Source: Actibacterium sp. MT2.3-13A
GTDB lineage: Bacteria > Pseudomonadota > Alphaproteobacteria > Rhodobacterales > Rhodobacteraceae
DNA: 64,000 bases
Direction of reading: 5' to 3'
Assembly (NCBI RefSeq): GCF_018139985.1
Contig: NZ_JAGSOU010000002.1
Span: forward strand, 124,001-188,000
Shown here: piece by piece, positions 1-64,000 of the stretch
Numbering within the stretch: position 1 is the stretch's first letter
How the letters are laid out: each line of letters opens with the position of its first letter
Position numbers and translations under genes: made by a program
Notes under the pieces: model-generated
What the model was told of the DNA's origin: nothing
Databases searched by the model: none
Seen by the model: only the letters and a program-made list of their open reading frames with translations

Positions 1-2
1 TC

Positions 3-38
3 GCCGCGCTGTGGCTGATGGCGGCCCGCGCGCGCTGA
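3..38 (+). CDS. C-terminal end of an unidentified protein (partial)
   Basis: The frame starting at base 3 is open from the window edge and reads AALWLMAARAR before a TGA at 36-38. The hydrophobic stretch followed by arginines would suit the end of a membrane protein. Only 11 codons are visible, so no function can be given, and the frame itself is not certain. Confidence 0.3.
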   Translation, partial: AALWLMAARAR

Positions 39-184
39 GCGCCGCCCGGCGCCACGGCCCGCGCTAAGGCCGCCGGCAAACCGGGGCGCCTCGGAAATGG
101 CCGCCGGAAAGGATTTACATTGCAATGAAAACAATGCGTTACCCCTCCTTCCGCGCAGCGGGTGGGGAAACCGCGCCCGGACCA

Positions 185-214
185 TTGCAGCCCATATCCG
201 GGATCGGATATAGT
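185..214 (+). promoter_or_regulatory. Candidate gyrA promoter
   Basis: TTGCAG (185-190), an 18-base spacer and TATAGT (209-214) resemble a sigma-70 promoter and end about 45 bases before the gyrA start. A small inverted repeat, ATATCC-GGGATC-GGATAT (194-211), lies in the spacer and touches the -10 box. It could be an operator or could simply favour strand opening; gyrase genes in other bacteria respond to supercoiling. Confidence 0.4.
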
Positions 215-259
215 GAGCGCCACAAGATATAGAGCGCGGACAAACGGGCGGAAAAGAAC

Positions 260-2995
260 ATGAACGATACGCCGGAAACCCCTGAAAACGAAGACGAAGG
301 CGCAGGCGGTCCGGTCTATTCCGGCCCCTCCATCTCGATCGAGGAGGAGATGAAGACCTCCTACCTCGATTACGCGATGAGCGTGATCGTCTCCCGCGCG
401 ATCCCCGATCTGCGCGACGGGCTGAAGCCGGTGCACCGGCGCATTCTCTTCGCCATGCACGAGACCAACAACACCCACGACAAGCCCTATCGCAAATCCG
501 CCCGCCCGGTGGGCGACGTGATGGGGAAATACCACCCCCACGGCGACTCCGCGATCTATGACGCGCTGGTGCGGATGGCGCAGGATTTCTCGATGTCGCT
601 GCCGCTGCTGGACGGCCAGGGGAACTTCGGCTCGATGGACGGGGACAACCCGGCGGCCATGCGCTACACCGAGGTGCGGATGGACAAGCCCGCCCAGGCG
701 CTGCTGGCCGATATCGAGAAAGAGACGGTCGATTTCCAGGACAACTACGACGGCAAGGACCGCGAGCCGACGGTCCTGCCCGCGCGCTATCCCAACATGC
801 TGGTCAACGGCGCCGAGGGGATCGCGGTGGGCATGGCCACGCGCATTCCGCCGCACAACCTGGGCGAGGTCGTGGATGCCACGCTGGCGCTGATCGAGGA
901 CCCGGATCTGACCTCGGAGCAGCTGATCAACTATATCCCGGCGCCGGATTTCCCGACGGGCGGGATCATCCTCGGTCGTTCGGGCGCGCGGAAAGCCTAT
1001 CTCGAGGGGCGCGGCAGCGTGGTGATCCGCGCCAAGACCCGCGTCGAGGAGATCAGGAAAGACCGCTACGCCATTGTTCTCGATGAGATTCCCTATCAGG
1101 TGAACAAGGCCTCGATGATCGAGAAGATCGCCGAGATGGTGCGCGAGAAGAAGATCGAGGGCATCGCCCATGTCCAGGACGAATCCGATCGCGTGGGCGT
1201 GCGCGTGGTGGTCGAGCTGAAGCGCGACGCAACGCCCGAGGTGGTGCTGAACCAGCTGTTCCGCTTCACCCCGATGCAGGTCTCCTTTGGCTGCAACATG
1301 CTGGCGCTGAACGGCGGCCGGCCCGAGCAGCTGACCCTGCGCCGCTTCCTCACCTCCTTCATCAGTTTCCGCGAGGAGGTGGTGGCGCGGCGCACCGCCT
1401 ATGATCTGCGCAAGGCGCGCGAGCGCAGCCATATCCTGTGCGGTCTCGCCGTGGCGGTCTCCAACGTCGACGAGGTGGTCGCCGCCATCCGCAGCTCGGC
1501 CGACCCGGCCGAGGCGCGCGAAAAGCTGATGACCCGGCGCTGGCCGGCCGCCGATATCGCCGATTATATCCGGCTGATCGACGACCCGACCCACAAGATG
1601 AACGAGGACGGCACCTACAACCTGTCCGAGACCCAGGCCCGCGCCATTCTTGACCTGCGCCTCCAGCGCCTGACCGCGATGGGCGTGAAGGAGGTCACCG
1701 ACGAACTGCAGGACCTGGCTGCCAGGATCAAGGACTACCTCGCCATCCTGCGCTCGCGCGAGCGGATCATGGGCATCATCGCCGACGAACTGCGCGAGGT
1801 GAAGGAACAGTTCGCCGTGCCGCGCCGCACCGAGATCGTCGACTGGTCCGGCGACATGGAGGACGAGGACCTGATCGAGCGCGAGGAGATGGTCGTGACG
1901 GTCACCCAGTCCGGCTATATCAAGCGCACGCCGCTGGCCGATTTCCGCGCGCAGCGGCGCGGCGGCAAGGGGCTGTCGAGCATGGCCACCAAGGAAGAGG
2001 ACGTGGTCACCACCCTCTTCGTCGCCAACACCCACACCCAGCTGCTGTTCTTCACCACCGAGGGGATGGTCTACAAGCTGAAGACCTGGCGCCTGCCGCT
2101 GGGCGGGCGCACCGCGCGCGGCAAGGCGATCGTCAACATCCTGCCGATCCCCGCCGGCGTCTCTGTGGCCGCGATCATGCCCGTCGACCGCCCCGAGGAG
2201 GAATGGGCCGATCTGCAGATCGTCTTCGCCACCACCGCGGGCGACGTGCGCCGCAATGCGCTGAGCGATTTCACCAATGTCATGCGCAATGGCAAGATCG
2301 CGATGGACCTGCCCGAGGGCGTGTCGCTGGTCAACGCGCGCATCTGCGCCGAGGAGGACGACGTGATGCTGGTCACCGCCCATGGCCGCGCGATCCGCTT
2401 CCCGACCACCGATGTGCGTGTCTTCAAGGGCCGCAAGTCAACCGGGGTGCGCGGCATCCGGCTGGCCGAGGGCGACAGCGTCGTGTCGATGGCCGTGATC
2501 CGCCATTTCGAGGCCACCGCCGAGGAACGCGCCGCCTATCTGAAGCAGCGCCGCCTGGTGGCCGGCGCCACCGAGGAGCCGGCCGACGAGGACGAGCCCG
2601 AAGTCGCCGCCGGCCAGCTCTCGACCGAGCGCTATGCCGAGATGTCGGCGGCCGAGGATCTGATCCTGACCATCACCGCGCGCGGCACCGGCAAGCTCAG
2701 CTCCAGCCACGACTATCCCGTCCGCGGGCGCGGCGGCCAGGGCGTGCAGGCGATCGACAAGGCGATGCGCGGCGGGCCGCTGGTGGCCTGCTTCCCGGTC
2801 GAGATCGACGACCAGGTGATGCTGGCGACCTCCACGGGACAGTCGATCCGCTGCCCGATCGAGGGCATCTCCTTCCGCTCGCGCAGCGCCGGCGGGGTGA
2901 AGGTGTTCGACACCGCCCGGGGCGAAGAGGTGGTGTCGGTCGCGCGGATCGCCGATCAGGCCGACGAAGACGACGCCGAAGCCGGCGAAGCGTAA
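260..2995 (+). CDS. gyrA: DNA gyrase subunit A
   Basis: GyrA is the DNA-breaking and rejoining subunit of gyrase (A2B2), which introduces negative supercoils using ATP. The 911-residue protein has the winged-helix/tower core in the first ~530 residues and a beta-pinwheel C-terminal domain that carries the GyrA box QRRGGKG near residue 565, which separates GyrA from ParC. The catalytic tyrosine is Y136 in AAMRYTE. The quinolone-resistance region reads [11 protein letters not shown], with S97 and D101 (E. coli S83 and D87) unchanged, so no target-site resistance is visible. Between pinwheel blades there is an acidic insert (about residues 770-800, rich in E, D and A). The ATG has a purine-rich GGAAAAG upstream. 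Confidence 0.98.
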
Positions 2996-3005
2996 GCAGA
3001 CGCGC

Positions 3006-3048
3006 GCCGCGGCCCCGGACCGGACATCCGGCACGATGGGGCCGCGGC
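3006..3048 (+). other. Hairpin downstream of gyrA
   Basis: GCCGCGGCCCC (3006-3016) pairs perfectly with GGGGCCGCGGC (3038-3048) across a 21-base loop, just after the gyrA stop. No T run follows, so it is not a classical intrinsic terminator. It may protect the 3' end or help Rho-dependent termination. Confidence 0.4.
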
Positions 3049-3191
3049 AGGTCCGCCTGTGGCGGCCGCGCGATTCCTTTCGAGTTTTGTGCAATTGTGC
3101 GCAGAAACTGTTAGGATTGATGCGTTTATACCGATCTTACGCACACTTAATGTCGCTCCATCGCCTGTCACAGTCAAAAGGGTAACGCGAC

Positions 3192-3599
3192 ATGAACGAC
3201 ACCAAATCCTATGCCGGGCTGCTGGCCCGGATCCTGCTCTCCATCCTCTTCATCACCGCCGGCTATGGCAAGCTGGGCGCGGCGGAGGGCACTGCCGCCT
3301 ACATGGCCTCGCAGGGCGTGCCGGGCCTGCTCGTCTGGCCGACCATCGTGCTGGAGCTTCTGGGCGGCCTCGCCATCCTCGTCGGTTTCCAGACCCGGAT
3401 CGTGGCGCTGGCGCTGGCCGGGTTCAGCGTTCTGGCCGGGCTGATCTTCCACCTGGTGCCGGGCGACCAGATGCAGATGATCAGCCTTTACAAGAACCTC
3501 GGCCTCGCCGGCGGCTTCCTGCTGCTGGCGGCCCATGGCGCGGGCGCGCTGTCGCTCGACGCGCTGCGCGCCGGCAAGCGCCGCGCCGCGACCGCCTGA
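3192..3599 (+). CDS. DoxX family membrane protein
   Basis: This 135-residue protein has four hydrophobic segments (about residues 9-25, 45-65, 70-88 and 100-120) and the DoxX-like opening [16 protein letters not shown], followed by a glycine-rich second helix. DoxX proteins are small inner-membrane proteins, variously linked to quinone or sulfur redox chemistry or to stress; the biochemical role of this one is unknown. It stands alone, about 195 bases after gyrA and followed by its own terminator, so it is probably a single-gene transcript. Confidence 0.8.
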
Positions 3600-3609
3600 G
3601 ACCCGGGCG

Positions 3610-3641
3610 AAGGGGCGGCCCACGCCGCCCCTTCCCCTTTT
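3610..3641 (+). terminator. Intrinsic terminator after the DoxX gene
   Basis: AAGGGGCGGC (3610-3619), loop CCAC, and GCCGCCCCTT (3624-3633) form a perfect 10-bp stem, followed by CCCC and TTTT. The T run is short but the position directly after the stop codon fits a terminator. Confidence 0.65.
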
Positions 3642-3667
3642 CCCGCAAAGCGCTTACATCGCGCAGC

Positions 3668-5005
3668 ATGAGCAAAGAACTTCACATCATCGGCGGCGGG
3701 CTTGCGGGCTCCGAAGCCGCCTGGCAGGCCGTTCAGGCCGGCATCCCCGTTGTCATCCACGAAATGCGCCCCGGCGTGGGCACCTTCGCGCACCAGACCG
3801 GCAAGCTGGCCGAGATGGTCTGCTCCAACTCCTTCCGCTCGGACGATGACGAGCAGAACGCCGTGGGCCTGCTGCATTGGGAAATGCGCCAGGCCGGCGG
3901 GCTGATCATGGAGATGGCCGACGCCCACAGCCTGCCCGCCGGCGGCGCGCTGGCCGTGGATCGCGAGGGCTTCTCGCAGGGCGTCACAGACCGGCTGCGC
4001 GCCCATCCCCTCGTTACCGTCGCGGAGGGTGAAATCACCGCGCTGCCCGAGGACGGCCACTGGATCATCGCCACCGGCCCGCTGACCTCCGGCGCCCTGG
4101 CCGAGGCGATCCGGGCCGAGACGGGGGCCGAGAGCCTCGCCTTCTTCGACGCCATCGCGCCCATCGTCTATGCCGACAGCATCGACATGGAAAAGGCGTG
4201 GTTCCAGTCGCGCTACGACAAGGGCGAAACCGAGGAAGAGCGCACCGCCTATCTCAACTGCCCGATGGACAAGGCACAATACGAGGCCTTCATCGACGCC
4301 CTTCTGGCCGCCGACAAGGCCGAGTTCCACGAGGGCGAGACCGCCGGCTATTTCGACGGCTGCCTGCCGATCGAGGTGATGGCCGAGCGCGGCCGCGAGA
4401 CCCTGCGCCACGGCCCGATGAAGCCCGTGGGCCTGACCAACCCGCACCAGCCGGACGTCAAGGCGCACGCCATCGTGCAACTGCGCCGCGACAACCAGCT
4501 GGGCACGCTTTATAACATCGTGGGTTTCCAGACCAAGATGAAGTATGGCGCGCAAACCGATGTTTTCCGGATGATTCCGGGGTTGGAAAACGCCCGCTTC
4601 GCGCGCCTGGGCGGCATCCACCGCAACACCTTCCTCAATTCGCCCACGCTGCTCGACGAGCAGATGCGGCTGAAATCGAAACCGCATATCCGCTTTGCCG
4701 GTCAGATCACCGGGGTCGAGGGCTATGTCGAAAGCGCGGCGATGGGCCTGCTGGCCGCCCGCCTCGCCGTGGCCGAGATCGAGGGGCGGAGCCTGCCGCC
4801 CGTGCCCGCCACCACCGCCACCGGCGCGCTGGTCACCCACATCACCGGCGGGGCCGAGGCCAAGACCTTCCAGCCGATGAACGTCAATTTCGGACTGTTC
4901 CCGCCGGTCGAGGGGCTCAGGGCCGGCCGCCGCGGCCGCAAGGACCGCTACAAGGCCTACACCGACCGCGCCAAGGCCGACTGGCGGGCCTGGCTCGCCG
5001 GCTAG
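3668..5005 (+). CDS. trmFO: Methylenetetrahydrofolate-tRNA-(uracil-54-C5) methyltransferase TrmFO
   Basis: TrmFO is a flavoprotein that methylates U54 of tRNA to ribothymidine using methylene-THF as carbon donor and reduced FAD as reductant. The protein has 445 residues, usual for the family. It opens with the FAD-binding loop [14 protein letters not shown], then the hallmark [10 protein letters not shown] whose cysteine belongs to the active-site set, and a second conserved cysteine in [14 protein letters not shown]. The C-terminal half contains [13 protein letters not shown] and the conserved NVNFGLFPP. The chosen ATG begins right at the dinucleotide fold. gluQ follows after a single base, so the two tRNA-modification genes are probably co-transcribed. 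Confidence 0.97.
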
Positions 5006-5006
5006 G

Positions 5007-5867
5007 ATGCGCACCCGCTTCGCCCCCTCGCCCACCGGGCCGCTGCATCTCGGCCATGCCTATGCGGCGATCCTTGCCCATGACATGGCGCGGGCGGCGG
5101 GCGGGGAGTTCCTGCTCAGGATCGAGGATATAGACCGGGCCCGCGCGCGCCCCGAATGGGAGGCCCTGATCTACGAGGATCTCGCCTGGCTGGGCCTTTC
5201 CTGGGAACCCCCGGTGATGCGCCAGTCCGCGCGCCTGCCCGCCTACCGCGCCGCGCTGGACAGCCTCTGGGCGCGGGGCCTGCTCTACCCCTGCGCCTGC
5301 CGCCGCCGCGACATCGAGGAGGCCGCCCGCGCCCCGCAGGAGGGCGCCCCGCAGCACGGCCCCGACGGGCTGGTCTATCCCGGCACCTGCCGCCCCGCCG
5401 CCGCCCCGAGCGGCCCGCTGCCCGCCGACCGCGCGCTGCGCCTCGACATGGCCCGCGCCTGGGCGTCGATCGGGCCCGCGCCGATGCATTTCATCGAAAC
5501 CGGCGCCGGCCCCGCGGGCGAAACCGGCCAGATCGCCATTCGCCGCGAGCAGGCCCTCTCCGGCATCGGCGACATCGTGCTCGCCCGGCGCGACATGGGC
5601 ACCTCCTATCACCTCTCGGTGGTGATCGACGACGCGGCGCAGGGCATCACCCATGTCACCCGCGGCGCGGACCTGTTCGAGGCCACCGCGATCCATGTCC
5701 TCCTGCAACGCCTGCTGGGCCTGCCCACGCCGCTCTACCACCACCACCGCCTGATCCGCGACGAGCACGGCAGGCGGCTGGCCAAGCGCGACGACGCCCG
5801 CGCCATCCGCAAATACCGCGAGGACGGGCTCAGCCCCGCCGAGATCCGGGCGATGATCGGCCTCTGA
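5007..5867 (+). CDS. gluQ: Glutamyl-Q tRNA(Asp) synthetase
   Basis: GluQ-RS is a truncated glutamyl-tRNA synthetase that attaches glutamate to queuosine in tRNA(Asp) and has no anticodon-binding domain. The 286 residues contain only the catalytic core: FAPSPTGPLHLGH (HIGH motif) at the start, a zinc site with PCAC near residue 97 and PGTC near residue 130, and RRLAKRDDA as the KMSKS equivalent near residue 255. Full-length GltX would be about 450-500 residues, so the missing C-terminal domain identifies this paralogue. The start lies one base after the trmFO stop; the stop is directly followed by a short genome repeat. Confidence 0.93.
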   Translation: MRTRFAPSPTGPLHLGHAYAAILAHDMARAAGGEFLLRIEDIDRARARPEWEALIYEDLAWLGLSWEPPVMRQSARLPAYRAALDSLWARGLLYPCACRRRDIEEAARAPQEGAPQHGPDGLVYPGTCRPAAAPSGPLPADRALRLDMARAWASIGPAPMHFIETGAGPAGETGQIAIRREQALSGIGDIVLARRDMGTSYHLSVVIDDAAQGITHVTRGADLFEATAIHVLLQRLLGLPTPLYHHHRLIRDEHGRRLAKRDDARAIRKYREDGLSPAEIRAMIGL

Positions 5868-5868
5868 C

Positions 5869-5889
5869 CTTCTTCTTGGAAAAATACTC
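5869..5889 (-). repeat. Rhodobacterales-type short AT-rich repeat, copy 1
   Basis: CTTCTTCTTGG followed by AAAAATACTC starts two bases after the gluQ stop codon. The 18 bases CTCTGACCTTCTTCTTGG, which include the stop, recur exactly at the end of sqdC (copy at 55491). Read on the minus strand it is GAGTATTTTT-CCAAGAAGAAG, the same element as the tails of the hairpin repeats at 43901 and 44372. Confidence 0.7.
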
Positions 5890-5906
5890 ACGGCGCGACG
5901 CCGCCG

Positions 5907-6266
5907 TCAGCCGGCAACGGGTTTCATCAGCTCCACCTCCTCGCCGTCCCGCACGGCGGTGTAGAAACAGCTGCGCCGGTTGGTGTGGCAGGCGGGTCCC
6001 GTCTGCGCCACGATCAGCAGCAGGCAGTCGCGGTCGCAATCGACGCGGAAATCCACCAGCCGCTGGACATGGCCCGAGCTTTCCCCCTTAACCCAGAAGG
6101 ACTGGCGCGAACGCGACCAGTAGGTCACGCGCCCGGTCTCCAGCGTGCGCACCACGGCCTCGGCGTTCATCCAGGCCATCATCAGCACCTGGCCGCCCTC
6201 GTCCTGGGCGATGGCCGGGATCAGGCCCTGGTCGTTGAAACGCAGGGATTTGATGTCGAAAGCCAT
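5907..6266 (-). CDS. hisI: Phosphoribosyl-AMP cyclohydrolase
   Basis: HisI opens the purine ring of phosphoribosyl-AMP in histidine biosynthesis and uses Zn and Mg. The protein has 119 residues, the stand-alone form without a HisE domain. The metal sites are visible as DCDRDCLLL and [10 protein letters not shown], and the substrate region as [18 protein letters not shown]. The start at 6266 is chosen because AAAGGAGC lies eight bases upstream; an in-frame upstream codon would add nine residues without a ribosome site. It is convergent with gluQ and separate from other his genes, as is common for hisI in this group. Confidence 0.96.
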
Positions 6267-6332
6267 CGGTGGGCTCCTTTGCAAACGTGTCACAGCGGGT
6301 TATCTATGGGATGAGACCGACGAGGGAAAGCC

Positions 6333-6782
6333 ATGAGCGACACCGACCTGATCAAGCTGTATTCCCAGCGCATCCTCGCGCTGGCGGCCGATATCCCGCA
6401 TCAGGGCCGGCTCGACTCGCCCTGCGGCAGCGCGCGCAAGCGCTCGCCGCTCTGCGGCTCCACGGTGACGGTGGACCTGTGCCTCGCCGACGGGCGGATC
6501 ACCGATTTCGCGCAGGACGTGAAGGCCTGCGCGCTGGGACAGGCCTCGGCCTCGGTCGTCGGCGCCAGCATCATCGGCCGCAACCGCGCAGAGGTGCAGC
6601 GCGCGCGCGACCAGCTTTCCGCGATGCTCAAGGAGGGCGGCCCGGCCCCCGAGGCGCCCTTCGACGGGCTCGAGGTGCTGATGCCCGCGCGTGAATACAA
6701 GAACCGCCACGCCTCGATCCTGCTGGCGCTCGACGCCACGCTGGAGGCCTTCGATCAGGCCGCAAGCGCCGCCTGCGCCTGA
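6333..6782 (+). CDS. IscU/NifU-like iron-sulfur scaffold homologue lacking canonical ligands
   Basis: The 149-residue protein matches the fold and motif order of IscU/NifU N-terminal scaffolds: SPLCGSTVTVDL corresponds to the first cysteine motif, KACALGQASASVV to the second, and NRHASILLALDA to the third. In IscU these are CGD, a cysteine before the helix, and HC. Here the Asp of CGD is Ser, and the third Cys is Ala (RHAS), while C41, C66 and the His remain. Extra cysteines occur at 31 and 50. It could be a degenerate scaffold with another metal or regulatory role. Cluster assembly activity is not assured. It is divergent from hisI. Confidence 0.75.
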   Translation: MSDTDLIKLYSQRILALAADIPHQGRLDSPCGSARKRSPLCGSTVTVDLCLADGRITDFAQDVKACALGQASASVVGASIIGRNRAEVQRARDQLSAMLKEGGPAPEAPFDGLEVLMPAREYKNRHASILLALDATLEAFDQAASAACA

Positions 6783-6808
6783 CGGCAGCCCCGCTTCGGA
6801 AGACCCCA

Positions 6809-6847
6809 AGAAAAAACCGCCGCGCGTCGTGGGGCGACGGCGGCGGT
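6809..6847 (-). terminator. Intrinsic terminator (minus strand)
   Basis: On the minus strand ACCGCCGCCGTCG, loop CCCCA, then CGACGCGCGGCGGT (one bulged base) is followed by TTTTTC. The only minus-strand gene upstream is the 40-codon ORF at 6991-7113, so this hairpin supports a real transcript there, with a 3' untranslated region of about 145 bases. Confidence 0.75.
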
Positions 6848-6990
6848 CAGTGGCGATTCAGGCGTCCGGGCGGCGGGGAAGAGGCACTCCCCTGAATGCA
6901 CGAGGACAGGCAAGCCCGGCAGTCAGGCGCATCGCTTGGGGACGGGATGCGCGGCCCGGGACGCGGATCGCAGGCAGAAACGGTTTCGGC

Positions 6991-7113
6991 TCAGAACAGC
7001 CCCGGCAGGTGCAGCCCGGCCAGCAGCATGACCATCAGCGCCATGACGCCAAGCGCATCCTGCAGCAGCGTGGCGGAGGAACGTTCGATCACGGATTTCA
7101 GCTCGGTCAGCAT
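6991..7113 (-). CDS. Small single-pass membrane peptide, possibly SOS-controlled
   Basis: The 40-residue product begins MLTELKSVIERSSATLLQ, an amphipathic N-terminal part, and continues into a hydrophobic segment (about residues 20-40) rich in L, M, V and A, ending HLPGLF. The ATG has AAGGATC seven bases upstream. A LexA-type site with extra half-sites lies 66-100 bases upstream and a strong terminator lies downstream, so it looks like a monocistronic gene. Small SOS-induced membrane peptides such as E. coli TisB are a functional parallel only; no homology is claimed. It could also be an ordinary conserved small membrane protein. Confidence 0.65.
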   Translation of the reverse strand: MLTELKSVIERSSATLLQDALGVMALMVMLLAGLHLPGLF

Positions 7114-7178
7114 GGGTGGGATCCTTGCGATGGTCACTGTGTTGCCACTTTGTTCCCACATCGCGCCGAAAAAATAAA

Positions 7179-7213
7179 GAACTTTTTAGGAACATTTGAG
7201 AACAAAGCGGAAC
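7179..7213 (-). promoter_or_regulatory. LexA-type SOS box with additional half-sites
   Basis: The plus strand carries GAAC at 7179, 7190, 7200 and 7210. The first two give GAAC-N7-GAAC (7179-7193), on the minus strand GTTCCTAAAAAGTTC, which is the alphaproteobacterial LexA consensus GTTC-N7-GTTC. The other intervals are N6. A near match on the plus strand, GTTG-N7-GTTC, is at 7141-7155. The 107-base region is strikingly AT-rich. The only gene that starts downstream on the minus strand is the 40-residue peptide. Confidence 0.55.
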
Positions 7214-7220
7214 AAAAAGG

Positions 7221-12550
<5,330 letters not shown>

Positions 12551-12567
12551 CAGATATTCCCCCCAGT

Positions 12568-12572
12568 GACTC
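12568..12572. promoter_or_regulatory. GANTC (CcrM-type) methylation site before ctrA
   Basis: GACTC lies 18-22 bases before the ctrA ATG. In Caulobacter a GANTC site in the ctrA P1 promoter links ctrA expression to DNA methylation state. A 5-base site is frequent by chance, so this is only suggestive. Confidence 0.3.
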
Positions 12573-12603
12573 CAAAATACCTGATCAAATTCGGAAAAAA
12601 TGG

Positions 12604-12618
12604 TTAATTACACGTTAC
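12604..12618. promoter_or_regulatory. Candidate CtrA box upstream of ctrA
   Basis: TTAA-TTACACG-TTAC matches the CtrA consensus TTAA-N7-TTAA at seven of eight positions, with the correct N7 spacing. It lies 54-68 bases before the ctrA start, where autoregulation would act. Confidence 0.5.
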
Positions 12619-12645
12619 CAATGACCTGCATGCTAGTAGTGCAAT

Positions 12646-12924
12646 TCAAGGTTGTCTATAGCGCTGAATGGTTGTGGCCTTCAGGGCCTCTTTCCCGTGA
12701 TGGCGGATAGCATTCTCCCAGCTGGAAAGCTCCTCTTCGGATAGCGCATAGCGCGCCTTGGCCTCGTCGCGGGTGATCAGCCCGCAGGCCACCGCCTTGA
12801 CCACTGCGGCCTTGCGGCTGGCGACCCAGCGCCTGGTAAGCTCAGGGGGCAGATCGGCGCGGGTCATGGTGCTGCCATCGGGCAGCGTGACAATGCGCGG
12901 CCCGTTGATGCGTTTGATGAACAT
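12646..12924 (-). CDS. sciP: CtrA inhibitor SciP (DUF1153)
   Basis: SciP is a small helix-turn-helix protein that binds CtrA-dependent promoters or CtrA itself and blocks activation. The 92 residues match the DUF1153 pattern known from Caulobacter SciP: a short beta-like start with PDG and the ADLPP motif, then RRWVASRKAAVVKAV, GLITRDEAKARYALSEEEL, SWENAIRHHG, and a C-terminal TTIQRYRQ. The ATG follows a GAGGGA ribosome site. A perfect CtrA box lies about 46 bases upstream and ctrA itself is downstream, so CtrA probably drives its own inhibitor. Confidence 0.9.
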   Translation of the reverse strand: MFIKRINGPRIVTLPDGSTMTRADLPPELTRRWVASRKAAVVKAVACGLITRDEAKARYALSEEELSSWENAIRHHGKEALKATTIQRYRQP

Positions 12925-12969
12925 GGCTCTTCCCTCTTCGTCGCGAGGGCAAGGCTGGCGCAGCCGAAC

Positions 12970-12984
12970 TTAAGGAGACCTTAA
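12970..12984. promoter_or_regulatory. Perfect CtrA box between sciP and mnmA
   Basis: TTAA-GGAGACC-TTAA is an exact TTAA-N7-TTAA site. It is 46-60 bases upstream of the sciP ATG and 64 bases before the divergent mnmA ATG. I saw no other exact copy in the window's intergenic DNA. Confidence 0.65.
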
Positions 12985-13047
12985 ACCAGCCCTTGAGAGT
13001 ATTTCGCATTTTCCTATATTCCCACGGACTTCCCGCAGGAGACCGAC

Positions 13048-14196
13048 ATGCCCCTCGACCGCAAGACAGATGCGCTGAACTCGCTTGGATTCGCCAAGCC
13101 GCCCTCCGAGACCCGGGTGGTGGTCGCGATGTCGGGCGGGGTGGACAGCTCGGTCGTGGCGGCCATGCTGGCCGACGAGGGCTATGACGTGGTCGGCGTG
13201 ACGCTGCAGCTCTACGATCACGGCGCGGCGCTGGCCAAGAAGGGCGCCTGCTGCGCCGGCATCGACATCCACGACGCGCGCCGCGTGGCCGAGGAAAAGG
13301 GCTTCCCGCATTACGTTCTGGATTACGAGAATATCTTCCGCGACGCGGTGATCGAGGAATTCGCCGAAAGCTACCTCGGTGGCGCCACGCCCGTGCCCTG
13401 CATCCGCTGCAACGAGCGGGTGAAGTTCAAGGACCTGCTGCAGACCGCCCGCGATCTGGAGGCCGACTGCATGGCGACCGGCCATTACATCCAGCGCAAG
13501 CCGGGCGAAAACGGGGCGGAGTTGCATTGCGCCGCCGATCCGGGCCGCGACCAGAGCTATTTCCTGTTCTCCACCACGCCGGAGCAGCTGGAGTACCTGC
13601 GCTTCCCGCTGGGCCACCTGCCCTCCAAGGACGCGACGCGGGCGCTGGCCGCCGAATACGGGCTGGCCGTGGCCGACAAGCCCGACAGCCAGGACATCTG
13701 CTTCGTGCCCGACGGCAACTATGCCGGCGTGATCGAAAAGCTGCGCCCCGGCGCGGCCGAGCCGGGCGAGATCGTGCATGCCGACGGCCGCGTGCTGGGC
13801 AGCCACGAGGGCGTGATCCATTACACGATCGGCCAGCGCCGGGGCCTCGGCATCGGCGGGCTGAGCGAGCCGCTCTATGTCGTCAAGCTCGACGTCGAGA
13901 CGCGCCGGGTGATCGTCGGCCCGAAGGAGATGCTCTCGACCCGGATCGTGCCGGTGCGCGAGATCAACTGGCTGGGCGACGCGCCCTTCGACTCCCGGCC
14001 GGAATGGCATGTCTCGGTCAAGGTCCGCTCCACCCGCCCGCCGCGCGAGGCGATCCTGCGCCCGCTCTCGGCCACCGAGGCCGAGGTTGAGCTTCTGACC
14101 CCCGAGGAGGGCGTCAGCCCCGGCCAGGCCTGCGTGTTCTACGAGACCGGCGGCACGCGCGTTCTCGGCGGCGGCTGGATCTGGCGCGGCCGCTAG
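13048..14196 (+). CDS. mnmA: tRNA-specific 2-thiouridylase MnmA
   Basis: MnmA thiolates U34 of tRNA Lys, Glu and Gln, using ATP to activate the base and sulfur relayed to its cysteines. The 382-residue protein has the PP-loop SGGVDSS at residues 29-35, catalytic cysteines C121 (in RCNERVKF) and C218 (in DSQDICFV), which are 97 residues apart as in E. coli (102 and 199), and the [11 protein letters not shown] segment of the central domain. GCAGGAGA precedes the ATG. It is divergent from sciP; its stop overlaps the stop of the cytochrome gene on the other strand (CTAG). Confidence 0.97.
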
Positions 14197-14516
14197 AGCC
14201 CCAGCAGATAGGCGATCAGGTCGGCGCGGATCGTGGCGTCGGTCGCGCAGTGGTGGTGGCTGAGCAGCGCCTCCAGCCAGGCGGATTTCTCGGCCCGCGT
14301 CTGGCCCTGCACGCGGGAGGTGAGCACGCTGGCCGGCCCGTGGCAGTAGAGGCAGGCCTGGCCGTAGAACCACGCGCCGCGGTCGGCATCGGCGGGCAAG
14401 GCCTCCGCGTCGCAGCCGCCCATGCCGCCGGGTGCTCCGGGGGTGCCCGGAGGCAGGTCCTCGGCGCGCGCGAGGGCGGGTGTCAGCAGCAGCAGGAACA
14501 CGGCGATACGGAACAT
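14193..14516 (-). CDS. Small periplasmic c-type cytochrome
   Basis: The product has 107 residues: a signal peptide ([18 protein letters not shown]), a low-complexity P/G stretch, one heme-binding CLYCH motif near residue 55, and a helical C-terminus ending AYLLGL. No clear Met axial-ligand context is seen, although the short C-terminal helix is as in class I cytochromes. An extra Cys in the SHHHCATDA region is unusual. It probably carries electrons or binds heme in the periplasm; the partner is unknown. The ATG has GGAGGG upstream. Confidence 0.7.
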
Positions 14517-14560
14517 GGCGATCCCTCCGGGATGGCGTCAGTATCGCCCAGGGACGGTCC

Positions 14561-15730
14561 TCAGCGCAAGCCGTCCAGCACGGCGCGGGCGGCGCGCAGG
14601 CCGGGCGCCTCGCCGCCCTGCCCCAGACGCCGCATGGTCTCGGCGCCGGCGGCGCGCTGGGCGGCGCGGGCCGCCTCGTCCTCCAGCAGCGCCAGCAGCG
14701 CCCCGGCGATCGGCGTGGGTTTGCACGCCCCGCCCAGGAATTCGGGCACGGCGCGGGTGCCCGTCACGATGTTGACCAGCGTCACCGTGTCGATCTTCAG
14801 CATCTGCCCGATCAGGGTGCGGCTGATCCAGTTCATGTCATAGGCGATGACCATCGGCGTGCCCGCCGCAGCCAGTTCCAGAGACACCGTGCCCGAGGCC
14901 GCCAGCGCCAGATCGGCGGCGCGGAAGGCGGCGCGTTTCTCGGCCAGCGCCTCGGTCTCGCGCCGACCGCGCGGGTCGAGGAGGATCGGACTGCCCGGCC
15001 ATTTAGCCAGCAGCTGCGGCAGCATCCCCGCCACCGGCAGCGCCGCGGGCACCACCACGCGCAGATCGGGATGGCGGGCCAGCACCGGGCGCAGCGCCTC
15101 GCCGAAGATCGGGGCCAGGCGTTCGACCTCGCCCCGGCGCGAGCCGGGCAGGACCAGCAGGCTCCGCGCGTCGGGGGCAATGCCGTGGGCCGCGCGGAAG
15201 GCGGCGGCCTCGACGTCGCTGGCCTGCGGCTGGGCCACCACCGGATGCCCCACGAAATCGCAGCGCATCCCCTCGGCCTCCATATAGGGCGGCTCGAACG
15301 GAAAGAGCGCCAGAACCTGGTCGATCACCTCGGCCATCCTGGCCGCGCGCCCCGGACGCCACGCCCAGACCGTGGGGGCGACGTAATGCACGGTGCGGAT
15401 GGACGAGGCCGCCTTGACCCGGCGCGCCACGCGCAGGCCGAAATCGGGGCTGTCGATGGTGATCAGCGCGTCGGGTGCGACCGCCAGCACCTCCTCCGCG
15501 CATTGCTTGATCCGGCGCATCAGCTGGCGGTAGCGCGGCAGCACCTCGGCCAGGCCCATCACGCTGAGCTCTTCCATCGGAAACAGGCTGTCCAGCCCCT
15601 CGGCCTGCATCAGCGGCCCGCCCACGCCGTGGAATTCGACGCCCGGCTCCAGTTCCTTCAGACCGGCCATCAGCGCCGCGCCAAGCGCATCGCCCGAAGG
15701 TTCGCCCGCGATGAGGAACAGCCGCGTCAT
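14561..15730 (-). CDS. lpxB: Lipid-A-disaccharide synthase
   Basis: LpxB joins UDP-2,3-diacylglucosamine and lipid X to form the lipid A disaccharide at the inner membrane. The 389-residue protein (GT19 family) has the N-terminal AGEPSGDALGA, the HYVAPTVWAWRPGRA motif, VGHPVV, the LLVLPGSRRGEVERL loop and SGTVSLELAAAGTPMVIAY that binds the nucleotide. The start at 15730 overlaps the lpxI stop by four bases and begins at the conserved LFLIAGEPSGD. It is the last gene of the bamA-lpx run. Confidence 0.97.
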   Translation of the reverse strand: MTRLFLIAGEPSGDALGAALMAGLKELEPGVEFHGVGGPLMQAEGLDSLFPMEELSVMGLAEVLPRYRQLMRRIKQCAEEVLAVAPDALITIDSPDFGLRVARRVKAASSIRTVHYVAPTVWAWRPGRAARMAEVIDQVLALFPFEPPYMEAEGMRCDFVGHPVVAQPQASDVEAAAFRAAHGIAPDARSLLVLPGSRRGEVERLAPIFGEALRPVLARHPDLRVVVPAALPVAGMLPQLLAKWPGSPILLDPRGRRETEALAEKRAAFRAADLALAASGTVSLELAAAGTPMVIAYDMNWISRTLIGQMLKIDTVTLVNIVTGTRAVPEFLGGACKPTPIAGALLALLEDEAARAAQRAAGAETMRRLGQGGEAPGLRAARAVLDGLR

Positions 15731-16557
15731 GGCCTCCGCGCCCAGAGGAACAGCCCGGCGCGCTCCGCCTCGGCCAGCGTCGCCTCGCGGTCCAGGATCA
15801 TCACCCCGCCGGCCTCGATCACCACGCCGGCCAGCCCCGCGCGGGCGGCGGCGGCGATGGTCCCGGGGCCGATGGCGGGCAGGTCCACCCGCCGCTCCTG
15901 CCCCGGCTTGGGGGCCTTGTAGAAGACGCCACGCGCACCCTTGGGATCGGGTCGCGTGGCGCCCGCCACGTCGGCCACCCATTGCAGCATGGCGTCGGTG
16001 CCCGGCAGGGTCTCGACCGCCAGGCACAGCCCCTGCGCCACCACCGCGCCCTGCCCCACGTCCAGCGCCCCGAGCGCCGAGGCGATCTGCGCCGCCCGGG
16101 CGGCGTCCTGTTCGTCGGCCGCGGACGGCCGGGCCGGGGTGAGGACCGCTTCGCCGGGCACCAGCTCGGGCGCGATGGCCTCGGCGCCGGCGACCTCGAA
16201 GCCGGCCTCCTCGAACAGCGCGATCACGGTCCGCAGCAGCGCGTCGTCGCCCTGCTGGAAGGCTCCGACGAGGCGCGGCAGGAACTGCGCGGTGCCGGGG
16301 TCGATCCGGGCCGGGTCGATCTTCGGACGCGCCACCGCGCCAGCAAAGACCACGCGACGGACGCCCGCGTCGTGCAGCAGCGCGAACAGCAGCGCCAGAC
16401 GCTCCACGCAGAAGCGCTCCACCCGCCAGCCCGGGCGGGCCTCGGCCGGGTGGCCCTCCATCTCGGCCAGCAGGAAGGGGTGCCCCTCGGCCTCCAGCCG
16501 TTCGGCCAGAAGGACGGGCAGCGCGCCGGTGCCGGCGATGAGGGCGGTGGCGGTCAT
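15727..16557 (-). CDS. lpxI: UDP-2,3-diacylglucosamine diphosphatase LpxI
   Basis: LpxI hydrolyses UDP-2,3-diacylglucosamine to lipid X plus UMP, the step done by LpxH in E. coli. The 276-residue protein shows LpxI landmarks: the N-terminal LIAGTGALPVLLAERL, GAVARPKIDP, a central GDDALLRTVIALFEEAGFEV, and the C-terminal DLPAIGPGTIAAAARAGLAG with a trailing GGVMILDREATLAEAER. Alphaproteobacteria typically carry this form between lpxA and lpxB, as here. The stop overlaps lpxB by four bases; lpxA ends eight bases upstream. Confidence 0.96.
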   Translation of the reverse strand: MTATALIAGTGALPVLLAERLEAEGHPFLLAEMEGHPAEARPGWRVERFCVERLALLFALLHDAGVRRVVFAGAVARPKIDPARIDPGTAQFLPRLVGAFQQGDDALLRTVIALFEEAGFEVAGAEAIAPELVPGEAVLTPARPSAADEQDAARAAQIASALGALDVGQGAVVAQGLCLAVETLPGTDAMLQWVADVAGATRPDPKGARGVFYKAPKPGQERRVDLPAIGPGTIAAAARAGLAGVVIEAGGVMILDREATLAEAERAGLFLWARRP

Positions 16558-16565
16558 GGGGCGGC

Positions 16566-17363
16566 TCAGCTCGGGGTCAGGAAGGAACGGTCGCTATCGC
16601 CGAGGATGAACTCGACGATGTCGCGGACATAATCGCTGTCGGTGTCGTCGGCGAGCCGCTGGGCGCGCTCCTGAAAGGCGCCCTCGCCCTGGGCCAGCGC
16701 CTGGTAGGCGGCGCGCAGCGCCGTGATGTCGGAGCGCGGCACGCCGCGCCGCTTCAGCCCCACCAGGTTCAGCCCGTCGAGATGGCCGCGCGGCCCCTGC
16801 ACCAGCCCGTAGGGGATCACGTCGTTGGTGACCATGGTCACCGCGCCGATGATCGCGCCGCGGCCCACGCGCACCCATTGGTGGATGCCCGACAGCCCTC
16901 CGATGATCACCTCGTCGTCGATCACGCAATGCCCCGCCAGCGCCGCGTGGTTGGCCATGATCACCCGGTTGCCCACCTGCGCGTCATGGCCGACATGGGT
17001 GCCGGTCATGAACAGGCAGTCGTCGCCGACCCGGGTGACGCCGCCGCCGCCCTCGGTGCCGGTGTTCATGGTCACGCCCTCGCGGATGCGGTTGCGCTTG
17101 CCGACAATCAACCGGGTCTCTTCGCCCCGGAATTTCAGGTCCTGCGGGATGTCGCCGATATTGGCGAAGGGGAAGATGACCGTGCCCTCGCCGATCTCGG
17201 TGTCGCCGGTGACGATGGCGTGGGATTTCACCTCGACGCCCTCGTGCAGCACCACCCGCGGGCCGATCACCGCGAAGGCTCCGATGACGCAGCCGGCGCC
17301 GATCCGGGCGCCCTCCTCGATCACCGCCGAGGGGTGGATGCGTGCGCTTGCGTCGATGCCCAT
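16566..17363 (-). CDS. lpxA: UDP-N-acetylglucosamine acyltransferase LpxA
   Basis: LpxA transfers a 3-hydroxyacyl chain from ACP to the 3-OH of UDP-GlcNAc, the first lipid A step. The 265-residue protein is a left-handed beta helix of hexapeptide repeats; the catalytic His lies in MTGTHVGHDAQVG. GIHQWVRVGRGAIIG and YGLVQGPRG precede the helical C-terminus. The start is placed at the ATG at 17363 because AGGAG lies eight bases before it; the in-frame GTG at 17372 overlaps that ribosome site itself and would add three residues. fabZ ends five bases upstream. Confidence 0.96.
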   Translation of the reverse strand: MGIDASARIHPSAVIEEGARIGAGCVIGAFAVIGPRVVLHEGVEVKSHAIVTGDTEIGEGTVIFPFANIGDIPQDLKFRGEETRLIVGKRNRIREGVTMNTGTEGGGGVTRVGDDCLFMTGTHVGHDAQVGNRVIMANHAALAGHCVIDDEVIIGGLSGIHQWVRVGRGAIIGAVTMVTNDVIPYGLVQGPRGHLDGLNLVGLKRRGVPRSDITALRAAYQALAQGEGAFQERAQRLADDTDSDYVRDIVEFILGDSDRSFLTPS

Positions 17364-17368
17364 GAGGC

Positions 17369-17836
17369 TCACTCCTGCGGCATGTCCATCATGGCGGTGA
17401 ACTCTGCCTCGCAGGCGAGTTCACCCTCGACCTCGGCGCGGCCGAGGAATTTCCAGACCTTGGCGCCGGGCTTGCCGCGCGTCACGGTGACATGCATCTC
17501 CAGCACGTCGCCGGGAACCACCTTGCGGCGGAACTTGCATTTGTCGATGGCCATGAAATAGACCAGCATGTTCTTGTCGGCCAGGTCCATCGACACGCCG
17601 ACCATCACCGCCGCGGTCTGCGCCATGGCCTCGACGATGGTCACGCCGGGCATGATCGGGGTGGCGGGAAAATGGCCCTGGAAATGCGGCTCGTTGAAGG
17701 TGACGTTCTTGACGCCCACCGCGCTGTGGTTGGCGACGATGTCGCGCACCTTGTCGACCAGCAGGAACGGGTAGCGGTGCGGGATGATCCGCTGGATCAG
17801 GTGGATATCGGCCTCGGTCACCGGCTGGTCGGTCAT
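17369..17836 (-). CDS. fabZ: 3-hydroxyacyl-ACP dehydratase FabZ
   Basis: FabZ dehydrates 3-hydroxyacyl-ACP in fatty acid elongation and competes with LpxA for 3-hydroxyacyl chains. The hot-dog fold protein has 155 residues, with [14 protein letters not shown], the active-site His in [14 protein letters not shown] and the Glu in EAMAQTAAV. The start at 17836 is supported by AAAGGACG upstream; a longer in-frame version lacks one. In many Proteobacteria lpxD sits between skp and fabZ, but here skp is followed directly by fabZ. Confidence 0.96.
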
Positions 17837-17922
17837 GTCGTCTCGTCCTTTCTTGCCGCCGGCCGCGCGGACCGGCTGTTGCGCAGGCAGTAGCAACTCG
17901 CCCCCGCCGGGGCAAGCGCCGG

Positions 17923-18537
17923 CTACGGCCGCGGCGCGGCCGGGGCCTCCGGCGCGCCCTCGGTCCCGTTCCCGGTCCCGGCGGGCGCCTCCGCGGCGCC
18001 GGCCTGCGGCGCGAACTGCGCGTCGATGCGCGCGATGACCTCGGCGGTCACGTCGATCTGGCCGGCGGACAGCACCACCGAGCGGCTTTCCAGCACCACC
18101 ACCGCGCCGCGCTCGCGCACGACCTCGGTCAGGACCGGCAGCACCTCCTGGTAGAATCGCTGCTGCACCTCTTCGCGCTCGCGCACCAGTTCGCGCGCCT
18201 TGGCGTCCTGCGCGTCGCGGATGCCAACCACCTTTTCGTCGAAGGCGGCGGACAGCTCGCGGAACTTCTCCGGCGCCATGCCCGGGCGGTCCTCGGTGAG
18301 CTGCTTTTCCTCCGCCGTCAGCTCGGCCTCGATCCTGCGGTTCTCGGCGGCCAGCGCCGCGGCCTGTTCCTCGACCTCGTCCAGCAGGCCCTGGCCATAG
18401 GCAGAGCGCAGGAACAGCCGCTCCTGATCGAGGGTCACGATCAGGCTTTGCACAGGCGCGCGCGCCTCCTGCGCCAAGGCCCCCACGGGCAGGGCCAGCG
18501 CCAGGGCCAGCCCCAGGAGAGAGGCGCGCAGAACCAT
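17923..18537 (-). CDS. Periplasmic chaperone of the OmpH/Skp family
   Basis: The 204-residue protein has a signal peptide cleaved after ALAQ, a short beta segment ([19 protein letters not shown]) and a long charged coiled-coil (about residues 50-135), then the return strand [15 protein letters not shown]. This is the jellyfish-like architecture of Skp, which holds unfolded outer-membrane proteins for the BAM complex. The C-terminal A/P/G-rich tail (about 25 residues) is extra. Its ATG shares one base with the bamA stop, so the chaperone and the assembly machine are coupled. Confidence 0.9.
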
Positions 18538-20891
18538 CAGAACCGGGTCGAGATGGTCAGGTCGAAATTCTGCTGCTGGTCGTATTTCAGCTTCTTCAGC
18601 GGGCGCGAGAAGTTGAAGCGCAGCGGACCGATCGGCGTGTCCCAGAAGATCGAGAAACCGGCCGCCGCGCGCAGCTCGAAACTGTCATCGACAATGTCGG
18701 CGCCGGCCGGGCCGCCATTGACGTTGTCGAGGCTCCAGACCGTGCCCACATCGGCAAAGACGCCGCCGGAGATGCCGTATTCCTCGGGCAGGCCCAGCGG
18801 GAACTCGGCCTCGAAGCGGGCGACGGCGAACATGTTGCCGCCGAGCGCGTCCTCGTCAGTCGCCGCCAGGTCGCGCGGGCCAAGCCCGTTGAACTCGAAG
18901 CCGCGGATCTTGCCGTTCAGGTAGTAGCGGTCGGTCACCCGGCTGGTGCCGCTCAGCATGTTGATGACGCCGCCCTCAAGCTCGGCGCGCAGGGTCACCT
19001 CCTCGCGGAAGGCCAGCGTCTGCGCCTTCGCCAGCGCGGTGGTCTCGATATATTCCGCATCGCCCCCGAGCCCGGCGAATTCCTGGCTGAAGTTCAGCAC
19101 GATGCCGGTGTTCGGGTTCAGGCCGGCGCGGCGCGAGTCATAGCTGTAGGTGTAGCCGAAGAACGCGGCCAGCCGGTCGCCCTCGGCCGCCTCGGCCGCG
19201 ATGATCGCGGAATCGCCGGTGTAGTTGGCGATCTTGTTGTTGCGCACGCCCAGCCCGACCTGCAGCCGGCCGTTCTCGCTGACCGGGAATTCCAGCGACG
19301 GGTTGAACACCGTTTCGGTGGTCTTGTAGGTCTCGCCGTTTTCCTGGTCCGTCTCGGTGTGGCTGAGCGCGAAGCGGAAGGTCACGTCACGGCCCAGGAA
19401 GGCCGGCTCGGCAAAGACGAATTGCGAACTCTGGCTGTCGGCGCCGGTGGTCAGGCTGAAGCTCAGATACTGGCCGCGCCCCAGGAAGTTCGACTCGCTG
19501 AAGCTGACCGTGGCGCCGGCGCCGCTGTCGACGCTGTAGCTGAGACCGAAGGAGAGCGAGCCGGTCGGCTGCTCCTCGACGTTGACGTCGACGATCACCT
19601 GGTCCGGCGAGGTGCCCTCGCGGGCCTCGACATCGGCCTTGGAGAAGAACCCCAGCGCGCGGATGCGCTCGGCCGACTCGCGGATCTCGCGCGGGTTGAA
19701 CGGGTCGCCCTCGACGGTCTTGAACTGGCGCCGGATCACCCGGTCCAGGGTGGTGGCGTTGCCCTCGATGTCGATGCGTTCGACGAAGACCCGCGGCCCC
19801 TTGGTGATGGCGAAATCCACGTCCAGCGTCAGGTCGCGGTCGTTGCGGGTGATGCGCGGCTCGATCCGGATGAAATTGAGCCCCTGGCGCAGCGCCAGCC
19901 GCTCCAGCCGGGCAATGGTGTTCTCGATGGCCAGCGGGCTGTAGACGCCGCCGGCGCGCACCCGGATTTCCTGTTCGAACAGATCGGGATCGACCTCCTC
20001 GAGATCGCTCGACGCGGTGATCTCGCCGAAGCGGAAGGATTGCCCCTCGCGGATGTTGAAGGTCACCAGGAAACCGCTGCGCCGCCGGGTCAGTTCGGAA
20101 CTGACCGAGAGTACCTGGAAATCGACGAAGCCGCGCGACAGGTAGAAGTCGCGCAGCACCTGCTTGTCGAACTCGATGCGGTCGGCGATGAAGGTGTCGC
20201 TGCCGATCAGGGCGCGCAGCAGGCCGGCCTGCTTGGTCTGCAGCACCCGGCGCAGACGGCGCTCGCCGAAGCTGCGGTTGCCGACGAAGGAAATGCGCTC
20301 GACCTCGACCACCGCGCCCTCGGCGATCTCGAAGACCAGGTCGACGCGATTGTCCGAGCGGCGGATGATGCGCGGCTCGACCGTGGCGGCCAGGCGGCCG
20401 CGCTGCTCATAGGCCTGCACGATGGCGGCGGCGTCGGCCTCGGCCAGGCGCGGGCTGTAGACCCGGCGCGACTGCGAGCGGATGATCGCGGCCAGGTCCT
20501 CGTCCTTGATCCGGGCGTTGCCCTCGAAGTTGATGACGCTGATCGTCGGATACTCGACCACCCGGATCAGCAGCCGCCCGCCCTGGGGCTGAAGTTCCAC
20601 GGTTTCGAACAGGCCGCTGTCGACGATGCGCTGGTAGGCGTCGTTCAATTCGGCCGCCGAGACCGTCTGGCCGCGGCCGATTCCGGCGTAGCTGAGGATG
20701 GTCGCGCCATCGACGCGCTGGTTGCCCTCGATCTCGACCGAGGTGAAACGGTAGCTTTCCGCCTGCGCCCGGGCCTCGGGAGCGGCCAGACAAATCGTTG
20801 CGACGGCAAGGAAAACAGCCATCAGAAGCTGTTGTCCCAAGTCCAGTGCACCCTGCTTCCGCGCCAAGGCGCCAACGATCGATCTGGTCAT
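18537..20891 (-). CDS. bamA: Outer-membrane protein assembly factor BamA
   Basis: BamA is the barrel core of the BAM complex, which folds beta-barrel proteins into the outer membrane. The 784-residue precursor has a signal peptide ending EARAQ, five POTRA domains (about residues 40-430), and a 16-strand barrel that ends in a C-terminal Phe (DLTISTRF), the BAM recognition signal. The barrel includes the [17 protein letters not shown] and [18 protein letters not shown] segments typical of Omp85. The ATG at 20891 is preferred over an upstream in-frame TTG, which lacks a ribosome site and would displace the signal peptide. Confidence 0.96.
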
Positions 20892-21021
20892 GTTTCTGTC
20901 CCGCTTTGACGCCTTTGTTTCAGAGACTTGACTAGCTGGAATGGCGTCCCTTGTCAAAAGGCAGAACCGCGCCCGGGCTGGTCGGCTCGGCGCGCGGTTC
21001 CTTGGGTGCGGGAGGTAAATT

Positions 21022-21150
21022 TTACAGAAGCGAGCCCACGAAGGCGCCGACCATGAGCGCCCCGAAGATGGTCGCCAGATAGAACAGGCGATCCCAGTTG
21101 AGATTGAACAGCACGGAAAGCCCGCGATAGCCGTCCTGGATCGTTTCCAT
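21022..21150 (-). CDS. Small membrane protein between rseP and bamA
   Basis: The 42-residue product starts METIQDGYRGLSVLFNLN and continues into one hydrophobic segment (about residues 20-41) with small residues suitable for helix packing (GALMVGAFVGS). AGGAGGG stands before the ATG. It lies in the same direction inside the rseP-bamA stretch, so it may be co-transcribed with envelope biogenesis genes. The function is unknown. A role as a small modulator of RseP or BAM is only a guess from position. Confidence 0.7.
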   Translation of the reverse strand: METIQDGYRGLSVLFNLNWDRLFYLATIFGALMVGAFVGSLL

Positions 21151-21240
21151 GTTCCGCCCTCCTCTGCTCGAATGACTGCGGTGCAGCAAAGCTATGGGGC
21201 GATTATGGCAGCATTAGGGCCCGAACGTGGCCCCGCCGGG

Positions 21241-22578
21241 TCAGGGGCAGAGGATGTCGTTGCTCAGCGCGAAGACCATGAAGGTCAGCAGCACTGCCAG
21301 TCCGAGGCTGAGCAGGATGCTCATCACGCGTTCGTTCGGGGCGCGGCCCGTCACCGCCTCGTAGGCGTGAAACACCAGGTGCCCGCCATCCAGAACCGGG
21401 ATCGGGAACAGGTTCATCAGCCCGACCGCGGTGGACAGCACCGCGATGAACCAGATGAAGCTCTGCGTGCCCTGGCTGGCCATCGCGCCCGAGGTCTCGG
21501 CGATGCCCAGGGGGCCGCGCAGGTTGCATGAGCTGATCGCGCCGGTCACCATGTGGTAGAGGCCCGACAGGCTGGAGCGGGTGATGAACAGCGTCTGCTG
21601 CGCCCCCGCCGCGAGCGAGGCCAGCGCGCCGGGTGTCCGGGTCTCGGGGGTGAACAGCAGCCCGCCGGTCATGCCGATCAGCAGCCGGGTCTCGAAGCCG
21701 CCATCCGGCAGCGGCAGATCCACCCGGCGCGGGGCCAGCGCGAATTCCAGCTCCTTGCCGTCGCGCCAGACCCTGAGCTGCATGACCTCCCCGCTCGATT
21801 GCCGGACCATCTCCTGCAGCTGCCGGAAGGCGGTGACAGGCTTGCCGTCCACCGACAGGATCACGTCGCCGACCTCCAGCCCCGCGTCCATTGCCGCCGA
21901 TCCCGGCTGCAATGCGTCGATCACCGGCGGAAAGGGATAGGGCCCCTGCACTACCTGCTCGGCGCCGTCGCGGCGCACGGTGTAATCCACCACCGCCGCC
22001 GGCGGCAGCGCCGCGGTCGCGGCGTAAAGCGCGGCGTAGTCCGGCGTCGGCCGGTCGCCGATCGCGGCGATCTCGTCGCCGGGGGCCAGGCCCATCGCCT
22101 GCGCCGGCACGGGTTTCAGCGTGCCGATGGTGGGCGGCTCGATCGCCTCTCCGCGGAAGAAAAGGATCGCGCCGAAGACCAGGATCGACAGGATGAAGTT
22201 GAACACCGGCCCCGCCGCCACGGTGGCCGCGCGCGCCCAGAGCGGCGCGCCATGCATGGTGTGGCGCCGGGTCTCGTCGTCGATCTCGCGCAGCAGTTCG
22301 GCATCCATGCCGCTGGCGGCATTGGCATCGCCGAGGAATTTCACATAACCGCCGAAGGGCAGCGCGGCGATCTGCCAGCGCGTGCCGAAGCGGTCCTCGC
22401 GCGACAGCAGCACCGGGCCGAAGCCCAGCGAGAAGACCTCGGCGTGGATGCCCGACCAGCGGCCGACGATGTAATGGCCGAATTCATGCACCGCCACGAT
22501 GACCGAGAGCGCCAGCACGAACGCGCCAACCGTATAAAGAATGTTGCCGAAGGAGGGGATCAGCCCAAGAATATCCAC
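21241..22578 (-). CDS. rseP: Site-2 intramembrane metalloprotease RseP
   Basis: RseP cuts transmembrane anti-sigma factors and signal-peptide remnants inside the inner membrane. The 445-residue protein has zinc motif HEFGH at 31-35 in the first helix, a PDZ region with PGSAAMDAGLEVGDVILSVDG (second of two), and the third metal ligand in PVLDGGHLVFH near the C-terminal helices. The start codon is GTG, with AGAGG upstream; no ATG is better placed. It lies between dxr and bamA, the usual order in Proteobacteria. Confidence 0.96.
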   Translation of the reverse strand: MDILGLIPSFGNILYTVGAFVLALSVIVAVHEFGHYIVGRWSGIHAEVFSLGFGPVLLSREDRFGTRWQIAALPFGGYVKFLGDANAASGMDAELLREIDDETRRHTMHGAPLWARAATVAAGPVFNFILSILVFGAILFFRGEAIEPPTIGTLKPVPAQAMGLAPGDEIAAIGDRPTPDYAALYAATAALPPAAVVDYTVRRDGAEQVVQGPYPFPPVIDALQPGSAAMDAGLEVGDVILSVDGKPVTAFRQLQEMVRQSSGEVMQLRVWRDGKELEFALAPRRVDLPLPDGGFETRLLIGMTGGLLFTPETRTPGALASLAAGAQQTLFITRSSLSGLYHMVTGAISSCNLRGPLGIAETSGAMASQGTQSFIWFIAVLSTAVGLMNLFPIPVLDGGHLVFHAYEAVTGRAPNERVMSILLSLGLAVLLTFMVFALSNDILCP

Positions 22579-22594
22579 GCGCTCTGCCTCTGAT

Positions 22595-23770
22595 TTATGT
22601 CTTTTTCCGCCCGCGGATCACCTTCGCGGCCTCCTCCCGGGCGAGATGGTCAAACTGCAGAACGGTATCAAGGGTGATCTCGGCAGTATTAAGGCGGTTT
22701 TCGCGCGAAACCCGGTCAAGGACGGCCGCCACCACCTCGGCCATTTGCAGGAACCCGATCTCGCCGGCGATGAAGGCGTCGAGGGCGCGCTCCTTGGCGG
22801 CGTTGAACACCGCGCCGGCCAGACCGCCCGTCTCCATCACCTGCCGCGCCAGCCGCAGCGCGGGGTAGCGCGCCGGGTCGGGCGCGGCGAAATTGAGCTG
22901 GCCGATCGCGGCCAGATCCAGCCGCGCCACCGGCAGCTCGGCGCGTTCAGGCCAGTTCAGCGCGTAGCCGATGGCATGGCGCATGTCGGGCGCGCCGAGA
23001 TGCGCCATCAGCGCCCCGTCGCGGAACCCCACCAGCGCGTGCACCAGGGATTCGGGATGCACCAGAACCTCGATCTTCTCCGGCGCGATGCCGAAGAATT
23101 CGTGCGTCTCGATCACTTCCAGCGCCTTGTTGAACATCGAGGCGCTGTCGATGGTGATGCGCTGGCCCATCGCCCAGTTGGGATGGGTCGCGGCCTGTTC
23201 GGGCGTGGCAGATGCCAGCGCCGCCAGCGGCCAGTCGCGGAACGCCCCGCCCGAGGCGGTGATCACGATCCGCTCCACCGCTGCGATGTCCTCGCCCGCC
23301 AGCGCCTGGAACACCGCCGAATGCTCGCTGTCCACCGGCAGGATGCGCGCGCCGTGCCGGCGCGCGGTCGCCATCAGCAGCGGCCCCGCGGTGACCAGGC
23401 TTTCCTTGTTGGCCAGCGCCAGCGTAGTGCCCTGCTCCAGCGCCTTCAGCCCCGGCATCAGCCCCGCCGCGCCAACGATCGCGGACATGATCCAGTCGGC
23501 GGGCCGCGTGGCGGCCTCAAGCAGCGCCTCGGGCCCGGCGGCGACCTCGGTCGGGGTCCCGGCCAGCGCATCCTTCAGATCGGCGTAGCAGTCTGGATAG
23601 GCGGTCACCGCCAGCCCGGCGTTCAGCGCGCGGGCCTGTTCGGCCAGCCGCGCGACGTTGCGTCCGCCGCTCAGCGCCACCACCTCGAAATCGCCGGGGC
23701 GGCGCGCGATCAGATCGACCGTGTTCTCCCCGATCGAGCCGGTGGAGCCGAAGATCGTCACCCGTCGCAT
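22595..23770 (-). CDS. dxr: 1-deoxy-D-xylulose 5-phosphate reductoisomerase
   Basis: Dxr converts DXP to MEP with NADPH, the first committed step of the non-mevalonate isoprenoid pathway. The 391 residues contain the NADPH loop GSTGSIGENT, the substrate loop ASGGAFRDW, the metal-binding DSEHSAVFQ and the conserved NWAMGQRITIDSASMFNKALE. It ends with the basic RGRKKT. It starts four bases after cdsA ends and precedes rseP. Its product supplies undecaprenyl diphosphate made by the upstream gene uppS. Confidence 0.97.
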   Translation of the reverse strand: MRRVTIFGSTGSIGENTVDLIARRPGDFEVVALSGGRNVARLAEQARALNAGLAVTAYPDCYADLKDALAGTPTEVAAGPEALLEAATRPADWIMSAIVGAAGLMPGLKALEQGTTLALANKESLVTAGPLLMATARRHGARILPVDSEHSAVFQALAGEDIAAVERIVITASGGAFRDWPLAALASATPEQAATHPNWAMGQRITIDSASMFNKALEVIETHEFFGIAPEKIEVLVHPESLVHALVGFRDGALMAHLGAPDMRHAIGYALNWPERAELPVARLDLAAIGQLNFAAPDPARYPALRLARQVMETGGLAGAVFNAAKERALDAFIAGEIGFLQMAEVVAAVLDRVSRENRLNTAEITLDTVLQFDHLAREEAAKVIRGRKKT

Positions 23771-23774
23771 CGTC

Positions 23775-24563
23775 TCAGAACCTCACCTCGGGCACATAGA
23801 CCAGTTGCGCCACCAGCAGCATCAGCAGCGCCGCGCCCAGCAGCCCGTCGAAGCGGTCGAACAGCCCGCCGTGGCCGGGGATCAGCGCCGAGCTGTCCTT
23901 GACCCCGCAGCGCCGCTTGATCGCGCTTTCGGCGATGTCGCCGGCCTGGCTGGCCATCGACAGCGCGACCGAAATCCACGGCAGGTCGCGCCCGGCATCG
24001 GTGAAGCCGAGGAACAGCACCCCGATCAGTGCCGCGCCAATCCAGCCCGCCACCGTGCCCGACCAGGTCTTCTTGGGGCTGACGCGGGGCCAGAATTTCG
24101 GCCCCCCGATGAAGCGCCCGGCGAAATAGCCCAGCACGTCGGTGGCGATCACCACCAGCACCAGCCACAACAGCCACACCACGCCATATTGATCGCGGAA
24201 CCCGGCAAGGCCGTAGCCCGCCACCAGGATCCCCAGCGCGAACAGGCCGAACAGCAGCCGCTCGCGTTTCAGCAGCGCGCCGCCCACCAGCGGCGTGGCG
24301 GCCAGCAGCGGAAAGGCGAACATGCCGGGCAAGGCGCTGGCCAGCAGCACCGCGGCGCCGCCCAGAAGCCCCAGTTGCAGCGCCTCCGACCGCTTTTGCG
24401 GGGCGATCATGCGCGCGAGTTCCCAGATCATCAGGCCGCAGACCGCCGCGGCCAGCGACGTGAACCATGGCCCGCCGAGCCAGATCGTCAGCACGCCGAG
24501 CCCCGCCATCGCGGCGCCCGAGACGAGCCGCTGGTTCAGGTCACTCCACCGCCCCTGCGCCAT
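23775..24563 (-). CDS. cdsA: Phosphatidate cytidylyltransferase
   Basis: CdsA makes CDP-diacylglycerol from CTP and phosphatidic acid, the branch point for all phospholipids. The 262-residue protein has about seven hydrophobic segments and the family signature near the end: SAIKRRCGVKDSSALIPG followed by HGGLFDRFDG. The start at 24563 shares one base with the uppS stop. The N-terminal SDLNQRLVSGAAM is typical for the family. Confidence 0.95.
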   Translation of the reverse strand: MAQGRWSDLNQRLVSGAAMAGLGVLTIWLGGPWFTSLAAAVCGLMIWELARMIAPQKRSEALQLGLLGGAAVLLASALPGMFAFPLLAATPLVGGALLKRERLLFGLFALGILVAGYGLAGFRDQYGVVWLLWLVLVVIATDVLGYFAGRFIGGPKFWPRVSPKKTWSGTVAGWIGAALIGVLFLGFTDAGRDLPWISVALSMASQAGDIAESAIKRRCGVKDSSALIPGHGGLFDRFDGLLGAALLMLLVAQLVYVPEVRF

Positions 24564-25288
24564 CAGGCCTTCACCGCGCCAAAGCGCCGCTCGCGGCCGG
24601 CGAAGCGGCCGAGGATCTCGGCAAAGATCTCGGCCGTGAAATCGGGCCACAGGACCGGCGTGAATTCGTATTCCGCATAGGCCGACTGCCACAGCAGGAA
24701 GTTGGAGATGCGCGCCTCGCCGCTGGTGCGGATCACCAGGTCGGGATCGGGCAGCACGCAGGTGTCGAGAAAGCGCGTCAGCGTCGTCTCGTCCACCGAT
24801 TCCGGGTCAAGCCGGCCTGCCGCCACCTCGCGCGCCAGCCGCTTGGTGGCGCGCGCCACCTCGTCGCGGCCGCCGTAGTTCAGCGCGATGGTCAGATGCA
24901 CCCGGTCATTGCCCGCGGTCAGCGTCTCCAGATGATCCATCAGCGCCACCAGCTTGGGCTCCAGCCGCTCGCGGTCGCCGATGAAGCGCACCCTCACCCC
25001 CTCGGCCAGCAGCGCCTGCGCCTCTTTCTGGATGTAGAGGCGGAACAGGGTCATCAGGCCGGCCACCTCGGCCTGGGTGCGTTTCCAGTTCTCGGTGGAG
25101 AAGGCGAAGATCGTCAGGTAGCGCACACCGAGGTCGGGACAGGCGCGCACGATCTCGCGCACCCTCTTGGCGCCGGCCTGGTGGCCAAACAGCCGCGGGC
25201 GGCCGCGCTGCTGCGCCCACCGCCCGTTGCCATCCATGATGATCGCCACATGGGCCGGCCCGCCCGCCTGGGATTTGGTCTCGGCCAA
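24563..25288 (-). CDS. uppS: Undecaprenyl diphosphate synthase (cis-prenyltransferase)
   Basis: UppS extends farnesyl diphosphate with eight cis isoprene units to the lipid carrier for cell wall and LPS sugars. The 241 residues show HVAIIMDGNGRWA with the catalytic Asp, FAFSTENWKR, ALNYGGRDE and DLVIRTSGEARISNFLLWQS. The start is difficult. I chose the TTG at 25288 because AAAGGGG lies five to six bases upstream. Another TTG at 25318 overlaps the frr stop and would add ten residues, but it has no ribosome site. Confidence 0.94.
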   Translation of the reverse strand: MAETKSQAGGPAHVAIIMDGNGRWAQQRGRPRLFGHQAGAKRVREIVRACPDLGVRYLTIFAFSTENWKRTQAEVAGLMTLFRLYIQKEAQALLAEGVRVRFIGDRERLEPKLVALMDHLETLTAGNDRVHLTIALNYGGRDEVARATKRLAREVAAGRLDPESVDETTLTRFLDTCVLPDPDLVIRTSGEARISNFLLWQSAYAEYEFTPVLWPDFTAEIFAEILGRFAGRERRFGAVKA

Positions 25289-25314
25289 GGGTGCCCCTTT
25301 CGCGATCACGCAGG

Positions 25315-25881
25315 TCAAACCTGCATGATCTCCTTCTGTTTGTGCTCAAGCGCCTTGTCGACCTCGGCGATATAGCGGTCGGTCAGCTCCTGCACCTCGT
25401 CGTGCCAGATCTTGTGATCGTCTTCGCTCATGCCGGCGGCCTTGGCCTTTTTCAGCTGTTCCATCCCGTCGCGGCGGACGTTGCGGATGGCGACGCGGCC
25501 CTGTTCGGCATATTGGCCGGCGACCTTGGTCAGTTCGCGGCGGCGCTCCTCGTTCAGCTCGGGGATCGGCAGCATGATGATGGTGCCGTTGAGCTGCGGG
25601 TTGATGCCCAGCCCGCTTTCGCGGATCGCCTTCTCGACCTTGCCGACCATTGCCTTGTCCCAGACGTTGATCGTGACCATGCGCGGCTCGGGCACGTTGA
25701 CGGTGCCGACCTGGTTGATCGGGGTGCGCTGGCCATAGGCCTCGACCATGACCGGCTCCAGCATCGAGGCCGAGGCCCGGCCCGTTCGCAGCGAGGCGAA
25801 TTCCGTCTTCAACGCCGCCATGGCGCCGTCCATCCGGCGTTTCAGGTCATCGAGGTCGATCTCAAGCTCTTCGTCTGCCAT
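25315..25881 (-). CDS. frr: Ribosome recycling factor
   Basis: RRF splits post-termination ribosomes together with EF-G. The 188-residue length is standard. Recognisable segments are [20 protein letters not shown], the [21 protein letters not shown] hinge and beta region (given here across its conserved part), and the C-terminal three-helix [19 protein letters not shown] with [11 protein letters not shown]. The ATG at 25881 gives the expected N-terminus; an upstream in-frame extension of 19 residues is not supported. A hairpin lies between pyrH and frr. Confidence 0.97.
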
Positions 25882-25930
25882 TGTCAGTCTCTCTTGTTCT
25901 TGCGCGGGCCGCGCGGCCCCGGTTGCCTTG

Positions 25931-25960
25931 CTATACAATCAACCATGCACGATTGTATAG
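25931..25960 (-). other. Perfect AT-rich hairpin spanning the pyrH stop codon
   Basis: CTATACAATC (25931-25940) and GATTGTATAG (25951-25960) are a perfect 10-bp inverted repeat with a 10-base loop. The arms are only 30% GC in a strongly GC-rich region. The pyrH stop (25939-25941) lies within it, so it forms in the mRNA between pyrH and frr. No T run follows, so it is not a plain terminator. It may be a processing, attenuation or protein-binding site. Confidence 0.6.
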
Positions 25961-26676
25961 GTGCCTTGCCCGGCGAGGATCCCGCGGAACCCGCCCGGCT
26001 CGTCCAGCGAGAACACGATGATCGGCAGGTTGTTGTCGCGCGCCAGCGCGATCGCCGAGGCATCCATGACCGCGAGGTGCTTTTGCAGCACGTCGTCATA
26101 GGTGATGTCGTCGAAGCGCTTGGCGTCGGCGTGTTTCGCCGGGTCCTTGTCGTAGACGCCGTCGACCTTGGTGCCCTTGAAGATCGCCTCGCAGGCCATT
26201 TCGTTGGCGCGCAGGGTGGCGGCGGTGTCGGTGGTGAAATAGGGGTTGCCGGTGCCGGCGGCAAAGATGCAGACCCGGCCCTTTTCCAGGTGGCGCACGG
26301 CGCGGCGGCGGATATAGGGCTCGGCCACCTCGTCCATGCGGATGGCCGAGATCACCCGGCAGAACACGCCCAGCCCCTCAAGCGCCGACTGCATGGCCAG
26401 CGCGTTCATCACGGTCGCCAGCATCCCCATGTAATCGGCGGTGGTGCGCTCCATCCCCTGCGCGCTGCCCTGCAGCCCGCGGAAGATGTTGCCGCCGCCG
26501 ATCACCATGCAGATCTCGACGCCGAGATCATGGACCGATTTCACCTCGCGGGCGATACGCTGGACGGTGGGCGGATGCAGGCCGAAGCCCTGATCACCCA
26601 TCAGCGCCTCGCCCGAGATTTTCAGAAGCACACGCTTGTAGGCGGGCGCCGGTTGATTGGCAGTGCCGTCGCTCAT
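25939..26676 (-). CDS. pyrH: Uridylate kinase
   Basis: PyrH phosphorylates UMP to UDP; bacterial PyrH is a hexamer of the amino-acid kinase family, regulated by GTP and UTP. The 245-residue product starts [19 protein letters not shown], followed by the phosphate-binding [27 protein letters not shown] and [11 protein letters not shown]. The ATG at 26676 is chosen over a longer frame, whose extra residues do not look coding. It opens the long pyrH-to-lpxB run; rpsB and tsf, often upstream, are absent and miaA is divergent instead. Confidence 0.97.
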
Positions 26677-26765
26677 AGTTAGTTCCCCGGTCCGGTTGTT
26701 CTGGCTTGCGCGCAAAATGTCGGAAAAGGGCCAGAGGTTCAACGGCGAACAGGCACCGAAGCAGT

Positions 26766-27638
26766 ATGGATATCACCACCCTCGACCCCGCCCGCCCGGT
26801 TCTGATCGCCGGGCCCACCGCCAGCGGCAAGTCCGGGCTTGCCCTGCGCATCGCCGAGGAACAGGGCGGCGTGATCGTGAATGCCGATGCATTGCAGGTG
26901 TTTGCCAACTGGCGGGTGCTGACCGCGCGCCCCTCGAAGGCGGACGAGGCGCGCGCGCCGCATGCCCTCTACGGGCATGTGCCGTGGGATGGCGATTATT
27001 CCGTCGGCCACTGGCTGCGCGAGGTGGCGCCGCTGCTGCGCGTCGGCGCGCGCCCGATCATCGTCGGCGGCACCGGGCTCTATTTCACCGCGCTCACCGA
27101 AGGGCTGGCCGAGATTCCCGCCACCCCGCCCGAGATCCGCGCCGAGGCCGACCGCCGCCGCGCGGCGGAGGGGCACGCGGCCCTGCTGGCCGAACTGGAT
27201 GCGCAGACCCGCGCCCGCGTCGACACCCTGAACCCGATGCGCGTGCAGCGCGCCTGGGAGGTGTTGCGCGCCACCGGGCGCGGCCTGGCCGCCTGGCAGG
27301 ACGACACCGGGCCGGCGCTGCTGCCGCTCGACCGGGCGCAGGCGCTGGTGCTGGAGGCCGGCCGCGACTGGCTGGCGGAACGCATCGACCGCCGCTTCGA
27401 CATGATGCTGGCCGAGGGCGCGCTGGAGGAGGCCCGCGCCAACCTCGCGCATTGGGACCCCGCCCTGCTGTCGATGAAAGCCATCGGCGCGCCCGAGCTG
27501 ATCGCCCATCTGAAGGGCGAGATGACGCTCGAGGAAGCCCGCGCCGCCGCCCAGGCCGCCTCGCGGCAATACGCCAAGCGGCAGCGCACCTGGTTCCGCT
27601 CCAAGATGCGCGCGTGGCGCTGGATCGCGGCCGGATAA
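26766..27638 (+). CDS. miaA: tRNA dimethylallyltransferase
   Basis: MiaA adds a dimethylallyl group to N6 of A37 in tRNAs that read UNN codons. The 290-residue protein has the P-loop [20 protein letters not shown] (substrate Asp), the PHALYGH and [10 protein letters not shown] motifs, and [15 protein letters not shown], followed by the [12 protein letters not shown] tRNA-binding segment. The start is the ATG at 26766. It is divergent from pyrH with a shared 89-base promoter region. The dimethylallyl donor comes from the isoprenoid pathway whose dxr lies nearby. Confidence 0.96.
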
Positions 27639-27704
27639 CCCGCGCCGCGCCCGCTCCACCCGGACACCGAGCCGATTTCCGCGCGGAACTGCACTTTTCG
27701 AACA

Positions 27705-27728
27705 TTTTTGTTTACGCAGGACAATCGA
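27705..27728 (+). promoter_or_regulatory. Candidate AraC-regulator site upstream of the araC-type gene
   Basis: TTTTTGTT (27705-27712), then GCAG (27716-27719), then ACAATCG form an AT-rich block in otherwise GC-rich DNA. A block with the same TTTTTGTT and GCAG parts lies before the ABC transporter operon (28610-28625). The match suggests that the neighbouring AraC-family protein binds both. Confidence 0.4.
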
Positions 27729-27778
27729 GCCGCATAGGGTTGCCCGACCTCGACAGCCCTTGCCGCCGGACCCTGCAC

Positions 27779-28564
27779 ATGAGCGATTCCGACCTGCGCC
27801 TGATCCCGATCCACCGCCTCGCCCAGGGCGGGCGCTGGCGGGTGGAGGCGATGCGCAGCTATTCGGTGGACCAGCTGTTGTGGTTCACCCGCGGCCAGGG
27901 CCGGATCACCGTTGCCGGCGTGACCCGCGGCTACGGCGCGCATAACGCGGTGTTCATCCCGGCCGGCACCATGCACGGCTTCGAGATGACGCCGCAGGTC
28001 TTCGGCACGGCGGTGTTCTTTTCCCGCGACCACGGGCTGCACCTGCCCGACACGCCGCGCCACCTGCGGATCCGCGACGCCATGGCCCAGGGCGAGATCA
28101 CCGGCATCCTCGAACAGCTCCAGCGCGAGGCCGACGCCGACCGCCCGGCGCGCCACCGCGCCATGCTCCATCTCTCCGGCCTGCTGGGCGTGTGGCTGGA
28201 GCGGCAATTGCTGACCAACGAGGACGCCATGGCCCCCTCGGACGCCGCCCGGAGGCTGGCGCGGCGCTACAGCGCGCTGGTCGAGCAGGAGTTCGGCACC
28301 GAGAAATCGGTCTCGGACTACGCGCAGGCGCTGGGCGTGACGCCGACCCACCTGACCCGGGTGTGCAAGGAGACCTGCGGGCGCACCGCCTCCGACTTCC
28401 TGGCAGACCGCAAGATCGCCGAGGCCCGCCGCCTGCTGGCCGACACCAGGCTGCCGGTCAAGCAGATCGCGGCGGGGCTGGGTTTCGCCTCGGCGGCCTA
28501 CTTCACCCGCGCCTTCCAGCAGCGCGCGGGCAAATCGCCGATGGCCTTCCGCCGCGCCGGTTGA
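27779..28564 (+). CDS. AraC-family transcriptional regulator
   Basis: The 261-residue protein has an N-terminal cupin-like sensor domain (about 15-90; IPAGTMHGFEMTP is the His-containing strand) and a C-terminal double helix-turn-helix (about 160-260). The latter has the AraC signature region VKQIAAGLGFASAAYFTRAF followed by RAGKSPMAFR. It probably senses a small carboxylic or sugar-like ligand and controls the ABC transporter genes downstream on the same strand, from which it is separated by its own terminator. The ligand is unknown. Confidence 0.88.
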   Translation: MSDSDLRLIPIHRLAQGGRWRVEAMRSYSVDQLLWFTRGQGRITVAGVTRGYGAHNAVFIPAGTMHGFEMTPQVFGTAVFFSRDHGLHLPDTPRHLRIRDAMAQGEITGILEQLQREADADRPARHRAMLHLSGLLGVWLERQLLTNEDAMAPSDAARRLARRYSALVEQEFGTEKSVSDYAQALGVTPTHLTRVCKETCGRTASDFLADRKIAEARRLLADTRLPVKQIAAGLGFASAAYFTRAFQQRAGKSPMAFRRAG

Positions 28565-28565
28565 C

Positions 28566-28587
28566 GCTTCGACAATCGAAGCTTTTG
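28566..28587 (+). terminator. Intrinsic terminator after the AraC gene
   Basis: GCTTCGA (28566-28572), loop CAA, TCGAAGC (28576-28582) and then TTTT form a compact terminator that begins two bases after the TGA. It separates the regulator from the transporter operon. Confidence 0.7.
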
Positions 28588-28603
28588 GTTGCGCTCCGGC
28601 GCG

Positions 28604-28631
28604 ATGTCGTTTTTGTTACAGGCAGATGTCG
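28604..28631 (+). promoter_or_regulatory. Candidate AraC-regulator site before the ABC operon
   Basis: ATGTCG occurs at 28604-28609 and 28626-28631, 22 bp apart (two helical turns), the arrangement typical of AraC-type direct-repeat half-sites. Between them lies TTTTTGTTACAGGCAG, sharing TTTTTGTT and GCAG with the region upstream of the regulator gene. It is about 180 bases before the substrate-binding protein start. Confidence 0.4.
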
Positions 28632-28808
28632 CATTCCAGCCGACGGCACGCCGCGCCGGCCGATCGACCCATGCGCGACTCGCGGGCCTGATGCGGCTAT
28701 ACTGGGAGCATTGTCTTTCCGGCCCGACCGCCGAGACCGCGGCAACCGGGCCGAGGAGCGGGGCTCCGACGCAGCAGAACCGTCACACCGTCTCACAGGG
28801 AGCAAGAC

Positions 28809-30470
28809 ATGAAGCATTCCACGATCAACGGCAAACCGCTGCACCCCGCAGTGAAGATGTATGCCGGGGAATTTCGGGCCGGCCTGCTCAGCCGCCGCGA
28901 ATTCCTGTCGCGCGCCACCGCGATGGGCGCCACCGCCGCCGCGGCCTACGCGCTGGGCGGGATCGACAGCCCCGCCGGCGCGGCGGGCTACGAACTGGCC
29001 ACGCCGAAGCAGGGCGGCACGCTGCGGATCCAGATGAACTGCCGCGAGCTGAAGGACCCGCGCACCTACGACTGGTCCGAGATCGCCAACGAGACCCGCG
29101 GCATCCTCGAATACCTCGTCGAGGTGCGCCGCGACGGAACGCTGCACGGTATGCTGCTGGAAAGCTGGGAGGCCAACGACAACGCCACCGAATACACGCT
29201 GAACCTGCGAAAGGGCGTCAAGTGGAACAACGGCGACGATTTCACCGCCGAGGACGTGGCCGCCAACATCATCGGCTGGTGCGATGAATCCGTCGAGGGC
29301 AACTCGATGACCGGGCGGGTGGGCACCCTGATCAAGGACGGCAAGGCCGCCCCCGGCGCGGTCGAGGTGGTGGACAGCCACACCGTCAAGGTCAAGCCGC
29401 TGACCCCGGACGGGACGCTGATGTTCGGCATGGCCGACTACCCCGCCGCGATCCAGCACCGCGACCTGATCGGCAGCTCGCTGGCCGATCACGGCGTGGG
29501 CACCGGCGCCTACAAGTTCGAGGAGTTCAAGGTCGGCGAAAAGATCGTGCTGGTCCGCAACGCCGGGCATGCCTACTGGGGCAATGCCTATCTCGACCGG
29601 ATCGAGTTCCTCGATTACGGCACCGACCCCTCGGCCTGGCTGGCCGGCGCCGACGCCGACGAGTTCGACGTGACCTACGAGACGGTATCCGATTTCATCG
29701 ACATCTTCGCCTCGATCGGCTGGATCGAAAGCGAGGTGGGCACCGCCGCCACCGTGGTCATCCGCCCCAACGCAGAAACCGAGGTGGGCGGCATCAAGCC
29801 CTACGCCGACAAGCGCGTGCGCCGGGCGCTGGCGCTGGCGGTGGACAACAACGTCCCGCTGGAGCTGGGCATCTCGGGCCGCGGCACGGTGTCGAACAAC
29901 AACTACCACGTCGCCAACGGTGTGCATCCCGACCATGCCGACATCCCCGCGCATGAAAAGAACGTCGAGGAGGCCCGCCGCCTGATGGAGGAGGCCGGAA
30001 TGATGGATTTCGAGCATGAACTGATCTCCATCGACGACGATTACCGCAAGAACACCACCGACGCCGTGGCGGCGCAGCTGCGCGACGCAGGCTTCAAGGT
30101 GAAGCGCACGGTGATGCCCGGCTCGACCTTCTGGAACGACTGGCAGAAATACGCCTTCTCCTCGACCAACTGGAACCACCGCGAGACCGGCATCCAGTTG
30201 CTGAATCTTGCCTACCGCTCGACCGCGGCGTGGAACGAGACCGGCTTCCGATCGGCCGAGTTCGACGCGCTGCTCGACGAGGCGACCGCCATCGCCGACA
30301 GCGCGACGCGGCGCGAGGTCATGGCCCGCCTGGAGCAGATGATGGTCGACGAGGGCGTGGCGATCATCCCCTACTGGCGCTCGCTCTTCCGCCATTACAA
30401 GGAGGGCGTGGTCAACGCCGAGATGCATCCGAAGTTCGAGATCAACGTTCACCATCTGGGCTGGGCCTGA
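28809..30470 (+). CDS. ABC transporter substrate-binding protein, peptide/oligosaccharide type (family 5)
   Basis: This 553-residue periplasmic solute-binding protein of the DppA/OppA family has a leader like a Tat signal ([19 protein letters not shown], with Arg-Arg), then the family start [13 protein letters not shown] and the signature region [20 protein letters not shown]. It lacks the simple Sec leader of OppA. Substrates of this family include di- and oligopeptides, opines, nickel-chelates and oligosaccharides; the sequence does not decide among them. It heads a four-gene operon with two permeases and a double ATPase. Confidence 0.92.
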
Positions 30471-30474
30471 GCGC

Positions 30475-30509
30475 GCCGGGACGGCGCGCGTCGCGCGCGC
30501 CGTCCCGGC
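30475..30509 (+). other. Intercistronic 16-bp hairpin between binding protein and permease
   Basis: A perfect 16-bp inverted repeat (30475-30490 with 30494-30509) around a TCG loop begins five bases after the stop of the binding-protein gene. No T run follows. Such hairpins in transporter operons are known to stabilise the upstream mRNA so that the binding protein is made in excess over the permeases. Confidence 0.7.
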
Positions 30510-30583
30510 CCCTCCGGCGACAGCCGGCATGAACAACCGCAAGCCGCGCCCGATCCGGGCCGCGGCAAGCCACAGGGGAACAG

Positions 30584-31630
30584 ATGGGACCATTCATCCT
30601 CAAACGCCTCGGCGTGATGCTGCTGACCGCGCTGTGCATGACGCTGATCGTCTTTTTCCTGACCAACCTGCCGCCCAACCTCGAAAAACTGGCCAAGACG
30701 CAGCTCGGCGCCCGCATCACCGATGCGGAGGTGTCCAGCTGGCTGGAGCGCAACGGCTACGCCCAGCCGATGCTGGCGCGCTACGGCGAATGGCTCGGGG
30801 TGCTGCCGGGCTACACCTATGAGGCCGCGAACGGAACGCGGAGCGGCCGCTGCGCGCGCCTGGCCGGCGATGACGGGGCGATCCCGCGCCATTGCGGCGT
30901 GCTGCAGGGCGACTGGGGCTATTCCACCAAGTTCCGCGTCCCCGTGACGGAGCTGATCGGCGAACGCCTGGCCCGCACCGGCATGCTGATGTTCTGGGCC
31001 TTCGCGGTGATGGTGCCGATGGCGCTGATCATCGGGGTGGTGGCGGGGATGCGCGAGGGCTCAGCCACCGACCGGACGCTCTCGACCTTCGCCATCGCCT
31101 CGACCTCGACGCCGGAATATGTCTCCGGCGTGATCTTCGTGGTGATCTTCGCCTCTTCGATGGTCGGGCTGAAATGGTTCACCGGATCGGCGAAATCGGC
31201 GGTGGACGGCATCACCTTCGAAAACTTCACCCTGCCGGTGATCACCGTCGCGCTGTACGGCATGGGCTACATCGCGCGCATGACCCGGGCCTCGATGGCC
31301 GAGGTGATGACCGCGCAATACATCCGCACCGCCCGGCTGAAGGGCGTCAGTTTCCGCAACATCGTGCTGAAACACGCGCTGAGAAACGCCCTGATCGCGC
31401 CCTTCACCGTGATCATGCTGCAATTTCCCTGGCTGCTGACCGGCGTGGTGATCGTCGAGGCGCTGTTCGTCTATCCCGGCTTCGGCAACGCGCTGGTCGA
31501 GGGGGCGTCGAACAACGACATCGAGCTGCTGATGGCGGTCTCGGTGGTGGCGGTGGTGGTTGTGCTGGTCACACAGCTGATCTCCGACATCGGCTATGCG
31601 CTTCTCAATCCGCGCATCCGCGTCAACTGA
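30584..31630 (+). CDS. ABC transporter permease, DppB type
   Basis: The 348-residue inner-membrane permease has a first helix at residues 9-30 (LGVMLLTALCMTLIVFFL), a long periplasmic loop (about 31-120) with two cysteines, and five more helices in the second half. The coupling EAA-like loop RTARLKGVSFRNIVLKHALRNALIA is typical for DppB/OppB. It pairs with the next gene to form the channel. The binding protein gene lies 113 bases upstream across a hairpin; the next permease follows after about 20 bases. Confidence 0.92.
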   Translation: MGPFILKRLGVMLLTALCMTLIVFFLTNLPPNLEKLAKTQLGARITDAEVSSWLERNGYAQPMLARYGEWLGVLPGYTYEAANGTRSGRCARLAGDDGAIPRHCGVLQGDWGYSTKFRVPVTELIGERLARTGMLMFWAFAVMVPMALIIGVVAGMREGSATDRTLSTFAIASTSTPEYVSGVIFVVIFASSMVGLKWFTGSAKSAVDGITFENFTLPVITVALYGMGYIARMTRASMAEVMTAQYIRTARLKGVSFRNIVLKHALRNALIAPFTVIMLQFPWLLTGVVIVEALFVYPGFGNALVEGASNNDIELLMAVSVVAVVVVLVTQLISDIGYALLNPRIRVN

Positions 31631-31649
31631 GCGAAAGGGGAGCAGACGG

Positions 31650-33062
31650 ATGGAACCCTTGACCTGGACGGGCGCGATCGGCCCGTATCTGAACCCCGCG
31701 CTGGGCCTCGCCGTGGCGGTGCTGGCGCTGTCGATTCTGACCCATGCCGGGCTGGCGATCGCGCGGTTGGGTGGCGTCGCGCGGCCTGGCGCCGGGGCCG
31801 CCGGCAGCCATGCCGCAGCCGCAGCCGGCCGGGTGACGCGCTGGAGCCTTTTCGCCGTGCTGGCGCTGATCGTGATCTACCTGGTCGCGGGCATCGTGGC
31901 GCCGGTCGAGGCCAAGGGCATCATCGGCCGCATCTCCACCCGCTTCCTGCCGGTCTGGATCGCGCTGGCCGCGACCTTCGCCCTGTCCATCGCCTTCAAG
32001 CGCCGGCTGGGGCTCTACGGCAATCTGTTCGACAACAGGGTGGGGATGATCGGCTTCGCCCTGGTGATGTTCTGGGTCTATTCGGCGCTTTTCGCGGATG
32101 TGATCGTCACCCATGACCCGGTCGGCGACGTTATCTCGGGGATGAAGAACAAGGCGCCGGGCACGCCGCTGCGCAGCCCCGGCGAAGGCGTCTACGGATA
32201 CTACCTGCTGGGCGGCGACGCGCTGGCGCGCGACGTGTTCTCGCGCATGGTGGCAGGCGCGCGGGTGGTGCTGACCATCGCGCCGGCGGCGACGCTGTTC
32301 GCCTTCATGGTGGGGATCACGCTGGGCGTGCCCGCGGGCTATCTCGGGGGCAGGTTCGACACCGCGCTCTCCTTCGTTGCCAATCTCGTGCTGGCCTTCC
32401 CGGTGATCCTGCTGTTCTTCCTGCTGGTCACGCCCGAGATCATCGCCATGGGCGTGCCGAAATACATGGCGGAGGTGCTGTTCCTGTTTCCGGTCGTCTT
32501 CCTCGTGATCCTGTGGAATTCCCGGTTCCACACCAGGCCGATGACACGCAACATCCATGTCGGGCTGACGGTGCTGATCGGCGGCTGGCTCTATCTGGGG
32601 CTCGCCTGGGACGCCGACCCGCTGGGGCTGGTCTCCATCCCCGGAGGGGTGCTGATCGTCTTCGTCTCGGTGGTCTTCGTCAATTCGCCCACCGTGTTCC
32701 GTATCGTGCGGGGTCTGACGCTGGACATCCGCACCCGTGACTATGTGGCCGCCGCCCAGACCCGCGGCGAGGGCGCGTGGTACATCATGCTGTGGGAGAT
32801 CCTGCCCAACGCGCGCGGGCCGCTGCTGGTCGATTTCTGCCTGCGCATCGGCTACACCACGATCCTTCTGGGAACGCTGGGCTTCTTCGGCCTCGGCCTG
32901 CCGCCCGACAGCCCCGACTGGGGCACCTCGATCAACGCGGGCCGGGGGTTGCTGCAATTCTTCCCCTTCCCGCCGCTGGTGCCCGCCGTCGCCATCATGA
33001 GCCTCGTTCTGGGGCTGAACCTGCTGGCCGACGGGCTGCGCGAAGAAAGCCTGAAGGACTGA
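31650..33062 (+). CDS. ABC transporter permease, DppC type with N-terminal extension
   Basis: At 470 residues this permease is about 170 longer than ordinary DppC. The extra N-terminal part has three hydrophobic segments (about residues 12-35, 60-80 and 92-112). The normal DppC body follows from NRVGMIGFALVMFWVYSALF, with GITLGVPAGYLGGRFDTALS and the coupling loop RDYVAAAQTRGEGAWYIMLW. A further pair of helices interrupts the usual body (about 265-330). AAAGGGGAGC precedes the ATG. The substrate is not determined by the sequence. Confidence 0.9.
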   Translation: MEPLTWTGAIGPYLNPALGLAVAVLALSILTHAGLAIARLGGVARPGAGAAGSHAAAAAGRVTRWSLFAVLALIVIYLVAGIVAPVEAKGIIGRISTRFLPVWIALAATFALSIAFKRRLGLYGNLFDNRVGMIGFALVMFWVYSALFADVIVTHDPVGDVISGMKNKAPGTPLRSPGEGVYGYYLLGGDALARDVFSRMVAGARVVLTIAPAATLFAFMVGITLGVPAGYLGGRFDTALSFVANLVLAFPVILLFFLLVTPEIIAMGVPKYMAEVLFLFPVVFLVILWNSRFHTRPMTRNIHVGLTVLIGGWLYLGLAWDADPLGLVSIPGGVLIVFVSVVFVNSPTVFRIVRGLTLDIRTRDYVAAAQTRGEGAWYIMLWEILPNARGPLLVDFCLRIGYTTILLGTLGFFGLGLPPDSPDWGTSINAGRGLLQFFPFPPLVPAVAIMSLVLGLNLLADGLREESLKD

Positions 33063-33074
33063 GGGAGAGGGATC

Positions 33075-35159
33075 ATGGCGAAATGGCAGTATGACGGCCC
33101 GGTTCTGGAGATCGACCGCCTCTCGATCAGCTTCTTCACGCGGCTGCGCGAGATCCCGGCGGTGATGGATTTCTCGGTCACCGTGCAGCCGGGCGAGGCG
33201 GTGGGCCTCGTCGGCGAATCCGGCTGCGGCAAGTCCACCGTGGCGCTGGGGGTGATGCAGGACCTCGGCGTCAACGGCCGCATCGTTGGCGGCACGATCA
33301 GGTTCAAGGGCCGCGACCTCGGCGCGATGTCCGAGACCGAGCTGCGCGGCCTGCGCGGCTCAGAGATCGCGATGATCTACCAGGAGCCGATGGCCAGCCT
33401 GAACCCCGCCATGCGGGTCGGCCGGCAGCTGATGGAAGTGCCGATGATCCACGAGGGCCTGTCGGCAAAGGCGGCCTACGATCGCGCGCTGGCGATGGTC
33501 GAGGACGTGAAACTGCCCGACCCCAAACGCATCCTGAACAGCTATCCGCACCAGCTGTCGGGCGGGCAGCAGCAGCGCATCGTCATCGCCATGGCGCTGA
33601 TGTCAAAGCCCTCGCTGCTGATCCTAGACGAACCCACCACCGCGCTCGACGTCACGGTCGAGGCCGCAGTCGTCGCTCTGGTCAAGGAGCTGGGCCGGAA
33701 ATACGGCACATCCATGCTGTTCATCAGCCACAACCTCGGGCTGGTGCTGGAGACCTGCGACCGCATCTGCGTGATGTATTCCGGCGAGGCGGTGGAGCGC
33801 GGCTCGATCGGGGACGTGTTCGACGAGATGCGGCACCCCTACACGCAGGCGCTGTTCCGCTCGATCCCGCTTCCCGGCGCGGACAAGAACGCGCGGCCGC
33901 TGGTGGCGATCCCGGGCAATTTCCCCCTGCCCCACGAACGGCCGCCGGGATGCAACTTCGGTCCCCGCTGCGACTATTTCGAGGCCGGGCGCTGCGACGC
34001 GCAGGACGTCCGCATGACCCCCGTGCACGGCAATGACCGCCACGAGACCCGCTGCCTGAAATTCCGCGAAATCGACTGGAGCGCACCGCCCGCGCCCCCC
34101 GCCCGCAGCGAAACCGCCGAGCCGGGCCCTGTCGTGCTGAAGATGGAGCAGCTCAGGAAATATTACGAGGTCGCGGCCAGCAAGATCTTCGGCGGCGGCG
34201 CGAAACGGGTGGTCAAGGCGAACGAGACCCTCTCCTTCGAAGCGCGCGAGGGCGAGACGCTGGCCATCGTGGGCGAATCCGGTTGCGGCAAGTCCACCTT
34301 CGCCAAGGTGCTGATGGGGCTGGAGACCGCCACGGGCGGCACGATCCTGCTCGACGGGCAGGAGATCCAGGACATCCCCATCCAGAAACGCGACACCAGG
34401 ACGGTCTCGGACATCCAGATGGTGTTCCAGAACCCGTTCGACACGCTGAACCCCGCGATGAGCGTGGGCCGGCAGATCATGCGCGCGCTTGAGGTCTTCG
34501 GCGTGGGCGGGACCGAGGCCGCGCGACGGCAGAGGATGCTGGAGCTGCTGGACCTGGTGAAACTGCCCCGCGAATTCGCCGGCCGCATGCCGCGGCAGCT
34601 GTCGGGCGGGCAGAAACAGCGCGTGGGCATCGCGCGGGCCTTCGCCGGCGGCGCGCGGATCGTGGTCGCGGACGAGCCGGTCTCGGCGCTGGACGTCAGC
34701 GTGCAGGCCGCGGTGGCCGACCTGCTGCTTGAGATCCAGCGCGAGAACAGAACGACGCTGCTGTTCATCGCCCATGACCTCAGCATCGTGCGCTATCTCG
34801 CCGACCGGGTGATGGTTATGTATCTCGGCCATGTGGTCGAGATGGGAACGACCGACCAGGTGTTCTCGCCCCCCTACCACCCCTATACAGAGGCTCTGCT
34901 TTCGGCGGTGCCCATCGCCGACACCCATGTCCAGAAACAGCGCATCGTGCTGGAGGGCGACGTGCCCTCGGCGATCGACCCGCCGCCGGGCTGCCCGTTC
35001 CAGACCCGCTGCCGCTGGAAGGCCGAGGTGCCGGGCGCGCTGTGCGAGACGCAGGTGCCGCCGATCCGCACAGTGCAGGGCGGCCACCAGATCAAGTGCC
35101 ACCTCAGCGAGGACTGGCTGGCCCGGATGGAGCCGGTGATCCGGATCGCCGCGGAGTGA
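33075..35159 (+). CDS. Fused double ABC ATPase (DppD-DppF type)
   Basis: Two complete nucleotide-binding domains occur in one 694-residue chain. The first (about 10-330) has Walker A GESGCGKST, signature LSGGQQQR and Walker B LLILDEPTTALD. The second (about 360-690) has GESGCGKST, LSGGQKQR and IVVADEPVSALD. Each ends in the oligopeptide-type C-terminal extension with a Cys-rich motif (GCNFGPRCDYFEAGRCD and GCPFQTRCRWK), which in this family can bind an iron-sulfur cluster. It is the last gene of the operon, 12 bases after the permease. Confidence 0.95.
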   Translation: MAKWQYDGPVLEIDRLSISFFTRLREIPAVMDFSVTVQPGEAVGLVGESGCGKSTVALGVMQDLGVNGRIVGGTIRFKGRDLGAMSETELRGLRGSEIAMIYQEPMASLNPAMRVGRQLMEVPMIHEGLSAKAAYDRALAMVEDVKLPDPKRILNSYPHQLSGGQQQRIVIAMALMSKPSLLILDEPTTALDVTVEAAVVALVKELGRKYGTSMLFISHNLGLVLETCDRICVMYSGEAVERGSIGDVFDEMRHPYTQALFRSIPLPGADKNARPLVAIPGNFPLPHERPPGCNFGPRCDYFEAGRCDAQDVRMTPVHGNDRHETRCLKFREIDWSAPPAPPARSETAEPGPVVLKMEQLRKYYEVAASKIFGGGAKRVVKANETLSFEAREGETLAIVGESGCGKSTFAKVLMGLETATGGTILLDGQEIQDIPIQKRDTRTVSDIQMVFQNPFDTLNPAMSVGRQIMRALEVFGVGGTEAARRQRMLELLDLVKLPREFAGRMPRQLSGGQKQRVGIARAFAGGARIVVADEPVSALDVSVQAAVADLLLEIQRENRTTLLFIAHDLSIVRYLADRVMVMYLGHVVEMGTTDQVFSPPYHPYTEALLSAVPIADTHVQKQRIVLEGDVPSAIDPPPGCPFQTRCRWKAEVPGALCETQVPPIRTVQGGHQIKCHLSEDWLARMEPVIRIAAE

Positions 35160-35207
35160 CGCAAGGGCCCGGATGATTTGGCGGCGCGTTTCTGCTATGG
35201 CGGGGCC

Positions 35208-35543
35208 ATGAGCCGTTTCGCCCCCCTGCCCGAGCCCCCCTATTACGCCGTGATCTTCACCGCGCAGCGGAGCGCGGGCGATCACGGCTACGCCGCGATG
35301 GCCGACGAGATGTCGGCGCTCGCGGCCGCCCGGCCCGGCTATCTGGGCATGGAAAGCACCCGCGACGAGACCGGCCTCGGCATCACCGTCAGCTACTGGG
35401 CCGACGAGGCCGCGCTGATCGCCTGGAAACAGCAGGCCCGGCACCTGCTGGCGCAGAAACTGGGGCACGAGCGGTGGTATGAGCATTACACCCTGCGCGT
35501 GGCGCGGGTGGAACGTGCCTATGACGGGCCCGAGGGGCGCTGA
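35208..35543 (+). CDS. Antibiotic biosynthesis monooxygenase (ABM) domain protein
   Basis: The 111-residue protein is a single ferredoxin-like ABM domain: YYAVIFTAQRS (strand 1), helix YAAMADEMSALAAARPGYLG, ISYWADEAALIAWKQQ-type strand and helix, and RWYEHYTLRVARVERAY. Members include heme-degrading, quinol-oxidising and many uncharacterised proteins; no catalytic assignment can be made here. The ATG at 35208 is preferred over an upstream TTG. It stands alone after the ABC operon. Confidence 0.8.
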   Translation: MSRFAPLPEPPYYAVIFTAQRSAGDHGYAAMADEMSALAAARPGYLGMESTRDETGLGITVSYWADEAALIAWKQQARHLLAQKLGHERWYEHYTLRVARVERAYDGPEGR

Positions 35544-35566
35544 GCGTCATTCCGTCGGAAAGGCGC

Positions 35567-36160
35567 CTAGCTGCCCCAGATCGCGCGGACGTAGTTCCGG
35601 GTCTCGCTATAGGGCGGCACGCCGCCGTGTTTCTGCACCGCCTCGGGGCCGGCGTTATAGGCCGCCAGCGCCAGACGCCAGTTGCCGAACCGCTCGTATT
35701 GCTGGCGCAGGTAGCGCGCCCCGCCCTCGAGGTTCTGACGCGGATCATGGGGATCGACCCCCAGCTTGCGCGCGGTGCCGGGCATCAGCTGCGCCAGCCC
35801 GATCGCGCCCTTGTGGCTTTTCGCACCGGGGTGCCAGCCGCTTTCCTGTTGCACCAGCCGCAGGAACAGGTCCTCGGGCACGTTGTGCAGCGCCGCGGCG
35901 TTGCGCGCCATCTGCAGGAATTCGCCGCGGTATTTGCCCCCATAGGCCGGGCTGCCGAATTTCGACGGCGTGATCACCGGAGCGGGCTGCAGGCGAACGG
36001 AATTCGAATATTGCTGCGCGGCGCGGGTATCGAGAAGCCGGGTCTGCGACTTGAACAGCCGCGCGCGGGATTTGGAGCTGGCCGAATAGCTGTCGGCCAG
36101 CGCCGCGCCCGCCGCCAGCCCCCCCGCCAGGGCCAGGATCGCCACCCTTCGAACAAACAT
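35567..36160 (-). CDS. Lytic transglycosylase (SLT domain)
   Basis: This periplasmic enzyme cleaves peptidoglycan glycan strands to 1,6-anhydro-muropeptides. The 197-residue precursor has a signal peptide ending ALADS, a basic linker and a C-terminal SLT domain (about 80-195). The domain shows catalytic Glu E106 in [36 protein letters not shown] and [13 protein letters not shown], the four classic family 1 motifs. It is small compared with Slt70, so it consists of little more than the catalytic domain. GAGGGGGG precedes the ATG. It is divergent from ssb. Confidence 0.94.
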
Positions 36161-36323
36161 GTCGCCCCCCTCAGAAATCTGCGCGCAATATAACGCAAAA
36201 CCCGGTTTTCACCAGTCCCCGGGCAACTTCTTGCCGAAAGGGCCGCGCGATTTGACCTTCCATTAACGCTGATGGGGTGGTGTAACCCTAGGACCAGACA
36301 CACGCAGATTCGGGGAGCGACAC

Positions 36324-36839
36324 ATGGCAGGTTCGGTGAACAAGGTAATCCTGGTGGGCAATCTGGGCCGCGACCCCGAGGTGCGCAGCTTCCAGAATGG
36401 CGGCAAGGTGTGCAACCTGCGCATCGCCACCTCGGAAACCTGGAAAGACCGCAACACCGGCGAGCGCCGCGAAAAGACCGAGTGGCACTCGGTCGCGATC
36501 TTTTCCGAGGGCCTCGTGCGGGTCTGCGAGCAATATCTCCACAAGGGCTCGAAGGTCTATATCGAGGGCCAGCTTCAGACCCGCAAATGGCAGGACCAGT
36601 CGGGCCAGGACCGCTATTCCACCGAGGTCGTCCTGCAAGGGTTCAACGGCACGCTGATCATGCTCGACGGCCGCGGCGAAGGCGGCGGGCAATCGGGCGG
36701 CTACGGCGCGGGCGGCGGCGGCTACGGCGCGCCCTCGGGCGGCTACGACCAGGGGGCGCCGGGCGGCTACGACCAGGGCGCAATGGGCGGCGGCGCACCC
36801 TCCCCCTCGCGCGATCTCGACGACGAGATCCCGTTCTAA
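36324..36839 (+). CDS. ssb: Single-stranded DNA-binding protein
   Basis: SSB coats ssDNA during replication, repair and recombination and recruits partners through its acidic tip. The 171 residues have an OB fold (about 1-112: [38 protein letters not shown]), a flexible Gly/Gln/Tyr-rich linker with GGYDQGA-like repeats, and the conserved tail DLDDEIPF. Although ssb is often SOS-linked, I saw no LexA-type site in the 163 bases upstream. Confidence 0.97.
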
Positions 36840-36869
36840 GGACTTCCCCAGCCCGCGGAGGGCGACGCG

Positions 36870-37949
36870 ATGACATGGTCCTTCCCCATCGGACGGCTGT
36901 TCGGCTCGGAGTTGAGGGTGCACGCCACCTTCTTCCTGCTGCTGCTCTGGGTGGGGGCGGTCGCCTATGCCGAGGGCGGCCCGGCGGCGGCGGTGGAGAA
37001 CGTGCTGTTCATCGTGGCGCTTTTCGCCTGCGTGGTGGCGCATGAGTTCGGCCATGCCCTGACCGCGCGGCGCTACGGCATCAGGACCCCCGACATCACC
37101 CTGCTGCCGATCGGCGGCATGGCCCGGCTGGAACGCCTGCCCGAAAAGCCGCTGCGCGAGATCGCGGTGGCGCTGGCCGGTCCCGCCGTCAACGTGGCGA
37201 TCTGGGCGGCGCTGACGCTGATCACCGGCGTGCAGTCCCAGATCGACGCCCTCGGCGCGATCGAGGATCCGGGCGTCGGCATCGTCGAGCGGCTGGCCGC
37301 GGTCAACCTGTTCCTGGCGCTGTTCAACCTGTTGCCGGCCTTCCCGATGGATGGCGGGCGGGTGCTGCGCGCGGTGCTGGCGATGGGGATGAGCCGGGTC
37401 AAGGCGACCCGCGTCGCGGCCGGTGCGGGGCAGGTGCTGGCCTTCCTCTTCGGCTTCCTCGGCCTGACCGGGGGCAACCCGATCCTGCTGTTGATCGCGG
37501 TGTTCATCTTCATGGCGGCGGCGGCCGAACGTTCGGACGTGGCGCTGCGCGCGGCGGCGCGCAGCCTGCGGGCGCGCGATGCGATGATCACCAGCTTCGA
37601 ATCCCTCCGCCGCGACGACAGCCTTCAGGCCGCCAGCAACGCCCTGATCCGAACCACGCAGCACGAATTTCCGGTGCTCGACGCCGGGGGCCGGCCCGAG
37701 GGCGTGCTGACCCGCGGCGCGCTCTTCACCGCGCTCAACAGCGCGCAGCCGCCGCATCATGTCGGCGAGATCATGGCCGGCCCGCCGCCCAGCGTCGCGC
37801 TGACCGCGCCTCTGGACGCCGCGCTGGACGCGCTGTTCCAGGAGACCGCCGCGGCGGTGGCGGTGGTCGCACGCGACGGGCGGATGGTCGGCTACATCAC
37901 GCGCGAGAACATCGGCGAACTGATGGTCGTCAGCGGGCAGGAGCGCTAG
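36870..37949 (+). CDS. Site-2 protease family zinc metalloprotease with CBS domains (M50B)
   Basis: The 359-residue membrane protein has HEFGH near residue 57 in the second helix, the third zinc ligand in NLLPAFPMDGGRVLR, and five to six membrane segments in the first 220 residues. Two CBS domains follow (about 230-350, VGEIMAGPPPSVAL and GRMVGYITRENIG). This SpoIVFB-like class with CBS modules senses nucleotides or similar ligands; substrates in Gram-negative bacteria are mostly unknown. GGAGGG precedes the ATG, 30 bases after ssb. Confidence 0.9.
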   Translation: MTWSFPIGRLFGSELRVHATFFLLLLWVGAVAYAEGGPAAAVENVLFIVALFACVVAHEFGHALTARRYGIRTPDITLLPIGGMARLERLPEKPLREIAVALAGPAVNVAIWAALTLITGVQSQIDALGAIEDPGVGIVERLAAVNLFLALFNLLPAFPMDGGRVLRAVLAMGMSRVKATRVAAGAGQVLAFLFGFLGLTGGNPILLLIAVFIFMAAAAERSDVALRAAARSLRARDAMITSFESLRRDDSLQAASNALIRTTQHEFPVLDAGGRPEGVLTRGALFTALNSAQPPHHVGEIMAGPPPSVALTAPLDAALDALFQETAAAVAVVARDGRMVGYITRENIGELMVVSGQER

Positions 37950-38102
37950 CGTCCGCCCGGGCAGCGCCGCCCCTCCCCACGGTGAGGGCGCGATCGCGCC
38001 AATCGGGGGCAGGCACCGCCCCAGGCGCACGAACCTCTGCGCGCGGCTCTTGTCACTGGCAGTATATCCGCGCCCTGCGGGAGCGTTTCATGGTGCCGCG
38101 GC

Positions 38103-39212
38103 TCAGCGCGCGGCCAGCGCCTCGTCCAGCACCGCGCGCAGCGCCTCGCGGTCCACTTCCGAGGTCACGAAGGCCCGCCCGATGCCGCGCGCAAGAATGA
38201 AGCGCAGCTTGCCGTCGAGCACCTTCTTGTCCTGCGCCATCAGCCCGATCAGGGCCTCCGTTCCGGGCAGGTCGCCGGGGATGTCGGCCAGATCCTTTTT
38301 CATGCCCATCTCGGCCAGATGCGCGCGCACACGCGAGGGCTCCTCCTGGGCACACAGCCCCATCCGCGCCGACAGCTCGAACGCCAGCGCGCAACCGATC
38401 GCCACCCCCTCGCCGTGCAGCAGCCGGTCCGAATAGCCGGTCGCGGCCTCCAGCGCGTGGCAGAAGGTGTGGCCGAGGTTCAGCAGCGCGCGGTCGCCCT
38501 GCTCGGTCTCGTCGCGCACCACGATCTCGGCCTTCATCTCGCAGGAGCGGCGCACCGCGTAGGCGCGCGCGGCCATGTCGCCGGCCGCCAGCGCCGGGCC
38601 GTTCGCCTCGAGCCATTCGAAGAACTCGGCGTCGCCCAGCAGCCCGTATTTCACCACCTCGCCATAGCCAGCCAGGAAATCGCGCGCCGTCAGCGTGCCG
38701 AGGATGCCGATATCGGCCAGCACGAGGCTGGGCTGGTGAAAGGCCCCGATCAGGTTCTTGCCGAGGGGCGAATTGATGCCGGTCTTGCCGCCGACCGAGC
38801 TGTCCACCTGCGCGAGCAGCGTCGTGGGCACCTGAACGAAGCGAACGCCGCGGCGAAGAACGGCCGCGGCGAAGCCCGCCAGATCGCCGATCACCCCGCC
38901 GCCGAAGGCCAGCACCATGTCGCGGCGCTCGACCTTCTGTTCGATCAGCCATTCCACGGCGCGGCTGAACTGCTCCCACCCCTTGGTGGCCTCGCCCGGC
39001 GGCAGGGCCAGAGCGACCATCTCGATGTCCGCCCCGGCCAGCCCCGCGCGCAGGGCGTCCAGATGCAGGGCGGCCACGGTCTCGTCGGTGATCACCGCCA
39101 CCCGGGGCCGGCTGAGAAGCGGCGCGATTTCCTGCCCTGCGCGGCCGATCAGCCCCTCGCCGATGCGGATGTCGTAGGCGCGGCCCTCCAGTGGAACGTG
39201 AACGGTCTGCAT
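38103..39212 (-). CDS. aroB: 3-dehydroquinate synthase
   Basis: AroB cyclises DAHP to 3-dehydroquinate with NAD and a divalent metal, step 2 of the shikimate pathway. The 369 residues show GGGVIGDLAGFAA, the VDSSVGGKTGIN loop, AGYGEVVKYGLLGD and the metal ligand in LNLGHTFCHALE with the later HGEGVAIG. aroK ends four bases upstream, so aroK-aroB form a small operon, a widespread arrangement. Confidence 0.97.
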   Translation of the reverse strand: MQTVHVPLEGRAYDIRIGEGLIGRAGQEIAPLLSRPRVAVITDETVAALHLDALRAGLAGADIEMVALALPPGEATKGWEQFSRAVEWLIEQKVERRDMVLAFGGGVIGDLAGFAAAVLRRGVRFVQVPTTLLAQVDSSVGGKTGINSPLGKNLIGAFHQPSLVLADIGILGTLTARDFLAGYGEVVKYGLLGDAEFFEWLEANGPALAAGDMAARAYAVRRSCEMKAEIVVRDETEQGDRALLNLGHTFCHALEAATGYSDRLLHGEGVAIGCALAFELSARMGLCAQEEPSRVRAHLAEMGMKKDLADIPGDLPGTEALIGLMAQDKKVLDGKLRFILARGIGRAFVTSEVDREALRAVLDEALAAR

Positions 39213-39216
39213 GTTC

Positions 39217-39762
39217 TCAGGTCCTTTCCAGCACGTCCGGCCGCGTCTCGAGCGCGGCGATCACGGCGTCGGTCATGTCCTCGATCGAATATTCCGGGCG
39301 CCCCTCGACCACCAGATCGGCCTGTTCGTAGAACGGCACCCGTGCCGCGTGGATATCGGCGAGCGTCTGGTAGGGGTTCGCGGTGCGCAGCAGCGGGCGC
39401 GTGTCGCGGTGGCGGACGCGGTTCCACAGCAACTCCAGATCGGCCTTCAGCCAGACCGACACGCCCTTTTCCGTGATGATGCGGCGATTGCGCTCCGACA
39501 GGAAGGCGCCGCCGCCGGTGGACAGCACGCCGCGCTCCTCGTCCAGCAGGCGGGCGATGACCTGGCTTTCCTTCTCGCGGAAGAACGCCTCGCCGTCGCG
39601 CTCGAAAATCTCGGCGATGGACATGTTTGCGGCCTTGACGATCTCTTCGTCGCTGTCGAGGAAGGGCACCTCCAGCCGCCGGGCCAGCGCGGTTCCCACC
39701 GCCGTCTTGCCCGCGCCCATCATGCCCACCATCACGATCGTCTTTTTCAGCCGCCAGCCCAA
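39217..39762 (-). CDS. aroK: Shikimate kinase
   Basis: AroK phosphorylates shikimate at the 3-OH with ATP. Features are the P-loop GMMGAGKTAVG, LDSDEEIVKAA (substrate Asp), STGGGAFLSERNR and the lid region RHRDTRPLLR. The start is set at the TTG at 39762 (181 residues) because AGGAGG lies nine bases upstream. An ATG at 39792 gives ten more residues (MRKSGRRAPI) but its AGGGGG is only about three bases away. Both versions contain all motifs. Confidence 0.93.
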   Translation of the reverse strand: MGWRLKKTIVMVGMMGAGKTAVGTALARRLEVPFLDSDEEIVKAANMSIAEIFERDGEAFFREKESQVIARLLDEERGVLSTGGGAFLSERNRRIITEKGVSVWLKADLELLWNRVRHRDTRPLLRTANPYQTLADIHAARVPFYEQADLVVEGRPEYSIEDMTDAVIAALETRPDVLERT

Positions 39763-39831
39763 GATGGGCGCCCTCCTGCCTGATTTTCGCATCGGCCCCC
39801 TGAATGGCGTGAAGTCGCGGGAAATGCCATA

Positions 39832-39837
39832 TATAAT
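39832..39837 (+). promoter_or_regulatory. Consensus -10 box before the 46-aa gene
   Basis: TATAAT stands 53 bases upstream of the ATG at 39890, within the 127-base region divergent from aroK. The -35 at the matching distance (GTGAAG) is weak. The region is AT-rich compared with its surroundings. Confidence 0.4.
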
Positions 39838-39889
39838 CGTGACAAGCGCGGCATTCGCGCAGCAACGGGACAGAAAAAGAGGCAGTTCT

Positions 39890-40030
39890 ATGAGGCGGAT
39901 TTTCAAGGCACTCGTCTTCCTGGCAATCCTCGGCCTGATCGGGCTGGCGGGATTCGCCTATCTGGGATTGGGCAACATGGCGCCCGAGCGGCACGAGGTC
40001 AGCGTGCCGGTGACGCTCGATGTCGATTAA
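39890..40030 (+). CDS. Small membrane-anchored protein upstream of the exported repeat protein
   Basis: The 46-residue product has a basic start (MRRIFK), one hydrophobic segment (about residues 6-28; ALVFLAILGLIGLAGFAYL) and a short polar tail ending VPVTLDVD. AGAGG precedes the ATG. Its last 11 bases overlap the start of the next gene in another frame, so the two are translationally linked. The function is unknown; it is probably an inner-membrane peptide with a periplasmic tail that acts with the next gene product. Confidence 0.65.
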   Translation: MRRIFKALVFLAILGLIGLAGFAYLGLGNMAPERHEVSVPVTLDVD

Positions 40031-41552
40031 GCGCGCCGCGCGGGCGCTGTGCGTCGGTCTTGCGCTCGCCGGGCCGGCGCGCGCCGAGCCGCCGTTGTCG
40101 GCCATCGACTGGCTGTCGGATTCGGTCGCCGAGCCCGCGGCCCCGGCCCAGCCCCGCCCCGGTGAGGAAGTCCACGGCGCCGCGCCCGAGCAGATCAGCG
40201 TCACCGCCCTCGACGGTCCGCGGCTGGATGCAGTGGGCCTGCTGCCGCCCGCCGTCACCGGCCTGCCGGCCGACGCATGGGGCGACAGCGACATCGACGA
40301 ACTGGTGCGCCTGATCCAGGCCAAGCGCGCGCCGCGCCTGCCGGCCACGGCGGGGCTGCTCTACACCCTTCTGCTGGCCGAACTGGACCCGCCCGCCGGC
40401 AGCACGCAGGACGGGCGGCTGCTTCTGGCCCGGCTCGACACGCTGCTGGCGCTGGGGGCGCTCGACCAGGCGCAGGCGCTGCTGGAGCGCGCGGGCCCGA
40501 CCGACGCGGCGCTGTTCCGGCGCTGGTTCGACGTCTCGCTGCTGACCGGCCACGAGGACCGGGCCTGCGCCGCGATGCGCGCCGCCCCCGACATCGCGCC
40601 GACCTTTCCCGCCCGCATCTTCTGCCTTGCGCGCGGCGGCGACTGGAACGCGGCGCTGCTGACGCTGGACACCGCCAAGGCGCTCGGCTTCGTCACCGAG
40701 GAGGAGGACGCGCTGCTGATCCGCTTCCTCGATCCCGAGCTGTTCGAGGGCGAACCGCCCCTGCCCGTGCCGTCGCATCCCAACCCGCTGTTCTTCCGCA
40801 TGTTCGAGGCGATCGGCGAGGCGCTGCCCACCACCACCCTGCCGCTGGCCTTCGCGCAGTCCGACCTGCGCTTCACCGCCGGCTGGAAGGCGCGGATCGA
40901 GGCCGCCGAGCGGCTGGCGCGCAGCGGCGCGATCGACGCCAACCGCCTGCTCGGGATCTATACCGAGCGGATGCCGGCGGCCTCGGGCGGGGTCTGGGAC
41001 CGGGTCGAGGCGGTCCAGGCCTTCGACGTGGCGCTGCTGTCGGGCGATCCCGGCGCGGTGGCGCGCGCCCTGCCCTCGGCCTGGGCCGCGATGGAGGAGG
41101 CGGGCCTGGAGGTGCCCTTCGCCACGCTCTACGGCGAGCGGCTGGCGCGCCTGCCGCTCAGCGACGTGCCGCGCGCGCTGGCCTTCCGCATCGGGCTGCT
41201 GTCCGACAGCTACGAGGCGGTGGCCGCCGCGCATCGGCCCGACACCCCGCGCGAGGCGTTCCTGGCCGGGCTGGCGCGCGGCGATGTGAGCGGGCTTGAG
41301 CCCCCCACCCCTGCCGCCGCCGCGCTGGCCGAGGCCTTCGCCGGCGCGGATCCCGGCCCGCAGCTCGGCGCGCTGCTGGAGCGCGGCCGGCTGGGCGAGG
41401 CGCTGTTGAACGCGATCGCCCTGATCGGCACGGGGGCGGTGGGCGACCTGGGCGACCTGACCGCGGGCGTGGCGCTGCTGCGCGCCGTGGGGCTGGAGGA
41501 CGCGGCCCGCCGCGCGGCCCTGCAGATCGTGATCCTGGAGCCCAAGGCATGA
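40020..41552 (+). CDS. Exported helical-repeat protein of unknown function
   Basis: The 510-residue protein has a signal peptide (MSIKRAARALCVGLALAGPARA) and then mostly Ala/Leu-rich helices of about 34-residue period (for example LLARLDTLLALGALDQAQ, RIFCLARGGDWNAALLTLD), compatible with TPR/SEL-like repeats; clear consensus residues are few. It lies between the small membrane gene (11-base overlap) and xerD (4-base overlap). It may be a periplasmic scaffold. No enzymatic motif is visible. Confidence 0.75.
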   Translation: MSIKRAARALCVGLALAGPARAEPPLSAIDWLSDSVAEPAAPAQPRPGEEVHGAAPEQISVTALDGPRLDAVGLLPPAVTGLPADAWGDSDIDELVRLIQAKRAPRLPATAGLLYTLLLAELDPPAGSTQDGRLLLARLDTLLALGALDQAQALLERAGPTDAALFRRWFDVSLLTGHEDRACAAMRAAPDIAPTFPARIFCLARGGDWNAALLTLDTAKALGFVTEEEDALLIRFLDPELFEGEPPLPVPSHPNPLFFRMFEAIGEALPTTTLPLAFAQSDLRFTAGWKARIEAAERLARSGAIDANRLLGIYTERMPAASGGVWDRVEAVQAFDVALLSGDPGAVARALPSAWAAMEEAGLEVPFATLYGERLARLPLSDVPRALAFRIGLLSDSYEAVAAAHRPDTPREAFLAGLARGDVSGLEPPTPAAAALAEAFAGADPGPQLGALLERGRLGEALLNAIALIGTGAVGDLGDLTAGVALLRAVGLEDAARRAALQIVILEPKA

Positions 41553-42466
41553 CCCCCGAGGCCGCCCGCTGGATCCAGACCTTCCTTGAGGCCCAGGCGG
41601 CCGAACTCGACGCCGCGCAGAACACGCTGCTGGCCTATGCCCGCGACCTGAAGGATTTCGCGGGCTGGCTGAACGGGCGCGACCTGGCCACCGCCAGCCG
41701 CGCGCAGATCGAGGGCTACCTGGTGCATTGCGACGCCCAGGGTCTGGCGCGCGCCACCCGCGCGCGGCGCCTTTCGGCGATCCGGCAGCTTTACCGCTTC
41801 GCCTATGAGGAGGGCTGGCGCGCCGACAACCCGGCGTTGCAGATCAAGGGGCCGGGCAAGGCCAAGCGCCTGCCCAAGACCCTGAGCCACGCCGAGGTGG
41901 ACCGTCTGCTGGAGGCCGCCGCGCAGGGCCGCGACGCGCTGCGCAACGCCTGCCTGATGCAACTGCTCTACGCCACCGGCATGCGGGTGAGCGAGCTGGT
42001 GGGCCTGCCCGCCGCCGCCGCGCGCGGCAACCCGCGGATGCTGCTGATCCGCGGCAAGGGCGGCAAGGAACGCATGGTCCCCCTCTCGCCCCCGGCGCAG
42101 GCGGCGCTGGCCGCCTGGCTGGCCCGCCGCGACGAGGCCGAGGACGCCGCCAAGGCCGAGGGCAGGCCGGCCAGCCGCTTCCTCTTCCCCTCGCGCGGCA
42201 AGGAGGGGCACCTGACGCGCCACCGCTTCTACGCGCTGGTCAAGGAGCTGGCCCTGGCGGGCGGGGTCGATCCGGCGAAGGTCACGCCGCACACCCTGCG
42301 CCATGCCTTCGCCACCCACCTGCTGGAGGGTGGCGCCGATCTGCGCGCGATCCAGACCTTGCTGGGACATGCCGATATCTCGACCACCGAGATCTACACC
42401 CATGTCCTGGACGAGCGGCTCAAGGCGCTGGTGCTGGAGCATCACCCGCTGGCGCGCGAGCCCTGA
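41549..42466 (+). CDS. xerD: Tyrosine recombinase XerD
   Basis: XerD works with XerC and FtsK to resolve chromosome dimers at dif. The 305-residue protein has an N-terminal SAM-like domain (1-105) and a catalytic domain. Catalytic residues are visible: Arg in ATGMRVSELVGL, Lys in GKGGKERMVPL, HTLRHAFATHLLEGG (His, Arg), LLGHADISTTEIYTHV (His and nucleophilic Tyr). Length and motifs fit chromosomal XerD rather than a phage integrase, and no attachment site or phage genes are near. It overlaps the previous gene by ATGA. Confidence 0.92.
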   Translation: MTPEAARWIQTFLEAQAAELDAAQNTLLAYARDLKDFAGWLNGRDLATASRAQIEGYLVHCDAQGLARATRARRLSAIRQLYRFAYEEGWRADNPALQIKGPGKAKRLPKTLSHAEVDRLLEAAAQGRDALRNACLMQLLYATGMRVSELVGLPAAAARGNPRMLLIRGKGGKERMVPLSPPAQAALAAWLARRDEAEDAAKAEGRPASRFLFPSRGKEGHLTRHRFYALVKELALAGGVDPAKVTPHTLRHAFATHLLEGGADLRAIQTLLGHADISTTEIYTHVLDERLKALVLEHHPLAREP

Positions 42467-42523
42467 CTTGATCGCCCGCCCCCGCGCCCCCATAAACGTT
42501 GCCACACCGCCACGAGGATCACG

Positions 42524-43840
42524 ATGGACAGCACACCCGGTTTCCCAGCCACACTCGACGCCGCCTTCTGGCTAACCACGGGCGGCATCCTGGTGCTGCT
42601 GCTGCTGTCGGCCTTCTTCTCGGGCTCCGAGACCGCGCTGACCGCGGCCTCGCGCGGCAAGCTGCGCAGCCAGGCCGACCGGGGCAATCCCGGCGCCATC
42701 GCCGCGCTGAAGATCACCGAGGACAACGAGAGGCTGATCGGCTCGGTCCTGCTGGGCAACAACCTGGTGAACATCCTGGCCACCTCGCTGGCCACGGCGC
42801 TGTTCACCCGGCTGTTCGGCGAGGGCGGCGTGGCGCTGGCGACGCTGGTAATGACCTTCCTCGTCCTGATCTTCGCCGAGGTTCTGCCCAAGACCTATGC
42901 GATCACCAATGCCGAACTGGCCGCCGCGCGGGTGGCCGGGCCGATCCGGGTCGTGATCCTGCTGTTCTCGCCGCTGGTGGGCGCGGTGCGCGCCTTCGTG
43001 CGGCAGGTGCTGTCGCTCTTCGGGGTCAAGACCGATCCCGACAGCCACATCCTCGCCGTGCGCGAGGAAATCGCCGGCGCGCTGCAGATCGGCCGCTCCG
43101 AAGGCGTGGTGGAGAAGGAGGAGCGCGACCGCATCCTCGGCGCGCTGGACCTCAGCGAGCGCTATATCGAGGAGATCATGCTCCACCGCTCGCAGATCGA
43201 GATGGTGGATGCCGACGACGACCCCGAGGCGATCCTGTCGCAATGCCTGTCCTCGCCGCACACCCGCCTGCCGGTGTTCCGCGGCGACCCCGAGAACATC
43301 GTCGGCGTGGTCCATGCCAAGGACCTGCTGCGCGCGGTGGACAAGCTGCTGCGCGGGCCTGAGGCCTCGGAAGAGGGGCTGCGGAACTTCCGCGTGACCG
43401 ACGTGGCGATGAAGCCCTATTTCGTGCCCGAGACCACCACGCTCGACGACCAGATGCGCGAGTTCCTGCGCCGGCACACCCATTTCGCGCTGGTGGTGGA
43501 CGAATACGGCGCGCTGCAGGGGCTGATCACGCTGGAGGACATCCTCGAGGAGATCGTGGGCGAGATCACCGACGAGTTCGACATCAACGCCGAGCACCCG
43601 ATCCGGCGCACCGAGGACGGCGCGCTGCTGGTGGACGGGGCGATGACCATCCGCGACCTCAACCGCGCGACCGACTGGTCGCTGCCCGACGACGAGGCCA
43701 ACACCGTCGCCGGGCTGGTGATCCACGAGGCGCAGATGATCCCCAGCGAGGGGCAGGTGTTCTCGTTCCACGGCTTCCGCTTCGAGGTCAGCGCGCGCAA
43801 GGAGAACCGCATCACGCGGCTGAAGATCCGGCCGCTGTAA
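42524..43840 (+). CDS. CNNM/CorC-HlyC family membrane protein with CBS pair
   Basis: The 438-residue protein has a DUF21/CNNM transmembrane domain (about 15-200; FFSGSETALTAASRGKL, LIFAEVLPKTYAI), a CBS pair (about 215-345; TRLPVFRGDPENIVGVVHAK and HFALVVDEYGALQGLITLED), and a C-terminal CorC/HlyC transporter-associated domain (about 355-438). Related proteins are linked to Mg or Co efflux; the older name haemolysin C is misleading. Two tandem hairpins of a genome repeat follow the stop. Confidence 0.92.
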   Translation: MDSTPGFPATLDAAFWLTTGGILVLLLLSAFFSGSETALTAASRGKLRSQADRGNPGAIAALKITEDNERLIGSVLLGNNLVNILATSLATALFTRLFGEGGVALATLVMTFLVLIFAEVLPKTYAITNAELAAARVAGPIRVVILLFSPLVGAVRAFVRQVLSLFGVKTDPDSHILAVREEIAGALQIGRSEGVVEKEERDRILGALDLSERYIEEIMLHRSQIEMVDADDDPEAILSQCLSSPHTRLPVFRGDPENIVGVVHAKDLLRAVDKLLRGPEASEEGLRNFRVTDVAMKPYFVPETTTLDDQMREFLRRHTHFALVVDEYGALQGLITLEDILEEIVGEITDEFDINAEHPIRRTEDGALLVDGAMTIRDLNRATDWSLPDDEANTVAGLVIHEAQMIPSEGQVFSFHGFRFEVSARKENRITRLKIRPL

Positions 43841-43854
43841 GGAAGGGCCCGGTC

Positions 43855-43922
43855 GAGGGGGCTTTGCCCCCTCTGGCCCCTTCGGGGCCATTCACCCCCA
43901 GGATATTTTAGGCCAGATGAAG
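43855..43922 (+). repeat. Rhodobacterales-type hairpin repeat with AT-rich tail, copy 2
   Basis: Two tandem perfect hairpins, GAGGGGGC-TTT-GCCCCCTC (43855-43873) and TGGCCCC-TTC-GGGGCCA (43874-43890), are followed by CACCCCCA and the tail GGATATTTTAGG-CCAGATGAAG (43901-43922). The same order with variant bases is at 44328-44393. It sits between a plus-strand and a minus-strand gene end, so it could serve as a terminator. Confidence 0.75.
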
Positions 43923-43948
43923 AGCGCGCCGCTTGCGACCGGCGCGGA

Positions 43949-44251
43949 TCAGACGCCGAGGGAGACGACGGCCGTGCCGGAGCGTGGATCGGTCAGCCCC
44001 AGTCCGCCGCCCAGATCCTCAAGCTTGTCACGAACGCCGTCGAGCGTGGCAATCATCTGCGGACGCGCGGCGATCAGCGCGTCGATGTCTTCCCATTCGC
44101 CGATGACGACGAATTCGCCGTCTCCCGTCTTGACCAGATGGAATGATTTCATCCCCTTGAACGCGCTGATATCCCGGCCCCGGTGGAATGCGACGAAGGC
44201 GTCCTCCTCCCCGGGTTTCAGCTTCATGCGAACGACGTTGAAAGCAGCCAT
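43949..44251 (-). CDS. ABM/EthD-like dimeric alpha-beta barrel protein
   Basis: The 100-residue product is a single ferredoxin-like domain: AAFNVVRMKLKPGEEDAFVA (strand and start of helix), GMKSFHLVKTGDGEFVVIGE and a helix LIAARPQMIATLDGVRDKLE. It resembles small monooxygenase-like or ligand-binding proteins; no catalytic residues can be assigned. The ATG at 44251 has AGGGAGGGG upstream, and a longer in-frame start is unsupported. It is flanked on both sides by copies of the hairpin repeat. Confidence 0.72.
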   Translation of the reverse strand: MAAFNVVRMKLKPGEEDAFVAFHRGRDISAFKGMKSFHLVKTGDGEFVVIGEWEDIDALIAARPQMIATLDGVRDKLEDLGGGLGLTDPRSGTAVVSLGV

Positions 44252-44327
44252 GGTTTCCCCTCCCTGGTGATCGAAAACCTCGTGACCGGGCAATCATACC
44301 ACAGTTGGCGCCCTTCGTTTGAGATCC

Positions 44328-44393
44328 GGGGGCTTTGCCCGCTCTGACCCCTGCGGGGCCACTTGCTGCCAGAGTATTCGGGCCAGGGAGAAG
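44328..44393 (+). repeat. Rhodobacterales-type hairpin repeat with AT-rich tail, copy 3
   Basis: CGGGGGC-TTT-GCCCGCT and GACCCCTGCGGGGCC form two decayed hairpins, followed by the tail GAGTATTCGG-GCCAGGGAGAAG (44372-44393). It parallels the copy at 43855 and ends four bases before the stop of the HerA-like gene on the other strand. Confidence 0.7.
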
Positions 44394-44397
44394 GCGG

Positions 44398-45888
44398 TCA
44401 GCGGCGCTTGAGCAGGGTGCCGAAAAGGCCCCGCACGAGGCGGCGGCCGGTGGTGCCCTTGAGTTCCTTGACGAGCGCGGTTTGCAGCGCCGAGGCGAGC
44501 GTGTCGTCGGCAGGCGGTTCGCGGCGACTGCGGCCGCCGGAATAGCGGCGCGCGGCGCTGAATTCGCGCGGGGCGGTTTCGGTGGCGGCCTGAGCGGCCC
44601 GGCGGGCCAGCATCTCATGGGCGGAGTCGCGGTCGAGGCGGGTCTCGTATTTGCCGGCCAGCGGCGAGGCGGCGATCAGCCGCGCGCGCAGGTCCGGATC
44701 GATCGGGCCGAGCTGGCTGGCGGGCGGGCGGATCAGCGTGCGCTCGGCCATGCCGGGGGTGCCCTTGCGCTCCAGCAGGGAGGTGACGGCCTCGCCCACG
44801 CCGACCTCGCGGATCGCGGTTTCGATGTCGAAGCGGGGGTTGTCGCGGTAGGTCTCGGCGGCGAGGCGCAGCGCCTTGCGGTCGCGCGCGGTGAAGGCGC
44901 GCAGCGCGTGCTGGATGCGGTTGCCGAGCTGACCGAGGATGTCCGCGGGCACGTCGGCGGGGTTCTGGGTAATGAAATAGACCCCCACCCCCTTGGAACG
45001 GATCAGGCGGGCCACCTGCTCGACCTTGTCGATCAGCGCCTTGGGGGCGTCGTCGAACAGCAGATGCGCCTCGTCGAAGAAGAAGACCAGTTTCGGCCTG
45101 TCGGGGTCGCCGACCTCGGGCAGTTCTTCGAACAGCTCCGACAGCAGCCACAGCAGGAAGGTGGCGTAGAGCCGCGGCGCGGCCATCAGCTTGTCGGCGG
45201 CGAGGATGTTGACCCGCCCCCGCCCGTCGGCATCGCGCAGCATCAGGTCGGAGAGCGCCAGCGCCGGCTCGCCGAACAGCTGCGCGCCACCCTGGTTCTC
45301 CAGCACCAGAAGCCGGCGCTGAATGGCGCCGATCGAGGCCGCCGAGACATTGCCGTAGCGCAGGCTGAGCGCGGCGCGGTTCTCGCCCACCCAGACCAGC
45401 AGCGATTGCAGGTCCTTGAGGTCCAGCAGCGGCAGGCCCTGTTCGTCGGCCACGCGGAAGGCGATGTTCAGGATGCCCTCCTGCGGCTCGCTCAGCTCCA
45501 GCAGGCGCGAGATCAGCAGCGGGCCCATTTCGGCCACGGTGGTGCGGATCGGGTGGCCCTGTTCGCCGAAAAGATCCCAGAAGGTGACCGGCGCGGCGCG
45601 GTAGGACAGGTCGAGCCCGATGGTCTGCGCGCGTTTCGTGAAGGCGTCGTGGAGCTTGAAGTCGACCGAGCCGGCCGCCCCCAACCCGGAGAGATCACCC
45701 TTCACGTCGGACAGGAAGACCGGAACACCCGCGGCCGAGAACCCCTCGGCCAGGATCTGCAGGGTCACCGTCTTGCCGGTGCCCGTGGCCCCCGCGATCA
45801 GGCCGTGCCGGTTGGCATATTCCAGCAACAGGTTCTGCGCCAGCGCATAGCCCTCGCCGCCGCCGCCGATGAACACCCCGTCCGCCAT
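44398..45888 (-). CDS. HerA-like ATPase (DUF853, YjgR family)
   Basis: The 496-residue protein belongs to the HerA/FtsK superfamily. It has the Walker A AGATGTGKTVTLQ near residue 35, Walker B LVFFFDEAHLLFDD near residue 245, and the conserved SKGVGVYFITQNPADVP and GNRIQHALRAFT segments. The C-terminal ~80 residues are basic and low in complexity, ending RGLFGTLLKRR. The family is widespread and its substrate is unknown; unlike HerA-NurA pairs, no nuclease is adjacent. AGGAGGGG precedes the ATG at 45888. Confidence 0.9.
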   Translation of the reverse strand: MADGVFIGGGGEGYALAQNLLLEYANRHGLIAGATGTGKTVTLQILAEGFSAAGVPVFLSDVKGDLSGLGAAGSVDFKLHDAFTKRAQTIGLDLSYRAAPVTFWDLFGEQGHPIRTTVAEMGPLLISRLLELSEPQEGILNIAFRVADEQGLPLLDLKDLQSLLVWVGENRAALSLRYGNVSAASIGAIQRRLLVLENQGGAQLFGEPALALSDLMLRDADGRGRVNILAADKLMAAPRLYATFLLWLLSELFEELPEVGDPDRPKLVFFFDEAHLLFDDAPKALIDKVEQVARLIRSKGVGVYFITQNPADVPADILGQLGNRIQHALRAFTARDRKALRLAAETYRDNPRFDIETAIREVGVGEAVTSLLERKGTPGMAERTLIRPPASQLGPIDPDLRARLIAASPLAGKYETRLDRDSAHEMLARRAAQAATETAPREFSAARRYSGGRSRREPPADDTLASALQTALVKELKGTTGRRLVRGLFGTLLKRR

Positions 45889-45942
45889 GTCGCGCCCCTC
45901 CTGCCTGTCGCGATGCGCCCGGCTCCACCATACAATCTTAAC

Positions 45943-46047
45943 GCCGCCGTGCCAGTCTGCATGCACCGGAGACGGCCGCGTCCTGCGGCCGGGCCGGGCT
46001 TCCTCCCTGTGGGACTGGCCGCGCCGCATCCGGCGCGGTCTTTTTTT
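45943..46047 (+). ncRNA. Candidate small RNA with anti-Shine-Dalgarno motif
   Basis: TACAAT at 45931-45936 is a good -10 box, so transcription would start near 45943. The predicted transcript (about 105 nt) has GCCAGTC (45951-45957) pairing with GACTGGC (46013-46019), an internal hairpin CGGCCGC-GTCCT-GCGGCCG, an exposed CTTCCTCCC (45999-46007), and a strong terminator. No coding gene lies upstream on this strand; the neighbour starts at 45888 on the other strand. CTTCCTCCC is the known loop motif of CcsR/cuckoo-type alphaproteobacterial sRNAs. The exact start is inferred. Confidence 0.65.
46019..46047 (+). terminator. Intrinsic terminator of the first small RNA
   Basis: CCGCGCCG (46019-46026), loop CATC, CGGCGCGG (46031-46038), then TC and seven T residues: a textbook Rho-independent terminator on the plus strand. 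Confidence 0.9.
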
Positions 46048-46086
46048 CATGCGAAAACATTGAGCTGAACGCCCAAATATTCTCTG

Positions 46087-46115
46087 TTGACGGGTTGGGG
46101 CAAAGGCCGTAGCGT
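46087..46115 (+). promoter_or_regulatory. Candidate promoter for the second small RNA
   Basis: TTGACG (46087-46092), 17 bases, then TAGCGT (46110-46115). The -35 is strong and the -10 weak. Transcription would begin near 46122. Confidence 0.4.
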
Positions 46116-46121
46116 CACGTT

Positions 46122-46191
46122 CAATGACTAAGTCGGCCAGTCCGACGGGGAGAACACACTTACGGAAAGGGGCCGTTCCGCGGCCCTTTTT
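46122..46191 (+). ncRNA. Candidate second small RNA
   Basis: The predicted transcript of about 70 nt has one small hairpin (GTCGG-CCAGT-CCGAC, 46132-46146), a linker with GGGGAG, and a terminator hairpin. It begins about 75 bases after the terminator of the first small RNA and ends about 125 bases before the IalB gene. A 30-codon frame from 46124 runs through the terminator hairpin and has no ribosome site, so I do not regard it as coding. Confidence 0.5.
46166..46191 (+). terminator. Intrinsic terminator of the second small RNA
   Basis: AAAGGGGCCG (46166-46175), loop TTCCG, CGGCCCTTTT (46181-46190) and a further T. The stem has one G-U pair and runs into the T tract. Confidence 0.85.
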
Positions 46192-46317
46192 CTCGTTGGT
46201 GACAGGCCCGGCGTAAAACCGCCGTGATCGCCCGTCCCGTCCGGGATTTCGGCCTGACACCGCCGGGCCCGCGTGATACATCGGCCCCGATGAAAATTCT
46301 CAGAAGGCAAAGATGAC

Positions 46318-46914
46318 ATGCGTGATCTTTTCAAGACCCTGATCTGCGTTCTGGCCCTTGGCGCGGCGACGCCGGCATTGGCCCAGGACGCGGCAGCACC
46401 GCAAGCCGATCCCACCCTCTCGTTGGGCCAGCAGGAGGGCGAAGACAAGGTCGGCACCACCTATGTCAAGGAAGAGCACGGCGACTGGCAACTGCGCTGC
46501 GTGCACGCGCCCGAGGGTCAGACCGATCCCTGCCAGCTCTACCAGCTGTTGTCGGATGCGGAGAACAACCCGACCGCCGAGATCAGCGTCTTTGCCGTGA
46601 ACGGCGAGCAGGGCGCGGTGGCCGGCGCCACCATCGCCACGCCGCTGGAAACGCTGCTCACCCAGCAGCTGCGCCTGGCCGTCGATGCCGGCAAGGCCAA
46701 GGTCTACCCCTTCACCTGGTGCAGCCAGGCGGGATGTTTCGCCCGCGTCGGCTTCACCGCCGAGGATCTGGCCGCGCTCAAGGGCGGCTCGAAGGCGACC
46801 CTGACCATCGTGCCGATGGCTGCGCCCGACCAGACCGTCGACCTCGACATTTCGCTGAAGGGCTTCACCGCCGGCTTCGACGCGGTGCGCGCGAACAATC
46901 TGCCGGCCAAGTGA
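46318..46914 (+). CDS. Invasion-associated locus B (IalB) family protein
   Basis: The 198-residue exported protein has a signal peptide ending PALAQD and the IalB domain with the conserved HGDWQLRCV, a set of cysteines (C-x in RCVHA, PCQLYQ, WCSQAGCFARVGF) likely to form disulfides, and a C-terminal DISLKGFTAGFDAV. In Bartonella the family contributes to erythrocyte invasion, but it is common in free-living alphaproteobacteria, where the function is not known. AGAAGG precedes the ATG, and a terminator follows. Confidence 0.88.
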   Translation: MRDLFKTLICVLALGAATPALAQDAAAPQADPTLSLGQQEGEDKVGTTYVKEEHGDWQLRCVHAPEGQTDPCQLYQLLSDAENNPTAEISVFAVNGEQGAVAGATIATPLETLLTQQLRLAVDAGKAKVYPFTWCSQAGCFARVGFTAEDLAALKGGSKATLTIVPMAAPDQTVDLDISLKGFTAGFDAVRANNLPAK

Positions 46915-46941
46915 TCCCGGACAGAGCCGGACGGAACGCGA

Positions 46942-46970
46942 AACGCCGCCCCCCGTGGGGCGGCGTTTTC
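46942..46970. terminator. Bidirectional terminator between ialB-type gene and KAS gene
   Basis: AACGCCGCCCC (46942-46952), loop CCGT, GGGGCGGCGTT (46957-46967) with TTTT on the plus strand and TTT on the minus strand. It lies between convergent stops. Confidence 0.85.
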
Positions 46971-46999
46971 ACATTCGCCAATCGCGTCCGGCGCGGCGG

Positions 47000-48208
47000 C
47001 TAGATCTTGCGCAGCGCCAGCACCGCGTTCAGCCCACCGAAGGCGAAGGCGTTGGACAGCACGACATCGACATCGGCCTCGCGCGCCTCGTTCGGAACCA
47101 CGTCGAGCGAGCATTCCGGGTCGGGCTCCTCGTAGCCGATGGTGGGCGCGATGACGCCGTCGCGCAGGGCCATGATGCAGGCCAGCAGTTCGACCGCGCC
47201 GGTGCCGCCGATCAGGTGGCCGTGCATCGACTTGGTCGAGGAGATCATCAGCCGGTCGGCATGCGCGCCGAAAACATCGGCCACGGCGGCGCATTCGGTC
47301 TTGTCGTTGGCCGCGGTTCCGGTGCCGTGGGCGTTGATATAGCCCACCGCCTCGGGCGACAGGCCCGCATCGCGGATGGCGCCGGAGATGGCGCGCGCCG
47401 CGCCCTGCTTGCTCGGCATGACGATGTCCGAGGCGTCCGAGGTCATGGCGAAGCCAACCACCTCGGCCAGGATATCGGCGCCGCGGGCGCGGGCGTGCTC
47501 GTATTCCTCGAAGACGAAGATCGCGGCCCCCTCGCCCTGCACCATGCCGTTGCGGTTGGCGCTGAACGGGCGGCAGGCGTCCTTGGACATCACGCGCAGC
47601 CCTTCCCAGGCCTTCACGCCGCCGAAGCACAGCATCGATTCCGACCCGCCGGTGACCATCACCGGGGCCATGCCGCTGCGAATCAGGTGAAACGCCTGCC
47701 CCATCGCGTGGTTCGACGAGGCGCAGGCCGTGGCCACGGTGAAGCTCGGCCCCTTGAGGTTGTATTCCATCGAGACGTGGCTGGCCGCGGCGTTGTTCAT
47801 CAGCTTGGGCACGACGAAGGGGTGCACGCGGTTCTTGCCGTCCTCGTAGACCGAGCGGTAGTTCTCGTCGAGCGTGTTCATGCCGCCGCCCGAGGTTCCC
47901 AGCACCACGCCCGAGCGCGCCGCAAGTTCGCCCGTGAAGGTCAGGCCCGATTGCGCCAGCGCCTGTTTCGCGGCGAGCAGGGTGAACTGGGTGAAGCGAT
48001 CGTAGAGCGCGATCTGCTGGCGGTTGAAATGCTCCTCGGGGGTGTAGCCGCGCACCTGCCCGCCGATGCGGATCGACAGGCGGTCCACGTCGCGGATGTC
48101 CAGCTCGCCGATGCCGCAGCGCCCTTCGCGCATCGCCTCCAGCGTGGCGGGCACGTTATGGCCAAGCGCGTTGATCGTGCCCTGGCCGGTGATGACGACG
48201 CGCTTCAT
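47000..48208 (-). CDS. Beta-ketoacyl-ACP synthase, FabF (KAS II) type
   Basis: It condenses malonyl-ACP with acyl-ACP to 3-ketoacyl-ACP. The 402-residue thiolase-fold enzyme has the Cys-His-His triad: Cys in ATACASSNHAMGQA, His in NAHGTGTAANDKTE, and His in STKSMHGHLIGGTG. It overlaps the adjacent acyl carrier protein gene by four bases and lpxD is next upstream, so this is unlikely to be the housekeeping FabF, which usually sits beside fabG-acpP. It may produce chains for lipid A; the chain length is unknown. Confidence 0.92.
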   Translation of the reverse strand: MKRVVITGQGTINALGHNVPATLEAMREGRCGIGELDIRDVDRLSIRIGGQVRGYTPEEHFNRQQIALYDRFTQFTLLAAKQALAQSGLTFTGELAARSGVVLGTSGGGMNTLDENYRSVYEDGKNRVHPFVVPKLMNNAAASHVSMEYNLKGPSFTVATACASSNHAMGQAFHLIRSGMAPVMVTGGSESMLCFGGVKAWEGLRVMSKDACRPFSANRNGMVQGEGAAIFVFEEYEHARARGADILAEVVGFAMTSDASDIVMPSKQGAARAISGAIRDAGLSPEAVGYINAHGTGTAANDKTECAAVADVFGAHADRLMISSTKSMHGHLIGGTGAVELLACIMALRDGVIAPTIGYEEPDPECSLDVVPNEAREADVDVVLSNAFAFGGLNAVLALRKI

Positions 48209-48471
48209 GCTTTCTGGTCTGCCACCAGCCCCTCGATCGCAGCCACGATGGTGGCGACCGACGAGATGTCGAACTCGCTGGACGCGGGGTCATTGGCGTT
48301 GAACGGCACCTGGATGTCGAAGGCCTCCTCGATGGCGAAGATCGATTCAACCAGCCCGAGGCTGTCGATCCCCAGATCCTCCAGCGTGCTGTCCATGGTC
48401 ACATCCGCCACATCCAGCACCGCCTGTTCGGCGATGATCCCGATCACCTTGTCCTTGACGCTTTGCGACAT
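48205..48471 (-). CDS. Acyl carrier protein, specialised copy
   Basis: The 88-residue acidic protein has the phosphopantetheine site Ser in LGIDSLGLVESIFAIEEAF and the four-helix ACP pattern (SVKDKVIGIIAEQ, TLEDLGIDSL, SSVATIVAAIEGLV). It is longer than AcpP in the loop between helices 2 and 3 (PFNANDPASSEFD). Coupled to a KAS and downstream of lpxD, it is likely a dedicated carrier for lipid A or related acyl chains. It does not resemble rhizobial AcpXL closely by eye. Confidence 0.9.
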   Translation of the reverse strand: MSQSVKDKVIGIIAEQAVLDVADVTMDSTLEDLGIDSLGLVESIFAIEEAFDIQVPFNANDPASSEFDISSVATIVAAIEGLVADQKA

Positions 48472-48503
48472 GGCTTTCCCTCTGCCCTTGCTTTGGCGTT
48501 GAT

Positions 48504-49595
48504 TTAGTCGCTCTCGCCGGTCTTTGAAACCGCTTTTTGCAGCGCGGCCACCTGCGCGAACAGCCGCGGCAGCCGGCGCAGGCCCTTGTAGATCTCGATA
48601 TGGCTCTCCATTTTCATCGCCGGATAGCCCAGAACCGCCCGGCCCGCGGGCACGTTGGACAGGATCTTGGTGCCGCCCCCGGCGACCACGTCACTGCCGA
48701 TAACCAGGTTGTCGGCCACGCCCACCTGACCGCCGAACACCGCCCGGTCCCCGATCCGGGTCGAGCCTGCCACGCCCACCAGCGCCGCGAACAGGCAGTC
48801 GCGCCCGGTCACCACGTTATGGGCGAGATGCACGAGGTTGTCGATCTTGCAGCCCGAGCCGACCTCGGTGTCGCGAACCGTGCCGCGGTCGATCGCCGCG
48901 TTGGCGCCGACCTCGACATCGTCGCCGATCCGCACCGAGCCCAGCGAATGGATGCGCGTCCAGCTTTGCCGCGCCGCCTCCTGCACCTGGCCCATGGTCT
49001 CGCGCACCTGTTCGACGGTGGATTTCTCGGGGGTGACGAAGGAAAAGCCGTCGGCGCCGATCACCGCGCCGGGCTGGGCGATGAAGCGGTCGCCGATCAC
49101 CACCCGCGCGCCGATCCGGACCCCGGCGCAAAGCAGCGCGTCCTCGCCGATCCGGGCGTCCTCGGCGATCGACACATGCGCGGCGATACGCGCGCGCGCG
49201 CCGATCGTCGCGCCGCGGCCGATCACCACGAAGGGGCCGATCGCCGCGCCCGCGCCGATCTCGGCCGAGGGGTCGATCACCGCGCTGGGGTGGACGCCCG
49301 GCGCGATCTCGGGGCCCGGGTCCATCAGCCGGGTGAGGCCCGCCATCGCGTAGCGCGGGCGCGGCACCAGGATCGCGGCCTCCAGCCCCAGCGCCTGCCA
49401 GTCGGCCCCGGCCCAGAGCACCGCCGCGCGGGCCTGCCCGCGGGCCAGCCCCTCGGCGTATTTCGGATCCATCGCCAGCGCCAGCTGATCGGCGCGCGCG
49501 CCGGCCGGTTCGGCCGCTCCGGTCACGCGCAGCGACGCATTTCCCACGGCCTCGGCCCCGAGGGCGTCGGCGATTTCCGCGATGCTATAGGCCAT
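48504..49595 (-). CDS. lpxD: UDP-3-O-acylglucosamine N-acyltransferase LpxD
   Basis: LpxD adds the amide-linked acyl chain to the 2-amino group of the lipid A precursor. The 363-residue protein has the N-terminal uridine-binding domain (1-100) and a left-handed beta helix with hexapeptide repeats, the catalytic His in DNLVHLAHNVVTG, and GADGFSFV of the active-site loop. Two adjacent ATGs occur; the second (49595) is better spaced from AAGGGGG. lpxD is normally between skp and fabZ but here stands in an operon with ACP and KAS. Confidence 0.95.
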   Translation of the reverse strand: MAYSIAEIADALGAEAVGNASLRVTGAAEPAGARADQLALAMDPKYAEGLARGQARAAVLWAGADWQALGLEAAILVPRPRYAMAGLTRLMDPGPEIAPGVHPSAVIDPSAEIGAGAAIGPFVVIGRGATIGARARIAAHVSIAEDARIGEDALLCAGVRIGARVVIGDRFIAQPGAVIGADGFSFVTPEKSTVEQVRETMGQVQEAARQSWTRIHSLGSVRIGDDVEVGANAAIDRGTVRDTEVGSGCKIDNLVHLAHNVVTGRDCLFAALVGVAGSTRIGDRAVFGGQVGVADNLVIGSDVVAGGGTKILSNVPAGRAVLGYPAMKMESHIEIYKGLRRLPRLFAQVAALQKAVSKTGESD

Positions 49596-49617
49596 CATGC
49601 CCCCTTTTGCGTCTCAA

Positions 49618-49632
49618 GCCCGCGATGCGGGC
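49618..49632 (-). terminator. Short hairpin after the L,D-transpeptidase gene
   Basis: GCCCGC-GAT-GCGGGC lies between the L,D-transpeptidase stop (49657) and the lpxD start (49595). The T-rich tail is absent, so termination is uncertain; it could reduce read-through into lpxD. Confidence 0.35.
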
Positions 49633-49656
49633 CCGTCGGTCCTGTGGGGCAGAGGT

Positions 49657-51264
49657 TTAGCCCTGAACCGCGCGGAGCACCACCCCGGCCTCGCTGAGGG
49701 CCTCGAAAATCCGCGCGTCGCGGCCATAGATGTCGCGCCGGTATTCCATCCGCCCCTTGGGCGAGCTCATCGCCGTCCGGTAGATGATATGCACCGGCAG
49801 CGGGCGGGCCAGATCGACCTGGGTCTCGACCCCGGTGTCCAGCTTGGCCTTGAAGAAGCCCACTGGGTCGCTGACCTGCCCGGCCAGCAGCTCATAGGCG
49901 AAATCGAACGGATCGCTGAGTCGGATGCAGCCGTGGCTGAAGGCCCGCACCTCGCGCGCGAACAGATGCTTGGACGGCGTGTCGTGCAGATAGATGTTGT
50001 GCCGGTTGGGGAACATGAACTTCACCCGCCCCAGCGCATTGCCGCGCGAGGGCGGCTCTTTCATGTCAAAGGGGAAGTTGCGCGCGTTGTATTGCGTGAA
50101 ATCCACCCCGTCGCGGCTGACCACGCGCCCGGAGGCGTCGATCAGGCGCAGGTGGCCGGCGGCATACGGGTCCTTCTGCAGCTCCGGCAGGTATTCCTTG
50201 ACCGCGATGGAGCGCGGCACGTTCCAGGTCGGGTTGATGATCATGTGCTCCATCACGTCCGAGAATTCGGGCGTGCGCCGGTCGTGGGCGTTCATCCCCA
50301 CCACCGAACGGGTGATGAAATCGACCTTGCCGTCCTCGATGATCCGGGCGTGGAAATCGGTGATATTGACCAGAACGTGGCGCTTGCCGCGGTCGGGGCC
50401 CAGCCAGCGCTCGCGCTCCATGGCCACGATCACCTGCTGCAGGCGGGTCTCGACCGGCAGGTTGACCTGCTCCAGCGTCGCCGGCCCCGCCACGCCGTCG
50501 GGGTTCATCCCGTGCTCGCCCTGGAACAGCTGCACCGCCTTCTGCAGGTCAGCGTCGTAACTCTGCGAGGCCGAGCGCTCCATGTAGCCCATGGCGATCA
50601 GCCGGTTGCGCAGCGCCACCACCCGCGGACCGCTGTCGCCCGGTTCCAGCTTGCCGCCCGGCACCTCGGCGCCCCAGCCGCCGCGGCCGAGCAGCCGCTC
50701 CAGCCGCAGTTTCTCGGCCATCAGGCGGGTGTATTCCGGCGATTTCGGCGTCAGGTTCTTCAGATAGCCCTTGGGCGAACTCTTGGCGAAGGCCTCCAGC
50801 TGGGCCAGCCGGTCGCGACGCGGCGGGCGGCGCTTGATGCCGTCGTCGATCCGGCCGGGATCGAGCACGCCGGTCTGGATGTCCTGCGCGTATTGCAGGA
50901 ACAGCCGGCTGGCCTCGACCTCAACGCGGCCGATGTCGCGCTGACTGCGGGCGTCGCGGAACAACGCGGCGAGGGTGTCCGCGTCATAGCGGCCGCGCGG
51001 CAACCCGTGGTCGTCGGCGCGCGACAGCGCCTCGAGAAAGGCGCGGCGGCGCGCGGCGTCGCCGCGCGAGGTCCAGATCGGCGCGTAGTCGCGGCCCCGG
51101 TAGAACTCGGCCAGCGCCTCGTCGCGCGCGGCGGCCTCGGCCACCGCCTGCTTGTAGGCGGTCACCGTGGTCGCGGCCGCGACCGGCGCGGCAAGGAAGC
51201 CTAGCGCCAGAACGAGGGCGACAAGGGGGGTGAGGGCCGAAATGCGGAACCGGGCGAGCGTCAT
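49657..51264 (-). CDS. L,D-transpeptidase of the YcbB (LdtD) type
   Basis: The enzyme forms 3-3 (mDAP-mDAP) cross-links in peptidoglycan in the periplasm. The 535-residue precursor has a signal peptide ending AAPVAAA, a scaffold domain, a peptidoglycan-binding domain (about 235-290; GDSGPRVVALRNRLIAMGY), and a YkuD catalytic domain whose nucleophile lies in RAFSHGCIRLSDP. The inserted capping segment typical of YcbB (DASGRVVSRDGVDF and nearby) is present. The start at 51264 is supported by GAGG. It is divergent from a MepK-like gene. Confidence 0.94.
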   Translation of the reverse strand: MTLARFRISALTPLVALVLALGFLAAPVAAATTVTAYKQAVAEAAARDEALAEFYRGRDYAPIWTSRGDAARRRAFLEALSRADDHGLPRGRYDADTLAALFRDARSQRDIGRVEVEASRLFLQYAQDIQTGVLDPGRIDDGIKRRPPRRDRLAQLEAFAKSSPKGYLKNLTPKSPEYTRLMAEKLRLERLLGRGGWGAEVPGGKLEPGDSGPRVVALRNRLIAMGYMERSASQSYDADLQKAVQLFQGEHGMNPDGVAGPATLEQVNLPVETRLQQVIVAMERERWLGPDRGKRHVLVNITDFHARIIEDGKVDFITRSVVGMNAHDRRTPEFSDVMEHMIINPTWNVPRSIAVKEYLPELQKDPYAAGHLRLIDASGRVVSRDGVDFTQYNARNFPFDMKEPPSRGNALGRVKFMFPNRHNIYLHDTPSKHLFAREVRAFSHGCIRLSDPFDFAYELLAGQVSDPVGFFKAKLDTGVETQVDLARPLPVHIIYRTAMSSPKGRMEYRRDIYGRDARIFEALSEAGVVLRAVQG

Positions 51265-51590
51265 TGAAACCTCGGAAATAATTGATCTGTTTGCGCGCGG
51301 CAGCCATTGTGGGTGATCCGCGAAAGGCTGTCCACTCACATTTCCGCAGGTTGCGCCCGTCGCCGCGCCGGTGTTGCACGCAGCCCGCAATCGCGGCGGG
51401 GCCAAGTATTTCGGTCACATCCGGGACATTTGAGCAAAATCCCGCCGATTTCGGCCGGAACGCCGCGCGGCGGGCGCACAGCCTATTGGGCTGCCGCCAG
51501 GTCTGTGCCATAAAAAGGTCGCACTTGGGGAAGTGGACCAACCAAAGAGCCGCCAAAACGGCGGCGAGCAGCGACAGGACAGGCGTCTAC
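51265..51590. other. Intergenic region between divergent cell-wall genes
   Basis: These 326 bases separate the L,D-transpeptidase and MepK-like genes and hold no supported reading frame. They should contain both promoters. A possible plus-strand pair is TTGGGC near 51487 with CATAAA near 51512, which is poor. There are GC-rich inverted repeats (for example CCGCGCGGCGGG near 51470) but no clear terminator or regulator site. Confidence 0.4.
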
Positions 51591-52154
51591 ATGACACGAC
51601 AGATTTCCGGCATGACCCGGCGGGGGCTACTCGGGGCTTTCGCGGCAACCACCGTCGCAGCGGCCCCCCTCAGCAAGGCCTTCGCTTTCACCCGTGGGGC
51701 CGGCGATATCCGCAAGATCCGCATGTATTCCGGCCGCACCGGTGAAAGCATCGACACGATCTACTGGATCGAAGGCGAATACATCCAGGAAGCCATCGAC
51801 GAGATCACCCATTTCATGCGCGACTGGCGCAACGACAAGGTGATGCGGATCGACACCCGCACCATCGACATCATGACCGCCGCGCACCGGCTGATGGACA
51901 CCGACGAGCCCTACATGCTGCTCTCGGGCTATCGCTCGCCGGAGACCAACGCGATGCTGCGCGCCCGTTCGCGCGGGGTGGCCAAGAATTCGCGCCACAT
52001 GAAGGGCGAGGCCGCCGACCTGCGGCTGAAGTCGCGTTCGGTCGGCCAGATCTACAGCGCCGCCATGGCCTGCAGTGCCGGCGGCGTGGGCAAATACTCG
52101 CGATCGAACTTCGTGCACATGGATTGCGGCCCGGTCCGCAGCTGGGGCAGCTGA
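51591..52154 (+). CDS. DUF882 peptidase, MepK (YcbK)-like
   Basis: The 187-residue protein has a Tat-type leader (MTRRGLLGAFAATTVAAA) and a DUF882/M15-like domain: zinc ligands in SRHMKGEAADLRL and NFVHMDCGPVR, with LLSGYRSPETNAML before them. In E. coli the related MepK cuts 3-3 cross-links made by LdtD, and the genes ycbB and ycbK are adjacent, as here. It is therefore a probable periplasmic endopeptidase paired with the divergent L,D-transpeptidase. Confidence 0.9.
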   Translation: MTRQISGMTRRGLLGAFAATTVAAAPLSKAFAFTRGAGDIRKIRMYSGRTGESIDTIYWIEGEYIQEAIDEITHFMRDWRNDKVMRIDTRTIDIMTAAHRLMDTDEPYMLLSGYRSPETNAMLRARSRGVAKNSRHMKGEAADLRLKSRSVGQIYSAAMACSAGGVGKYSRSNFVHMDCGPVRSWGS

Positions 52155-52192
52155 CCGCGGCGCCCTGCCCCCTTTGCCGAACCGGAACTTGA

Positions 52193-52227
52193 AACAGCGC
52201 CGCTGGACAGCCTCCAGCGGCGCTGTT
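52193..52227 (+). terminator. Long perfect hairpin after the MepK-like gene
   Basis: AACAGCGCCGCTGGA (52193-52207) and TCCAGCGGCGCTGTT (52213-52227) form a perfect 15-bp stem with a 5-base loop. The tail is GCGTTGCG with few T residues, so it may terminate weakly or protect the 3' end. Confidence 0.6.
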
Positions 52228-52229
52228 GC

Positions 52230-52500
52230 GTTGCGCCCGCGCCGGTTCTGCCGCCGCACACGCGGGGCGGGCTCAGCCTGTTGCAGATAGCGCTCCTGTT
52301 CGGGGGTGAGGCCACGCTGTCGCAGCCGGCAATCACCCAGGCGCAGGCGCGCGACAGGAAAGCATCCCCGACCCTCGGCAGATGGGCATCCGCCACCGCG
52401 AAGGACGCGATCCGATCCGCCGCCAGGACGTGGAGGTTGGCCGGCCGGGCCGGGTCGATGGTCTTGCCGCTGACCGCCCGTGACGCAGGGCGCCCGGCAA
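52230..52500 (-). pseudogene. Possible frameshifted gene remnant of unknown family
   Basis: On the minus strand one frame reads like protein (about 52480-52320: ANLHVLAADRIASF, then VADAHLPRVGDAFLS and ACAWVIAGCDS). A second frame takes over at about 52315-52280 with GLTPEQERYLQQAE. Both have the local codon style. A single missing base would join them, but no convincing start or stop flanks the pieces, and the stem at 52193 lies in the continuation. I do not recognise the family. The rest of the 52155-52614 gap has only the hairpin and the sqdB upstream elements. Confidence 0.25.
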
Positions 52501-52541
52501 CACTCCGCCGGCCCGGCCTGACACAAAACTTTCAAATGACT

Positions 52542-52555
52542 TTGACTTGCGTCAA
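52542..52555. promoter_or_regulatory. Inverted repeat upstream of sqdB
   Basis: TTGAC-TTGC-GTCAA is a perfect palindrome 60 bases before the sqdB ATG, in an AT-rich stretch. It could be an operator or overlap a -35 box (TTGACT). It does not match a Pho box by eye, although sulfolipid genes respond to phosphate in related bacteria. Confidence 0.4.
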
Positions 52556-52614
52556 CCTTATCGGGAACGAAACCGGGGCGCCCGCGTCCCAGCGGCATCC
52601 GAAAGGAGATTTCG

Positions 52615-53835
52615 ATGAAGATTGCGGTTCTTGGCGGTGATGGTTTCTGCGGCTGGCCGACCTCGCTTCACCTGTCAAGCCTCGGCCATGAGGTGCATAT
52701 CGTCGACAACCTCTCCCGCCGCTGGATCGACACCGAACTGGGCGTGCAATCGCTCACGCCGATGGACTCGATCCAGGAACGCTGCCGCATCTGGAAGCAG
52801 GAGACCGGCAACGAGATCCGCTTCCACCTGCTCGATCTGGCCAAGGAATATGAACTGGTCCGCAAATGGCTGGCCGATCACCGCCCCGACGCGATCATCC
52901 ATTTCGCCGAACAGCGCGCCGCGCCCTATTCGATGAAATCCGACCGCCACAAGGTCTACACCGTCAACAACAACGTCAACGCGACGCACAACCTGCTGAC
53001 CGCGATGGTCGAGACCGGCATCGACGCGCATCTGGTGCACCTGGGGACGATGGGCGTCTACGGCTATTCCTCGGTCGGCGCCGCCATCCCCGAGGGCTAT
53101 CTCGACGTCGAGATCGAGAATCTCGAGGGCGAGAAGAAGGGGCTGGAGATCCTCTATCCCACCCGCCCCGGCTCAGTCTATCACATGACCAAGAGCCTCG
53201 ATCAGATCCTGTTTCAGTTCTATGCCCAGAACGACGGGCTCAGGATCACCGATCTGCACCAGGGCATCGTCTGGGGGACGCATACCGACCAGACGCGGCG
53301 CCACCCGCAGCTGATCAACCGCTTCGATTATGACGGCGACTATGGCACCGTGCTCAACCGCTTCCTGATCCAGGCGGCGATCGACTATCCGCTGACAGTG
53401 CATGGCACGGGCGGGCAGACCCGCGCCTTCATCCACCTGCAGGACTCGGTGCGCTGCATCGAGCTGGCGCTGAACGACGCGCCGAAATCCGGCGACCGGG
53501 TGAAAATCTTCAACCAGATGACCGAGACCCACCGCGTGCGCGACCTGGCCGAGCTGATCGCCCGGCTGACCGGCGCCCGGGTCGCCTACCTGCCCAACCC
53601 GCGCAAGGAGGCCGCCGAGAACGACCTGATCGTCCGGAACGACCAGTTCCTCTGCCTCGGCCTGAACCCGACCACGCTGGAGGCGGGCCTGCTGAGCGAG
53701 GTCGTCGAGGTGGCCCGCAAATTCGCCCATCGCATCGACCGCAAGCATGTGCCGGCGGTGTCCGCCTGGACCAAGGACCTGGCCAAACGCGTGGTCACCG
53801 ACCCCGAGGCGCCGCATCTGAAATCGGTGTCATGA
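52615..53835 (+). CDS. sqdB: UDP-sulfoquinovose synthase SqdB
   Basis: SqdB makes UDP-sulfoquinovose from UDP-glucose and sulfite, the head-group donor for sulfoquinovosyl diacylglycerol. The 406-residue SDR protein has the NAD loop VLGGDGFCGWPTSLHL, the family hallmark VDNLSRRWID and LTPMDSIQER, and HFAEQRAAPYSMK. The catalytic residues lie in LGTMGVYG (Thr) and YHMTK (Tyr-x3-Lys), and the substrate loop in GTGGQTRAFIHLQD. GAAAGGAG precedes the ATG. The following two genes match the sqdBDC order known from Rhodobacter sphaeroides. Confidence 0.95.
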   Translation: MKIAVLGGDGFCGWPTSLHLSSLGHEVHIVDNLSRRWIDTELGVQSLTPMDSIQERCRIWKQETGNEIRFHLLDLAKEYELVRKWLADHRPDAIIHFAEQRAAPYSMKSDRHKVYTVNNNVNATHNLLTAMVETGIDAHLVHLGTMGVYGYSSVGAAIPEGYLDVEIENLEGEKKGLEILYPTRPGSVYHMTKSLDQILFQFYAQNDGLRITDLHQGIVWGTHTDQTRRHPQLINRFDYDGDYGTVLNRFLIQAAIDYPLTVHGTGGQTRAFIHLQDSVRCIELALNDAPKSGDRVKIFNQMTETHRVRDLAELIARLTGARVAYLPNPRKEAAENDLIVRNDQFLCLGLNPTTLEAGLLSEVVEVARKFAHRIDRKHVPAVSAWTKDLAKRVVTDPEAPHLKSVS

Positions 53836-54635
53836 GCCGCAACGCCTATGTCACGCTGGTGACCAATGCCGATTTCGCGCTGGGGGCGCGGGCGCTGGTC
53901 CGTTCCCTCGCGCTGAGCGGCACACCGGCCGATATCGTGGTGATGCACACCGGCGGCGTGGCGGACGCGGCGCTCGCCCCCCTCGCCGCCCTGGGCGCGC
54001 GCCTGGTCGAGGTCGACCTTCTGCCCACCTCCGCCGATTTCAACGCCCGCCATGCGCGCCAGGCCCTGCACGCCGCCGCCCCCTTCACCAAGGGCGCCAA
54101 GCCCGCCTTCCACACGCCGCTCGACAATTTCGCCAAGCTCCGGCTCTGGCAGCTCGACTATGAGGCGGTGGTGTTTCTGGATGCCGACACCCTGGTGCTG
54201 CGCAATATCGACAGGCTCTTCGCCTATCCCGAATTCTGCGCCGCCCCCAATGTCTACGAAAGCCTCGCCGATTTTCACCGCATGAATTCCGGCGTCTTCA
54301 CCGCCCGGCCCGATCCCGCGACCTTCGACGCGATGCTGGAACGGCTCGACCGGCCCGGCGCCTTCTGGCGGCGCACCGACCAGAGCTTCCTGCAGGCGTT
54401 CTTCCCCGACTGGCACGGCCTGCCGGTCTTTGCCAACATGCTGCAATATGTCTGGTTCAACCTGCCCGATCTGTGGAGTTGGGACGCCATCCGGGTGCTG
54501 CATTTCCAATATGAAAAACCCTGGCAGGATCACGACAAGGCCGACCGCCTGCGCCCGCTGATCGAGCTGTGGCAGGCTTACGCCGGCGACGGCCCCGTCC
54601 CCGCGCTCTCCGACCTGCCGGAGCCCGCGCGATGA
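53832..54635 (+). CDS. sqdD: Sulfolipid glycosyltransferase SqdD (GT8/glycogenin-like)
   Basis: SqdD is needed for sulfolipid synthesis in Rhodobacter sphaeroides and probably transfers sulfoquinovose to diacylglycerol. The 267-residue protein is a GT-A fold of family 8: N-terminal AYVTLVTNADFALGARAL, KLRLWQLDYEAVVFLDADTL with the metal-binding DAD, and MNSGVFTARPDPATF. It overlaps sqdB by four bases and sqdC by four bases. Assignment rests on gene order together with fold. Confidence 0.88.
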   Translation: MSRNAYVTLVTNADFALGARALVRSLALSGTPADIVVMHTGGVADAALAPLAALGARLVEVDLLPTSADFNARHARQALHAAAPFTKGAKPAFHTPLDNFAKLRLWQLDYEAVVFLDADTLVLRNIDRLFAYPEFCAAPNVYESLADFHRMNSGVFTARPDPATFDAMLERLDRPGAFWRRTDQSFLQAFFPDWHGLPVFANMLQYVWFNLPDLWSWDAIRVLHFQYEKPWQDHDKADRLRPLIELWQAYAGDGPVPALSDLPEPAR

Positions 54636-55489
54636 GGCTCGCCATCACCGGCGGCACCGGCCTCGTCGGCCGCTTCCTGGTCGAGGCGGCGCTCGCCGCG
54701 GGCGACCGGGTGGGCGTGCTTGGCCGAACCCCGCCCCGCGCGGATTTCTTCTCCGCCCCGGTGGCGCATCTGCCCTACGCGCTGGGCGAGACGCCGCCGC
54801 TCGACGGGTTTGACGCTCTGATCCACTGCGCCTTCCTGCACGCGCCCGGACGCTACCGCGGCGGCGAGGGCGACGATCCGGCCGGGTTCACCCGCGCCAA
54901 TCTCGACGGCTCGCTGCGCCTCTTCGAGGCGGCGAAATCCGCCGGCCTCACCCGTGTCCTGTTCCTCTCCTCGCGCGCGGTCTACGGCGCCTACCCGCCC
55001 GGCACGCCGCTGTCCGAGGATCTGGCCCCGCGCCCCGACACGCTCTACGGCGATGTCAAATGGCAGGCCGAACAGGCGCTCGCGGCCCTTGCCGCCCCCG
55101 GCTTCGCCACCGCCAGCCTGCGCGCCACCGGCATCTACGGCCCCGCAGGTCCGCGCCGGCGCCACAAATGGGCCACCCTCTTTGACGCCTACCTTTCCGG
55201 CCGCCCCGTCGAGCCCCGCCGCGCGACCGAACTGCATGGCCTCGACCTCGCCGCCGCCGCGCGCCTGCTGCTGCGGAACACGCAAACCGGCGCCTTCAAC
55301 GCCTCTGACCTGACCCTCGACCGGCACGACCTGCTGGCCCGCGTCGCCGCCCTCACCGGCTGCCCGCATCCGCCGCCCGCGCGCGCGGGCAACCCGGTCA
55401 GCGCCATGACCTGCACCCGCCTCGCCCGCCTCGGCTGGCGCCCGGGCGGCGAAGACAGGCTCGCGGCCAGCCTGCCGGCGATGCTCTGA
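54632..55489 (+). CDS. sqdC: NAD(P)-dependent epimerase/reductase SqdC
   Basis: SqdC is the third gene of the sulfolipid operon in Rhodobacter sphaeroides; its exact reaction is not settled. The 285-residue SDR protein has the nucleotide loop ITGGTGLVGRFL and an SDR active site with LFLSSRAVYGAY and LYGDVKWQAE (Tyr-x3-Lys). It is longer at the C-terminus than minimal SDRs. The start at 54632 overlaps the sqdD stop (ATGA). A genome repeat begins directly after the stop. Confidence 0.85.
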   Translation: MRLAITGGTGLVGRFLVEAALAAGDRVGVLGRTPPRADFFSAPVAHLPYALGETPPLDGFDALIHCAFLHAPGRYRGGEGDDPAGFTRANLDGSLRLFEAAKSAGLTRVLFLSSRAVYGAYPPGTPLSEDLAPRPDTLYGDVKWQAEQALAALAAPGFATASLRATGIYGPAGPRRRHKWATLFDAYLSGRPVEPRRATELHGLDLAAAARLLLRNTQTGAFNASDLTLDRHDLLARVAALTGCPHPPPARAGNPVSAMTCTRLARLGWRPGGEDRLAASLPAML

Positions 55490-55490
55490 C

Positions 55491-55512
55491 CTTCTTCTTG
55501 GCGAAAATACTC
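55491..55512 (-). repeat. Rhodobacterales-type short AT-rich repeat, copy 4
   Basis: CTTCTTCTTGG followed by CGAAAATACTC starts one base after the sqdC stop codon, as in copy 1 after gluQ. GC-rich inverted sequence (GCCCCGCCCCCGCCC and GGGGCGCG) follows. On the minus strand it reads GAGTATTTTCG-CCAAGAAGAAG. Confidence 0.75.
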
Positions 55513-55577
55513 ATGCCCCGCCCCCGCCCTGGGGCGCGCGGCCGCCGCCCGAACGCGACGCCCCGACCGCGGCCCGC

Positions 55578-56780
55578 TCAGCCGCCCGCGCGGTCCCTGA
55601 CGACGTCGCGCAGGATCTCGAGGAAACGCGCCTGGGCGACGCTTGGCAGCCAGCCCTCGATATGGGTGACACCGATCTCCCGCTCGCTGTCCGGCAGTTC
55701 GACATCGATGCGTGCCAGCAGCCCCAGCCGGATGTCGCGCGCGACCTGGGTCTTGGAGATCAGCGTCAGCCGCTCCGACCCCATCAGAAGCCCCCGCATC
55801 ACGCTGTGCGATCCGGTCTCGATCGGCTTCGGCACCCCGGAGGGGACGCTGAGACGGGCGTGCATCTGCTCGAAATAGGAGCGCGAGGGCGCGCCGATCC
55901 GCGGCGCGATCCAGGGGAAACCCGCCAGATCGTTCAGCCCGACCCCGGCCACGCCGGCCAGCGGGTGCGCGGGCGCGGCCGCCACCACCAGAACGTCGGT
56001 GAACAGCCGGTGCTGCACCAGCCCGTCCGGCAGGTCGTTCCGCCGCAGCGCGCCGACCAGGAAATCCAGATCGCCGCGGCGCAGAGCGCGCGCGAGGCTG
56101 GCGTAATAGCCATCCACCACCTGCGGGCCGACCTCGGGAAATTCCACGGCGAAACGGTTCAGCGCCTCCGGCAGGATCGAGGATTGCGCCAGCGGCAGGC
56201 AGCCGATGGCCAGCCGCCCGGTGTAGACCCCGTGCCAACTCCTGACATCCTCGACCGCCTGGCGCATCTCGTTCAGGGCGAGCTTGATCAGGCGCGCCAG
56301 TTCCTCGCCCCGGCGGGTCGCGCGCAACCCGGTCGAGGTCTGTTCGAACAGCTGCGCGCCCGCCTGGTCCTCCAGCCGCCGGCAGGCCCGGCTGACCGCC
56401 GAGACCGACCGGCCAATCTGCGGCGCAGAGGCCCGGATGCCGCCCGATTCCGCCACCGCGATCAGGCTCTGCGCCTGGTTGAGCGTCAGCGTGCGGTGCA
56501 GGTTCCCGATCCCCGACATGCGCGCGGCCTGATCGAGGTAGCCGAAGCCGCGGCCGAGGCGAGCGACGAAAAGCCGCCCGGCCTCGCTGAGATCCATGCC
56601 CCGGCTGCTGCGGATGAACAGCGCGATGCCGAGGTCGCGCTCGATCGCGGCGATGCCCTGCGCCAGCGCCGGCTGCGACAGGTTCAGCTCCGCCGCCGCG
56701 TCGGTCATCGTGCCGAGCCGGGCGATGGCCAGAACCCCGGCCAGGTGCCGGAGGTTGGGAAGCCACATCTTGTTCGTCAT
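55578..56780 (-). CDS. LysR-type regulator with two tandem DNA-binding domains
   Basis: The 400-residue protein is about 100 longer than usual LysR regulators because it has two LysR-like winged helices: the first about 8-67 (ARLGTMTDAAAELNLSQPAL), the second about 95-155 (AESGGIRASAPQIGRSVSAV). An effector domain follows (about 185-390; GRLAIGCLPLAQSSILPEAL). It is the last gene of the aromatic-type cluster on this strand and probably its regulator. Each DNA-binding half keeps the hydrophobic core, so neither looks decayed. Confidence 0.88.
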   Translation of the reverse strand: MTNKMWLPNLRHLAGVLAIARLGTMTDAAAELNLSQPALAQGIAAIERDLGIALFIRSSRGMDLSEAGRLFVARLGRGFGYLDQAARMSGIGNLHRTLTLNQAQSLIAVAESGGIRASAPQIGRSVSAVSRACRRLEDQAGAQLFEQTSTGLRATRRGEELARLIKLALNEMRQAVEDVRSWHGVYTGRLAIGCLPLAQSSILPEALNRFAVEFPEVGPQVVDGYYASLARALRRGDLDFLVGALRRNDLPDGLVQHRLFTDVLVVAAAPAHPLAGVAGVGLNDLAGFPWIAPRIGAPSRSYFEQMHARLSVPSGVPKPIETGSHSVMRGLLMGSERLTLISKTQVARDIRLGLLARIDVELPDSEREIGVTHIEGWLPSVAQARFLEILRDVVRDRAGG

Positions 56781-56853
56781 TTCCCGCCCCTGCGCCCCCT
56801 ATCCCTTCCGTGATAGCAAGCGCGGCGCGCGCCCGGCAAGCCGGGGCGGCGCC

Positions 56854-57771
56854 CTACCCGGCGGCCCGCATCGGCAGGGCGCCGTGATTGCCGGCCCAGT
56901 CGGCGCAGGCCCTGATGCCGCCGAGGGGGAAGAAATGGATTTTCGCCACCGCCGCCCCCCCCGACAGAGCCTGCGCTTCGGCGAAATCGGTCAGGATCTC
57001 GGTCGGCTCGTAAGGCTGCAGCAGCCTGGAGACATCCTTCGCGCGCTTTTGCAGCACCTTGAGCGACGGGCCGACCCCGCAGGCGATGGCGAATTTGATC
57101 AGCGTCTGCAGCTTCGCGGGGCCCGCGATACCGACATGCACCGGCAGGCCGATCCCCGCCGCCCGCAGCCGCGCCGCCCAGTCGAGCACGGGTCGCGCCT
57201 CAAAGACGAACTGGGTCACGATCGCCATTTCGGCGTCGCTGCGCTCGGAGAACGCCTGTTTCCAGCGCAGCGCCTCGTCCACCGCGCGGCTGCCGCCGTC
57301 GGGGTCGATGTCGCGGTTGCCCTCCGGGTGGCCCGCGACATGCAGCCGGGCAAAGCCCTGCGCGTCGAAAAGGCCCGTCTCCATCAGCTGCATGGAATTC
57401 TCGAAGTCGCCGCGGGGCGCGGCCAGGCCGCCGGCCAGCAGCAGCGCCTGATCGACCCCGGCCTCGCCGCGATAGCGCTTGATCCAGTCTCCAAGCATCG
57501 CCCGGTCGCGGATGATCCGGGCGGGGAAATGCGGCATCACCGCGAAGCCCTGCCCGGCCAGGCGCGCGGCCGTCGCCACCATGTCCTCGATCGGCGTGCC
57601 CTCTATATGAGCGATGTATACCCGCGTGCCCTCGGGCAGCACCTCGCGGAAATCCCCGATCGTGGCGGCCGTGCGCGGCATGACCTCGATCGAATAACCC
57701 TGCAGGATGCTGTGCAGCCCGGCACCAGTGGCCTCTCCCCGGCGACCGGGCCTCCCGATGAAACTGAGCAT
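56854..57771 (-). CDS. Methylenetetrahydrofolate reductase-like (MetF family) protein
   Basis: The 305-residue TIM-barrel flavoprotein resembles MetF: YSIEVMPRTAATIGDF at the start, LLLAGGLAAPRGDFENS, HVAGHPEGNRD, VTQFVFEARPVLDW and KIHFFPLGG. MetF reduces methylene-THF to methyl-THF; the reverse direction recycles methyl-THF after O-demethylation of methoxylated aromatics. Its place beside an aromatic cluster makes that role plausible, but it could be a general MetF. AGGAGGAG precedes the ATG. A palindromic operator candidate lies 30 bases upstream. Confidence 0.85.
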   Translation of the reverse strand: MLSFIGRPGRRGEATGAGLHSILQGYSIEVMPRTAATIGDFREVLPEGTRVYIAHIEGTPIEDMVATAARLAGQGFAVMPHFPARIIRDRAMLGDWIKRYRGEAGVDQALLLAGGLAAPRGDFENSMQLMETGLFDAQGFARLHVAGHPEGNRDIDPDGGSRAVDEALRWKQAFSERSDAEMAIVTQFVFEARPVLDWAARLRAAGIGLPVHVGIAGPAKLQTLIKFAIACGVGPSLKVLQKRAKDVSRLLQPYEPTEILTDFAEAQALSGGAAVAKIHFFPLGGIRACADWAGNHGALPMRAAG

Positions 57772-57800
57772 GGCCTCTCTCCTCCTGCCGAACTCGCACC

Positions 57801-57818
57801 CTCAATGTATACATCGAG
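57801..57818. promoter_or_regulatory. Palindromic operator candidate upstream of the MetF-like gene
   Basis: CTCAATGTATACATCGAG is a near-perfect 18-bp palindrome with the core ATGTATACAT. A core of the GTATAC type is typical of FCD-class GntR regulators (such as VanR). It lies 30-47 bases before the metF-like ATG. No GntR gene is in the window. Confidence 0.5.
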
Positions 57819-57920
57819 GCGAGGCCATCAAGTTTTTTCCCGGACCGATCTGCCTGAGCGCCGGTTTTCGCCGGACCGTGTATCCATGCGCCTCCGGCGG
57901 CCCGCCCGCCGGCGCGCCGG

Positions 57921-58805
57921 TCAGCCGGATTGCCCGTCGCGCCGCGTCGCCAGCGCCGCGGCAACGGTCTCATGCAGCGTCGCGCGCGGCCGGCAGGCGG
58001 CGCCGGCCTGCCCCATCGCCGCCTGCACGGCCGCGACCTCCGCGCCGAGCCCGCCGTTGAGGCCGAGCGCGGCGACGGTCGCCGCGCTTTCCTCCATCTC
58101 CGCCGCACGACGCGCCCCGTGGCGCAGCGTGCGCTCGAACTGGTATTCGGCGAAATCGGGCCAGCCCAGGCCGGGGTAGCTCGACGACAGCGAGGCGAGG
58201 ATCTCGCCGAAGACGCCAGCGGCCTCGGCCGCCAGGAGCGTCTCCACCGTGATCGCCTCCAGACCCTTGACGAATTGCGACCGGATCATCTTGATCGCCG
58301 TGGCCGCGCCCGCCGCCTCGCCCGCGACGCGGTAGTCGAACCCCAGCGCCTTGAGCCGCGGCAGCGCCAGCGCCAGCGCCGCGCCCGCCACCAGCACCGG
58401 GGTCCGGTGGCCGCGCGGATGCACCGGCGCCATCACCGCCATGTCGAGATAGGCCGCCCCGCCCTTTTCGATCAGCGCAGCGGTCTCGCGCTTGCGGCCC
58501 GGCGAGACCGAATTGATGTCGATGAAGACCGTGCCCGCGCCGATATGCGACGCCACCGAGCGCGCCGCGGCAAGCGACTGGTCGGCGGTCACCGCGCTGA
58601 AGACCCAGCCGCTGCCGGCCAGCGCCGCGGGGCTGGGCGCGATCGTCACGCCGTCGCGCCGCATCGCCGCGCGCATCTCCTCGCCCCCGGCGCCGTCGAG
58701 CTTGATGTCATAGGCGCGGAAGGACATTTCCGGCGCGTGTTCCGCGAGCGTCTCGCGGAAGGCCCGCGCCGCCTCGCCATATCCGATGAATGCACAGTCT
58801 TTCAT
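57921..58805 (-). CDS. NAD(P)-dependent dehydrogenase with DUF1932 C-terminal domain
   Basis: The 294-residue protein has an N-terminal Rossmann domain like 6-phosphogluconate dehydrogenase (FIGYGEAARAF; IDINSVSPGRKRETAALIEKG; YLDMAVMAPVHPRG) and a helical C-terminal DUF1932 domain (KMIRSQFVKGLEAITVETLL, GWPDFAEYQFERTLRHGARR). The oxidised substrate is unknown. In this cluster it may oxidise a ring-cleavage semialdehyde or reduce a keto acid. The start at 58805 has AGGGGG five bases upstream; the in-frame ATG at 58832 has none. Confidence 0.82.
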   Translation of the reverse strand: MKDCAFIGYGEAARAFRETLAEHAPEMSFRAYDIKLDGAGGEEMRAAMRRDGVTIAPSPAALAGSGWVFSAVTADQSLAAARSVASHIGAGTVFIDINSVSPGRKRETAALIEKGGAAYLDMAVMAPVHPRGHRTPVLVAGAALALALPRLKALGFDYRVAGEAAGAATAIKMIRSQFVKGLEAITVETLLAAEAAGVFGEILASLSSSYPGLGWPDFAEYQFERTLRHGARRAAEMEESAATVAALGLNGGLGAEVAAVQAAMGQAGAACRPRATLHETVAAALATRRDGQSG

Positions 58806-58860
58806 GCCGGCCCCCTGTTTCTCGAAATCCATCGTTGCGGCCCCGCCTCGAAACGCGCGC

Positions 58861-59916
58861 TCAGACCGGCGCGAAAACGGTCCCGTCCATCAGCTTGCGC
58901 GCCGTCCTGAGCACTGCGGCCTCGGCGATCTCGCCGCCCGAAAGGGTGGCGATGACCGTGGTCTCGCCGCTGGGGTGCTCGACCGACAGCGCCTGTTCCG
59001 CGCCGCCGGGCAGCACCGCGACCTCGCGCGCGGGGCCTTCGGGCAGCAGGCAGGCAGAGGCGACCGAGACCGCCCCCAGCACCCCGATCGAGGCGTGGCA
59101 GCGGTGCGGGATGAAGGTCCGCGTGGCGACCGCGCCGCCCGCTCGCGGGGCCGAGACCAGCGTCATCTTGGGCACGGATTTCTCCGCCACATCGCCGAGG
59201 TTCATCATCGGCCCGGCCTTGAGGCGGATCGCCTCCAGCCTGTCGCGCAGGGCAGCGTTGGCCTCCAGCTCCTCCGGCGCCTCCTGCCCGCTCAGCCCGA
59301 AGGCGTCGGCGCGCATCACAACGCAGGGCATGCCGTTGTCGATCAGCGTGCAGTCGACGCCCGCGATCTCGTCGCTGGCGTTCCCCGTCGGCAGCAGCGC
59401 CCCGCAGGACGACCCTGCCGTGTCGCGAAAGGCGATGGGCACCGGCGCGGCGGTGCCGGGCACGCCGTCGATCCGCGCCGCGCCGGCATAGCTGACGCGC
59501 CCGCCCGGCGTGGCCACGCGCGCCACGGCCAGCTGCCCGGTGTTCTCCATGAAGATCCGCACCGGCGTCTCGCCGTCCTGCGCGGCGACCAGGCCGCGCT
59601 CCACCGCGAAGGGCCCGACCCCGGCCAGGATGTTGCCGCAGTTCTGCGCGTCGGACACCAGGGCGCGGTCCACGAACACCTGGAGGAACAGGTAATCCAC
59701 ATCCACCCCCTCCCGCGCCGAGGGCCGGACCACCGCCACCTTCGAGGTCAGCGGGCTGGCCCCGCCCATGCCGTCGATCTGTCGCGGATCGGGCGAGCCC
59801 ATGACGCCCAGCAGGAAGGCGTCGCGCGCCGCCGCGTCCTGCGGCAGATCCTCGGCCAGGAAATAGCCGCCCTTTGAGGTGCCGCCGCGCATCCACATGC
59901 AGCGCGCCTGTCTCAT
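58861..59916 (-). CDS. 4-oxalomesaconate tautomerase (PrpF/GalD family)
   Basis: GalD converts the keto form of 4-oxalomesaconate to the enol form in gallate degradation. The 351-residue protein is a PrpF-type isomerase: MRGGTSKGGYFLAEDLP at the start, MGGASPLTSKVAVV, DAQNCGNILAGVGPFAVERG and MTLVSAPRAG with IPHRCHASIGVLGA. PrpF in 2-methylcitrate metabolism is a paralogue; the neighbours GalB and GalC point to the oxalomesaconate branch. It lies 33 bases after the aldolase gene. Confidence 0.87.
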   Translation of the reverse strand: MRQARCMWMRGGTSKGGYFLAEDLPQDAAARDAFLLGVMGSPDPRQIDGMGGASPLTSKVAVVRPSAREGVDVDYLFLQVFVDRALVSDAQNCGNILAGVGPFAVERGLVAAQDGETPVRIFMENTGQLAVARVATPGGRVSYAGAARIDGVPGTAAPVPIAFRDTAGSSCGALLPTGNASDEIAGVDCTLIDNGMPCVVMRADAFGLSGQEAPEELEANAALRDRLEAIRLKAGPMMNLGDVAEKSVPKMTLVSAPRAGGAVATRTFIPHRCHASIGVLGAVSVASACLLPEGPAREVAVLPGGAEQALSVEHPSGETTVIATLSGGEIAEAAVLRTARKLMDGTVFAPV

Positions 59917-59949
59917 GACGCGGCTCCCGGGCGGGCAAGCTGCGCGCGC

Positions 59950-60621
59950 TCACTCATATTTCAGCCCCTTCTCGGCCAGCCGCGCCCGCATCTGGTAGAT
60001 GTCGAGGCCCAGCTCGCCCGCCGCCAGGCGCGCGCGCTTGGCCTCCTCGTTGGCCATGCGCTGGCGCGCCTTGTCCAGAACCGCCGCGGCCTCGTCGCGG
60101 GCCACGACGCAGACGCCGTCGTCATCGGCCACGATCACGTCACCGGGATTGACCAGCGCGCCCGCGCAGACCACCGGCACGTTGACCGAGCCCGGCGTCT
60201 CCTTAACCGTGCCCTGCGCGAAGACCGCCTTGGACCACACCGGGAACTGCATCGCGGTCAGGTCGCGCACGTCGCGCACCCCGGCGTCGACCACCAGCCC
60301 CAGGCAGCCGCGCGCGCGGGCCGAGGTGGCCAGCAGGTCGCCGAAATAGCCGTCCTCGCAGGGCGAGGTCGGGGCGAGGACGAGGATATCGCCCGCCTTC
60401 ACCTGCTCGATCGCCACATGCAGCATCCAGTTGTCGCCCGGCGGGGCCGAGATCGTGACCGCCGAGCCGGCAACCTGCGCGCCCGCGTAGATCGGCCGCA
60501 TGTAGGAGGCCAGCAGCCCCTTGCGCCCCTGCGCCTCGTGCACCGTCGCGACGCCGGCCTCGGCCAGCCCCGCGATCACCGCGGCATCGGCGCGCGCGAT
60601 ATCCTGAACCACCCGCGCCAT
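59950..60621 (-). CDS. 4-carboxy-4-hydroxy-2-oxoadipate aldolase (LigK/GalC family, RraA fold)
   Basis: The enzyme splits 4-carboxy-4-hydroxy-2-oxoadipate into pyruvate and oxaloacetate and often decarboxylates oxaloacetate. The 223-residue protein has the RraA fold: [45 protein letters not shown] (metal-binding region) and [15 protein letters not shown]. Close kin include RNase E inhibitor RraA, but the neighbours and the residues GDNWMLH favour the aldolase. Its start overlaps the hydratase stop by one base. Confidence 0.88.
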
Positions 60622-61349
60622 CACAGTTCGTCCACCGTGCGCGGAAAGACCGACTGGAAGCCTTCGGCATATTGGCAGTCCCGCCCGCCGGCCTGCCCGC
60701 CGGAGTTGCGGCGGAAGTGGTTGCCGCGGTTCTCGGCCACGTTGGTATAGTAGTGCCAGAGATGCTGCTGGCCCTGCATGCATTCGATCGCCGCGCGCTT
60801 CTTCTCCCAGACCGGCGTGATGTCGAGGAAGACATCGGGCTTCCAGCCCATCTGCTCGGTCTGGTGCGGCTCGAAGAGATACAGTTGCGGCGCGCCCAGC
60901 ACCTTTTCGCCGGGGTTGTGACCCCAGGCCTGCGCGATCATGCGCGCCTCCAGCGCGACTGAGGTCGCATACATGTGGTCGGTGTTGTAGGGATCGTAAT
61001 GCGAATGGCCGAGCATGAAGCGCGGCTGCACCGCACGGATCACGTCGACCAGCCGGTATTTGTCCTCGCGCTCCAGCACCAGCGGGTAATCGCCGAGATC
61101 GAAGAACTGGATGTCATGCACCCCCAGCGCGGCGGCTGCGGCCTCGGCCTCCTTGCGGCGCTCGGTCTTGACCCTGTCGAGGGTCATCCCCTCCTGCTTC
61201 CAGAGCTTCGCGCTTTCGCCGCGCTCGCCATAGGACAGGCAGACGACCGTCACGTCGTAGCCCTTCTGCTGGTGCAGGGCGATGGCCCCGCCGCAGCGCC
61301 AGACGAAATCCGCCGAATGCGCGCTGATCACCAAAGCTGTCTTCGTCAT
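60621..61349 (-). CDS. 4-oxalomesaconate hydratase (PIG-L family, GalB-like)
   Basis: GalB hydrates 4-oxalomesaconate to 4-carboxy-4-hydroxy-2-oxoadipate. The 242-residue PIG-L/LmbE-fold protein has the variant zinc motif [17 protein letters not shown] (deacetylases have AHPDD) and [15 protein letters not shown] for the third ligand. [16 protein letters not shown] follows, which fits Pseudomonas GalB better than GlcNAc deacetylases. TAGGAG precedes the ATG, nine bases after the dioxygenase gene. Confidence 0.88.
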
Positions 61350-61358
61350 CTTGCTCTC

Positions 61359-62324
61359 CTACTGCGCCGCCTCGTTCGCGGGCGGCGTTCCGTGGGTGTG
61401 GAATGTCTCGATCGTCTTGAGGCCCCAGGCCTGGCCCTTCCGGCGCTCGGCCTCGGTCCAGGTGACGGGCTGCCAGTCGGGCCGCAGGATCAGCCGCGCG
61501 CCGGCGTTGGCCAGTTCCACCCGGTTGCCCGCGGGCTCCCAGACATAGAGGAAGAAGGTGCCCTGAATGGCGTGCTTGTGCGGGCCGGTCTCGATATGGA
61601 CGCCGTTCTCCAGGAAGATGTCGGCGGCGCGCAGGATGTCCTCGCGCTGGTCGGTGGCATAGGTGACGTGATGCAGCCGGCCGCGCGCGCCGCGCGCGTG
61701 ATCCTCGGTGCAGGCAAGGTCATAGGTCTTGTTGTTGACCGTGAACCAGCAGCCGCCGAGACGGCCGTTGTCGAGTTGGATCTGCTCGGTGATCCGGCTG
61801 CCGAGGCAGGTCACCATGAAATCGCGGAACACCGACACGTCGCTGGCCAGCAGGTTCAGGTGGTCGATCCGGCGCGGGCAGACGCCGCGGCCGTGATAGC
61901 GCTGCGCGATGTTCTTGAGCGCCGGACGCTCCTCTTCGGGGGCCTCGTATGGCGTCGTCTCCCAGTAGAGCTCAAAGGCATGGCCGTCGGGATCGTGGAA
62001 GCGGAAGGCGCGGCCGTGGCCGAGGTCGCCCTCGACCCAGTCGCCCCCGTAGCCCGCCGCCCGGATCGCGGCCACCCGCCGCTCCAGCGCCTCGGCCGAG
62101 GAGGTGCGGTAGCCGATATGGCCGACGCCCGTGGTGTGGTGGCGGGTGAGCTTCAGCGTGTGGAACTCGTAATCGTCGTAGGCCCGCAGATAGGCGCTGT
62201 CGCCGTCCCGTCCGCTTTCGGTCAGGCCGAAGACGCGGGTGAAGAAATCGAGGCTTTCGTCGAACTTGTCGGTGTAGACCTCGACATGGCCCAGATGGGC
62301 GACATCGAAACAGGGTTCTGCCAT
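61359..62324 (-). CDS. VOC-family extradiol (catechol 2,3-dioxygenase-like) dioxygenase
   Basis: The two-domain VOC protein has 321 residues. The N-terminal module starts HLGHVEVYTDKFDESLDFF. The C-terminal module carries the Fe(II) facial triad: His in RRIDHLNLLASDVS, His in GRLHHVTYATDQRED and Glu in NRVELANAGARL. It therefore should cleave a catechol meta to the hydroxyls. The product enters oxalomesaconate steps, which is unusual for this class. GAGGA is strong before the ATG. It lies 11 bases after the TRAP transporter gene. Confidence 0.9.
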   Translation of the reverse strand: MAEPCFDVAHLGHVEVYTDKFDESLDFFTRVFGLTESGRDGDSAYLRAYDDYEFHTLKLTRHHTTGVGHIGYRTSSAEALERRVAAIRAAGYGGDWVEGDLGHGRAFRFHDPDGHAFELYWETTPYEAPEEERPALKNIAQRYHGRGVCPRRIDHLNLLASDVSVFRDFMVTCLGSRITEQIQLDNGRLGGCWFTVNNKTYDLACTEDHARGARGRLHHVTYATDQREDILRAADIFLENGVHIETGPHKHAIQGTFFLYVWEPAGNRVELANAGARLILRPDWQPVTWTEAERRKGQAWGLKTIETFHTHGTPPANEAAQ

Positions 62325-62335
62325 CGGAATTCCTC

Positions 62336-63640
62336 CTACTGGATCATCGTGTTGGGCAGGATCAGCGAGATCTGCGGGAACAGAACCAGGATCACCAGCG
62401 TCACGAACATCGCCACCCAGAACGGCGCGACGCCCGCGAATATCCGGCCCAGCGGCACATCCCGCGCGACCGATTTCACGATGAAGACATTGATGCCCAC
62501 GGGCGGCGAGATCAGGCCCATTTCCAGCGTCAGCACCACCAGCACCCCGAACCAGATCGGATCGAGGCCGAGCTGGGTGATCACCGGGAAATAGATCGGC
62601 ATGGTCAGCACCATCATGGCAAAGCCTTCGAGGAAGCAGCCCAGCACCAGATAGGTCAGCAGGATCAGCCCCAATACCGCCAGCGGCGCCAGTTCGAGCC
62701 CGGTAAGGAATTCTCCGACCAGGCTGGGGATATGGGTCAGCGCGAGGAACGGGTTGATCATATGCGCGGCGATCAGGATCAGCATCACCGTCGCGGTGGT
62801 GACCACCGAATCCTTGGCCGCGGCCCAGAAGCTCGCCCAGGTCAGCCGGCGCTCGATCACGCCGATCACGATGACCAGCCCGGCGCCCACCGCCGAGGCC
62901 TCGACCGGCGAGAACATCCCGCCGTATATCCCGCCGATGGTCAGCAGCACCACCAGCAGGACCGGCAGCGCCGCGGCCAGCTTGCGGCCCTTCTCGCCCA
63001 GCGTGCTGCGCGGGCCCTGCGGCCCGAGGCTCGGGCGCAGCCAGCACATCAGCGACACGGTGGCGACGAACATCGTCAGCAGCAGCAGCCCCGGCAGGAC
63101 GCCGGCCAGGAACAGCCGCCCGATCGACTGCTGGGTGAGGATCGCGTAGATCACGAAGCCGGTCGAGGGTGGGATCAGGATGCCCAGCGTCCCGCCCGCC
63201 GCGACCACGCCCGTGGACAGCCGGCTGTCGTAGCCGAAGCGGTCCATCTGCGCCATGGAAACCTTGCCCATGGTCAGCGCCGAGGCCACCGACGAGCCCG
63301 ACAGCGCGGCGAAGCCCGCGCAGCCCAGCACCGTGGCCGAGGCCAGCCCGCCCTTGACGTGGCCGATGATCGCGTAGGCGGCATCGTAGAGCCGCGCGCT
63401 CATCCCCGTGACCGAGGCGACGTTGCCCATCAGGATGAACAGCGGCACCACGACCAACTCGGCCGAGGAGGCCAGGGTGAAACTTTCCGAGGCCATCAGG
63501 CTCATCGCCGCGTTCAGCCCCTTGAGCGCCCAGATGCCGACGAAGCCCACGGCGAACATCGCCAGCGCCACGGGGATCCGCACGATCAGAAGGACGAAGA
63601 GAACGAGGATGCCGATCAGGCCGACCAGTGCGCCGCTCAT
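62336..63640 (-). CDS. TRAP transporter large permease subunit (DctM)
   Basis: The 434-residue inner-membrane protein has about 12 hydrophobic segments and the DctM patterns GMSARLYDAAYAIIGHVKGG, ALSGSSVASALTMGKVSM, GGTLGILIPPSTGFVIYAI and EMGLISPPVGINVFI. It couples sodium gradient to uptake of a carboxylate bound by a DctP protein; no DctP is visible in the window. The start overlaps the small subunit gene by four bases. The substrate is probably the aromatic acid degraded by the cluster. Confidence 0.93.
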   Translation of the reverse strand: MSGALVGLIGILVLFVLLIVRIPVALAMFAVGFVGIWALKGLNAAMSLMASESFTLASSAELVVVPLFILMGNVASVTGMSARLYDAAYAIIGHVKGGLASATVLGCAGFAALSGSSVASALTMGKVSMAQMDRFGYDSRLSTGVVAAGGTLGILIPPSTGFVIYAILTQQSIGRLFLAGVLPGLLLLTMFVATVSLMCWLRPSLGPQGPRSTLGEKGRKLAAALPVLLVVLLTIGGIYGGMFSPVEASAVGAGLVIVIGVIERRLTWASFWAAAKDSVVTTATVMLILIAAHMINPFLALTHIPSLVGEFLTGLELAPLAVLGLILLTYLVLGCFLEGFAMMVLTMPIYFPVITQLGLDPIWFGVLVVLTLEMGLISPPVGINVFIVKSVARDVPLGRIFAGVAPFWVAMFVTLVILVLFPQISLILPNTMIQ

Positions 63641-64000
63641 TCCCGGATCTCCCTGGGCGCGCGCGCGCCGGACCCCGCAAGGGACAGCTCGATCGCGCGC
63701 ACGATCATTCCCAGGGCGGTGACCAGCGCCATGCCGACCATTACCCACTGGAACCAGGCCTTGGGCAGGCGCACGATATTGGTGGCGAGGTTCAGCATCT
63801 GGGACAGTTTCGCGCTTTCATAGACGGTATAGGCGATGCCCGCGAACACCGCTGCGCCGATCAGCGCCGCGGCGATATCCGCGAAATGGTTGAACCGATG
63901 CGGAAAGCTCCGCTCGAAGATATCGACCGAGACATGCCCGCCCAGCTTGTCGCACAGCGCCATGCCGCCGAAGACGATGATGACCATTCCCATCTGGGTA
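63637..64000 (-). CDS. TRAP transporter small permease subunit (DctQ), 5' end outside the window
   Basis: At least 121 residues are seen. The four-helix pattern of DctQ is partly visible (VIIVFGGMALCDKLGGHVSVD, HFADIAAALIGAAVFAGIAY, WFQWVMVGMALVTALGMIVR), with the typical basic-polar ending. The frame is open through base 64000, so the N-terminus and probably a DctP gene lie upstream. Confidence 0.9.
   Translation of the reverse strand, partial: TQMGMVIIVFGGMALCDKLGGHVSVDIFERSFPHRFNHFADIAAALIGAAVFAGIAYTVYESAKLSQMLNLATNIVRLPKAWFQWVMVGMALVTALGMIVRAIELSLAGSGARAPREIRE

Follow-up and report, generated by a model that had tools for sequence, protein, structure and literature searches.

A conserved anti-Shine-Dalgarno small RNA gene of Rhodobacteraceae in tandem with a probable sponge RNA

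Small RNAs (sRNAs) that display an anti-Shine-Dalgarno (anti-SD) motif come in several described kinds in Alphaproteobacteria. SorX (RF02784) of Rhodobacter derives from the 3' UTR of ompR-1, and SorX-like sRNAs act in trans (PMC8625941). The alphaR8 family, which comprises MmgR and SisA-D, is characterized by a terminator and by the 10-nt single-stranded segment UUUCCUCCCU behind a hairpin (PMC12559287). The cuckoo RNAs, which carry a C-rich anti-SD motif, are found in the same bacterial class (PMC10253847). Such regulators can themselves be controlled by RNA. In Caulobacter, it has been experimentally proven that CrfA sequesters the anti-SD sRNAs SisA-D via their anti-SD core (PMC12559287). 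StsR of R. sphaeroides, a 72-nt, Hfq-bound RNA under the control of RpoHI/RpoHII, pairs with the sRNA UpsM as well as with rpoE mRNA and owes its name to the targeting of an sRNA (PMC8307010).

Here, we analyse a locus at which an anti-SD sRNA gene, termed RNA1, is followed on the same strand by a second and complementary sRNA gene, RNA2. The window, the whole 64-kb stretch of DNA that was analysed, is part of a 3.6 Mb genome, and the sampled relatives and named homologues belong to the Rhodobacteraceae. RNA1 is a conserved sRNA, new to Rfam and probably with a known mode of action, placed in tandem with a probable sponge. No description of a tandem of anti-SD sRNA and sponge was found in the literature searched, and published sRNA lists from Rhodobacteraceae (Ruegeria pomeroyi, PMC4809877; Paracoccus, PMC5107571) may contain RNA1 or RNA2 under a number.

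The RNA1 gene and its structure

RNA1 is a real, conserved small RNA gene of about 100 letters with homologues across the Rhodobacteraceae (Table 1). It sits in the plus-strand gap between a divergent HerA-like ATPase gene upstream and an ialB-like gene downstream, and the first-pass annotation was right that this gap holds no coding gene on the RNA1 strand and that no DUF1127 gene stands beside it, the neighbours being HerA_C (PF05872) and IalB (PF06776) genes. The same two genes flank RNA1 at nearly all loci with blastn matches. At one locus (L188; G075:C4, ~1426534), RNA1 and RNA2 stay paired ahead of ialB and fabF, and an open frame resembling catalase takes the place of the HerA-like gene. 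Elsewhere in the window, the minus strand at 31209-31385 matches the Ruegeria sRNA Cis52 (RF02647 Cis52_sRNA) with 136.8 bits, where the cut-off is 56.

Table 1. Coordinates of the features at the RNA1-RNA2 locus (window numbering)
Feature	Position	Strand	Remarks
HerA-like ATPase gene	44401..45891	-	PF05872 (HerA_C), 703.6 bits; start ~45891; divergent neighbour of RNA1
Conserved block upstream of RNA1	45929..45944	+	Consensus ATACANNNTTAACC, window CATACAATCTTAACGC; holds -10-like TACAAT at 45931-45936
RNA1	45943..46047 (about)	+	Start inferred from -10-like box, end from terminator; covariance model and syntenic homologues
Conserved 5' TGCCAGTCTG of RNA1	45950..45959	+	Pairing with 46013-46019 drawable, stem unsupported
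Internal hairpin of RNA1	45966..45997 (about)	+	Fold of window copy; covariation in homologues
Anti-SD CTTCCTCCCT of RNA1	45999..46008	+	Near-invariant, mostly unpaired
RNA1 segment CTCCCTGTGGGACTGGCC	46003..46020	+	Complementary to RNA2 46135-46152
Intrinsic terminator of RNA1	46017..46047	+	Strong; fold and covariation
RNA2 promoter	46087..46115	+	TTGACG 46087-46092, 17 nt, TAGCGT 46110-46115
RNA2, second sRNA gene	46122..46193 (about)	+	Start inferred, end from terminator
RNA2 conserved core GGCCAGTCCGACGGGGAG	46135..46152	+	Complementary to RNA1, SorX, SorY-like and C17 sRNAs
RNA2 terminator stem-loop and T run	46165..46193	+	Terminator region mean z -3.71
ialB-like gene	46318..46914	+	PF06776 (IalB), 126.6 bits; conserved downstream neighbour

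Plain blastn finds RNA1 in 21 of 61 relatives, with matches mostly to the 3' half. A covariance model (R1), built from 13 homologues with the window left out of training, recovers the window copy at 45944-46045 with 36.7 bits and an E-value of 9.8e-8. A broader set of 124 distinct loci was assembled from the blastn matches of RNA2, present in 168 of 296 family genomes, together with the earlier RNA1 loci. In 97 of these, the same strand holds a core resembling TTCCTCCCTGTCAGACT at a distance of 100-217 nt upstream, and the covariance model adds RNA1 at 15 more, some with a diverged core, so that RNA1 co-occurs with RNA2 at 112 of 124 loci; as the loci were picked by similarity to RNA2 or RNA1, these fractions hold for recognisable RNA2/RNA1 loci rather than for all genomes. 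The original call of a new small RNA is upheld in part, in that RNA1 is a separate gene with its own terminator, conserved in place in most of the family genomes examined and below the Rfam gathering thresholds. Exact copies of the RNA1 core or the RNA2 core were not found in viral contigs.

The start near 45943 is placed by reading TACAAT as the -10 element. This box, proposed in the first-pass annotation, is present in the window, but its final T reaches just 46% conservation and the 92 aligned loci reveal no conserved -35 box to partner it, a point against the reading of the locus that is favoured below. Within the same alignment, ATACA is 84-95% and TTAA 99-100% conserved, and the TTAACC located 3 nt behind ATACA, which resembles a CtrA half-site, is 84-100% conserved and better kept than TACAAT. 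Because ATACA is also retained at some loci without RNA1, part of the upstream block may serve the divergent gene.

The structure of RNA1 is under selection. Across 96 copies, whole-structure covariation reaches 0.580, compared to 0.199 in shuffled alignments (0/500) and 0.04-0.11 when the pairing partners are slid. All nine pairs of the internal hairpin exhibit two-sided compensatory changes, with 90.9% of cells paired in the 96 homologues, as do seven of the eight terminator pairs, with 99.1% of cells paired. The alignment was fitted to the structure and so favours it; folding each sequence separately constitutes an independent test and agrees, with a mean z of -2.39 for the internal hairpin region folded alone and of -4.3 for the terminators, both over 97 sequences. 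A structure-aware alignment is needed because a plain MAFFT alignment misaligned the hairpin, leaving RNAalifold to see the terminator alone. An origin of the hairpins by chance, in a gap rich in GC, would fit the window copy by itself, whose folding energy is unremarkable and not significantly better than that of shuffles (z -1.35), yet homologues and synteny speak against this explanation and the covariation test refutes it, leaving it scarcely credible.

Both the internal hairpin and the strong terminator had been predicted at first pass, and compensatory changes back both. They do not extend to the third stem then proposed, which would close the RNA by pairing GCCAGTC (45951-45957) with GACTGGC (46013-46019). 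Although this closing stem is possible on paper, the minimum-energy fold of the window copy does not contain it. The 96 homologues offer no compensatory change in its favour, and 73.2% of its cells are paired in them compared to 73.5% in shuffles.

The anti-SD described as exposed in the first-pass annotation is indeed accessible. The motif CTTCCTCCC occupies 45999-46007. Averaged across 97 homologues, the anti-SD has an unpaired probability of 0.72; for the window copy, the mean is 0.66. Among these homologues, CTTCCTCCCT occurs in 73 and TTTCCTCCCT in 15. The exact complement of CTTCCTCCC, AGGGAGGAA, occurs only once in the 64 kb, and candidate target sites matching AGGGAGGAA with one mismatch are not enriched in the window.

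Kinship with described small RNAs

No Rfam family matches RNA1 at gathering thresholds. A permissive scan (to E 10) places SorX, SorY and suhB/mmgR closest to it, all under their cut-offs. The SorX model scores 33.2 bits over its full length on the window copy (E 2.6e-6) and up to 39.1 bits on syntenic homologues of RNA1, against a cut-off of 46.6. The two RNAs share a 3' module, CCUCCCUGU-NGACUGG, placed immediately ahead of a GC-rich terminator; RNA1 differs from SorX in its locus, in its upstream half and in being its own gene rather than a 3' UTR product. Run against the whole genome that contains the window, the SorX model first retrieves the true SorX orthologue (G000:C11:330619, 90 bits), followed by a SorY-like RNA, RNA1 itself in third place (E 4.6e-6) and a fourth locus on contig C17. 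SorX-type RNAs occur in 283 of the 296 family genomes.

Similar relationships connect RNA1 to the two other families. The SorY model (RF02651) gives 23.9 bits (cut-off 111), and SorY and RNA1 have in common the 3' module CCUCCCUGUUGGACU plus terminator. Two further sRNA candidates, L160 (G000:C51:61950-62027) and L162 (G000:C17:29301-29382), display CACCTCCCTGTTGGACT plus a terminator; the former is SorY-like and, at 47.3 bits, a better SorY match than RNA1, and the latter is the unnamed C17 RNA. The suhB model of alphaR8/MmgR (RF00519) scores 21.7 bits in the window and does not exceed 27.4 in homologues, whereas its cut-off is 41. The layout of RNA1 matches the alphaR8 description, with CUUCCUCCCU or UUUCCUCCCU at the same place: the CUUCCUCCCU of the window agrees with the alphaR8 10-mer at nine of ten positions, and the exact UUUCCUCCCU is found in 15 of 97 RNA1 homologues. 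The usual neighbour of alphaR8/MmgR is an N-formylglutamate amidohydrolase gene, whereas RNA1 neighbours HerA_C and IalB genes. Exact copies of CCTCCCTGTNNGACT number four in the whole genome, one each at the SorX, SorY-like, RNA1 and C17 loci, and a reversed-pattern control occurs nowhere. Judged by sequence, the shared 3' module at four loci and the matches to the SorX model place RNA1 among a group of anti-SD sRNAs that have one 3' module in common, formally outside each of the named families.

The first-pass annotation had instead tied the motif to CcsR/cuckoo-type RNAs, a kinship that does not hold up, since the permissive scan lists SorX at E 2.6e-6 but nothing of the cuckoo type. RNA1 and CcsR1-4/cuckoo RNAs are both alphaproteobacterial, share a C-rich anti-SD motif and would likely both depend on Hfq, and one could picture RNA1 as a cuckoo-type RNA that lost its DUF1127 gene. 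However, motif and architecture differ, the motif of RNA1 lies in a linker before the terminator and not in repeated hairpin loops, and the free-standing layout, with HerA ATPase and IalB genes on either side at nearly all loci, is itself conserved. Such an origin is thus very improbable.

RNA2 and its complementarity to RNA1 and sister sRNAs

The earlier annotation missed the adjacent gene for RNA2, an RNA of about 70-75 nt complementary to RNA1. The promoter pattern TTGAC-N17-TA[GA]CGT precedes it in nearly all 124 loci, and a looser pattern (TTGA-type -35, TA...T -10) in 124 of 124, with a spacing of 17 in 123 and of 18 in one. The conserved 5' domain consists of a hairpin, GUCGG-CCAGU-CCGAC, followed by RGGGAG. 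Over the 124 loci, the core AAGTCGGCCAGTCCGACRGGGAG is almost invariant; the near-invariant core sequence GGCCAGTCCGACRGGGAG complements the anti-SD region of RNA1 and three sister sRNAs of the genome.

The arrangement invites an explanation in cis, in which both RNAs belong to the leader of ialB as attenuators, comparable to UpsM in the dcw leader, with no role in trans. Both RNAs do lie upstream of ialB on its strand at nearly all loci, and UpsM demonstrates that leader terminators can yield sRNAs in Rhodobacteraceae (PMC5089854). Against it, each RNA has a promoter-like region and a terminator of its own, and what stays invariant is single-stranded sequence for pairing, which recurs in SorX and SorY at other places in the genome. 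SorX-like sRNAs are known to act in trans (PMC8625941). We consider a pure leader function improbable.

Because terminators dominated the duplexes formed by full-length RNA2, its 5' domain alone was used to evaluate pairing. Its predicted duplex with RNA1 has an energy of -44.0 kcal/mol, which none of 300 shuffles equals, and those with SorX, the SorY-like RNA and the C17 RNA reach -41.0, -44.4 and -38.6 kcal/mol, equalled by at most one of 300. The complementarity of RNA2 to several sibling sRNAs hence exceeds chance; with Cis52 and the mraZ leader, by comparison, pairing is no better than with shuffles. Over 112 loci, cognate RNA1-RNA2 duplexes average -39.3 compared to -26.9 for shuffles. 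Swapped pairs average -39.5, equal to cognate ones. The two RNAs thus show no coevolution specific to their locus, a result that fits an RNA2 serving a whole set of sRNAs and not a single partner.

Several observations weigh against RNA2 as a sponge. Cognate pairs are no better than swapped ones, and the RNA2 core is able to fold on itself as a hairpin that competes with pairing. RNA2 is also kept at 12 loci where neither motif nor covariance model detects RNA1 (L031, L039, L058, L072, L073, L080, L090, L100, L101, L109, L128 and L131), and it is unchanged at three loci where the core of RNA1 has diverged, so RNA1 cannot be the sole reason for its existence.

It may be that RNA2 has been described before, under the name StsR. 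At about 70-75 nt it is close in length to StsR (RSs0827, 72 nt), and if the two are the same, RNA2 might act on UpsM/dcw and rpoE mRNA, with its complementarity to RNA1 and SorX secondary. A GUUGGAC in the mraZ leader can pair with the GUCCGAC of RNA2; overall, however, pairing of the 5' domain with this leader does not exceed that of shuffles in either of two genomes, and RNA2 could sponge RNA1 even if it is StsR. In G075, the genome with the best SorY, no match to RpoE or ChrR is found, and G075 is accordingly not taken as R. sphaeroides. A principal role as StsR with RNA1 and SorX in second place appears unlikely, if a more serious contender than the cis explanation. The mraZ/UpsM leaders at two loci (L179, L190) hold a GUUGGAC like that of SorX.

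A putative regulator and its sponge

Because RNA2 is conserved and its 5' domain is complementary to RNA1 and its sisters, the two RNAs probably form a regulator-and-sponge pair. We favour with some confidence the reading in which RNA1 represses in the manner of SorX and alphaR8, and RNA2 sponges RNA1 and its siblings. RNA1 would be transcribed from its own free-standing gene and act in trans as an Hfq-type sRNA of the anti-SD kind known from Alphaproteobacteria (SorX/SorY/alphaR8-like), whose hairpin and terminator would keep CUUCCUCCCU single-stranded. This segment is predicted to pair with the Shine-Dalgarno regions of mRNAs, blocking their translation. The 5' domain of RNA2 would in turn bind the anti-SD and the following bases of RNA1 and its sister sRNAs, and, by analogy with CrfA, RNA2 might sequester them whenever it is made, relieving the block at ribosome sites.

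RNA1 represents a conserved sRNA family missing from Rfam with strong structural evidence. The SorX and SorY RNAs of Rhodobacter-type bacteria share one anti-SD module, and a conserved complementary RNA beside a further member of their set could be a common control knob. More tentatively, and with the balance tilting slightly against it, the tandem could be a Rhodobacteraceae-wide unit of anti-SD sRNA and sponge, the latter serving RNA1, SorX, the SorY-like RNA and others, such that a single locus sets the activity of all SD-blocking sRNAs in the cell.

Such a control knob would parallel CrfA and the Sis RNAs in Caulobacter. In both cases the anti-SD core that several sister sRNAs share finds its complement in a second RNA. 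RNA2 differs from CrfA in lying directly behind one of its presumed clients, and the likeness proposed between the two is one of role.
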